Below the pieces are notes generated by a model that did no database searches, was not told where the DNA came from, and worked only from the letters and a program-made list of their open reading frames with translations. From positions 1-39,524 of the forward strand of contig VGOW01000034.1 of the NCBI GenBank assembly GCA_016875735.1: a DNA stretch of 39,524 nucleotides, written 5' to 3'. This DNA comes from Chloroflexota bacterium (lineage in GTDB: Bacteria; Chloroflexota; Anaerolineae; Anaerolineales; VGOW01). This document shows, piece after piece, positions 1-39,524 of the stretch. Numbering within the stretch: the first letter of the stretch is position 1; each line of letters begins with the position of its first letter. Both the position numbers and the translations under genes were made by a program.

Positions 1-226
1 AGCGGGCACCGCCGTCCAGCCTCCGGGCTGACCCACACGGTCAGACTGCCCCGTTGCACCAGCGATTTGTTATACCTGCTCCAGTTGCGGACGCGGCAGG
101 TCGGTTTCTTTTTGGTCACACATTAAGCATAACCGATTTCCGTGTCCGCAACGTTTCCTTTGTGCAACAAAGCCATCACAAAGGCCTATGTGGGGCAAAG
201 GACGCAGAGCAATCTGCGCCCGGATT
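1..226 (+). other. hairpin-rich non-coding region, possible 3' part of a structured RNA
   Basis: No convincing gene lies before dnaE. The region folds on paper into successive stem-loops: CAGCC/GGCTG with a TCCG loop at 17-30, TGACC/GGTCA at 29-43, a long stem with 13-nt arms at 84-96 and 140-152 (12 of 13 paired) and an inner TCGGTT/AACCGA stem, an 8-bp CCTTTGTG/CACAAAGG stem at 157-184, and CGCAGA/TCTGCG closed by a GCAA tetraloop at 203-218, followed by a T run at 224-228. That order suggests the end of a structured RNA entering from the left edge. I could not match it to tmRNA, RNase P, SRP or 6S RNA. Confidence 0.35.
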
Positions 227-252
227 TTTAAGTGGCGGATTTCTTTTCTGAG

Positions 253-260
253 ACTATAAT
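253..260 (+). promoter_or_regulatory. candidate -10 element upstream of dnaE
   Basis: ACTATAAT is a perfect -10 box. No good -35 box lies 16-18 bp upstream. The same ACTATAAT word occurs before the BON-domain gene (10805) and the antiporter gene (17829). It would give an mRNA leader of about 80 nt before the dnaE start. Confidence 0.45.
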
Positions 261-346
261 CATTCTGTATATCTCCCCGCTCAGTTGAGCGCGCAATCTT
301 CATTAATTCGTTGCCCACAACCCACTGCATCCGTTGACGAACACCC

Positions 347-3300
347 ATGTCCTTCGTCCATTTGCACGCGCACACCGAATACTCGCTCCTTGACGGGCAG
401 GGCAAGATCAAGAAGATGGCGGCCCGCGCCAAAGAGCTGGGTATGCCCGCCCTCGCCATCACCGATCACGGCACGATGTTCGGGGTCGTCGAGTTCTTCA
501 ATGCCTGCAAGGCGAGCGAGATCAAACCTATCATCGGCGTGGAAGCTTATCTGGCTCCGCGCGGCATGGGCGACCGCGATCCGCAAAAAGATCGCAAGGC
601 CTATCATCTCCTCCTCTTGGCCGAAAACGAAACCGGCTACCGCAACCTCCTTCAGATCGCCACCGCCGGACAACTCGAAGGCTTCTACTATAACCCGCGC
701 ATCGATCATGATTTCCTCGCCGCGCACGCCGACGGATTGATCTGCACCACCGGCTGCCTCAACGCCGAAATCCCCAAAGCCATCGTCGAGGGCCGCGAAG
801 CCGATGCCCGCAAATGGATCGATTGGCATTATCAAGTCTTCGGCAAAGATCGCTTCTTCTTCGAACTGCAAGATCACGACATCGCTGAACTGCGGCAGTT
901 GAACAAAGCGCTGTACGATCTCGCGCCGCGCTACAACGCGCAGTTCGTTGCCACCAACGACGTTCACTACATCCGCCCTGAAGACCACACCCTGCAGGAT
1001 ATTCTCCTGTGCATCCAAACCAGCGCCCTCGTCGCCGACAAAAACCGGATGCGGATGACCGACCCCTCTTATCATCTCCGCTCGCCCGACGAAATGCGGC
1101 GGTTGTTCGCCGACGCGCCGGGCGCAATCGAGAACACCCTCGCCATCGCCGAGCGGTGCAACGTCGATCTCGGTTTCAAGCAATATCATCTGCCCATCTT
1201 TCCTGTGCCCGAAGGCCGCACGCCCGAAACCTATCTGCGCGAATTGTGCGAGGCCGGCCTGCGCCGCCGCTACGGCTCGCGCGCCGACGCCCCCATCGTG
1301 CGCGAGCGCCTCGATTACGAACTCGGCGTCATTCACACGATGGGCTTCGACACTTACTTTCTCATCGTATGGGATTTGTGCCGCTTCGCGCACGACAACG
1401 GAATTTGGTACAACGCGCGCGGGTCAGCCGCCGGCTCATTAGTGGCCTTTTGCCTCGACATCACCCTCGTCGAGCCGCTCGAACACGATCTCATCTTCGA
1501 GCGCTTCCTCAACCCCAGCCGCATCTCGATGCCCGACATCGACCTCGACTTTCAAGACGACCGGCGGCACGAACTTCTGCAATACACCTCGCGCAAATAC
1601 GGCGAAGACAAAGTCGCGCAGATCATCACCTTCGGCACCCTCAAAGCCCGCGCCGCCATTCGCGACGTGGGCCGCGTGCTCAACGTTGATCTGAATCAAA
1701 AAGTCGATCCGGTCGCCAAACTCGTCCCGGCCATCCCCGGCAAAGACGTGCCCATCGATCAGGCGTTGGAAGAAGTGCCGGAGCTCAGAGAGAAGTACGA
1801 GTCGGATGACGAGATCAAAAACATGATCGACATTGCCCGCGGGCTGGAGGGCACGGTGCGCAACGCCGGCACCCACGCGGCGGGCGTCGTCATTACCGAC
1901 AAACCCATCACCGAATACATCCCGCTTCACCGCCCCACCAAAGGCGCGGGCGAAGATTCACCCATCAGCGCCGTCACCCAATTCGAGATGGAAATTCTCG
2001 AAAGCCTCGGCTTGCTCAAAGTGGATTTTCTCGGCCTGCGCACCCTCACCATCATGGCCCGCGCCTGCGAATACATTCGCCAGCGGCACGGCGTGCAGTT
2101 TGATCTGAGCAACATCCCCACCGACGATCCGGCCATCTATCAGCTCATTGGCCGCGGCGACGTGGCCGGCGTGTTCCAAGTGGAAGGCGCGGGCATGAGG
2201 CGCTTTCTCGTCGATATGAAGCCGACGCGCCTCGATCACATCATCGCCATGGTGGCTCTCTATCGCCCCGGCCCCATTGACTTCATTTCCACGTATATTC
2301 GCCGGATGCACGGCGAGGAGAAGGTCGAGTATCGCCACCCGATGCTCGAGCCGATCCTCAGCAGCACCTACGGCATCACCGTGTATCAAGAACAGATCAT
2401 GCGCGCGGTGATGAACCTTGCCGGATACACCGCCGCCGAAGCCGACTCTTTCCGCAAAGTGGTGGCGAAGAAGAAGGGCGAGGAGATGATCAAACAGCGC
2501 CAGAAGTTTGTGGCCGGCGCGGTGCAGCACGGCATCTCCGAAGAGGCGGCCAACCTGATCTTCGATGACTGGGAAACGTTTGCGCGATACGGGTTCAACA
2601 AGAGTCACGCCGCCGATTACGCCGTGATCTGCGCGCAGACGGCCTACCTCAAAGCCAAGTATCCGGTGGAATACATGGCCGCCCTGCTTACAGCAGACAA
2701 GGGCGACACCGATAAAGTGGCGCTGTACGTGGCCGATGCCCGGCGCATGGGCATCGAGGTGAAGCCGCCGGATGTGAATTACAGCGGACTCGATTTCACC
2801 ATTGACGACAGCGGCGTTGCGAACGGCGCGAAGCCGGCCATCCGATTCGGCATGGGCGCCATCAAAAATGTGGGCGAGGGGCCGGCGAATGAAATTATGC
2901 GCGCGCGGAGCGCGGGCGGCGCGTTCCAGTCCATCGACGATTTTTGCCGCCGCGTGGATCTGCGGTTGGTGGGCAAACGCGCGCTGGAGTGCATGATCAA
3001 AGTGGGCGCGCTCGATTCGCTGGGCAAGCGCGCGCCGCTGTTGGCCGGGCTGGAGTCGATTGTGGCCGCCAGCATTTCGGCGCACAAGGCCGACGACGTG
3101 GGCCAGTTCGATCTGTTCAGCGTGATGGGCGGGAGCAGCCCGGTGGCGACCGTTTCTCTGCCCAAGAATGTGGCCGACCTTCCGCTCAAAGAGATGCGCG
3201 CCAGCGAAAAAGAGTTGATGGGTGTGTACGTGTCCGACCACCCGCTGATGGCGCGCATTGACGAGATTCAATCGGTGGTGACTCACTACAGCGGCGATCT

Positions 3301-4375
3301 CGACGAAACGCTCAACGGCAAGTCGGTAGTGTTGGCCGGGCAGGTCACTCACGTGCGCAAACACATTTCGGCCAAGAGCAACAAAGAGATGGGTTTCGTG
3401 ACGGCGGAGGATTTGCAAGGCGCGCTCGATCTGGTGATCTTCTCCAGCCTGTGGAAGGATGTGAAAGATTGGCTGGCGGCGGAGCAGATCGTGATCATCA
3501 CTGGCAAGGTGGATGCGCAGGGCGGCAAGGTGAAGATTTTGGTGGACGCGCTGAGCCGGGAGGTGAAGGTGGTGAAGGCGGCTGGCGCGACGAATGGCGA
3601 AAGACGAAAGGCGACAGATAAACTTCAAACTTCAAACTCCAAACTCCAAACTCCAGCCGCAAACCGCCAACAACCCAATGTGGCCGAAGGGAGAGGAGAT
3701 TACATTGCGCTCGACTCGCGGCACGCGGATGATGAGTTCGATCCGTTTGCGGGAGAGGTGTTTGATCCGTTCGAGGATCGCGTGACGGAGAAGAGGAATG
3801 GGGTGGGGCAGGCTGGAGGAGCGAGGCCGGCGCCGGGAGAGAATGGCGGGGGCGGGAATGGGTTGGCGGCGGCCACTGGCGAGACGGCGCGGGGCGGGAA
3901 TGGGTTGGCGGCGGCCACTGGCGAGACGGCGCGGGCCGAGATCAATGTTGCGCGGCCCGAATCGGTTGCCGGGCCGACGAATGGCAATGGCGGCGGCAAC
4001 GGCTCGCAGGCAGAGGCGGGCGGTTCTCTTCAGCCCCATGGCCGCAATGGAAAGTGGGCGAGTTTCATCGAAGAGACGAACAATGCGGATGTCGAATCGG
4101 TCAATATGGCCGACGAGCCGCCGAAACGGATTGTGATAACATTGCCCTCGACAGGTGACGCGGCGAAAGACAAGTATTTGCTGAGGCGCGTGTATGAGAC
4201 GCTGATCAGCCATCCGGGCAACGACCACTTTACGCTGGTTGTTACCGAAGCCGACGGGCAGCAGTTTGCGATTGATTTTTACAACGACTCGACGACTCAT
4301 TACTGCAATGAGCTGTTGGCGCGGCTTGGCCGTTTTGTTTCGGCAGATGTGATCGAAGTGCAGCCCCTCACCTGA
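347..4375 (+). CDS. dnaE: DNA polymerase III alpha subunit (DnaE) with extended low-complexity linker
   Basis: Replicative polymerase catalytic subunit. The N-terminal PHP domain starts at residue 3 and keeps the metal-site pattern HLHAH (H7, H9), D16, TDHG, GVEAY and NDVHY, so a working PHP proofreading nuclease is plausible, as in Mycobacterium DnaE1 and unlike E. coli DnaE. The polymerase aspartates are D399 and D401 in PDIDLDF and D560 in KVDFLGLR. An OB-fold region (about 1010-1065) and a C-terminal domain follow. At 1342 aa it is longer than the usual 1150-1200 aa; the excess is a linker at about 1081-1255 rich in Gly, Asn and Ala. That linker contains an in-frame heptad-repeat insertion (3589-3672) and a perfect 42-bp tandem duplication (3851-3934). 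The ATG start immediately precedes the conserved PHP start. pfkA follows 22 bp later; dnaE near pfkA is also seen in Firmicutes. Confidence 0.97.
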   Translation: MSFVHLHAHTEYSLLDGQGKIKKMAARAKELGMPALAITDHGTMFGVVEFFNACKASEIKPIIGVEAYLAPRGMGDRDPQKDRKAYHLLLLAENETGYRNLLQIATAGQLEGFYYNPRIDHDFLAAHADGLICTTGCLNAEIPKAIVEGREADARKWIDWHYQVFGKDRFFFELQDHDIAELRQLNKALYDLAPRYNAQFVATNDVHYIRPEDHTLQDILLCIQTSALVADKNRMRMTDPSYHLRSPDEMRRLFADAPGAIENTLAIAERCNVDLGFKQYHLPIFPVPEGRTPETYLRELCEAGLRRRYGSRADAPIVRERLDYELGVIHTMGFDTYFLIVWDLCRFAHDNGIWYNARGSAAGSLVAFCLDITLVEPLEHDLIFERFLNPSRISMPDIDLDFQDDRRHELLQYTSRKYGEDKVAQIITFGTLKARAAIRDVGRVLNVDLNQKVDPVAKLVPAIPGKDVPIDQALEEVPELREKYESDDEIKNMIDIARGLEGTVRNAGTHAAGVVITDKPITEYIPLHRPTKGAGEDSPISAVTQFEMEILESLGLLKVDFLGLRTLTIMARACEYIRQRHGVQFDLSNIPTDDPAIYQLIGRGDVAGVFQVEGAGMRRFLVDMKPTRLDHIIAMVALYRPGPIDFISTYIRRMHGEEKVEYRHPMLEPILSSTYGITVYQEQIMRAVMNLAGYTAAEADSFRKVVAKKKGEEMIKQRQKFVAGAVQHGISEEAANLIFDDWETFARYGFNKSHAADYAVICAQTAYLKAKYPVEYMAALLTADKGDTDKVALYVADARRMGIEVKPPDVNYSGLDFTIDDSGVANGAKPAIRFGMGAIKNVGEGPANEIMRARSAGGAFQSIDDFCRRVDLRLVGKRALECMIKVGALDSLGKRAPLLAGLESIVAASISAHKADDVGQFDLFSVMGGSSPVATVSLPKNVADLPLKEMRASEKELMGVYVSDHPLMARIDEIQSVVTHYSGDLDETLNGKSVVLAGQVTHVRKHISAKSNKEMGFVTAEDLQGALDLVIFSSLWKDVKDWLAAEQIVIITGKVDAQGGKVKILVDALSREVKVVKAAGATNGERRKATDKLQTSNSKLQTPAANRQQPNVAEGRGDYIALDSRHADDEFDPFAGEVFDPFEDRVTEKRNGVGQAGGARPAPGENGGGGNGLAAATGETARGGNGLAAATGETARAEINVARPESVAGPTNGNGGGNGSQAEAGGSLQPHGRNGKWASFIEETNNADVESVNMADEPPKRIVITLPSTGDAAKDKYLLRRVYETLISHPGNDHFTLVVTEADGQQFAIDFYNDSTTHYCNELLARLGRFVSADVIEVQPLT
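3589..3672 (+). repeat. degenerate heptad-repeat array (12 units) inside dnaE
   Basis: Twelve consecutive 7-bp units run without a phase break. The first five (such as GACGAAT, GGCGAAA) read in one orientation; the next seven (TTCAAAC twice, TCCAAAC twice, then variants) look like the complementary strand. Twelve units make 84 bp, or 28 codons, so the dnaE frame is kept. The encoded stretch is Ser/Thr/Asn/Gln-rich and lies in the linker between the OB region and the C-terminal domain. It belongs to the same style of repeat as 15701-15783, 17678-17806, 19360-19394 and 36074-36149. Confidence 0.7.
3851..3934 (+). repeat. perfect 42-bp direct tandem duplication in dnaE
   Basis: Positions 3851-3892 and 3893-3934 are identical. 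Each copy encodes the same 14 residues (GNGLAAATGETARG-type), in frame, in the low-complexity linker of DnaE. The perfect identity suggests a recent slippage duplication. Confidence 0.95.
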
Positions 4376-4397
4376 AATCGTTTTCCGAGGCACGATC

Positions 4398-5363
4398 ATG
4401 AATTGCATAGGGATACTGACCAGCGGCGGCGACGCGCCGGGCATGAACGCTTGCGTGCGCGCGATTGTGCGCACGGCGATGAGCCACAACTTGCAGGTGA
4501 AGGCGGTGCTGCAAGGTTTCGACGGGGTGATGAAGTGCGCCTTTCAGGAATTGCGGGCGCGCGATGTGGGCGGCATCATTCAGAAGGGCGGAACGATTTT
4601 GCAGACGGCGCGGTGCAAAGAGTTTTACACGCCGGAGGGGCAGGAGCAGGGGTTGAAGAATTTGCATTACGGCGGCATCGACGGGCTGATTGTGATCGGC
4701 GGCGACGGTTCGATGCGCGCGGCGATGGCTCTGCATCAGCGCGGCCTGCCGGTGGTGGGCATTCCGGCCAGCATCGACAACGATATTTGGGGCACGAACA
4801 TGGCGATTGGGGTGGACACGGCGCTGAACACGATTGTGGAAGCGCTCGACAAACTGCGGGACACCGCCTCCTCGCACAAGCGCGCGTTTCTGGTGGAGAC
4901 GATGGGCCGCCGCTGCGGCTATTTGGCTCTGATGAGCGCGGTGATCGGCGGCGCCGAAATGGTGTTGATCCCCGAAGTGGAAACGCCGGTGGAAGAGGTG
5001 ATGGACACCATAGCGCAGGCTTATGCGCGAGGCAAGACTCACGCCATCGTCATGGTGTCCGAAGGCGCAAAATACAACGCCTCGCAGTTGGCGCAATACT
5101 TGGCCGAGCACGCGCCCTCGATGCAGACGCGGGTGACGATCCTCGGGCACATTCAGCGCGGCGGGCGGCCCACGGCCTTCGACCGTTTGCTGGCGGCGCG
5201 GTTCGGGGTGCGCGCGGTGGACGCGCTGTTGAATGGCCAGCACGGCACCATGACGGCATTGGGCGGGCGCGAGATTGCGCTGGCGCCGTTGAGCGAAGTG
5301 ACGGCGCGACAGCGCGGCGCAAATTTGGAGTATTACAAAATGGCGAAAATGCTCGCCAGATAA
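4398..5363 (+). CDS. pfkA: ATP-dependent 6-phosphofructokinase
   Basis: Phosphorylates fructose 6-phosphate to fructose 1,6-bisphosphate in glycolysis (cytosolic tetramer). At 321 aa it has the bacterial PfkA length. Visible motifs are GGDAPGMN at residues 10-17, GGDGS at 101-105, IDND at 126-129 with D127 as catalytic base, and MGRRCG near 172. Gly104 in GGDGS is the residue found in ATP-dependent enzymes; PPi-dependent ones usually carry Asp there (GGDDS). A GAGG sequence lies 8 nt before the ATG. The gene follows dnaE by 22 bp and probably shares its transcript, ending at the hairpin at 5386-5413. Confidence 0.96.
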   Translation: MNCIGILTSGGDAPGMNACVRAIVRTAMSHNLQVKAVLQGFDGVMKCAFQELRARDVGGIIQKGGTILQTARCKEFYTPEGQEQGLKNLHYGGIDGLIVIGGDGSMRAAMALHQRGLPVVGIPASIDNDIWGTNMAIGVDTALNTIVEALDKLRDTASSHKRAFLVETMGRRCGYLALMSAVIGGAEMVLIPEVETPVEEVMDTIAQAYARGKTHAIVMVSEGAKYNASQLAQYLAEHAPSMQTRVTILGHIQRGGRPTAFDRLLAARFGVRAVDALLNGQHGTMTALGGREIALAPLSEVTARQRGANLEYYKMAKMLAR

Positions 5364-5385
5364 GCAAGCATAGCGATAGGAATCG

Positions 5386-5413
5386 ACAGGCCGGGATACT
5401 TTCCCGGCCTGTT
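5386..5413. terminator. strong GC hairpin between convergent genes
   Basis: ACAGGCCGGGA and its complement TTCCCGGCCTGT form an 11-bp stem with a 4-nt loop. It lies between pfkA (plus) and the secreted-protein gene (minus). The T run after it is weak in both directions (TTGATT in the plus sense), so it could serve as a shared terminator or a stabilising 3' stem. Confidence 0.55.
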
Positions 5414-5447
5414 GATTCACAAACCATTTTGCAGAATGGCTTCCGAA

Positions 5448-6104
5448 TTACGGCTTGTTGCCCTTGCCTCCGCCGTTGCCGCCCCCGTGTCCATTTCCGT
5501 TGCCGCCGCCATTCCCATTACCGCCGTTCCCATGGCCGTTTCCGTTCCCACCCTCGTTTCCATTTCCGTTGCCCCCGCCATTCCCGTGACTGTTGCCGCC
5601 CCCGTTCCCATTGTTGTTGCCTTGAATTGAATCATTCGCCGCGGCGACTTCCGGCGTCGGCGTCGTTTCCGCGTTCTTCCATTCCACCACACGCGCATTC
5701 GCGCCGCCGCCCATCACTTTGAATCCGAGATCGTGCGCGATCTGCCCCCAACCTTCTCCGGCCTGATGGCGGGCGAGAAGTTCGTCAACCGTCAGCCCGC
5801 TGACCGCCGCCAGCGCGTAGGCTTTTCCGATCTCGCCATAGCCCAAGCCCTGCGAGTGCCACTCTTCCACGTCAGCGGCGGTGACGCAATATGCTTTGGC
5901 GATTCTCAGCGCGGGCACGGCCGCCGATTTGCCGCTCGTGTCGGTTGCGGTTGATGTGACGGTGACCGATGCGCTGGCCGAAGGAGTGAGGGTGGGACAC
6001 GGAGTCGGGGTGAGATCGAGGCGGCCCCCGGAGGCCCAGGCCATGCTGATTGAGCCGAGCGCCAATGCCAAAATGAGAGAGACTGCGAGAATCCGGTATT
6101 TCAT
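5448..6104 (-). CDS. secreted protein with Gly/Asn-rich C-terminal tail, function unknown
   Basis: 218 aa. An N-terminal signal peptide (basic start, hydrophobic core, AWA-SGG cleavage region near residue 24) predicts export. A Thr/Pro/Ser-rich stretch follows (about 30-60). A helical middle region (about 70-135) contains two related pieces, EEWHSQGLGYGEIGKAYAL and LARHQAGEGWGQIAHDLG, which read as a short internal duplication. From about residue 160 the tail is almost wholly Gly, Asn and His. GGAGG sits 5 nt before the ATG. It lies alone between pfkA and the mutase, with 150 bp behind it. I recognise no enzymatic motif. A surface or cell-wall role is a guess from the signal peptide and tail. 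Confidence 0.8.
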   Translation of the reverse strand: MKYRILAVSLILALALGSISMAWASGGRLDLTPTPCPTLTPSASASVTVTSTATDTSGKSAAVPALRIAKAYCVTAADVEEWHSQGLGYGEIGKAYALAAVSGLTVDELLARHQAGEGWGQIAHDLGFKVMGGGANARVVEWKNAETTPTPEVAAANDSIQGNNNGNGGGNSHGNGGGNGNGNEGGNGNGHGNGGNGNGGGNGNGHGGGNGGGKGNKP

Positions 6105-6254
6105 GCGACCTCCGATGCGATTGCTACTCCGTAAAACCGCAGAAGCCGGGCAGAAGATACGGATGAGTTTCAGAATCGTTTGGACTGATACAGTATGGAA
6201 ACGGGAGAAAAACCCGATGAGGATGTAATGCTTGCGAATTTGCTTTGGCCAACA

Positions 6255-7934
<1,680 letters not shown>

Positions 7935-7951
7935 CGAGTGACTCCTATCCA

Positions 7952-9765
7952 CTATTTGACGGCGAACTGTTCGACTTCCAGCGAGTCGATTCCCGGCGAT
8001 GCGCCTTGAGTGATGAGCAATCGTTGGCCGCTGGCCGGATCGTACATGCCGACTCGGATTGTGTAAACGCCGCTCGGCAGATCGGGCGGGAGGGTAACGG
8101 CGAACAAATCATTGAGGGATTGGCCGGGCGTCCACGAGTCGGTGGGGGCGAGACCGCCTTGCGGTATTCCATCATACTGCGCAATCAATTGCCCGTCGGC
8201 GTCGAAGATGTGGGTGAAAAATTTGTATGAGACAGTGGTCGCCGCAACGTATCGCCAGTTGAGAGCCATTCGGATCGCGCCGCCGGAGGAAGTCGCCGTG
8301 TCCGCAACCACTGCCGATGACAATTCGATTTGTTCGCCGAACACCGCGCCCACTGTTCGCAGCGTCGGAGTCGCATCGGGCATAGTCGCATAACGCAAGA
8401 CACGCACCGGCCCAAACCACTGTTCGCTCATTCGATAGAGATGAGTGTTCAACCAAGATTCGATCTGGCGTTGGGGATCGCCTCTGCCCTCGAACACCAT
8501 CACCACCCACAGTTGGCTCGCGCTTTGCGCCGCTTGCCCTATCTCTGCCTGCGCGCCCTCGAAGTTGACCGGCCAACTGTTGGCGATGGGACGCAGGCGG
8601 CTGGCGTCCAAATCGGCGGCCTCGAGCGCGTAAAGTTGATTGGGCGGATACAACACAATCGGCAGGTCGGGTGCGCGGTTGAGGTAACCGGCAACCGAGT
8701 TGTACTCGGCGGCCAGTTTTGTCGGATTGCCGAACACGAAGTCGGCGATCTGTTTCGAGAGTTCGCCCGTCGTTCCCGCCACACGCCACAGGTTGGCGAC
8801 ACTGGGGCCGACATACAGATGCGGCCAATCGGCGCTGCCGGGCAAATCGTATGTGCGAGCCAATTCCAACACCGCGCCGTGCGGATGATCGGGCAGGGGG
8901 GCGCGCGGCAGAAGTTCGACGAAATAGAGCGGGTCGCCGCTGGCCAACCACGGCGCAATCTCCGTTCGTTGTTCGGGCGAGTCGCCGAAGTCGAACACCA
9001 ATCCGTTCGCTTCGCCCCAACCTCCGTAGAGTTCCCAACGCAGGCCAGTCGCCAAAACATTGATGCGCCGCTTCGTTGCCCGCTGCTCTTCGAGCAGATC
9101 GGCCACAATGCTTTGAGCGGCCACGCCGGTCCAACCGACTCGCCCAACGATCGGATGCCGACTCAGAAGGGGCGCCGACGATGCTCAACGCCACGCGGTT
9201 GTCGCCGTCACGGCGGCCAGCACGCTCATCGAAGCGAGCGTCACTGTGAGATAGCGAGTGGGAAAGTAGTCGGCGACCAAAATATAGGGCGCGGCGAGGC
9301 CGAAGGCTGGGGCGAGGAGAAACACAATCCGCCGTGTGCGGAGTCGCCCGGCCAGAGGGAGAGAGGCGGCGGTCATCAGCCAAATGGGGTAGGTGAAGAA
9401 CGACGGAATCGTTTCGGCATACAGCCGCAGGTTGAGTCCGATCAGTTGCAGGCTTTGCGCGGGATCGAACTCGCCGCGGCACTGCGGTGAGTGGCGCCAG
9501 TGATACCGTGAAAGTATTCGCCATACATGATCAGCCGCCGAATTTCTTCGACGTGAAATATCTCGTCAAAGAACAACGGCATCAATGTCAAATGGCGCAG
9601 GCGCAAAATGAGAATCCCGATCAGGAGAAGATACTCGGGCCCGTTGCTATGAGTGAACGACTCGATGATGGAGGAAAATAGGCGGCGCACGGATGGGCGA
9701 GGGCGAGTCAATCTGCGTTCATCTACGAACCGTTTTGCGAGTTGCGCAGATGAACCATGAAGCAA
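7952..9765 (-). pseudogene. decayed PMT/GT39-like membrane glycosyltransferase
   Basis: Three pieces of one protein remain. 9765-9442 encodes the N-terminus: a membrane segment (about residues 43-60), FFDEIFHVEE (the Asp-Glu luminal motif typical of PMT/ArnT enzymes) and GEYFHGIT. The frame then changes. 9473-9185 continues with IGLNLRLYAETIPSFF and two membrane segments up to an in-frame TGA at 9185-9187. 9184-7952 continues in that same frame with the extracytoplasmic C-terminal domain (about 400 aa, beta-rich, ending EVEQFAVK). Roughly the whole multi-pass middle, several hundred residues, is missing between the first two pieces. The gene thus carries a large deletion with frameshift plus a nonsense codon. 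A read-through or assembly error cannot be excluded. The C-terminal part could still be translated from an internal start, but would lack a membrane anchor. Confidence 0.75.
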
Positions 9766-9824
9766 CCACAGATTTCACCGATGGGGGGCAAGCAAAATTC
9801 GTGTAATCCGTGAAATCTGTGGTT
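9764..9824. repeat. CACAGA-type imperfect palindrome
   Basis: Arms 9764-9782 and 9806-9824 are complementary at 18 of 19 positions, starting AACCACAGATTTCAC. The same arm recurs at 12404-12456. It lies just upstream of the decayed glycosyltransferase. Confidence 0.8.
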
Positions 9825-9853
9825 TCTATGAGAACCCACAGGCGATTATAGCA

Positions 9854-9882
9854 TTGCGGCCTCGGCCTCAAACGAATAGAAT
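9854..9882 (+). promoter_or_regulatory. candidate sigma70-type promoter for the HAD-like gene
   Basis: TTGCGG (9854-9859) and TAGAAT (9877-9882) are separated by exactly 17 bp. The gene starts at 9903 with AAAGGAG just before it. Confidence 0.5.
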
Positions 9883-9902
9883 CACTGGCCAAAGGAGCGC
9901 GC

Positions 9903-10373
9903 ATGATCGAGATTGATATTCCGGGCCGCGGGCTGATTCGGTTGGAGCATTTGGTGACGGATGTGAATGGCACAATTGCCAAAGATGGCTGTTTGCTCGA
10001 CGAGATCGCCCAGCCATTGATGGCGTTGAAAGATCGGCTGACGATTCACCTCATCACCGCCGACACGCACGGCAGACAAGACAGCATCGACGCGGCGCTG
10101 GCCCTCAATTCGGTGCGGCTCGCGGCGGGGAATCAGGCCGAGCAAAAAGCCGCGTACGTTCGGTCGCTCGGCGCGGAGACCGTTGTGGCGATGGGCAACG
10201 GGGCCAACGATGCGCTGATGCTGAAGGAGGCCGCCATCGGCATTGCGGTGATGGGGGAGGAGGGGCTGGCAGTGGAAGCGCTGATGGCGGCGGATGTGTT
10301 CAGCCATAGCGCGCGCGAGGCGCTGGCTCTGTTCGATTTTCCGACTCGGCTCGTGGCAACCCTGCGGCGATGA
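9903..10373 (+). CDS. small HAD-superfamily phosphatase, soluble P-type-ATPase-like (COG4087 type)
   Basis: 156 aa, cytosolic. Motif I is DVNGT with the nucleophile Asp at residue 20; the usual second Asp is Asn22, a feature I associate with this small family. Motif II is ITADT (about 52-56) and motif IV GNGANDALML (about 99-108). The protein resembles the isolated phosphorylation domain of P-type ATPases without membrane segments. The substrate is unknown. AAAGGAG lies 7 nt before the ATG. It stands alone, convergent with the BON-domain gene 6 bp downstream. Confidence 0.8.
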   Translation: MIEIDIPGRGLIRLEHLVTDVNGTIAKDGCLLDEIAQPLMALKDRLTIHLITADTHGRQDSIDAALALNSVRLAAGNQAEQKAAYVRSLGAETVVAMGNGANDALMLKEAAIGIAVMGEEGLAVEALMAADVFSHSAREALALFDFPTRLVATLRR

Positions 10374-10379
10374 GGGCAG

Positions 10380-10805
10380 CTACAGGCTCGCGCCCTTCGC
10401 CCCTTTCACCATGCCCAGCACATCCAGCGCCGCCTGCTTTTGCTCCGGTGTGAGCGCCCCTTTGAGATGAATGTGCCCATTGTGCACCGTGAGTCGGTAC
10501 CCCGGCGGAATGGAGGCCGTGCGAGAATCGGTCGCCAGCGCGTAGGCCGCCGCGTGTTGGATCGCGGCATCGTCCATCAAATCGAGAATCACCGGCAGTC
10601 CGGCCAATGCCTCTGCAATCTGATCGCGCATCATCGGCGAGGCCACAATGCCGCTCAGCGCGGCTTGCCCTTCGGCCACTTTCAATTCCAGCGCGGGCTT
10701 CGACACACGAATCGAATCCAGCGCCCACAGCGTTTCTTCGACGAGGTTGCGCAAGTCGAGATCAGAAATTGCCGGTTCAGCAACAACGGTTGTATGTTCA
10801 CTCAT
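10380..10805 (-). CDS. BON-domain protein
   Basis: 141 aa. Two BON-like alpha/beta repeats are visible: residues about 15-75 (LRNLVEETLWALDSIRVSKP ... LSGIVASPMMRDQIAEALAG) and about 80-138 (IQHAAAYALATD ... LTVHNGHIHLKGALTPEQKQAA). Each has the BON pattern of a helix, a variable beta strand, then Gly and a conserved helix. BON domains bind phospholipid or larger partners, but no signal peptide is seen here, so the protein is probably cytosolic. The ATG at 10805 has GGAGG 5 nt upstream; in-frame starts further upstream lack one. A TATAAT box lies 18 bp before the start. Confidence 0.75.
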   Translation of the reverse strand: MSEHTTVVAEPAISDLDLRNLVEETLWALDSIRVSKPALELKVAEGQAALSGIVASPMMRDQIAEALAGLPVILDLMDDAAIQHAAAYALATDSRTASIPPGYRLTVHNGHIHLKGALTPEQKQAALDVLGMVKGAKGASL

Positions 10806-10823
10806 AGACGCCTCCATACACGC

Positions 10824-10829
10824 ATTATA
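10824..10829 (-). promoter_or_regulatory. candidate -10 box for the BON-domain gene
   Basis: TATAAT on the minus strand (ACTATAAT context), 18 bp before the start at 10805. No clear -35 at 17 bp. It lies in the 59-bp gap between divergent genes. Confidence 0.45.
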
Positions 10830-10864
10830 GTCTCGCCCCAGTGCGCCGAGAGGTGTCAAACATC

Positions 10865-11803
10865 ATGAGCGCCACGCCCTTCATCATCCGCCCGGCGGTC
10901 GTCGGCGATGCTCCGGCCATCGGCGCCGTGCATTGCTCCAACGTGAAACAGTGGCGGCGATGGGAAGCCGACGGCGGCGCGCGCCCGGCGCGATATGCCG
11001 ACCTCGGCCCCTACCAGCGCTGGCTGAACGGCGGCCCGTGGATGGACGCCGACTCGTGCGCCCATCACCTCCAACGGCTGTTCGCCGCCGGCGGCATCGC
11101 CCTCGTCGCCGAGCGGCGCGGGCGCGTGCTGGCCGAAGTCGAACTGCACGTCGCCGAGGAGCCGCCGCCCTATGGCCGCAACATGAACCTCGCCGTGCTG
11201 TACGTTCACCGCAACCATCACGGGCACGGACTCGGCACCGCGCTCATGCGGCACGCCCTCGCCCTCGCCGAAGCGCACCAATGCCACACCTTCACCGTTG
11301 CGCACGCCGAAGCGCCAAACTTTTACGCCCGCCACGGCCTGCGCAAAGAATCGCAATGGGTGCGTTATCGCCTGCCGGTGGGCGGCGGCAAAATCAAATA
11401 CAGCGCCGAGCCCCTGCCCGATGCGCCATACGATCTCGTGCGCGGCTGGGCCATGCCCATTGGCCGCTACCAAAACGCGCTCCACGATTGGGAACGCACG
11501 CGGCCCGGCGCAGTGCCCGACTTCGTCGAATGGCGCGGACTGAGACTCGAACGCCACTGGATCACGGTGAGCCGCCACCGCGCCGCGCTCATCCTCGAAG
11601 AATCGCCCTCCGCGCCCGGCGTCGCCAACGCCTTCCTCTTCACCCCGGCTCACTCCACCACCGACTTCCTCCCCGCCATCCGCGACTTGGCTGCCCTCTT
11701 CGGCTTCACCGGCCTGCGTTGCTTCACTCGCGCCGACACTCATCCCCCCGACGCCGTCGCCACAGATTACACGCACAAACTCTTCCTCAAACGATTGCGA
11801 TGA
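10865..11803 (+). CDS. GNAT-family N-acetyltransferase, two-domain
   Basis: 312 aa. The first half is a GNAT fold: it begins FIIRPAVVGDAPAIGAVH, has a beta4 strand MNLAVLYVHRNHHGHGLGTALM (about 108-129) whose GHGLG is the acetyl-CoA pyrophosphate loop, and ends NFYARHGLRKES. The second half (about 175-312) is a further alpha/beta domain, possibly a degenerate second GNAT unit (FEW-type RGLRLERHWITVSRH, then LFGFTGLRCFTR). The acceptor is unknown. ATG 10865 is preferred to an upstream GTG (10841), as GAGAGG lies before it and conserved sequence starts right after. The downstream gene starts 110 bp later in the same direction. Confidence 0.82.
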   Translation: MSATPFIIRPAVVGDAPAIGAVHCSNVKQWRRWEADGGARPARYADLGPYQRWLNGGPWMDADSCAHHLQRLFAAGGIALVAERRGRVLAEVELHVAEEPPPYGRNMNLAVLYVHRNHHGHGLGTALMRHALALAEAHQCHTFTVAHAEAPNFYARHGLRKESQWVRYRLPVGGGKIKYSAEPLPDAPYDLVRGWAMPIGRYQNALHDWERTRPGAVPDFVEWRGLRLERHWITVSRHRAALILEESPSAPGVANAFLFTPAHSTTDFLPAIRDLAALFGFTGLRCFTRADTHPPDAVATDYTHKLFLKRLR

Positions 11804-11837
11804 ACTCATGCTATCATCATCGCCATGTGGTGTGGGG

Positions 11838-11873
11838 GGCAGCCCTTGCGGCAGCCCTTGCGGCTGCCCCTGC
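11838..11873 (+). repeat. three 12-bp tandem units
   Basis: GGCAGCCCTTGC is repeated twice exactly (11838-11849, 11850-11861) and once with changes (11862-11873). It lies between the acetyltransferase gene and the next small gene, and can fold as GCAGCC/GGCTGC. Confidence 0.7.
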
Positions 11874-11913
11874 CGATACCCGCCCATCATTTGCGCCGAA
11901 GGAGATCATCCCC

Positions 11914-12378
11914 ATGCCCATCCGCCTCGATCATCTCGAACCCTCCGAGAAAGTGCACGTCGCCGTCAAAGGCAATGCCACATGGGCCATGGCCGCCGCC
12001 GCGCTCAAACAAAAAGGCGGCAACCCCACCTGGCCGCTCGTCGTCCGCAAAGCCGACGGCTCGTACGCCGCCGTCTCTTTCGAAGCCATCCTCAACAGCG
12101 GCGACCTCCCCCCCGACACGCTCGCCGAAAATTTGCCCGGCCTCTCGCCCGTCGACTCCGTCGAGATCAATTCGATGGGCACCGACGCCGCCCGCGACCG
12201 CGTGAGCGGACTCAAAGGCATGAAGCTGATCGTCATCGCCGACGCTGATGGCAAATTCATGGGCACGCTCGGCAAAGGAATCAAGCGCAGCGGCGGAGAA
12301 CTGCCCACCGCCAAACTCGATCAACTCGCCGGGCAGAACGTTGACCTCACCCAGCTCGGCGATCTACTGCTCGATTAA
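11914..12378 (+). CDS. small protein of unknown function, possibly CBS-like
   Basis: 154 aa, no signal peptide or membrane segment. The pattern TWAMAAAALKQ ... TWPLVVRKADGSYAAVSFEAI and later KLIVIADADGKFMGTLGKGI resembles two strand-turn units of CBS domains (a predicted 'regulator, value, D-x-D-G' hairpin before a helix), but conservation is too weak to be sure. AAGGAG lies 9 nt before the ATG. It stands between the acetyltransferase and a membrane protein gene on the same strand. Confidence 0.65.
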   Translation: MPIRLDHLEPSEKVHVAVKGNATWAMAAAALKQKGGNPTWPLVVRKADGSYAAVSFEAILNSGDLPPDTLAENLPGLSPVDSVEINSMGTDAARDRVSGLKGMKLIVIADADGKFMGTLGKGIKRSGGELPTAKLDQLAGQNVDLTQLGDLLLD

Positions 12379-12403
12379 GTCTTGCGCTATTCAACCCGAT
12401 AGG

Positions 12404-12456
12404 AACCACTGATTTCACGGTTTGCACGGAACTACTCGTCAGTGAAATCTGTGGTT
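12404..12456. repeat. CACAGA-type imperfect palindrome
   Basis: Arms 12404-12418 and 12442-12456 are complementary at 14 of 15 positions (AACCACTGATTTCAC). The arm is nearly identical to that at 9764-9824. Confidence 0.8.
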
Positions 12457-12499
12457 GCCTTCTTCTCAAGTGTAACTCGTATCACCCAAAGGAGCGCCT

Positions 12500-13717
12500 A
12501 TGTTTCCCGATGTTGTCAGCAGCCTCGCAAACCAAGTGGGCGGTGTCATCGGCAATTGGGTCAAGAATCCGTTCAACCGATTGTTCTTCTATTGGTATTT
12601 CCTCCCGGCCTTAGCCTTCATCCTCTTTCAGCGATTCGTCGTCCTCCCCACCGCCTTCGACATCCAGCCGCCGAACCTCCTCGCTTACGCCGCCGCCAGC
12701 CCCGCCCTCTCCCAGCCCGCCGACTCCGCGCCCGAAGGCGAACCTTCCTCGGCCCCCACCCTGCCCGACTCCAGCCTCGATCCCTCAACCCATTTCACCG
12801 CACTGCTCATCAACTTCCTCGGCGTGGATATGCTCTACTTCATCATCCTGCCTTTCGTCGCCGCTATCGGCCTCAACGCCATCGCCTTCCAAATCACCCG
12901 CCTCTACGAAGGCTACGCCTGGCCCGTCTCCGTTCTGCTCAAACCGCTCAAAGCGCGCAACACTGCCGAAAGCAAAAAACTCTACGGCGACCTGCCGAAG
13001 AAACGACTCGCATACCTTACCCTGTGGCGAACCGAAAAGCGATTGGCCGCCGACGACTCCAAACTGCCCGAAGTGCGCCAGAAGCTGGCCGACCTGCGCC
13101 GCGATATTCAGAAGATGCACGACGATCTCGAATCGAAAGCCGCAGGGAAGCCGACCGCCCTCCCCAGCGAATTGCACCGCGTGACGCCGACGGCGCTGGG
13201 CAACATGCTTGCTGTCGCCGAAGAGTATCCCGTCACCCGCTACGGCATCGACTCGGTGTTGTTTTGGCCCCGCCTGCGCAGTGAACTCAAACCCGAAGAA
13301 CTGCTCCCCCTCGATTCGGCCAAAGGCGTGGTGGACGGAATGCTCAATTTTTCACTGCTGGCCTACCTCGCCGCCGTCGAGTCGATCATCGTCGGCATCG
13401 TCGTGGCCATTGGGCGCGCGCCGGTGAAGCCGGAATCCCAGCCATTGGCAATTTTGTTCGGGTGCGCCGTGCTGGCGCTCGTTGTGGGATACGCCGCCTA
13501 TCGCGGGGCAGTGAACGCCGCGCAGAGCATGGGCGCATCCATGCAGAACTATTTCGATTACAACCGCGATGCGGTGCTGGCGAAGTTCGGCCTCAAGCGC
13601 CCCGATCAAATCGAAGATGAGAAGATCGTGTGGTATCGGCTCGGCGCGTTCCTCCGACGCGGCGAGTCGTTCTATTTCCCCGAGTTCGCCGAAGCCGAAA
13701 AAGAAAACAAAGTTTGA
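12500..13717 (+). CDS. multi-pass membrane protein of unknown function
   Basis: 405 aa. About four membrane segments are visible: residues 28-49 (FFYWYFLPALAFILFQ), 100-135 (a long stretch LLINFLGVDMLYFIILPFVAAIG), about 278-303 (LLAYLAAVESIIVGIVVAIG) and about 312-333. A charged, helical cytoplasmic section (about 140-225, Lys/Asp-rich, with LADLRRDIQKMHDDLE likely coiled-coil) lies between the second and third. A Pro/Ala/Ser-rich loop sits at about 68-95. AAAGGAG lies 7 nt before the ATG. It is preceded by a palindromic repeat and followed by the candidate RNA at 13740. I do not recognise the family. Confidence 0.8.
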   Translation: MFPDVVSSLANQVGGVIGNWVKNPFNRLFFYWYFLPALAFILFQRFVVLPTAFDIQPPNLLAYAAASPALSQPADSAPEGEPSSAPTLPDSSLDPSTHFTALLINFLGVDMLYFIILPFVAAIGLNAIAFQITRLYEGYAWPVSVLLKPLKARNTAESKKLYGDLPKKRLAYLTLWRTEKRLAADDSKLPEVRQKLADLRRDIQKMHDDLESKAAGKPTALPSELHRVTPTALGNMLAVAEEYPVTRYGIDSVLFWPRLRSELKPEELLPLDSAKGVVDGMLNFSLLAYLAAVESIIVGIVVAIGRAPVKPESQPLAILFGCAVLALVVGYAAYRGAVNAAQSMGASMQNYFDYNRDAVLAKFGLKRPDQIEDEKIVWYRLGAFLRRGESFYFPEFAEAEKENKV

Positions 13718-13739
13718 TCTGAAATTTTGTGACCTTTTT

Positions 13740-14068
13740 TAAGGCGCGGGGGATTGACTCGCCTCTGCATTGAGGCGTACATTGCGATCAACAGGAAAGC
13801 CTCACCCGCTTTCGGGGGTGGCCGGGCTGGCTCTCCGGCAGTAACACTATCTGCGCACTCCGGTCACACATCCCTTTCGCTCTCACCAGCGAATACGGGT
13901 TGCCCTCTTGGGCTAACAAGACCGACCGGCCAATAGGCAGATCGCAGGACATGCCGGATCCGTTCAGCCTCATCGTTTGGCTCTAGCGGCAGTCAAGCGC
14001 TCCTCCGAGTCCAAAGTGGGCGTGGGCTTTCTCTGATTCACCGCAGGCGGCTATGGTCGCCTGCTTTT
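13740..14068 (+). ncRNA. candidate structured non-coding RNA, unidentified
   Basis: About 350 bp without a convincing gene, full of local stems on the plus strand: CGCCTC/GAGGCG at 13760-13777, CACCC/GGGTG at 13803-13820, GCCGG/CCGGC at 13821-13839, TTCGCT/AGCGAA at 13876-13893, GCCC/GGGC at 13902-13913, and GGCA/TGCC around 13937-13956. It ends in a textbook terminator at 14043-14068, which supports plus-strand transcription. Short open frames exist on both strands but lack ribosome sites and recognisable content. I looked for RNase P, tmRNA, SRP, 6S and cobalamin-riboswitch core motifs and did not find them. It could instead be the 3' untranslated region of the membrane-protein gene, which ends at 13717. 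Confidence 0.4.
14043..14068 (+). terminator. intrinsic terminator
   Basis: A perfect 7-bp stem GCAGGCG/CGCCTGC (14043-14049, 14058-14064) with an 8-nt loop, followed by TTTTATTT. Directed on the plus strand; it abuts the stop codon of the convergent minus-strand gene. Confidence 0.75.
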
Positions 14069-14846
14069 ATTTGGAGGCAGGAACGAGATCGAGATAGGGC
14101 AGACTGCGGCGCATGGCCGCCGCGCTCTCGATTTCGAGCGACATGAGGGGCGGGGTGGGCAGGCCGCGCAGCATGGGCAGAATGGTTTTGTAGTCGAGCA
14201 CGCCATCGTCGAAGCCGCGATGCTCATCCACCCGCCCGCCGTTGTTGTTGAGGTGGCTGTATTGAATGAAACTGCCCAGATCAGCCAGCCATTCCTTGAA
14301 CGGCACTTCGGAGAAAAGGTGAACATGCCCCACGTCGAGGCAGGCGATGAGCCACGGCGAATTCACTTGCCGAAGCACGTCGCCGATGAGCGCCGGATCG
14401 TATTCCCACATATTTTCCAACGCCAACCGAATCTCCATCGCTTCGGCGGTTTCGGCCATGCGCCCCCAAAACTGCGCCTGCCGATCCGTCCACGCGCGGC
14501 GGAAGGGCGCGTTGCGGATGGTGGTGAGATAGTTGGCGTGGAAGACGATGGCGCGCGCGCCGAGCCGGGCGGCGATGTCGAGATTCTGGAGGTAGCGGTC
14601 GCGGGTGACGGCCACGATTTTCGGGTCGAGGCTGGCGCTGGTCATGTCCATGAATGCGCCGTGCATCGAGCGCTCGCCCTCGAAGTTCCGCAGTTTATGC
14701 TCGTAAACGGTTATCCATTCGGGGTGGTTGTCGAGCGCATCGGGGTAGGCGAAGGTTTGGATTTCGAGGCCGAGCCCGCGTTCGTTGGCCAGCTCCAAAC
14801 ATTCGTCGAAGTTGTAATGATCGCAAGCGAGGATGACTTTGTCCAT
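14067..14846 (-). CDS. xylose-isomerase-like TIM-barrel protein (sugar phosphate isomerase/epimerase family)
   Basis: 259 aa, cytosolic. The order of motifs fits the AP-endonuclease-2/xylose-isomerase-like barrel: MHGAFMDM near 62, VFHANY near 107, ALENMWE near 143 (metal Glu), CLDVGHVHLF near 179 (Asp and His), YSHLNNNGG near 203 and SLEIES near 242 (metal Glu). These residues usually bind a divalent metal and catalyse aldose-ketose isomerisation or epimerisation. The actual substrate cannot be told. The N-terminus MDKVILACDHYNF is a typical first strand. Its 3' end overlaps the T tract of the opposing terminator. A 240-bp spacer with a CACAGA-type palindrome separates it from the next gene. 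Confidence 0.85.
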   Translation of the reverse strand: MDKVILACDHYNFDECLELANERGLGLEIQTFAYPDALDNHPEWITVYEHKLRNFEGERSMHGAFMDMTSASLDPKIVAVTRDRYLQNLDIAARLGARAIVFHANYLTTIRNAPFRRAWTDRQAQFWGRMAETAEAMEIRLALENMWEYDPALIGDVLRQVNSPWLIACLDVGHVHLFSEVPFKEWLADLGSFIQYSHLNNNGGRVDEHRGFDDGVLDYKTILPMLRGLPTPPLMSLEIESAAAMRRSLPYLDLVPASK

Positions 14847-14979
14847 AACCCGCCCCCAAGGCGGTAGTGCGGGAATTGTACTCTACGCAATGGGGCGATG
14901 CAACCTTTTTATCCACGAAGTTGCACGAAGAAACATTGAAGTGTCGTGGGGTTTCGCGCATCCAAGCCGGAAATTCTGC

Positions 14980-15039
14980 ACACAGATTCACACAGATGGA
15001 CACAGATCAGAATCCGTGTTTATCTGTGTTCATCCGTGT
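14980..15039. repeat. CACAGA-type palindrome with 10-bp units
   Basis: Three 10-bp units (ACACAGATTC-like) at 14980-15007 face an inverted arm at 15012-15039, with 22 of 28 positions complementary. It lies in the 14847-15085 spacer between two minus-strand genes; the rest of that spacer shows no gene. Confidence 0.75.
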
Positions 15040-15085
15040 ACAAAAAGGCTTCAGCGCCTATTCCGGAAACGGGCCGTATAGAGAG

Positions 15086-15691
15086 TCAGGCTACACCCAA
15101 ACGCGCCATTTCGCGCGGCACATCCAACGCGGGATGAAAGTGGATGGCCGTCATCCCAACTCGGCGAGCGGCTTCCACGTTTTCCTGCACGTCGTCCACG
15201 AACACCGCTTCGGCGGCGGACACACCCAGCCGCCGCAGCGCCCGCTCGTAGATTTCGGGATCGGGTTTGCGCAGGCCCTCTTCAGCCGAGATCACCAATT
15301 CTTCGAAGGCGGCAACGATGGGAGGATGGCTGGTGAGGAATTTGCGCGCGCCGCCCCAGGCATTGCTGAGGATGCCGGTGCGATACCGGCCGCGCTTCTC
15401 GGCCACCCATTGAATCAAAGGGAAGTCGAATCGATCGCCCGACCAAAAATCTTGTTGAAGCGCTGTCAGTTCTTCTGCCGTCAGATCGAAGTGGCGGCGC
15501 ACCCATTCCCACGCGTCGATCTCGGTGGCTTGCCCGATGGCGGCGGCATTGGATACAGGGTTGTTGAACACGGTGTCGGCCAGCTCCCAATCGCCGAGCC
15601 CGAATCGCGCTTCCCATTTGCGCCGGCCGCTGAGGTCTTCGGTGCGTAGGAGTACGCCGCCAACGTCGAAGAGGAGGGCGTGAATAGTCAT
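15086..15691 (-). CDS. HAD-superfamily hydrolase (subfamily IA)
   Basis: 201 aa. Motif I is FDVGGVLL (nucleophile D9; the second Asp replaced by Gly, as in YihX/epoxide-hydrolase-N-type members). SNAWGG near 109 is motif II, KPDPEIYERAL near 143 carries the motif III Lys, and FVDDVQENVEAA near 165 is motif IV. The alpha-helical cap lies at about 20-90. Likely a small-metabolite phosphatase; substrate unknown. The ATG has no Shine-Dalgarno; the heptad repeat array at 15701-15783 begins 9 bp upstream. It is directed away from the DUF3090 operon's last gene with only the array in between. Confidence 0.85.
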   Translation of the reverse strand: MTIHALLFDVGGVLLRTEDLSGRRKWEARFGLGDWELADTVFNNPVSNAAAIGQATEIDAWEWVRRHFDLTAEELTALQQDFWSGDRFDFPLIQWVAEKRGRYRTGILSNAWGGARKFLTSHPPIVAAFEELVISAEEGLRKPDPEIYERALRRLGVSAAEAVFVDDVQENVEAARRVGMTAIHFHPALDVPREMARLGVA

Positions 15692-15700
15692 TAGCGAGTG

Positions 15701-15783
15701 GTGGATAGCCGATGGCTGATAGCAGATAGCGGATGGTTGATGGTGGGCGGCTATGAGCCAATTGCTATTCGCTATCTGCTAGA
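15701..15783. repeat. heptad-repeat array, inverted pair
   Basis: Seven forward 7-bp units (GTGGATA, GCCGATG, GCTGATA and so on) at 15701-15749 are followed in the same phase by about five units of complementary type (GCTATGA, GCCAATT, GCTATTC ...) at 15750-15783. The two halves can pair as a long imperfect hairpin. It fills the whole gap between the HAD gene start (15691) and the stop of the PI3K-like gene (15779). Confidence 0.75.
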
Positions 15784-16507
15784 GGGGCGGCCAGGGGTAG
15801 TTGCGGCCGGGGCCGGGTTCGGGGAAGCAGCCCGTCCTCAGCAAACGATCGGCGCGGCGGCGCAGGGCGGTGATCTCGTCGGGGGCGAGGAGTTGAGTCA
15901 ACAGCGTGAGCAGATCGGAGGGCGGGTTGAGCATGGCTCGAAATTTGTTGAGCGATTGGAGAGCGTCGTCGGCGATCTCTTCTCCGGCAAAATCCCACAC
16001 GACGGTGCGAAGTTTGGGCTCGGCGTGAAAGCACAGGCCGTGATCGATGGCCCACACCTCGCCGCGGCGGTCGCGCAAAATGTGGCCGCCTTTGCGGTCG
16101 GCGTTGTTGGCCAGAATGTCGAAGAGGACGATGGGCTTGAGGATTTCTTTGTCGTCTTCTTTGAAGTTGAAGTAATGGCTTTCGGGATCAACATCCACGA
16201 AGAATTGAACCGAGCCGGGTCCTTCGTCGCCGTCGCGGGCAACAGTGGGCGGCACAAAGCCCCAGCCCAACGCCTCGCTTACCACGTAGGCGGCGGTTTC
16301 CCTTTTGTACAGCGTGCCTTCGGGAAAGTCCCACAGGGGCCGTTCGCCGCGCATGGGTTTGTAAACAGCGGGCAGTCGTAGTTCTTCGTAGTTGATGTAC
16401 ACGAGGAAGGTGTAGTTGGACCCCCACGGCAAGAGGCCTTTCATTTCCATCTCGCCTTGACCGAGGGCGGTGAGCACGCGGGTGGCGGTGACAGGGTGGG
16501 AGTCCAT
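15779..16507 (-). CDS. SCO1664-family PI3K/HipA-like protein (TIGR03843 type)
   Basis: 242 aa. Kinase-like landmarks: VYKPMRGERPLWDFPEG near 47 (Lys of a nucleotide-binding strand), LFDILANNADRKGGHIL near 126 (Asn and Asp of a PI3K/HipA-like catalytic loop) and WAIDHGLCFH near 149 (metal-binding IDHG). The family is annotated as conserved hypothetical or phosphatidylinositol-kinase-like; activity is unproven. Its start overlaps the DUF3090 stop as TGATG, so translation is probably coupled. In Actinobacteria the same three families (this one, TIGR03847/DUF3090 and a TIGR03848 histidine phosphatase) occur together, which supports the call. Confidence 0.85.
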   Translation of the reverse strand: MDSHPVTATRVLTALGQGEMEMKGLLPWGSNYTFLVYINYEELRLPAVYKPMRGERPLWDFPEGTLYKRETAAYVVSEALGWGFVPPTVARDGDEGPGSVQFFVDVDPESHYFNFKEDDKEILKPIVLFDILANNADRKGGHILRDRRGEVWAIDHGLCFHAEPKLRTVVWDFAGEEIADDALQSLNKFRAMLNPPSDLLTLLTQLLAPDEITALRRRADRLLRTGCFPEPGPGRNYPWPPL

Positions 16508-17031
16508 CAATACCTATGCCCATTCCTCCTCGGGCAAAAGTGGCCTTCGGGATCGATGGGCTGGAGGCAGTTGCCGCAAATGGGCCGCCCCTGCCCGACG
16601 ATCTGCAGACCGTATTGGGCCATAGCCAGCATTTGCGAGCGCGTGGCCCAGAAACGCACCGAAGCCGCGTCGTCGGGGTTGGCCTCTTCCTCTTGCGCTT
16701 CCTGCGCCACGAGGATCACGCGATCGGTATCTTCGTCGTATCCCAACCCAAACTGCCCCACGCGGAAGAGGGGCTCCAATGGCTCGCGCAGTTCCATATC
16801 GGCTTGAAGGAAACTGCCGCCCGGCGAGAGCAGGCCGGGAAAACGCTGTTGCAGTTCTTGCAAAAATTGTTCGACGCCGATGCCCAGCGCCTGCACTTGC
16901 TGTTTCTCGCACAGCACGGTGGTGGAGCGGCCTCCGCTTTCGGCCTGCAAATAAAACACGCGCTTGCCCGGTTGCCCCACTGCTCCGGTAGTGATGCGAG
17001 TGACGGGGTTGAGTTCGATGACGCGGCCCAT
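16507..17031 (-). CDS. DUF3090 family protein (TIGR03847 type)
   Basis: 174 aa. The family signature is visible: an N-terminal beta-rich segment (IELNPVTRITTGAVGQPGKR, VFYLQAE), GLGYDEDTDRVILVAQE near 96-111, the RFWATRSQMLAMAQYG helix near 127-141, and a C-terminal zinc-ribbon-like CGNC (C152, C155) with HFC (H164, C166) and H172. Function unknown. The ATG at 17031 lies 2 nt after the stop of the histidine phosphatase gene, and its own stop overlaps the PI3K-like start, so the three form one translationally coupled operon. A much longer frame upstream overlaps the phosphatase gene and is not used. Confidence 0.88.
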   Translation of the reverse strand: MGRVIELNPVTRITTGAVGQPGKRVFYLQAESGGRSTTVLCEKQQVQALGIGVEQFLQELQQRFPGLLSPGGSFLQADMELREPLEPLFRVGQFGLGYDEDTDRVILVAQEAQEEEANPDDAASVRFWATRSQMLAMAQYGLQIVGQGRPICGNCLQPIDPEGHFCPRRNGHRY

Positions 17032-17033
17032 AG

Positions 17034-17666
17034 TCAGCCTTTGCGTTTTCTTGTTGGCGGCGTGTCGCGGCCCGATAACGGCTGTTCGTTCATCTTCAGC
17101 ACCATCGGCATACTGCCCAGCCGAAGGTGAGAGATCGATCCGGTGCCGATCAGGATTCGCTGAAACATGTCGAGCGGCGCGCCGAGATAATGCGCCAGAA
17201 TCAATTTGATCACGTCGCCGTGCGAAAAGACGGCGACGGCGCGTTTGGGATATTGGCGGGCGATGGCTTCCATCGCATCTACCGCGCGCGACTGCACGGC
17301 GCGCAGTGTTTCGCCGCCGGGAAATTCCATCGAGGAGGGATTCTTTTGCACCACTGCCCAAAGCTTGGTGCGCGAGAGGGCTTTGACGCTTTTGCCCGTC
17401 CAATCGCCGTAGCGCACTTCGCCCACATCATCGCACGGTTGTATTTCGATCTTTTTTGCCTTCGCCAACGGCAGGGCGGTTTCCATCGCCCGCTCCAGCG
17501 GACTGCTGTAAATGGCTTTGATGGGCGCGGCGGCCAGCCGCTCGGCCACCGCATTGGCCTGCGCCTGCCCTGTTTCGTTGAGGTGCACGTCGGGAGTCCA
17601 TCCAGCCAGTTTGCCTTTGCGCGTATATTCGTTTTCGCCGTGCCGGATGAGGAGGAGGTCGGTCAT
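17034..17666 (-). CDS. histidine phosphatase / phosphoglycerate mutase-like (MSMEG_4193 type)
   Basis: 210 aa. RHGE at 8-11 gives the catalytic His9; R59 in SSPLERAMET, E83 in VGEVRYGDW and H149 in FSHGD complete the active site of the histidine phosphatase superfamily. The C-terminal tail (about 190-210) is basic. It is first in the operon with DUF3090 and the PI3K-like gene. Those neighbours identify it as the TIGR03848 group rather than a glycolytic mutase. The start ATG faces the heptad array at 17678-17806, and the antiporter gene lies divergently. Confidence 0.88.
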   Translation of the reverse strand: MTDLLLIRHGENEYTRKGKLAGWTPDVHLNETGQAQANAVAERLAAAPIKAIYSSPLERAMETALPLAKAKKIEIQPCDDVGEVRYGDWTGKSVKALSRTKLWAVVQKNPSSMEFPGGETLRAVQSRAVDAMEAIARQYPKRAVAVFSHGDVIKLILAHYLGAPLDMFQRILIGTGSISHLRLGSMPMVLKMNEQPLSGRDTPPTRKRKG

Positions 17667-17677
17667 GCGTGGGGGGT

Positions 17678-17806
17678 GGTGATTGGTAATTGGTGATCGG
17701 TGATCAGTAGTCAGAGGTCGGAAGTCAAAAGTCAGAAGTCAGTGAGCGGGCCGTTCGTCAATCGCCATTTGCCACCTGCCACTTGTCATTCGTCCTTCAT
17801 CATTTA
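17678..17806. repeat. heptad-repeat array, inverted pair
   Basis: Ten in-phase 7-bp units at 17678-17747 (GGTGATT, GGTAATT, GGTGATC twice, then AGTAGTC, AGAGGTC, GGAAGTC and so on). After a 10-bp break come about seven units in the opposite sense at about 17758-17806 (CGTCAAT, CGCCATT, TGCCACC, TGCCACT, TGTCATT ...). It fills the divergent gap between the histidine phosphatase and antiporter genes and ends just before a TATAAT box. Confidence 0.8.
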
Positions 17807-17812
17807 TTCTAC

Positions 17813-17818
17813 TATAAT
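17813..17818 (+). promoter_or_regulatory. -10 box of the antiporter operon, near-leaderless start
   Basis: TATAAT (ACTATAAT context) ends 10 bp before the ATG at 17829, so the transcript would start only a few bases before the start codon. No Shine-Dalgarno lies in between. The -35 region would fall inside the heptad array (TTCGTC at 17789-17794 is the best candidate, 18 bp spacing). Confidence 0.5.
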
Positions 17819-17828
17819 ACTCGCGCCT

Positions 17829-19046
17829 ATGTCGCACACCCTCCCTCTGCTGGCCGGGTTAGCCATCGTCATCGCCGCCGCGAAACTGTCGGGGTCGCTG
17901 GCCAATCGATTCGGCCAACCGGCAGTGATGGGCGAACTGCTCATCGGCCTCGTGTTGGGGCCGTCGGCGCTGGGGCTGTTCGACGCCGCTTATTTTTCCA
18001 GCGCCGGAATCCATGAAACATTGGAAATCCTGGGCCAACTGGGTGTGATCTTCCTCATGTTCAGCGCCGGCCTCGAAGTTGATCTCGAAGACTTTCTCAA
18101 AGCCGGGCGGCCAGCGGCGTTGGCCGGAACGATCGGGGTGATCGTCCCGGTAGCCTTAGGCCCCTTGGCCGCATTGCCCTTTGGCTACGATCTCACCCAC
18201 GGCCTCTTCATCGGCATCGTGCTCGCCGCCACCTCCGTCAGCATCTCCGCGCAAACGCTCATGGAACTCAAACGCCTGCGCTCGCCCGAAGGCATCGTTT
18301 TGCTCGGCGCGGCAGTGGTGGACGACGTGCTGGCGATCATCGTGCTCTCGGTGTTTGTGGCCGTTGCGGGCAGCGCCCAAGGCGGGATCGGCCTCGTTTG
18401 GATTCTGATTCGGATGGCGGCCTTTTTCGTCGGCGCTTCTCTGCTGGGCCGCCTCCTGCCCCGCGCGGCGGCATGGAGCGATCAACTTCCCGTGAGCGAG
18501 GGCGGACTGGCGATGGCGATCATCATCGCTTTGTTATTTGCGTGGGCCTCCGAAGTGGTCGGCGGAGTCGCCGCCATCACCGGCGCGTTTGTGGCCGGAG
18601 TATCTTTGGCGCGCAGCCATCTTCATCGCCAAATCTCAGCCGGGATGCGCACGCTGGCTTACTCTTTCTTCGTGCCCATCTTCCTCGTCAACATCGGCCT
18701 CTCGGCCAATGTCCGCCAACTCTCTGCCGCCGATTACGGACTGGCGGTGATGCTCTGCCTCGTGGCCGTCGTGTCCAAAGTGCTGGGCAGTGGAGTGGGA
18801 GCCAAGTTGGGCCGCATGACCTGGCCTCAATCTCTGCGAGTGGGGCTGGGCATGATCTCGCGCGGCGAAGTGGGGCTGATCGTTGCCGGAGTGGGCGTGA
18901 GCGCTGGATTGATCGGCGACAACGTTTTCACTGCGGTGATTGTGATGGTGCTGTTCAGCACGATCATCACCCCGCCGCTTCTGCGGCTTGCGTTCCGCGA
19001 AAAGGAAAGCGAAAATGTCACAACTCATCGTGATGGTCATGGATGA
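17829..19046 (+). CDS. CPA2-family cation/proton antiporter
   Basis: 405 aa, about 12 membrane segments. Typical of the Kef/NapA-like CPA2 group: FGQPAVMGELLIGLVLGPSALGL near 29-52, VIFLMFSAGLEVDLEDF near 74-90, the ion-site region LLGAAVVDDVLAIIVLSVF near 158 with Asp-Asp, ISRGEVGLIVAGVG near 343, and a C-terminus without a TrkA-N domain. Likely exchanges K+ or Na+ for H+ across the inner membrane. The ATG at 17829 is chosen because the frame upstream runs through the heptad array. Its 3' end overlaps the first PII-like gene by 32 bp. Three small regulators of PII fold follow, suggesting transport is controlled by a nucleotide signal. Confidence 0.88.
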   Translation: MSHTLPLLAGLAIVIAAAKLSGSLANRFGQPAVMGELLIGLVLGPSALGLFDAAYFSSAGIHETLEILGQLGVIFLMFSAGLEVDLEDFLKAGRPAALAGTIGVIVPVALGPLAALPFGYDLTHGLFIGIVLAATSVSISAQTLMELKRLRSPEGIVLLGAAVVDDVLAIIVLSVFVAVAGSAQGGIGLVWILIRMAAFFVGASLLGRLLPRAAAWSDQLPVSEGGLAMAIIIALLFAWASEVVGGVAAITGAFVAGVSLARSHLHRQISAGMRTLAYSFFVPIFLVNIGLSANVRQLSAADYGLAVMLCLVAVVSKVLGSGVGAKLGRMTWPQSLRVGLGMISRGEVGLIVAGVGVSAGLIGDNVFTAVIVMVLFSTIITPPLLRLAFREKESENVTTHRDGHG

Positions 19047-19371
19047 CCCGAACAAGTTTGAGGATATATTAAACGCCTGGCTGGAACTCGGAATCGCCGG
19101 CGCAACGATTTTCGACAGCCTCGGCACCGGACACTTTGCCCCCAGCGAATCGCCCGACGATTTGCCGTTGATGCCGTCGTTGAGCGATATTTTGCAGGGA
19201 CGCCACGAGAACAACCGAACGATCTTCTCGGTGGTGACCGACGATTTCGACATCGACCGGCTGGCGGCCGCCACCGAAGCCATCACCGGATCGTTTAGCG
19301 ACATCGACACCGGCATCCTCTTCACCGTGCCGGTGGGCCGGGTGTGGGGGTTACAACCGAAGATAAAGTGA
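19015..19371 (+). CDS. PII-like regulator fused in operon with the antiporter
   Basis: 118 aa. It begins SQLIVMVMDDPNKFEDILNAWLELGIAGATIFDSLG, a beta-alpha-beta ferredoxin-like start as in PII proteins, then has a long loop with acidic and Pro residues (about 40-60) and a second repeat (TIFSVVTDDFDIDRLAAATEAITG ... DIDTGILFTVPVGRVWG). The PII/CdAR fold is inferred from that pattern and from the neighbours. The ATG at 19015 follows AAGGAAA by 6 nt and lies inside the antiporter gene. It overlaps the start of the heptad array at 19360. Confidence 0.7.
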   Translation: MSQLIVMVMDDPNKFEDILNAWLELGIAGATIFDSLGTGHFAPSESPDDLPLMPSLSDILQGRHENNRTIFSVVTDDFDIDRLAAATEAITGSFSDIDTGILFTVPVGRVWGLQPKIK

Positions 19372-19394
19372 CGAGGGACGAACGACGAAAGTGA
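19360..19394. repeat. short heptad-repeat array
   Basis: Five 7-bp units (GAAGATA, AAGTGAC, GAGGGAC, GAACGAC, GAAAGTG) run over the end of the PII-like gene (stop at 19369-19371) into the gap before the next gene. No inverted partner is present. Confidence 0.6.
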
Positions 19395-19401
19395 GGCCAA
19401 C

Positions 19402-19725
19402 ATGCAAGCCATGCTTGCCATTGTGCAATCCGAAGATGCCGAAGCCGCGCTCGACCGGCTGAAGCCGCTGGGCCTGCCCAGCCTGTCGCGCGTCGCCTCG
19501 TCGGGCGGGTTTCTGCGGCAGGGCAACACCGCGCTGTGGATCGCCGTGCCGCCCGGCAAATTGGGGCCGGTGATGAGCGCCCTGCGCGAGACTTGCCAGC
19601 GGCGCACCACCTACGTGCCCGCCCAGCTCGAAGTGGCGCAATTGGCCTCGGCCTTTCCGGTCGAGGTCGAAGTGGGCGGCGCGACCGTGTTCATTTGCGA
19701 CGTGGAACGATTCGAGCAGATTTGA
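19402..19725 (+). CDS. PstA/DarA-like (cyclic-di-AMP receptor family) protein, copy 1
   Basis: 107 aa, PII fold. The hallmark is SGGFLRQGNTALWIAVPP near 34-51, matching the glycine-rich GG-F-x-x-G-N-T-T loop of PstA/DarA (PF06153), and the C-terminal VFICDVERFEQI. In Firmicutes this protein binds cyclic-di-AMP in a trimer. Here the loop reads GNTAL rather than GNTTL, so ligand binding may differ. AGG lies 8 nt before the ATG. Twelve base pairs separate it from copy 2. Confidence 0.85.
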   Translation: MQAMLAIVQSEDAEAALDRLKPLGLPSLSRVASSGGFLRQGNTALWIAVPPGKLGPVMSALRETCQRRTTYVPAQLEVAQLASAFPVEVEVGGATVFICDVERFEQI

Positions 19726-19737
19726 ATGGAGCAAACC

Positions 19738-21110
<1,373 letters not shown>

Positions 21111-21117
21111 AAGTCCA

Positions 21118-22948
21118 TCACAGTTCGTCTTCGGGGCGGATGGGGCGAATGGTGATCGGCGTTTCGTCGCGCAGCGCGCTCTGCGTCACGTATCGCGTGG
21201 GGTAGGGGCGGATCACGGGCGAGGGAAGTTGATCGTCGGCGAGGGCCATAGAGTCGAGTCTGCTCCATCAACCGCCGTGCCAACGTGGTGTTGAGCGGCG
21301 GGATGCCCAGCGCCGTGCCGCCGATGGCCTCGACATGCCGCCCGCCCGCGCCGAACAGAATCGCCGGCCCGAACACTTCATCGATTGCGCTGGCGACGGC
21401 CAACTCGAATCCGCCCGATTGAGAGATTCCACTGTCGCCTGCGGCCATCGGGATGTTGTACGCAGCGAGGAGTTGCGCCGTCTCCGCCGGATCGAGCGCA
21501 GTGCGCCCCGCTTCGTGCGCCGATTGAATGATGGCGCTGGCCGACTGCGCGCTCGTTGCTTCATCGTCGAGCGCCGCGGGGGTCTCGTAGATTCCGCGGA
21601 TGGTGTCGCTGTGACGCCGCATATTGTTGAAAGCGCGCGCGGCAATATCGGGATACACGAACGTGGGAACTCCGGCGCCGTTGAGAAGCGCGATTCCCGC
21701 CGCCACTTCGTCGCCGCCCATCCACGCGGCGAGGATGGGTTTGCCGGGAACGCGCGCGAACGGCGCGATCAGTTCTGCGGCTCGAGTCGGCTCGGTGACA
21801 TCCAACGGAGTCAAAATCACGAGCAGGCCGTCGCTGTTATTGTCCTTCGAAAGAATCTCGGCCGCTTTCGCGTATCGCTCCGGTGTGGCGTCGTTGCGAA
21901 TGTCCACCGGGTTGCCCTGACTCCATTGCCCGGCCAATGATTCATTGAGCGCAGTGATCGTGTCCGACGAGAGATCGGCCAACTCGCCGCCTCCGGCTAA
22001 CAGCGCATCGGCGGCCACCACTCCCGGCCCGCCAGCGTTGGTCACAATGGTCAGCCTCGATCCTTTGGGGCGCGGTTGTTTGGTGAGCACTTCGGCCATC
22101 GAAAACAGATCGGCCAATTGATCGACTCGCAGAACGCCGCAACGCCGAAAGGCGGCGTCGAGCGCGGCATCGCTCCCGGCCAGCCGCCCGGCTTTCAGCG
22201 CGATGATCGGTTTGTTGTAAGCCGCCTTCCGCGCCGCCGAGATGAACGCGCGCGGATTGGGAATCGACTCCATGTAAATGAGGATGCTTTGGGTGTGCGC
22301 GTCTTCGTCGAGCAGTTCGATGAAGTCGCTCCAATCGGCGTCGAGCATCCCGCCAGTGGAGATGAAAGCGCTGAAGCCCACTTGCTCGCGCTGGCCCCAA
22401 TCGAGGATGGATGCGCCGAGCGTCGCGCTCTGGCTGACGAGGGCGATACTGCCGGGGCGCGGCGATGGGCGGGCAAAAGTGGCGTTGAGGCCGATGGGCG
22501 GGCGCATGATGCCCAACGAACCCGGCCCCACAATACGCATCGCTCCGGCCTGCGCCTTCACTTGCTTTTCTAATTCTGCGCCCGCTGCGCCGCGCTCGCG
22601 GAAGCCGGTGGAGGTGATGAGGCCGCCTTTCACTCCGGCTTGCGCGCACTCGCCGACGATGGCCGGAACAGTGGGCGCGGGCGTGGCGATAACGGCGAGG
22701 TCGACCGGGTCGGGCGCATCGGCGATGCGCGGGTAGGCTTTGACGCCGAGCACACTGGGGCGTTTTGGATTCACGGGGAAGACCATTCCCCCGAACGAAC
22801 TGCCGATGAGGTTGTGGAGGAGGGCGCGGCCCACACTGCCCGGCTCTTCGGTTGCGCCGATGACGGCGACGGTTTTCGGCGCGAAGATCGCTTCGAGCGA
22901 TTGGCGTTCGAGCGGCAGTGGCGGGGCAGGAGAACTGGCCGGAGTCAT
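21118..22948 (-). pseudogene. decayed NDP-forming acyl-CoA synthetase (acetate-CoA ligase family, GNAT-fusion type)
   Basis: The start MTPASSP at 22948 leads into a CoA-binding domain ([25 protein letters not shown]), then two succinyl-CoA-synthetase-like domains and a remnant ATP-grasp domain. Relative to the family I expect: a loop of about 13 residues with the catalytic phospho-His (SHTG) is missing at KAGR-LAGSD; most of the ATP-binding core is missing between NIPMAAG and GGFELAVAS; about 60 residues plus a frameshift are lost after MEQTRLY (near 21260); and the last piece (21118-21255) ends at [10 protein letters not shown] then stop, just where a GNAT domain would start. GPNCLG has become GPGSLG. 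The frame is open to 21041 only by running into out-of-frame sequence. Active enzyme is very unlikely. Confidence 0.7.
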
Positions 22949-22984
22949 CTGTAGCCTCGCCTTACGTAACCCAACAAACATTCA

Positions 22985-23041
22985 CCACTGAGCACACAGA
23001 GAACACGGAGAATAACTCTATGGGCTCTGTGCTCTCAGTGG
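22985..23041. repeat. CACAGA-type imperfect palindrome
   Basis: Arms 22985-23010 (CCACTGAGCACACAGAG ...) and 23016-23041 are complementary at about 20 of 26 positions. It lies between the decayed synthetase and the cyclase gene. Confidence 0.75.
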
Positions 23042-23063
23042 AAAAACTTCACCGGGCAGCGTC

Positions 23064-23945
23064 TCAGCCCATGTTGGCTTTGGTGAACTTTTCGATTTGC
23101 TCGACGTGCGCCGGGTCGTAGCAGTCGCCGAATTTCGTCTTCGGCATCGCCGCCTTCTTCCTCATCAGCTCGTCATATTCTTTGTCGTCTACAAAAGCCA
23201 CGCACCGGCCAATGCTCGACTCGCCATCCACGAAGCGCCAGGGGAAGAAGCCGATGGTAGCCCGTTTGTTGAGCAATAGATCGATGTCGCCGCCGATGCA
23301 CTCGGCGTGAATGATCCCATAGGGGAACAGTTCGATATGCATCAACTGGTACTTCGTGTCGTCGAAAAATTCTTCGAGCGGTTTGCCGTATTTCTTCTCG
23401 AACACTTTCTTGGCTTGCCGCGCCTGCCGCGGATGCCAGTCGCGGATGATGGTGTTCATCGGGTGGTCGGCGCTGCCGCAGTCCACCGCCAGCCAGCGCA
23501 GTTTCTTCTTTTTGCACCACTCGGCAAATTCGCGGTCGGGGCCGGGGTGCTTCACCATGTAGCGAATCTCGTCGGCGCCCGGTTGATCCCAGCCGAAGTG
23601 ATGGTAGCCGGTGTGGATGATGAGGATGTCGCCCTCTTTCACTTCCACCCGATCCTCGATCATTTTGCTGGAATACACATCGTAATCGCCGCAGGCGTCG
23701 CTCAAATCCACGATCACGCCCTCATGGGTGAGGAAGTCCAAGCTTAGCGAGGCGATGTCTTTGCCGGGCGTGTAAAAGTGAATTTCGCCGTCGAGGTGCG
23801 TGCCGAGATGGTTGGAGTGGGTGACGACTTGCCCGTTCGCGCCGTTGGGCGTGAGGCGCTTGAAGTATTTGACCTGCAGTGGCTCATAAGTGGGCCATGC
23901 AGGAGTCCCTATGCCCAGAGGGATGGTCAGGTCGATCAGTTTCAT
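23064..23945 (-). CDS. cyclase-family (kynurenine formamidase-like) metal-dependent hydrolase
   Basis: 293 aa, cytosolic. HLGTHLDGEIHF near 46-57 is the HxGTHxDxxxH metal-binding motif of the cyclase family (PF04199), which hydrolyses amides or cyclises polyketides. VIVDLSDACGDYDVYSSKMIED and DILIIHTGYHHFGWDQPG are typical strands. The C-terminal half is larger than in the shortest members (usual 210-270 aa). Substrate unknown; formamidase or isatin-hydrolase-like activity is possible. AGGAG lies 7 nt before the ATG. It stands between the synthetase and the sodium-pump genes, each separated by a palindromic repeat, so it may be transcribed alone. Confidence 0.87.
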   Translation of the reverse strand: MKLIDLTIPLGIGTPAWPTYEPLQVKYFKRLTPNGANGQVVTHSNHLGTHLDGEIHFYTPGKDIASLSLDFLTHEGVIVDLSDACGDYDVYSSKMIEDRVEVKEGDILIIHTGYHHFGWDQPGADEIRYMVKHPGPDREFAEWCKKKKLRWLAVDCGSADHPMNTIIRDWHPRQARQAKKVFEKKYGKPLEEFFDDTKYQLMHIELFPYGIIHAECIGGDIDLLLNKRATIGFFPWRFVDGESSIGRCVAFVDDKEYDELMRKKAAMPKTKFGDCYDPAHVEQIEKFTKANMG

Positions 23946-23966
23946 GGGAGTCTCCTTTTTGTTTTA

Positions 23967-24034
23967 CCGCAGAGAACGCGGAGTTCGCCGAGTCTCAATT
24001 TGTTTTTGTCTCTGGCCCTTTGCGTTCTCTGCGG
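23967..24034. repeat. CACAGA-type palindrome with perfect 13-bp arms
   Basis: CCGCAGAGAACGC (23967-23979) and its exact complement (24022-24034) are separated by 42 bp. It lies between the cyclase gene and the sodium-pump beta subunit gene. Confidence 0.8.
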
Positions 24035-24051
24035 CGAAACATTTTGACGGG

Positions 24052-25176
24052 CTACAGTGTACCCGCTAACAAAGCCAGCACCACGCCGCCGGCCACCACA
24101 CTGCTCAACTGCCCGGCGGCGTTTGCGCCCATAGCGTGCATGAGCAAAAAATTCTCGAAGTCGTATTCCTGCCCCAGCTGCTGAACGATGCGCGCCGACA
24201 TGGGGAAGGCGCTGATGCCCGCCGCGCCGATGAGCGGGTTGAACTTTTTGCCGGAGAGGACGTACATCAGTTTGCCGAACAGCACGCCGCCCGCTGTGTC
24301 GAGCACGAAGGCCAGCAAGCCGATGCCCAGAATCAACAGCGTGTCGAGTTGCAGAAATTTCTCGCCGGCCATCGTGGAGCCGATGACCAATCCCAAAAAC
24401 ACGGTGGCCGTGTTGGCGATCTCGTTCTGCGCGGCCTTGCTCAACCGCTCCACCGCGCCCGACTCGCGCAGAAGGTTGCCGAACATGAGTGTGGCGATGA
24501 GCGGCGAGGCCACCGGGGCCATGAGCGAAACGATGACGGTGACGACGATGGGAAAGAGAACGCGGACGACGCGAGGCACGGGCCGCTGTGTGTACGGCAT
24601 CCGCACTTTGCGCTCGGCGTCGGTGGTGAGCAGGCGCATCACCGGCGGCTGGATGATGGGCACAAGCGACATGTAACTGTACGCGGTGACGGCAATGGCC
24701 CCCAGCAAATGCGGCGCGAGTTTCGTCGAAACATAAATGGCGGTCGGCCCGTCAATCGCGCCAATGATCCCAATCGAACCAGCCTCCTTCAGATCGAATC
24801 CGAGAAGCAGGGCCAGCATCAGCGTGCCGAAGATTCCAAATTGCCCCGCCGCGCCGAGCAGAGCCATCTTCGGGTTTTCGAGCAGAGGGCCGAAGTCGGT
24901 CATTGCCCCCACGCCGATGAAAATGAGCAGAGGAAAAATTTCGGTGCGCACCCCGGCGTTGTAAAGGATGCCCAGCAATCCTTCGGGGCTGGCGATGCCG
25001 GTGAGCGGCAGGTTCGTCCAGATCGCGCCGAAGCCGATGGGGATGAGCAGAGTCGGCTCATAATCTTTGGCAATGGCAAGATAGATCAGCACGCCGCCTG
25101 CGGCCATCATCACCACGCCCTGCCAGGTGAGGTTGAGCGGCGCTTGCAAAAGAATGAGCAGTGAACTGAGATCCAT
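24052..25176 (-). CDS. mmdB: Na+-translocating decarboxylase beta subunit (OadB/MmdB family)
   Basis: 374 aa integral membrane protein of about nine segments. IIGAIDGPTAIYVS at 137-150 carries D142, equivalent to the sodium-site Asp in the GADGPT segment of OadB, and ANTATVFLGLVIGSTM plus the FPMSARIVQQLG C-terminal region are family landmarks. It decarboxylates the carboxybiotin on the carrier subunit and pumps Na+ outward. It is the last gene of the set carboxyltransferase, OadG-like, biotin carrier, beta, and starts 6 bp after the carrier stop. Confidence 0.92.
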   Translation of the reverse strand: MDLSSLLILLQAPLNLTWQGVVMMAAGGVLIYLAIAKDYEPTLLIPIGFGAIWTNLPLTGIASPEGLLGILYNAGVRTEIFPLLIFIGVGAMTDFGPLLENPKMALLGAAGQFGIFGTLMLALLLGFDLKEAGSIGIIGAIDGPTAIYVSTKLAPHLLGAIAVTAYSYMSLVPIIQPPVMRLLTTDAERKVRMPYTQRPVPRVVRVLFPIVVTVIVSLMAPVASPLIATLMFGNLLRESGAVERLSKAAQNEIANTATVFLGLVIGSTMAGEKFLQLDTLLILGIGLLAFVLDTAGGVLFGKLMYVLSGKKFNPLIGAAGISAFPMSARIVQQLGQEYDFENFLLMHAMGANAAGQLSSVVAGGVVLALLAGTL

Positions 25177-25182
25177 GCCGCC

Positions 25183-25623
25183 TCACTCGAAGGTGATCAA
25201 TGTGTCGCCGTAAGCCACGCCCTGCCCCTCGCCCACTTCCACCGTCGCAACCACGCCCTCGCGCGGCGAGCGAATGGCGCTCTTCATCTTCATCGCTTCC
25301 AGCGCGCACAATTGCTGGCCGATTGAAACTCTATCGCCCGGTTTGATATTGATGTCGAGGATCGCTCCGGGCATGGGCGCTTTGATTTGCTTCGAGGACT
25401 GGCCGATGGGTGCGGACGATTTGCCGCCGGGAACTTTGCTCGGCGGGGCGGCGGGCTTGGGCTGGGGCGCCGACACGGCGGCCACCGATTCGGCCTCCGC
25501 CGATTCGATGGCGACGGTGTGCGGTGTTCCGTTCACGATCACAGTGAGCGGCGAGGCCGCCGGGTCTTCGATCTCTACAATGTAAGGCTTATCGTTAACG
25601 ATGACTTTCAGGCGATGCGTCAC
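25183..25623 (-). CDS. mmdC: biotin carboxyl carrier subunit of the Na+-pump decarboxylase
   Basis: 146 aa. The biotinyl site EAMKM lies at 109-113 with K112 modified; GAILDINIKPGDRVSIGQQL and GVVATVEVGEGQGVAYGDTL are the flanking barrel strands. A Pro/Ala/Ser-rich hinge (about 50-80) precedes the domain. The N-terminal part has two similar units, LKVIVNDKPYIVEIED and LTVIVNGTPHTVAIES (4-19 and 26-41). The GTG at 25623 is chosen because GGAGAG lies 5 nt before it and the sequence upstream is not protein-like. Confidence 0.88.
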   Translation of the reverse strand: MTHRLKVIVNDKPYIVEIEDPAASPLTVIVNGTPHTVAIESAEAESVAAVSAPQPKPAAPPSKVPGGKSSAPIGQSSKQIKAPMPGAILDINIKPGDRVSIGQQLCALEAMKMKSAIRSPREGVVATVEVGEGQGVAYGDTLITFE

Positions 25624-25685
25624 AATACTCTCCAAGCGCAGGGCGAGGGCAAGCCTCGCGGTGTGGGCGAGGGCAAGTCTCGCCC

Positions 25686-26021
25686 CTACGATTTTCTCCG
25701 AATGACGGGGCGCGCGCGATTCGATTGCCACCACGCGCCGCGCCCGGACTCCAGCGCCGCGCCCAACTGTTGGCGATCATTCGCGGATCGAATCAGGCGC
25801 AACGCGACGGCGATGGCGGCGGCCACTTCCTCTTCTTCGCTCACGCTCGCCTCCTCGATCGTCGCGGCAATCGGCTCGGCCTCCGCGCTCGCCTCTGCTT
25901 CCGGCTTCGGCTGAAAGAGCCGCGTGAGCAGGCTGATGACGGCGATGATGAAGGTGAGGGCGGCAAAGGTGATGCTCAAGCCGAGCGCGCTCACGATAGC
26001 CCCTTGTGCGATCTCATTCAT
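25686..26021 (-). CDS. mmdD: OadG-like small membrane subunit
   Basis: 111 aa. One membrane segment (SALGLSITFAALTFIIAVISLLTRLF, about 11-36) followed by an acidic Ala/Glu-rich stretch (about 40-65) and a soluble tail with ALRLIRSANDRQQ. This is the OadG/delta subunit plan: it anchors and assembles the decarboxylase complex. GGGAGG lies 10 nt before the ATG. The final 45 residues are basic. It is separated from the carboxyltransferase gene by a palindromic repeat. Confidence 0.8.
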   Translation of the reverse strand: MNEIAQGAIVSALGLSITFAALTFIIAVISLLTRLFQPKPEAEASAEAEPIAATIEEASVSEEEEVAAAIAVALRLIRSANDRQQLGAALESGRGAWWQSNRARPVIRRKS

Positions 26022-26052
26022 AGCGCGGCCTCCCGCCGCAACCTTTTTCTTT

Positions 26053-26114
26053 CACCGCTGAGGGCATGGAGAACACCGAGAAACAACTCAAGCATCTCTG
26101 TGGACTCTGTGGTG
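26053..26114. repeat. CACAGA-type imperfect palindrome inside the decarboxylase cluster
   Basis: Arms 26053-26072 and 26095-26114 are complementary at about 14 of 20 positions (CACCGCTGAGGGCATGG ...). It lies between the carboxyltransferase and OadG-like genes, so it would be transcribed if they form one operon. Confidence 0.65.
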
Positions 26115-26136
26115 AGATCTTCTCGCCCGGCGAATT

Positions 26137-27732
26137 TCATAGCGGCATTGTCCCGTGTTTCTTCGCGGGGAGCGAGGCTTGTTTGTCGCGCAGAAGTTCG
26201 AGCGCGGCGATGAGGCGAGGCCGCGTCTCGGCGGGAATGAGGATGTCGTCCACGTGGCCGCTGGCGGCGGATCGGTACGGCCCGGCAAACTTGTCACGGA
26301 ATTCGGTCACCAATCGTTCGCGCTCGGCATCCGCGTTTTCTTTCATTTGCTTCAACTCTTTGCCGTAGAGAATGTTCACCGCGCCCTCCGCGCCCATCAC
26401 CGCGATCTCGGCGGTGGGCCAGGCGTACACGAGATCGGCGCGAATGTATTTGCTGCTCATCACGATGTATGCGCCGCCGTAGGCCTTGCGGGTGATGACG
26501 GCAAGTTTGGGCACGGTGGCTTCGGAATAGGCGTACACGATCTTTGCGCCGTGCCGGATGATGCCGCCGTGCTCTTGCATCGAGCCGGGCATGAAGCCGG
26601 GGCAATCCACAAAGGTGATGAGCGGAATGTTGAAGGCGTCGGCGAAGCGAATGAAGCGGGCGATTTTGTCGGAGGCGTCAATGTCGATCACTCCGGCGAG
26701 GTTGAGCGGCTGTTGGGCCACGAGGCCCACCACTTGCCCGTGCAATCGGGCGAAGCCGACGATGGCGTTGGCGGCAAAGTATTCGTGCACCTCGAAGAAA
26801 GACTCATGGTCGAAGATTCGGGCGATGGCTTCTTTCATGTCGTAGGGCATCGCCGGATCTGTGGGGACGAGGGTGTTGAGGTCGGCGTCCATCCGGCGCG
26901 GGTCGTCGGTGGGCGAAACGGAGGGGGGCGGCTCGGCGTTGTTCGACGGCAGGTAACTCAGAAGTTCGCGGGTGAGGCGCAGGGCGTCGTCTTCGCCTTC
27001 GGCGGCGAAGTGAGCCACGCCGCTCACCGTGTTGTGAGTCATTGCCCCGCCCAATGTTTCGAGATCGATCTCTTCGCTCGTCACCGTTTTGATCACTTCC
27101 GGCCCGGTGATGAACATGTGGCTCGTGCCTTTGGTCATGATCACGAAATCGGTGAGGCCGGGCGAATAGACCGAGCCGCCGGCGCACGGGCCGAGCATGA
27201 CGCTGATCTGCGGGATGACGCCGCTGGCCTGCGTGTTGCGCCAGAAGAGTTCGGAGTATCCGGCGAGGCTGTACACGCCCTCTTGGATTCGGGCGCCCAC
27301 CGAGTCGTTGAGATTGATCATCGGCACGCCCGCTTCGAGGGCGAGATCCATGATCTTTGCCGCCTTCTGCCCCTGCGCTTCGGAGAACGATCCGCCGAGC
27401 ACGGTGAAATCCTGCGCGGCCACGCACACCCGCCGCCCGCCGATTTTGCCGAAGCCCACCACCACGCTGTCGCCCGCATATCGCTGATCGGCCATGCCGA
27501 AATCGGAATGGCGGTGAGTGATGTAGGAATCAATTTCGTTGAACGTGCCTTCGTCGAGCAAACGATGGATGCGCTCGCGCGCGGTGAGTTTGCCTTTGGC
27601 ATGCTGGGCTTCGATGCGCGATGGCCCGCCGCCGAGTTGAGTCTGTTTGCGCTGTTCAGCGAGTCGGGCGATGAGATCGGCGTGAGAGGCGGCGTCACCG
27701 TTGGGCGGTTTCGCGTTTGCGGGTCGAGTCAT
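26137..27732 (-). CDS. mmdA: carboxyltransferase subunit of methylmalonyl-CoA decarboxylase / acyl-CoA carboxylase
   Basis: 531 aa, the usual size. Two crotonase-fold halves are visible: AKGKLTARERIHRLLDEGTF, FTVLGGSFSEAQGQKAAKIMDLA, the oxyanion segments NDSVGARIQEGV and GPCAGGSVYSPGLTDF (N-half), and later VDCPGFMPGSMQEHGGIIRHGAK and ITRKAYGGAYIVMSSK (C-half). It transfers a carboxyl group between biotin and an acyl-CoA. The neighbouring OadG-, biotin-carrier- and OadB-like genes make it the alpha subunit of a Na+-translocating decarboxylase; methylmalonyl-CoA is the most likely substrate, but glutaconyl-CoA or a carboxylase role cannot be excluded. AGGAG lies 8 nt before the ATG. Confidence 0.9.
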   Translation of the reverse strand: MTRPANAKPPNGDAASHADLIARLAEQRKQTQLGGGPSRIEAQHAKGKLTARERIHRLLDEGTFNEIDSYITHRHSDFGMADQRYAGDSVVVGFGKIGGRRVCVAAQDFTVLGGSFSEAQGQKAAKIMDLALEAGVPMINLNDSVGARIQEGVYSLAGYSELFWRNTQASGVIPQISVMLGPCAGGSVYSPGLTDFVIMTKGTSHMFITGPEVIKTVTSEEIDLETLGGAMTHNTVSGVAHFAAEGEDDALRLTRELLSYLPSNNAEPPPSVSPTDDPRRMDADLNTLVPTDPAMPYDMKEAIARIFDHESFFEVHEYFAANAIVGFARLHGQVVGLVAQQPLNLAGVIDIDASDKIARFIRFADAFNIPLITFVDCPGFMPGSMQEHGGIIRHGAKIVYAYSEATVPKLAVITRKAYGGAYIVMSSKYIRADLVYAWPTAEIAVMGAEGAVNILYGKELKQMKENADAERERLVTEFRDKFAGPYRSAASGHVDDILIPAETRPRLIAALELLRDKQASLPAKKHGTMPL

Positions 27733-27866
27733 TCAGTCTTCTCCTGAGGAGTGTCAGCACGGGTCAGCATAAATTGAATTGGAGCAAGCGGCGAGTATCA
27801 ATTGCCACGAAAGCCGCTGCTTTTTGTCAGGCAGGCGAGGGCGCGTGTCCGGTCAATTCGCAGAGA

Positions 27867-28778
27867 CTACTCGCGCTTGTAGGGTTTGAGCAGAGCCGCC
27901 GGGTAACTGGCGTTGCGTCCGGCGACGGTAAGCGCAGCAATGGTGACGAGGTAGGGAAGAGCGAGGAAAACTTCGTAGGGCAATTGCAGGCCGCTGGTTT
28001 GCAAACGCAGCTGCAGGGCGAACACGCCGCCGAATAGCAATGCGCCCCACAACACTTTGATCGGCTCCCAATTGCCGAAGATGATGAGCGCGATGCACAC
28101 CCAGCCGCGCCCGGCGATGATGCCATAGGTGAATGCGCCCAACTGCGCCAGCGAGAGGAACGCGCCCGCCGCGCCCATCAACCCACTGCCGATCATCAGC
28201 GCGGCATACCGCACCCGATACACGCTGACTCCCGCCGCGTCGGCCGCCTCCGGGTTCTCGCCCACTGCCCGAATCTGTAACCCGAACGAAGTGCGATACA
28301 GCGCCCACCACACCAGCGGCACAATGGCGAGGGCAATATACGTGAGCGCGTACTGCTCGAAGATGGGACCGAGGATCGGAGTCTCGCCGAGCGGCGAGAG
28401 TCGAGAAAACGGATCGATGGAGGGCGGCACGCGCGGCTCGCCGAAGACGAGCCGAAAGCTGAAGAGCGAGAAGCCGGTGAGCAGAAGCGTAATGCCCAAC
28501 CCCGACACGTGTTGATTCACGCCCAATTGCACGGCGAGGAAAGCCATCAGCAATCCGGCAAGCGCTCCGGCGAGGATGGCCGCTAACACGCCGAGCCACA
28601 GCGAGCCGCTGGCTCCGGCGACGACAAACCCCACGAACGCGCCGAAGAACATGATGCCCTCGATGCCGAGATTCAAAATGCCCGCGCGCTCGCAGAACAG
28701 TTCGCCCAGCGTGCCGAGAATGAGCGGAGTGGCGACTCGGAGGGTGGCGGCGATGAGGCCGATGAGGAAGATGTCCAT
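27867..28778 (-). CDS. ABC transporter permease, nucleoside type (NupQ/BmpC-like)
   Basis: 303 aa, about 8-9 membrane segments. LGTLGELFCERAGILNLGIEGIMFFGAFVGF (21-51) is the signature start of this BPD_transp_2 subgroup, and GENPEAADAAGVSVYRVRYAALMIGSGLMGAAGAF (about 190-224) is the EAA-like cytoplasmic loop that contacts the ATPase. It is the second permease of a BMP-type nucleoside importer. It starts 1 bp after the stop of the first permease gene, so the two are translated together. Confidence 0.92.
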   Translation of the reverse strand: MDIFLIGLIAATLRVATPLILGTLGELFCERAGILNLGIEGIMFFGAFVGFVVAGASGSLWLGVLAAILAGALAGLLMAFLAVQLGVNQHVSGLGITLLLTGFSLFSFRLVFGEPRVPPSIDPFSRLSPLGETPILGPIFEQYALTYIALAIVPLVWWALYRTSFGLQIRAVGENPEAADAAGVSVYRVRYAALMIGSGLMGAAGAFLSLAQLGAFTYGIIAGRGWVCIALIIFGNWEPIKVLWGALLFGGVFALQLRLQTSGLQLPYEVFLALPYLVTIAALTVAGRNASYPAALLKPYKRE

Positions 28779-28779
28779 C

Positions 28780-29847
28780 TCAGGCTCGCTTCTCTCCTCT
28801 CACGAGCGTGACCCGGTAGTTCTGCAACACAAACATGCCCAGCGTCGTGAGCAACAGCGCGGCCTGCACCACGTCGCCCAAATACGCGGGCACGCCCAGC
28901 GCGCGGCTCACTGTTTGTGCGCCGGTGTCGATGAGGCCGATGAACAGCGCCGCCAGCGCAACGCCCAACGGATCGAGTCCGCTCAACGTGGCGATGATGA
29001 TTCCGGTGTATCCGTATCCCGGCGAAATTCCTTCGATCAAATGGAAATGGATTCCGGCCACTTCGCCCACTCCGGCTATCCCGGCAATGCCGCCACTGAT
29101 GAGCGCGGCGGCCAACATCGTGCGCTCCACGTTCACTCCGGCGAAGCGGGCGGCGTTCTGCCCCAACCCGGCCGCCCTCATGCGCAGGCCCAGCGCCGCG
29201 CGCGACATGATGAACCACACGACGATCAACGTGATGGCGGCGACGATCAATCCGACGTGCACGCGCGAGCGCGGAATGAGTTTGAAGAACACCGTGCTCT
29301 CGGCGATCTGCGGCGACTGCGGCCAGCCCGACACCGGATCGCGCCACGGGCCGTTGAGCAGAAAACTGATGACGAACAGAACCACAGTGTTGAGCAGAAG
29401 AGTCGTCACCACTTCGTCCACCGAAAGCTTCACCCGCAGAAGCGCGGGCGTGAGCGCCCACAACATCCCGGCAGCGAATCCGCCAACGATCATCAATGGG
29501 ATGGCGGCGAACGATGGCAGTCCGCCGAGCAGTGTGCCCAGCCACGCGGCGGCGACCGCTCCAGCATACAATTGTCCCTCCGCGCCGATGTTCCAGTATC
29601 CCGACGAAAACGCAAACGTCACCGCCGCGCCGGTGAGCAACAGTGGCGTGGCTTTCACCAGAATCTCCAGCACGCTCATCCGGCTCGAAAGCGGGGCGAT
29701 CAAGAAATGATAGTACGCTTCGAGCGGATTGGCTCCGGCCCACACCACCAACACGGCGGTGAGAATGAAGGTGACGACGACGGCGATGATCGGGATCAGT
29801 GGCCGCACCCACACCGGCGCGGGGACGCGCTCAATCTTTAATCCCAT
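28780..29847 (-). CDS. ABC transporter permease, nucleoside type (NupP/BmpD-like)
   Basis: 355 aa from ATG 29847. About 9 membrane segments. FSSGYWNIGAEGQLYAGAVAAAWLG is the family signature and GLGQNAARFAGVNVERTMLAAALISGGIAGIAG the coupling loop. AAGGAG lies 9 nt before the ATG, which sits inside the end of the ATPase gene (17-bp overlap); an alternative in-frame start six codons upstream lacks a good ribosome site. It forms a heterodimer with the permease gene downstream. Confidence 0.92.
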   Translation of the reverse strand: MGLKIERVPAPVWVRPLIPIIAVVVTFILTAVLVVWAGANPLEAYYHFLIAPLSSRMSVLEILVKATPLLLTGAAVTFAFSSGYWNIGAEGQLYAGAVAAAWLGTLLGGLPSFAAIPLMIVGGFAAGMLWALTPALLRVKLSVDEVVTTLLLNTVVLFVISFLLNGPWRDPVSGWPQSPQIAESTVFFKLIPRSRVHVGLIVAAITLIVVWFIMSRAALGLRMRAAGLGQNAARFAGVNVERTMLAAALISGGIAGIAGVGEVAGIHFHLIEGISPGYGYTGIIIATLSGLDPLGVALAALFIGLIDTGAQTVSRALGVPAYLGDVVQAALLLTTLGMFVLQNYRVTLVRGEKRA

Positions 29848-31339
29848 CGGCCATCTCCTTCGCACCCGACATCAACAGCCCCAACAGTTCGGCGTCGGCC
29901 TCCCCCGCGCGCAAAATGCCCACGATGCGCCCCTCGTAAATCACGGCGATGCGATCGGAGAGGGCGAGAATCTCATCGAGGTCTTCCGAGATGAGCAGAA
30001 CCGCCGCGCCGCGGTCGCGCTGTTCGAGCAGTTTGCCGCGCACGTAATCGGTCGCGCCCACGTCGAGGCCGCGCGTGGGCTGAGCGGCGATGACGACTTG
30101 CGGCTTGCGCGAGAGCGCCCGCGCCAGAATCGCTTTTTGCATGTTGCCGCCGGAAAGCGCGCGGATGCGAGTCGTCGGCGCGGCTTTGATTTGATATTCG
30201 GCGATCAGTTTTTCGGCGTTCTCGCGGATGCGGCGATGATCGAGCATCCCGTTGGCGGTGAAGTCTTGCAAATTTTCGAGCGCGAGATTCTCCGCCACCG
30301 TTAACTCGCCGACGACTCCCTCGTGCCGATCTTCGGGGATGCGGCCAACTCCGGCGGCGGCCAGTTGTGAGGGGGAAGCGTGGGTGAGGTTCCGGCCCCC
30401 CACGCGAAGGTTGCCGGCCTTCGGCTTCAACGTCCCGGCCAGCGCTTGCGTCAGTTCGGTTTGCCCGTTGCCCGACACGCCGGCGATCCCCAACACTTCT
30501 CCAGCGCGCACGTCAAACGACAGGCCTTTGAGGGCCGGCCAACCTTTTTTGTCGAGGACGAGCAAACCATCCACGCGCAGCAGCGGCTCGCCCTGCGCGC
30601 GCGCGCCCTCTTTCGTCACGCCGAACGTTTCGCGCCCCACCATCATCCGCGCCAATTCTTTTTGCGTCGTCGCGCTTTTATTCACCGTGCCCGCCGCGCG
30701 CCCGCCGCGCAGAACGGTGATGCGCTGGCACACGGCCATCACTTCGTTGAGTTTGTGCGAAATGAAAATGACCGACAGCCCCTCACTCTGCAACCGCCTC
30801 AGAGTCTCGAACAGCACGTCCACTTCCTGCGGCACGAGCACCGCCGTCGGCTCGTCGAGGATGAGCACGCGGGCGTTGCGATAGAGGGCTTTGAAGATTT
30901 CGACCCTCTGCCGCTCGCCGACCGAGAGATGGCGAACCAATGCATCGGGGTTGATCTCGATTCCGAATCGGGCGGCGGAGTCGGCCACCTTTTGGCGAGC
31001 GGCTTTTGGATCGAAGGCGAGGCCGCCAGCCTGTCCGAGCGACACGTTCTCGGTGACGGTGAGGGTGGGCACGAGGGTGAAGTGCTGCGTGACCATGCCG
31101 ATGCCGAGTCCGATGGCGTCTTTGGGCGAGGCGATGTGCGCCGGTTGGCCGCCGACGACTATCTCGCCCGAGTCGGCGCGATAGAGGCCGTAGAGGATGC
31201 GCATGAGCGTGGTTTTGCCCGCGCCGTTCTCGCCGAGCAGGGCATGAATCTCGCCGGGCGCGAGATCGAAGTTGACGTTGTCGTTGGCTAACAGAGCGCC
31301 GAACCGTTTGGTGACGCTCCGCATTTCGATGGCGTGCAT
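29831..31339 (-). CDS. ABC transporter ATP-binding protein, two nucleotide-binding domains (NupO/BmpB-like)
   Basis: 502 aa. First domain: Walker A GENGAGKTT (about 36-44), signature LSVGERQRVEI and Walker B VLILDEPTA. Second domain: a degenerate Walker A GVSGNGQTE (Lys missing), signature LSGGNMQKAILARAL, and QPTRGLD in place of a normal Walker B. One active and one degenerate site is normal for the RbsA/NupO class. The start at 31339 is preferred over ATG 31354 because the latter lies in the stem of the hairpin at 31352-31391; neither has a strong Shine-Dalgarno, so the start is uncertain by a few codons. Confidence 0.92.
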   Translation of the reverse strand: MHAIEMRSVTKRFGALLANDNVNFDLAPGEIHALLGENGAGKTTLMRILYGLYRADSGEIVVGGQPAHIASPKDAIGLGIGMVTQHFTLVPTLTVTENVSLGQAGGLAFDPKAARQKVADSAARFGIEINPDALVRHLSVGERQRVEIFKALYRNARVLILDEPTAVLVPQEVDVLFETLRRLQSEGLSVIFISHKLNEVMAVCQRITVLRGGRAAGTVNKSATTQKELARMMVGRETFGVTKEGARAQGEPLLRVDGLLVLDKKGWPALKGLSFDVRAGEVLGIAGVSGNGQTELTQALAGTLKPKAGNLRVGGRNLTHASPSQLAAAGVGRIPEDRHEGVVGELTVAENLALENLQDFTANGMLDHRRIRENAEKLIAEYQIKAAPTTRIRALSGGNMQKAILARALSRKPQVVIAAQPTRGLDVGATDYVRGKLLEQRDRGAAVLLISEDLDEILALSDRIAVIYEGRIVGILRAGEADAELLGLLMSGAKEMADGIKD

Positions 31340-31351
31340 AAGGGGGATCAT

Positions 31352-31391
31352 CACCCCAACCCCTCTCCCTGTGAGAGAGGGGTTGGGGGTG
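31352..31391. repeat. strong stem-loop between lipoprotein and ATPase genes
   Basis: CACCCCAACCCCTCT-type arm (31352-31368) faces its complement (31376-31391) with a loop of about 8 nt. It sits directly behind the solute-binding-protein stop codon. Such a stem often stabilises the upstream binding-protein message and reduces downstream expression; that role here is inferred. Confidence 0.8.
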
Positions 31392-31405
31392 AGGGCGGGA
31401 GAACT

Positions 31406-32509
31406 TTAGTTGACGGGCTGTGGCTGTTGCTCGTCGATGTCCACGCGGAAGAGGCCGCTCTTGATCTGCTCTTCTCTTTCTTTGACCATTGCCGCAAGGT
31501 CAGCCGGTATCTTGCTTTCGGTGGCGTGGAAGGGGGCGAGGCTCGCGCCGCCTTTGGCCACCATGCTGAAGTCTTTCAAGTCTTGCGCGGTGTAGGCGCC
31601 GCTCGCCACTTGATTGATGATGTAATCCACGGTGGGGTTCATGTTCCACACCGGGCTGCTCACCACGAAGTCGGGCGCGAGATCGCTCTGATCGCTCATA
31701 TTGCCGAAGGCGAACAGGCTGTTCTCCTGCGCCGCCTCGATCACGCCGAAGCGCTCGGCGTACAACACATCCGCGCCGGAATCGATCTGGGCCAGCGCGG
31801 CTTCTTTGGCCGCCGCCGGATCGAACCACGAGTTGATGAACGTCACCAGCACTTTGGCTTCGGGGTTCACCGATTTGGCCCCGGCGACGAAGGCGTTGAC
31901 CAGCCGGTTCACTTCGGGCACCGGGTGGCCGCCCACCACGCCGATGGTATTGCTTTGGGTGAGGCCTCCGGCCAACATGCCGCACAGGTAGGCCGGTTCA
32001 TGAATCCAATTGTCGAACACCGACACGTTCGGCTCCGACGGCCCGAGGCCCGAGCCGAAGACGAAGGCAATGTCGGGGTAATCGGCGGCCACGCGGCGCA
32101 CGGCCTCTTCGTTGCCGAAGGCGTCGCCGAAGATGATGTTCGGTTGCTGTTGCTCGGAGACTTCGCGCAGCACGCGCTCCATATCTCCGGCGTAACCGAT
32201 GTCGTCGGTGTAGGTGTATTCGATCTTGCCCTCGTCCTGCGCCGCCAGCAGAGCGGAGTGGATCACGCCGTCCCACGGCTCTTCGATGGGCGTGGCGAAC
32301 GCGCCGAACACTTTCAGTTTTGCGGCAGGGGCTTCGGTGGGAATGACGGTGACTTGCACCTCAACTTGTTTGGTCACTTCGACTTGCACTTGCTGGGTGA
32401 CCACCACCGTTTCAACAACTTTCTCCGGCGTCGGCGTGGCGCACCCGGCCGCGAGGCCGACGAGCAGAATGCCGAGCGCCAGCAACGACCACAATGCTTT
32501 TTTGGACAT
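31406..32509 (-). CDS. BMP-family nucleoside-binding lipoprotein
   Basis: 367 aa. A lipoprotein signal ends at the lipobox LAAGC with the lipidated Cys at 23. A Val/Thr/Gln-rich linker (about 30-60) follows, a style common in Chloroflexota binding proteins. The BMP/PnrA domain starts KLKVFGAFATPIEEPWDGVI near 66; FGSGLGPSEPNVSVFDNWIHEPAYLCGMLAGGLTQSNTIGVVGG, VNAFVAGAKSVNPEAKVLVTFINSWFDPAAAKEAALAQI and ADVLYAERFGVIEAA are family landmarks. It captures nucleosides for the ABC importer encoded downstream. Gene order here is lipoprotein, ATPase, permease, permease. GAGGAGG lies 10 nt before the ATG. A leader with an unusual ribosome site lies upstream. Confidence 0.93.
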   Translation of the reverse strand: MSKKALWSLLALGILLVGLAAGCATPTPEKVVETVVVTQQVQVEVTKQVEVQVTVIPTEAPAAKLKVFGAFATPIEEPWDGVIHSALLAAQDEGKIEYTYTDDIGYAGDMERVLREVSEQQQPNIIFGDAFGNEEAVRRVAADYPDIAFVFGSGLGPSEPNVSVFDNWIHEPAYLCGMLAGGLTQSNTIGVVGGHPVPEVNRLVNAFVAGAKSVNPEAKVLVTFINSWFDPAAAKEAALAQIDSGADVLYAERFGVIEAAQENSLFAFGNMSDQSDLAPDFVVSSPVWNMNPTVDYIINQVASGAYTAQDLKDFSMVAKGGASLAPFHATESKIPADLAAMVKEREEQIKSGLFRVDIDEQQPQPVN

Positions 32510-32550
32510 GAGTTTTCCTCCTCGATTCTCTGTTGGGCCTATGAGTTAAT

Positions 32551-32604
32551 CTATGTCGCTCGTGATCCGTGAGAAGTCATCGCTTGCGAGTGATCACCTC
32601 CTTT
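32551..32604 (-). promoter_or_regulatory. leader with perfect anti-16S match and a 9-codon mini-gene
   Basis: On the minus strand 32604-32591 reads AAAGGAGGTGATCA, a full complement of the usual 16S rRNA 3' tail. Sixteen bases after GGAGG comes an ATG (32580) opening a 9-codon frame MTSHGSRAT that stops at 32551, 42 bp before the lipoprotein ATG at 32509. The spacing is longer than usual. It could be an upstream peptide controlling the importer, or chance. Confidence 0.35.
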
Positions 32605-32612
32605 GTTGCTCA

Positions 32613-32643
32613 AACTTCACAGGTCTTTGAGACCCGCGAGGTT
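32613..32643 (-). terminator. stem-loop behind the deaminase gene
   Basis: Arms of 14 nt (minus strand AACCTCGCGGGTCT and its near complement) with a 3-nt loop; on the minus strand only one mismatch and two G-U pairs. It starts 4 bp after the deaminase stop codon. The T tract after it is weak, so termination is plausible but not certain. Confidence 0.45.
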
Positions 32644-32646
32644 TTT

Positions 32647-33087
32647 CTAATCTTCGCCAATATCCTCGTTCCACAATTCGGGGTTGTTCTTGATGAACTC
32701 GCGCATCAACTGGATGCACTCTTCGTTCTGCAACACCGTCACCTCCACGCCGCGCGAGCGCAAGTGATCCTCGTCGCCCATGAAGGTGGCGTTCTCGCCG
32801 ACGATCACCTTTTTGATTCCGTAGAGCACGATAGCGCCGCTGCACATGGGGCACGGCGAGAGGGTGGTGTACAGCGTTGATTCGTAATAGACCTTTGCTT
32901 TTTGGCGGCCGGCGTTCTCCAGCGCGTTCATCTCGCCGTGATGGATGACGCTTCCGCGCTGGACGCGTTGATTGTGGCCCCGCCCCAGAATCTTGCCGTT
33001 GTGCGCAATCACCGAGCCGATGGGGATGCCGCCTTCACTCAAACCTTTTTTGGCCTCGTCGATTGCCGCCCGCATGAATTCATCCAT
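32647..33087 (-). CDS. yeast-type cytosine deaminase
   Basis: 146 aa. Zinc site H50-x-E52 (HHGEMNALENAGR) and C79-x-x-C82 (LSPCPMCSGAIVLYGIKK), with E52 as proton shuttle. Long stretches follow yeast Fcy1: EGGIPIGSV, LGRGHNQRVQRGS, YESTLYTTLSPC, VGENATFMG, RGVEVTVL and the C-terminal LWNEDIGED. This is the small cytidine-deaminase-fold enzyme, not the large TIM-barrel CodA usual in bacteria. It would convert cytosine to uracil. Some guanine deaminases share the fold, but the C-terminal EDIGE favours cytosine. The ATG at 33087 has GGAGG 6 nt before it. It stands between the xanthine dehydrogenase-type genes and the nucleoside importer. Confidence 0.9.
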   Translation of the reverse strand: MDEFMRAAIDEAKKGLSEGGIPIGSVIAHNGKILGRGHNQRVQRGSVIHHGEMNALENAGRQKAKVYYESTLYTTLSPCPMCSGAIVLYGIKKVIVGENATFMGDEDHLRSRGVEVTVLQNEECIQLMREFIKNNPELWNEDIGED

Positions 33088-33141
33088 TGGCTTGCCTCCT
33101 TCGGTTGTGCGCTCAATTATATGCCATGTGAGAGCGAACAC

Positions 33142-33179
33142 CAACAAAAACGACGGGCGATGTTGCCATCGTCCGCCGT
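33142..33179 (-). terminator. intrinsic terminator of the molybdenum hydroxylase genes
   Basis: On the minus strand ACGGCGGACGATG, loop GCAA, CATCGCCCGTCGT, then TTTTTGTT. The 13-bp stem has one mismatch and one G-U pair. It lies 22 bp after the stop of the large subunit gene at 33202 and 55 bp before the deaminase start. Confidence 0.8.
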
Positions 33180-33201
33180 TCATAGCTCATCGCCTGTCTG
33201 C

Positions 33202-35571
33202 CTACTTCACGATCCCGGCGTCCATCATCGCCAGATACACCTTCTCCGATGAATATGGCGGCGACTCCATTCGGATGCCGACCGCGTCGAAGATGGCGTT
33301 GGCCACCGCCGGGATGGTGGGCACCATCGAGTGCTCGCCAATGCCGCGCGCGCCCCACGGGCCATCGTCCTGCGGCACTTCCACGATCTCCGAGAAGAGT
33401 TCGTGCGGCACATCGGCGGTGGTGGCAATGCGATAATCCACGAACGATGGATTGGTCACCACCCCGTTCTTCAGTTTGAGCGCTTCGAACAGCGCCGTGC
33501 TGATGCCCTGCACGAGTCCGCCTTCCATTTGCGCCTTCACCATTTCCGGGTTGATGGCCTTGCCCATGTCGAAGGCGGCGGCGGCGCGCAGCACTTCCAC
33601 CCGGCCGGTGTCCATGTCCACTTCCACTTCCACTGCTTGCGCGCCGGTGGTGTAATGAACAACGGCGCGCGGCCCCTGCCCGGTTTCCGCGTCTAACCCG
33701 GTAACGTAGGTGGGCATGAAACTGCCGCGCCCCAGCACCGGCTTCCCGATCCATCCATCGCCCTTCGGATTCGGCAACCCGTAGATCACCATATTCTTCA
33801 GCGGCATCGACTCTTCGGTCTTGTACGAGATCACGTTGCCGTTGACGATGTCGAGGTTGTCGGGATCTTCATCCCACGCTTCGGCGGCCAGATCGAGAAT
33901 CTGTTGGCGGGCGTCTTTGGCGGCGGCCACCACCGCGTTGCCCATACTCCACGTGAGCCGGCTGGCGACCGTTTGCCATTCATACGGGCTGTACTTCGTG
34001 TCCACCGGCGTGGCCACTTTCACCCAATCGTAGGGGACGCCGAGCGCGGCGGCGGCCATTTGCGCCATCACCGTAAACGTGCCCTGCCCGATCTCTTGCC
34101 CGCCGAGGGCCACCGTCACCGTGCCATCCTCGCTCAACGTGATCTGCGCGCTCGACCCGGCGTTGGGCGGCATAGCCGGAGCCTTCCACATCATGGCAAT
34201 GCCTTTGCCGCGCCGTTTGTTGGGAGCGCTCGGCTGGCTCTTCTTTCCCCAGCCGATGTCTTTGGCAACTCGGTCGATGCACTCCGGCAAGCCAATGGGG
34301 TGCATCGTCATTCCGGTGGCAACGGTGTCGCCGCCGCGAATGCAGTTGAGCTGGCGGAACTCCACCGGATCGATACCAATGTGATGCGCCAGATCGTCCA
34401 CGCATTGCTCGAGTCCCGAATGCAGTTCGGGCATCCCGAATCCGCGCATGGGGCCGCCCACCGGATGATTGGTGTACACACATATCGAATCCACTTTGAC
34501 GTTGGGCACGTCATAAGGGCCGGTGCCGCTGTAGCCTCCGGCGCGAGTCATGTTCACGCCGTATTCGGTATACGCGCCCGCGTCCCAATAGTATGTGTTC
34601 TCCATCGCCAGCAGTCGGCCTTCTTTGTCACAGCCCATCTTGAAATGCGCCACGAGTCCCTGCCGCACGAAGGTGGTGAAAAATTCCTCTTCGCGGGTGA
34701 GGCGCAGTTTCACCGGGCGGCCTTTCACCGCTTTGGCAATCACCACCGCCAGCGCCTCCATGCTCACACCCGCTTTCGATCCGAAGCCGCCGCCCACCAC
34801 CGGAGCGATCACTTGAATTTTGCTCTGCGAGAGTCCCAACGCTTTGGCGATGAGATTGCGCTGAGCGAACGGCGATTGCGAACTGCCCCACAGGGTGATG
34901 TTGTCGCCCTCATCCCATTTGGCGACCGCCACGTGCGGCTCGATGGGCACGTGTTGAATGTGCGGCACGCGATACTTCTTCTCGACGATAGCCGCGCACT
35001 GCGCCCACGCCAAGTCGGCATCCCCGCGCCGAATCTTGAAATGATTCGAAATGTTCGTTCCCGGTTTGGGGAAGACAAAGTTCACCACTTCGTATTGGCC
35101 GAGATCGGGGTGCAACAGCGGCGCATCGGGGCCGACGCCGAACTCCGGATCGAATACGCCCGGCAGTGGTTCGTATTCGACTTCGATCAACTCCAACGCT
35201 TTCTCCGCCGTCTCTTCATCTACAGCGGCCACCCCGGCCACCGGGTCGCCCACGTAACGCGCGCGGTCGCGGCAGAAGATGTGCCGATCCTGCAAATAGA
35301 GTCCAATGAAACCGGGAGTCTCATCTCCGGTGACGATGGCTTTCACGCCGGGCAAGGCTTTGGCTTTGCTCACATCGATCTTTTTGATCAGCGCGTGCGG
35401 GTGCGGACTGCGCAAAATGCGGGCGTACAGCAATCCCGGCCCGAATTGAAAATCGTCGGCGAACTGCGTTGCGCCGATTGCTTTTTCGCGCGCGTCGAGT
35501 CGGATGACGCTTTCGCCGATCACGTCGGGGATACGGCCACCGTCGTTCGCGCTTTGTTTGTTGTCAGCCAT
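33202..35571 (-). CDS. xanthine dehydrogenase-family molybdenum-binding subunit
   Basis: 789 aa. GGGFGSKAGV at 260-269 and RGFGMPE at 376-382 bind the molybdopterin cofactor; E746 in GARGIGEHS is the catalytic Glu of the family. VGDPVAGVAAVDEETAEKALELIEVEYEPLP (108-138) is the N-terminal domain. It hydroxylates a purine or another heterocycle using water. The NCS2 permease, cytosine deaminase and ureide-type gene nearby support purines, but nicotinate, CO or aldehyde substrates are not excluded by sequence; the loop AYRXCSFR of CO dehydrogenases is absent. AGGAGG lies 5 nt before the ATG at 35571. The gene follows the iron-sulfur subunit by 13 bp. Confidence 0.92.
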   Translation of the reverse strand: MADNKQSANDGGRIPDVIGESVIRLDAREKAIGATQFADDFQFGPGLLYARILRSPHPHALIKKIDVSKAKALPGVKAIVTGDETPGFIGLYLQDRHIFCRDRARYVGDPVAGVAAVDEETAEKALELIEVEYEPLPGVFDPEFGVGPDAPLLHPDLGQYEVVNFVFPKPGTNISNHFKIRRGDADLAWAQCAAIVEKKYRVPHIQHVPIEPHVAVAKWDEGDNITLWGSSQSPFAQRNLIAKALGLSQSKIQVIAPVVGGGFGSKAGVSMEALAVVIAKAVKGRPVKLRLTREEEFFTTFVRQGLVAHFKMGCDKEGRLLAMENTYYWDAGAYTEYGVNMTRAGGYSGTGPYDVPNVKVDSICVYTNHPVGGPMRGFGMPELHSGLEQCVDDLAHHIGIDPVEFRQLNCIRGGDTVATGMTMHPIGLPECIDRVAKDIGWGKKSQPSAPNKRRGKGIAMMWKAPAMPPNAGSSAQITLSEDGTVTVALGGQEIGQGTFTVMAQMAAAALGVPYDWVKVATPVDTKYSPYEWQTVASRLTWSMGNAVVAAAKDARQQILDLAAEAWDEDPDNLDIVNGNVISYKTEESMPLKNMVIYGLPNPKGDGWIGKPVLGRGSFMPTYVTGLDAETGQGPRAVVHYTTGAQAVEVEVDMDTGRVEVLRAAAAFDMGKAINPEMVKAQMEGGLVQGISTALFEALKLKNGVVTNPSFVDYRIATTADVPHELFSEIVEVPQDDGPWGARGIGEHSMVPTIPAVANAIFDAVGIRMESPPYSSEKVYLAMMDAGIVK

Positions 35572-35584
35572 ATTGCCTCCTGCC

Positions 35585-36067
35585 CTATGCCGGTTCGGCG
35601 TGGCCGCGCTTGGCCGCTTCTTTGACTGCTTTGATGATTCGCACGTAGCCCGTGCAGCGGCACAAGTTGCCCGACAGCGCATCGCGGATGTCGTGATCGG
35701 CGGGGTTGGGGCGGCGATCCAGCAATGCCCGCGCCGAGATCAACATGCCCGGAATGCAGAAACCGCATTGCACCGCCCCTTCGGACACGAACAATTCCTG
35801 CAGTGGATCGAGTTGGCTGTCGTGCGCCAGCCCTTCCACCGTGACAATGTCCGCGCCGTCGGCTTCGACGGCGAGAACCATGCAGCTGTTCACTGCCTCG
35901 CCATTGAACAGCACGGTACACGCTCCGCACTCTCCTGCCGCGCAACCGTTCTTCGTTCCGGTGAGCGCCAGTTTGTCGCGCAGCATTTGCAACAGAGTCA
36001 TATTCGACGGCACGTCCACCACATCCGTTGCGCCGTTGATGGTTGTTGTGATTCGATGATAGGCCAT
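35585..36067 (-). CDS. xanthine dehydrogenase-family [2Fe-2S] subunit
   Basis: 160 aa. Cluster 1 is bound by C42, C47, C50 and C62 (GCAAGECGACTV); cluster 2 by C101, C104, C136 and C138 (CGFCIPG ... LCRCTGY). It passes electrons from the molybdenum subunit to FAD. No Shine-Dalgarno is clear; the start could be ATG 36067 or 36076, and the heptad array at 36074-36149 abuts it. All eight cysteines are present. Confidence 0.93.
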   Translation of the reverse strand: MAYHRITTTINGATDVVDVPSNMTLLQMLRDKLALTGTKNGCAAGECGACTVLFNGEAVNSCMVLAVEADGADIVTVEGLAHDSQLDPLQELFVSEGAVQCGFCIPGMLISARALLDRRPNPADHDIRDALSGNLCRCTGYVRIIKAVKEAAKRGHAEPA

Positions 36068-36073
36068 ACGCAA

Positions 36074-36149
36074 CATCAGTAGTCAGTGATCAGTAGTCAG
36101 TAGTCAGCAGCCTTCTTCTGATTTCTGACATCTGACTTTTATCTACTGA
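36074..36149. repeat. heptad-repeat array, inverted pair
   Basis: Five 7-bp units (CATCAGT, AGTCAGT, GATCAGT, AGTCAGT, AGTCAGC) at 36074-36108, then units of complementary sense (TTCTGAT, TTCTGAC, ATCTGAC ...) to 36149. It fills the gap between the FAD subunit gene (stop at 36143) and the iron-sulfur subunit gene (start 36067). Confidence 0.8.
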
Positions 36150-37033
36150 ATCCTCCCCCACACTTCCGCCACTGCTTGCTTGGTCAAATTCCTCACCATC
36201 AGTTTCCGATAGCGCGCGCTTCCACGCACATCGTCAATTGGGGTGGCGGCCTCCATCGCCGCGTTAGCCGCTTCGGCAATGACGGCGTCGGTGATCGGCT
36301 TTTCGGCCAGAATCTTTTCGGCGGCAACGGGCACGAGCGGCACGGGCGCCACCGAGGCCAGCGCGATCCGGAATCGGTATCCCGACGGAGTCTCGCCATC
36401 GCGCCAGCCCAGCGCGGTGACGCCGATGATTGCCAGATCACCAATGTTGTTGCGGCCCAGTTTGATGTATTTGCCCGCCGCGCCTTTGGGGGGCAGGGGC
36501 AGATGAACGGCGGTGACGACATCGCCCGCTTGAAGTTGGGTGCGCCCCGGTCCGAGGAAGAACCCGTCCAACGGTTCGCGGCGGAAGCCGCCGACTCCGT
36601 GCACGCTGAGCGAGCCGCCGAAGACCATGCCCGCGCCAATGGTGTCGCCCGCCGGAGAGGCGTTGCAGATGTTACCGGCGATGGTGGCGCGGCTTCGCAG
36701 TTGAAAACTGGCGACGGAGTGCGCGGCTTCGGCCAACAAGGGATAGTGCGCTTTCACTTCCGCCGACTCGGCGATTTGATTCATGTTCACCGCCGCGCCG
36801 ATGGTGAGGCCGGCCCGCGGATCGAAGGAAACCGACTTCATTCCCTCCAACCCTTTCACGTCCACCAGATATTTTTCTTTCCAAAAACCGTCGCGCATTC
36901 GGACGAAGACATCGGTGCCGCCCACGAAGATGCGCGCGTCTTTCGAGTGCTCGGCCAAAAAGGCGCTGGCTTCGGCCAACGTCTTTGGCTTGATGTAATC
37001 GAATTCGGGGAGTCCGGGGTGCGCTGTGAGCAC
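36143..37033 (-). CDS. xanthine dehydrogenase-family FAD-binding subunit
   Basis: 296 aa. FAD motif 1 is ARIFVGGTDVFVRMRDG (about 33-49); motif 2 is RATIAGNICNASPAGDTIGAGMVFGG (about 116-141), the TIGGN-type loop. KLGRNNIGDLAIIGVTALG is the C-terminal CO-dehydrogenase-flavoprotein region. It passes electrons on to NAD+ or another acceptor. GTG 37033 is chosen because AAAGGAG lies 8 nt before it and the family N-terminus (FDYIKPKTLAEA) starts soon after; an upstream ATG (37078) runs through a palindrome. First gene of the three-subunit set in transcription order. Confidence 0.91.
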   Translation of the reverse strand: MLTAHPGLPEFDYIKPKTLAEASAFLAEHSKDARIFVGGTDVFVRMRDGFWKEKYLVDVKGLEGMKSVSFDPRAGLTIGAAVNMNQIAESAEVKAHYPLLAEAAHSVASFQLRSRATIAGNICNASPAGDTIGAGMVFGGSLSVHGVGGFRREPLDGFFLGPGRTQLQAGDVVTAVHLPLPPKGAAGKYIKLGRNNIGDLAIIGVTALGWRDGETPSGYRFRIALASVAPVPLVPVAAEKILAEKPITDAVIAEAANAAMEAATPIDDVRGSARYRKLMVRNLTKQAVAEVWGRIQ

Positions 37034-37060
37034 GGCGCTCTCTCCTTTTCTATGATCAAG

Positions 37061-37096
37061 AATGTCTCGGAAGATCATATCACCATCCGAGACATT
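37061..37096. repeat. perfect 10-bp inverted repeat
   Basis: AATGTCTCGG (37061-37070) and CCGAGACATT (37087-37096), 16 bp apart, between the permease stop (37110) and the FAD subunit start (37033). No T run follows. It could be an operator or a weak terminator. Confidence 0.55.
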
Positions 37097-37109
37097 CTCC
37101 TCTTGGACA

Positions 37110-38495
37110 CTACAGGTTGAGGTTCTCGCGCTCTTCCACGCCGAAGAGTTTGGGCGGGAGGAGGAGGAACAACAGATTCATGAGGATGCCGACGATGGCC
37201 GAGAACACGATGGCCGGGATGCCGTTCGGGAAGATTCCCGGGATGGGGAACGGGAACAAGCCATCCTTCAGCGCCAAGTTGCCGCCGATGCCGCAGACGA
37301 GGATCGTTGCGCCCACTGCCAGCTGGCGCGGCTCGAACAGATTCACTTTCTCGGACTGAATGAGCGCAACGCCTTGCATACCGATCACGCCGAACAGATA
37401 GATAGCCAGCCCGCCGGTGACCGCCACCGGCACCGTGTTGACCAACGCGGCCAGTTTGCCGATGAAGCCGAGCAGTATGGCGATGACGCCCGCCGCCATG
37501 AGCACCGGCACCGAGTAGTTGCGCGTGATGGCCATGAGGCTGTTGTTCTCGCCATAATTCGTTCCGGCGCACCCGCCGAAGAAACCGACGATGAGATCAT
37601 CGGCGCCATCGGCGATGAGGTTGAGGCCGATCAGTTTCTTGATCTCCAGCGGCGCTTTGCCCAGCTCTTTCGCCAGCGCGTCAATGTACAGACTCATCTG
37701 ATACAGATGTGCCGTGCTCTCCGGAATGGTGGCGATGGCGATCAGCGAAATGCTCACCACCGCGCCCCACGCCCGGGGATCGGCGAAAGCCGGAAGGGTG
37801 ATGGCCGGCACGCGCACCCATGCCGCGTCGGCCACCAACTGGAAGTTGACCAGGCCGAACGGGATCGCCACAATGTAACCCACAATCGCCCCCAACAGAA
37901 TCGGCAACATGCCGAGCAGCCCTTTGCCCTGAAGATAAACCGAGAAGGCGACGGTGACGATCAGGGTGATGAGGGCAACGCCCCAGTGCGCGCCAGCCAT
38001 GCCCAGCGCCGCGCCGGCCAACGCAATGCCGATCACCATTGCCACACTGCCGGTGATCACCGGCGGCAGCACTTTGTCGAGCGCCGCTTTGCCGATGCGC
38101 ATGATCAACAAGCCAACCAGAATCTCGACAATCGCCGTGCCCATGATGCCCACTTGCACGATCTTCACTCCCTCCGGGCAATAGAAGGTGGCCGGGTCGG
38201 CGAAGCAGTCGTTGGCATACAGACTCATGGTGGTGATGACCACCGAGATGTAACTGAACGACGAGCCGTAATACATTGGAATCTTGCGGTTCGAGACGAG
38301 CAGGGCGATGATGGTGCCCAGCCCGCTGGCAAGCAGGGTGACGCCCACATCGAACTTGGTGAGGATGGCGACCAATACCGTCGCCGGGAACATGGTGAGC
38401 ACCTGCTGAATGCCGAGACTGATCATCGCCCCCCACGGGGGAACGTCTTGCGGCAAATAACCGAACACTTTCTTTTCTACAGCGGAAGTTGCCAT
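37110..38495 (-). CDS. NCS2-family nucleobase permease (uracil/xanthine type)
   Basis: 461 aa, about 14 membrane segments. The NCS2 sites are visible: IPESTAHLYQM near 261 (substrate Glu) and GCAGTNYGENNSLMAITRNYSVP near 309-331 (second substrate Glu in GEN). MYYGSSFSYI near 74 is also conserved. The TNYGEN form resembles the uracil permease UraA more than the xanthine permeases, so uracil is the first guess; xanthine is possible given the dehydrogenase genes downstream. AGGAG lies 14 nt before the ATG. A long structured leader precedes it. Confidence 0.9.
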   Translation of the reverse strand: MATSAVEKKVFGYLPQDVPPWGAMISLGIQQVLTMFPATVLVAILTKFDVGVTLLASGLGTIIALLVSNRKIPMYYGSSFSYISVVITTMSLYANDCFADPATFYCPEGVKIVQVGIMGTAIVEILVGLLIMRIGKAALDKVLPPVITGSVAMVIGIALAGAALGMAGAHWGVALITLIVTVAFSVYLQGKGLLGMLPILLGAIVGYIVAIPFGLVNFQLVADAAWVRVPAITLPAFADPRAWGAVVSISLIAIATIPESTAHLYQMSLYIDALAKELGKAPLEIKKLIGLNLIADGADDLIVGFFGGCAGTNYGENNSLMAITRNYSVPVLMAAGVIAILLGFIGKLAALVNTVPVAVTGGLAIYLFGVIGMQGVALIQSEKVNLFEPRQLAVGATILVCGIGGNLALKDGLFPFPIPGIFPNGIPAIVFSAIVGILMNLLFLLLPPKLFGVEERENLNL

Positions 38496-38525
38496 TGGTT
38501 TTTTGTGCTCCTATATTTTGGGGTT

Positions 38526-38678
38526 GGTGGATCAACAAGTGTAAACGCCAGCGCGAATCGAATTTGTCGCCAGTATCACCTCCTTCATCCACAAAGCGGA
38601 CTTTGGGCAGGCGCATAAACGCCTCGCGCTCCGACGACCGCAAGCCGGAGCGCCTTGCCAGACAGGGATAGCAAGCGT
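38526..38678 (-). promoter_or_regulatory. structured 5' leader of the nucleobase permease, possible riboswitch or attenuator
   Basis: About 180 nt between a candidate promoter and the permease ATG. On the minus strand an apparent three-way junction forms: closing stem TGCC/GGCA (38656-38659 with 38606-38609), arm GCGCTCCG/CGGAGCGC (38626-38653) and arm AGGCG/CGCCT (38609-38624). A CAAAG/CTTTG hairpin (38592-38605) follows, then AAGGAGGTGAT (38585-38575) and a possible 18-codon peptide frame from 38588 to 38532. The junction lacks the conserved core of the purine riboswitch. Either the peptide or the RNA fold could control the permease. Confidence 0.4.
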
Positions 38679-38708
38679 ATCGTAGTACAGCCACTGCGAA
38701 GCTGTCTC
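38679..38708 (-). promoter_or_regulatory. weak candidate promoter of the permease
   Basis: On the minus strand GAGACA (38708-38703), 18 bp, TACGAT (38684-38679). The match to sigma70 boxes is moderate. Confidence 0.3.
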
Positions 38709-38922
38709 ATGTCATGTGGCCGCGAATCGCGCGCCAGATGTCATCTTCGGCATTCGCAGAAACCGCACGCTTCGCAATAATGATCAACTCTCAACGCGGG
38801 AAGAAGTTGCGCGCCAACCGCTCTGCGCCATCACCGTGGCCGGCGGCAGTGAACGGCTCATCCGTACAAGGCGGCAATATCGCCAATGGCGCTCCAATTG
38901 CGAGAGTCGTCCCGCGCCTGCG
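38709..38922. other. divergent intergenic region, nothing recognised
   Basis: The gap between the permease leader and the promoter of the DUF2877 gene. A 79-codon frame on the plus strand (38716-38955) is not protein-like and lacks a ribosome site. No repeat of the two families found elsewhere is seen here. Confidence 0.5.
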
Positions 38923-38951
38923 TTGCCAAATCACCCCGCCGCGAATACACT
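38923..38951 (+). promoter_or_regulatory. promoter of the DUF2877 gene, leaderless arrangement
   Basis: TTGCCA (38923-38928), exactly 17 bp, TACACT (38946-38951). The GTG start of the gene follows 8 bp later, so transcription would begin at or next to the start codon. No Shine-Dalgarno is present. Confidence 0.5.
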
Positions 38952-38959
38952 GTGATCGC

Positions 38960-39524
38960 GTGAGTCCGTCACTGCCCCCTCGCCCTTCGCAGAGCCTCCG
39001 CGCCGCCGGCATTGGCCGCGCCGCCCTGCAAACCCTGCGCGCCGAAACGCGCGCCGCCGTCAGCGGCCTCACCTCGCGCGGCATCTTCCTCGCCACGCCC
39101 ACCGCGCGCATCCTCTTCCTCTCCTTCGAGACTCATCGCGGCCCGCTCACCATCAACCTCGGCGATCCCCTTTCGATAGATCGCGGCGCGACTGCTGATC
39201 TCTCTCCCGATCGGATTGCCCTCCGCGACTTCGCCATCCGTGTGGACGCCGACACCGTTTGGCAACCCGCGCCGCTCACTCAACCCATCTTGCCCGCGAC
39301 CCTCCAGCGCGAGATCGCGCAAAGCCTCGCGCAAGAGATCATCGCCGTCAAAGGCGCAGGTGGCTTCGGCGGCCTCATCCTGCCGCTCCTCGACGAGTCG
39401 GCGCCCCCACCGGATCCGGCCCTGTCGATCCTCCTCCGTCTGCGCGAGTCGATTCGGAATCGCCAATGGGCGCAAGCCGCAGAACGCGCCGCCCCGTTGA
39501 TCGGGCTGGGGCGCGGCCTCACCC
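38960..39524 (+). CDS. DUF2877 / AllH-like protein, 5' part (runs off the window)
   Basis: 188 codons from GTG 38960 to the window edge, without a stop. Visible features: an N-terminal SLRAAGIGRAALQTLR, RGIFLATPTARILFLSFE near 49-66, a central ITIN-type strand (LTINLGDPLS) and, just before the edge, ERAAPLIGLGRGLT, which is the start of the DUF2877 signature (GLGPGLTPSGDD-like). DUF2877 includes AllH, a subunit of oxamate carbamoyltransferase in anaerobic allantoin breakdown; that role fits a purine catabolic neighbourhood but is inferred. The GTG start is supported by the promoter 8 bp upstream. Divergent from the permease gene. Confidence 0.72.
   Translation, partial: MSPSLPPRPSQSLRAAGIGRAALQTLRAETRAAVSGLTSRGIFLATPTARILFLSFETHRGPLTINLGDPLSIDRGATADLSPDRIALRDFAIRVDADTVWQPAPLTQPILPATLQREIAQSLAQEIIAVKGAGGFGGLILPLLDESAPPPDPALSILLRLRESIRNRQWAQAAERAAPLIGLGRGLT

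Follow-up and report, generated by a model that had tools for sequence, protein, structure and literature searches.

The window analysed here, a stretch of 39,524 nucleotides from a Chloroflexota genome (G000 in our collection), carries three adjacent genes on one strand, encoding a histidine phosphatase (HP), a DUF3090 protein and a SCO1664-family kinase-like protein (Table 1), which is the gene set and the order HP-DUF3090-SCO1664 of the three-gene system TIGR03843/47/48. Between the stop codon of HP (17036-17034) and the ATG of DUF3090 (17031-17029) there is a gap of 2 nt, and the DUF3090 stop codon and the ATG of SCO1664 (at 16507) have one base in common (TGATG), so that the close spacing and overlap described in an earlier note on this DNA agree with the coordinates; a fixed ratio of the products, which the note derives from this spacing, would be a possible consequence. 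The families named in that note were also assigned correctly, as all three proteins exceed the curated NCBI cut-offs: HP passes narrowly with 210 bits against TIGR03848 (cut-off 203.85; 177 bits against PF00300), DUF3090 reaches 166 bits against TIGR03847 (117.25; 159 bits against PF11290) and the SCO1664 protein 280.9 bits against TIGR03843 (172.4).

Table 1. The three-gene locus and other features of the window.
Feature	Position	Strand	Length
Histidine phosphatase (HP), branch 1, TIGR03848 (MSMEG_4193 / Rv2135c family)	17034..17666	-	210 aa
DUF3090 protein, TIGR03847	16507..17031	-	174 aa
SCO1664-family kinase-like protein, TIGR03843	15779..16507	-	242 aa
HAD phosphatase and TIM-barrel protein	14067-15691	-	
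CPA2 cation/proton antiporter, P-II-like gene, two tandem PF06153 genes	17700-20007	+	
DNA N6/N4 methyltransferase with C-terminal RAMA domain	19929-21110	+	
Intergenic repeats, type ATCAGTAGTCAG	17689-17738 and 36075-36110		

To describe the distribution of the three families we compiled 201 Chloroflexota genomes including the source genome, 178 Actinomycetota genomes and 14 well-known control genomes. Among the Actinomycetota, SCO1664 and DUF3090 were each found in 81 genomes and together in 80, with one genome having SCO1664 only (E 9e-4, probably a spurious match) and one having DUF3090 only. HP, taken at E <= 1e-45, is present in 80 of the 178 and in 78 of the 80 genomes with SCO1664 and DUF3090; all three families are thus kept in 78 genomes (~44%) and a partial set occurs in five. 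In Chloroflexota 111 genomes carry SCO1664, 129 DUF3090 and 104, about half of the sample, both (Fisher p 1e-23), a p-value that is too strong because the genomes are not independent even though the test treats them so, and it is the near-identical presence lists of the three families that carry the argument. Independent occurrence of the families in most genomes was looked for in the same profile and did not hold, and the claimed co-occurrence therefore stands. Their placement in Actinobacteria is correct in so far as they co-occur there, but they are not confined to this phylum, as about half of the Chloroflexota carry a lineage of their own. In a tree of 93 SCO1664 proteins the phyla separate (3 label changes vs ~31 in shuffles) and the window protein is nearest to Chloroflexota proteins, which argues for an old resident and against a recent import from Actinobacteria. 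The trio is also present on two contigs titled Rokuibacteriota (L097 and L101), whose SCO1664 proteins group together in this tree, reflecting either transfer or misnamed bins. Of the control genomes, Corynebacterium glutamicum alone has SCO1664 together with HP, there without a DUF3090 match.

DUF3090 occurs without SCO1664 in 25 of the 201 Chloroflexota, suggesting a role without the kinase in some lineages, while the reverse is seen in 7; among the few neighbours read at DUF3090-only Chloroflexota loci no substitute kinase was recognised. In several of these genomes a protein of ~327 residues adjoins DUF3090 (L116 3230-4210; L126 5439-6416), which is a D-2-hydroxyacid dehydrogenase in both cases read by eye.

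The arrangement of the genes was read in 141 loci, the window included. HP-DUF3090-SCO1664 on one strand is found in 104 of them, followed by DUF3090-SCO1664 (31), HP-SCO1664 (3), SCO1664 alone (2) and SCO1664-DUF3090 (1), with some of the short arrangements being contigs that end nearby; all 40 sampled Actinomycetota loci show the full order. Taking as start codon the one nearest to the upstream stop, the HP-DUF3090 junction lies between -60 and +30 nt in 83 of 104 loci and the DUF3090-SCO1664 junction in 96 of 133. As the order recurs in 104 of 141 loci and most junctions are tight or overlapping, the arrangement goes beyond chance. Two Anaerolineae loci even show fusions. In L092 (6711-7925) HP and DUF3090 form a single reading frame of 405 residues, which may be a sequencing error that removed a stop codon since the assembly is a metagenome. 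In L070 (6368-7925) the partner fused to HP is a DUF3090-like domain without the zinc motif, and a second DUF3090 and then SCO1664 come after it; with two DUF3090 domains present, a sequencing error is harder to invoke. Furthermore, a second HP-SCO1664 pair that lacks DUF3090 is present in G201, an Arthrobacter genome, and in G216, also from the Actinomycetota; in Arthrobacter this pair is divergent, and the genome has the full trio as well (L106 8001-8699; G201 C12:132150-133473). Phosphatase and kinase thus stay together even without DUF3090.

No pathway gene is widespread in the neighbourhoods of the 141 loci, nor do they share a theme. Recurrent neighbours are mshC in actinomycetes and homoserine dehydrogenase (identified by sequence inspection) in some Anaerolineales, and small groups of loci have DNA-repair genes nearby, namely those for uracil-DNA glycosylase, RecO and RarA-like and Fpg-like proteins (the last two by inspection). 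In L108 (5194-5907) and ten similar loci, mostly from Actinomycetota, a family-4 uracil-DNA glycosylase is encoded upstream of the trio on the opposite strand. With PADLOC, no convincing family match to the trio was obtained that would point to a role as a defence system.

The neighbour mshC raises the question of mycothiol, in which the trio might provide accessory functions, with HP acting as the MshA2 phosphatase or the trio regulating MshC. MshC (TIGR03447) scored over the cut-off in 15 of the 178 Actinomycetota; all 15 carry the trio, and in 13 of them mshC lies within 3 kb of SCO1664, a linkage noted earlier by Chater et al. (PMC4255298). MshA2 is moreover a named step of the pathway for a phosphatase (PMC9736012, PMC2628429). 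On the other side, these 15 genomes face about 80 trio-bearing Actinomycetota, and none of the 201 Chloroflexota has MshC over the cut-off. This includes the source genome, where an adjacent mshC in a mycothiol producer had been named as the finding to look for and where the best MshA-like protein reaches 392 bits (cut-off 462.5). The trio is thus far wider than mshC, which makes mycothiol unlikely as its ancestral role, and as such it was rejected on the MshC profile; mshC rather seems to have come to settle beside the trio, the wider feature of the two. An accessory role in mycothiol metabolism appears highly improbable to us, and the view that the trio stands apart from this pathway is borne out for Chloroflexota and most Actinomycetota. 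With the TIGR03843/TIGR03847/TIGR03848 system of Actinobacteria, which we take to be Rv2133c-Rv2134c-Rv2135c and the SCO1664 region, with Rv2134c presumably being the DUF3090 gene, the window has the passed cut-offs, the order and the tight spacing in common, but it belongs to Chloroflexota, lacks mshC and represents a separate lineage. The TIGRFAMs descriptions presumably already give an uncharacterised actinobacterial trio and mention Chloroflexi for TIGR03843. What is added here is the quantified profile over two phyla and the independence from mycothiol, together with a predicted fold of the type II PI4-kinase (PI4KII) type with invariant catalytic residues, the HP-DUF3090 fusions and a tentative PUR/Whirly-like predicted fold of DUF3090.

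An AlphaFold2 model of the window SCO1664 protein (m43d4516628e5, pLDDT 86.7) gave PI4KII as the best match in VIA-align (Z 18.7, 3.4 A, 221 residues, 20% identity), followed by Fam20 (16.1), CtkA (13.6), the Legionella lipid kinase MavQ (10.6) and HipA (10.5), with PI3K/PI4K-III at a Z of about 9; PI4KII and Fam20 also hold the top ranks in Foldseek. The earlier description of this protein as PI3K/HipA-like was therefore right about the kinase-like fold, but PI4KII and Fam20 are closer than PI3K or HipA. Kinases of lipids (PI4KII), of sugars and proteins (Fam20) and of proteins only (HipA, CtkA) all have this atypical fold, and the substrate cannot be told from it. K50, E70, D137 (in NADRKGGH), H142 and D155 (in IDHG) are invariant in all 141 SCO1664 sequences, and by analogy K50 is the putative ATP-lysine, D137 the putative catalytic and D155 the putative metal-binding residue. 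As these residues never vary, kinase activity is to be expected of the SCO1664 protein, although no demonstration of it for a member of the family was found. We take the catalytic Asp and the ID(N/H)G metal-binding motif to be at positions matching PI4KII, and His142 to stand where PI kinases have Asn. In contrast to PI4KII (PI4KIIalpha/beta), with which it shares the predicted fold at only ~20% identity, the SCO1664 protein is 242 residues long, has no palmitoylation motif and reaches 24.5 bits against PF00454, just under the gathering score of 27.1, and for this reason it is not filed as a phosphatidylinositol kinase. All 21 of 21 family members match PF00454 weakly. An identity as a HipA toxin is not supported: the HipA_2 Pfam match of the window protein is not significant (E 0.19) and, unlike HipA, it has no HipB-type antitoxin beside it, its neighbours in the window being DUF3090 and a HAD phosphatase.

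Since the kinase is PI4KII-like and a phosphoinositide is formed by stressed mycobacteria, we tested whether SCO1664 co-occurs with inositol-phosphate synthase (PF01658). SCO1664 could be the missing bacterial phosphatidylinositol kinase and HP the turnover phosphatase of an inositol-lipid or inositol-phosphate cycle, with for example PI 3-phosphate, reported in mycobacteria, as target. The nearest fold and the weak PF00454 matches point in this direction, as do the de novo formation of a phosphoinositide in M. smegmatis (Morita 2010, as cited in PMC6176652), the presence of the M. tuberculosis phosphatase Rv2135c in membrane fractions (PMC3866925) and the profile in Actinomycetota, where the synthase is found in 76 of 81 genomes with SCO1664 vs 53 of 97 without. 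This association follows the species tree, however, and may be only that. In Chloroflexota, where the synthase is near-universal (182/201), it was not associated with SCO1664 (99/111 with vs 83/90 without), and 12 SCO1664-bearing genomes, several of them more than 97% complete, have none; the idea survives these genomes as inositol can be taken up. The SCO1664 sequence furthermore shows no obvious membrane segment, and together with the missing palmitoylation motif and the sub-threshold PF00454 score this speaks against such a cycle. An inositol-lipid target is unsupported by the Chloroflexota profile and we consider the whole cycle of this kind very unlikely.

In HP, R8, H9, R59 and H149 are invariant among 106 sequences and E83 is present in 104, with Asp in the other two, so that the catalytic set expected for TIGR03848 is intact in sequence. 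The pairing of a phosphatase with a kinase-like protein proposed earlier is thus supported, with the catalytic residues intact in both. From M. tuberculosis, Rv2135c has been described as a tetrameric acid phosphatase and not a phosphoglycerate mutase, showing a weak activity on general substrates and none on 3-phosphoglycerate, ADP and glucose 6-phosphate (PMC3866925).

The model of DUF3090 (mc448d472623a) is confident (pLDDT 94.7). The window protein has a C-terminal zinc-ribbon motif (C152-x2-C155...H164-x-C166-P-x-x-N-G-H), as the earlier note had it, but metal binding is not universal in the family: a pattern search found the Cys motif absent or disrupted in 16 of the 136 proteins read, with the whole ribbon being lost in L053, L056, L064, L068 and L070 and the cysteines substituted in L109, and the metal is accordingly not indispensable to DUF3090. 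G19, G22, R24, F26, E42, K43 and R149 are identical in all 136 sequences and N170 in 135, and judged from this alignment the conserved polar residues are a better guide to the functional surface than the zinc ribbon. A BCG mutant of Rv2134c is listed with altered sensitivity to sub-inhibitory rifampicin, an unspecific phenotype (PMC11329110).

In VIA-align the five highest-scoring entries for the DUF3090 model are without exception PUR-alpha repeats I-II (Z 8.5-8.9), with the noise among top hits stated to reach 7 to 8. Two proteins of unknown function come next, and then plant Whirly at a Z of about 5. The predicted fold would thus be closest to the nucleic-acid-binding PUR/Whirly domains, which we offer as no more than a suggestion, since Z 8.9 is barely over the noise; the identity is 6% for this match and 5-10% for PUR-alpha and Whirly in general, and DUF3090 has the zinc ribbon in addition. 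If it were right, DUF3090 could recruit RNA or single-stranded DNA for reversible phosphorylation by the kinase and phosphatase pair. A weak resemblance of its ribbon to that of TiaS would fit such a role, and kinase-fold RNA kinases do exist, as ArkI and KptA form a kinase-fold writer and an eraser for reversible tRNA phosphorylation (PMC9095486). The likeness of this pair to the trio is only an analogy, as kinase and eraser of the trio are from other families. Against it, Foldseek with the DUF3090 model gave no match below E 0.001, and sequence profiles showed no link to PUR or Whirly. A comparison of DUF3090 with viral structures gave nothing below 0.001, and a sequence search of the PDB no significant relative. 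That the trio reversibly phosphorylates RNA or DNA appears quite improbable, and we regard as very improbable the specific combination in which a PUR/Whirly-like zinc-ribbon protein holds a nucleic acid, or a protein bound to one, for a PI4KII-type kinase and HP to act on. If true, two major phyla would share a conserved writer-reader-eraser system by which nucleic acids are reversibly phosphorylated.

Tentatively, and with slightly less than even confidence, we propose that the trio forms a kinase-phosphatase cycle on one target. SCO1664, as a kinase of the PI4KII/Fam20 type, would use ATP to phosphorylate a hydroxyl group of the target, HP would remove this phosphate via a phosphohistidine intermediate, and DUF3090 would bind or present the target or might itself be the target. 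The model builds on the families, the intact catalytic residues, the co-inheritance, the operon order, the HP-DUF3090 fusions and the PI4KII-like predicted fold; the HP-SCO1664 pairs lacking DUF3090 and the acid phosphatase activity of Rv2135c also speak for it. Both enzymes would have to be active and to share a substrate, which DUF3090 would recruit. It counts against the cycle that in several relatives from the order of the window organism the phosphatase is located elsewhere in the genome, that some Chloroflexota have DUF3090 but not the kinase or the reverse, and that the genes around the trio point to no single pathway. Provided that the cycle exists, a protein is the target we would name first, if with reserve; a small metabolite seems somewhat unlikely, a nucleic acid unlikely, and an inositol lipid or inositol phosphate distinctly so. 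A PI4KII/Fam20-type kinase together with a phosphatase and possibly a PUR-like zinc protein, distributed more widely than mycothiol, narrows the search for the job of these genes.

Some other features of the window can be mentioned. Directly downstream of the trio and on the same strand follow the HAD phosphatase and a TIM-barrel protein, the latter with a weak resemblance to the cobamide-remodelling enzyme CbiR (45 bits, cut-off 105). On the opposite strand the CPA2 antiporter gene is accompanied by the P-II-like gene (weak PF00543 match) and the tandem cyclic-di-AMP receptor genes (PF06153, 83 and 81 bits), which is possibly a c-di-AMP-controlled ion exporter cassette. The methyltransferase gene adjoins these receptor genes, and the intergenic repeats occur at two distant sites of the window.
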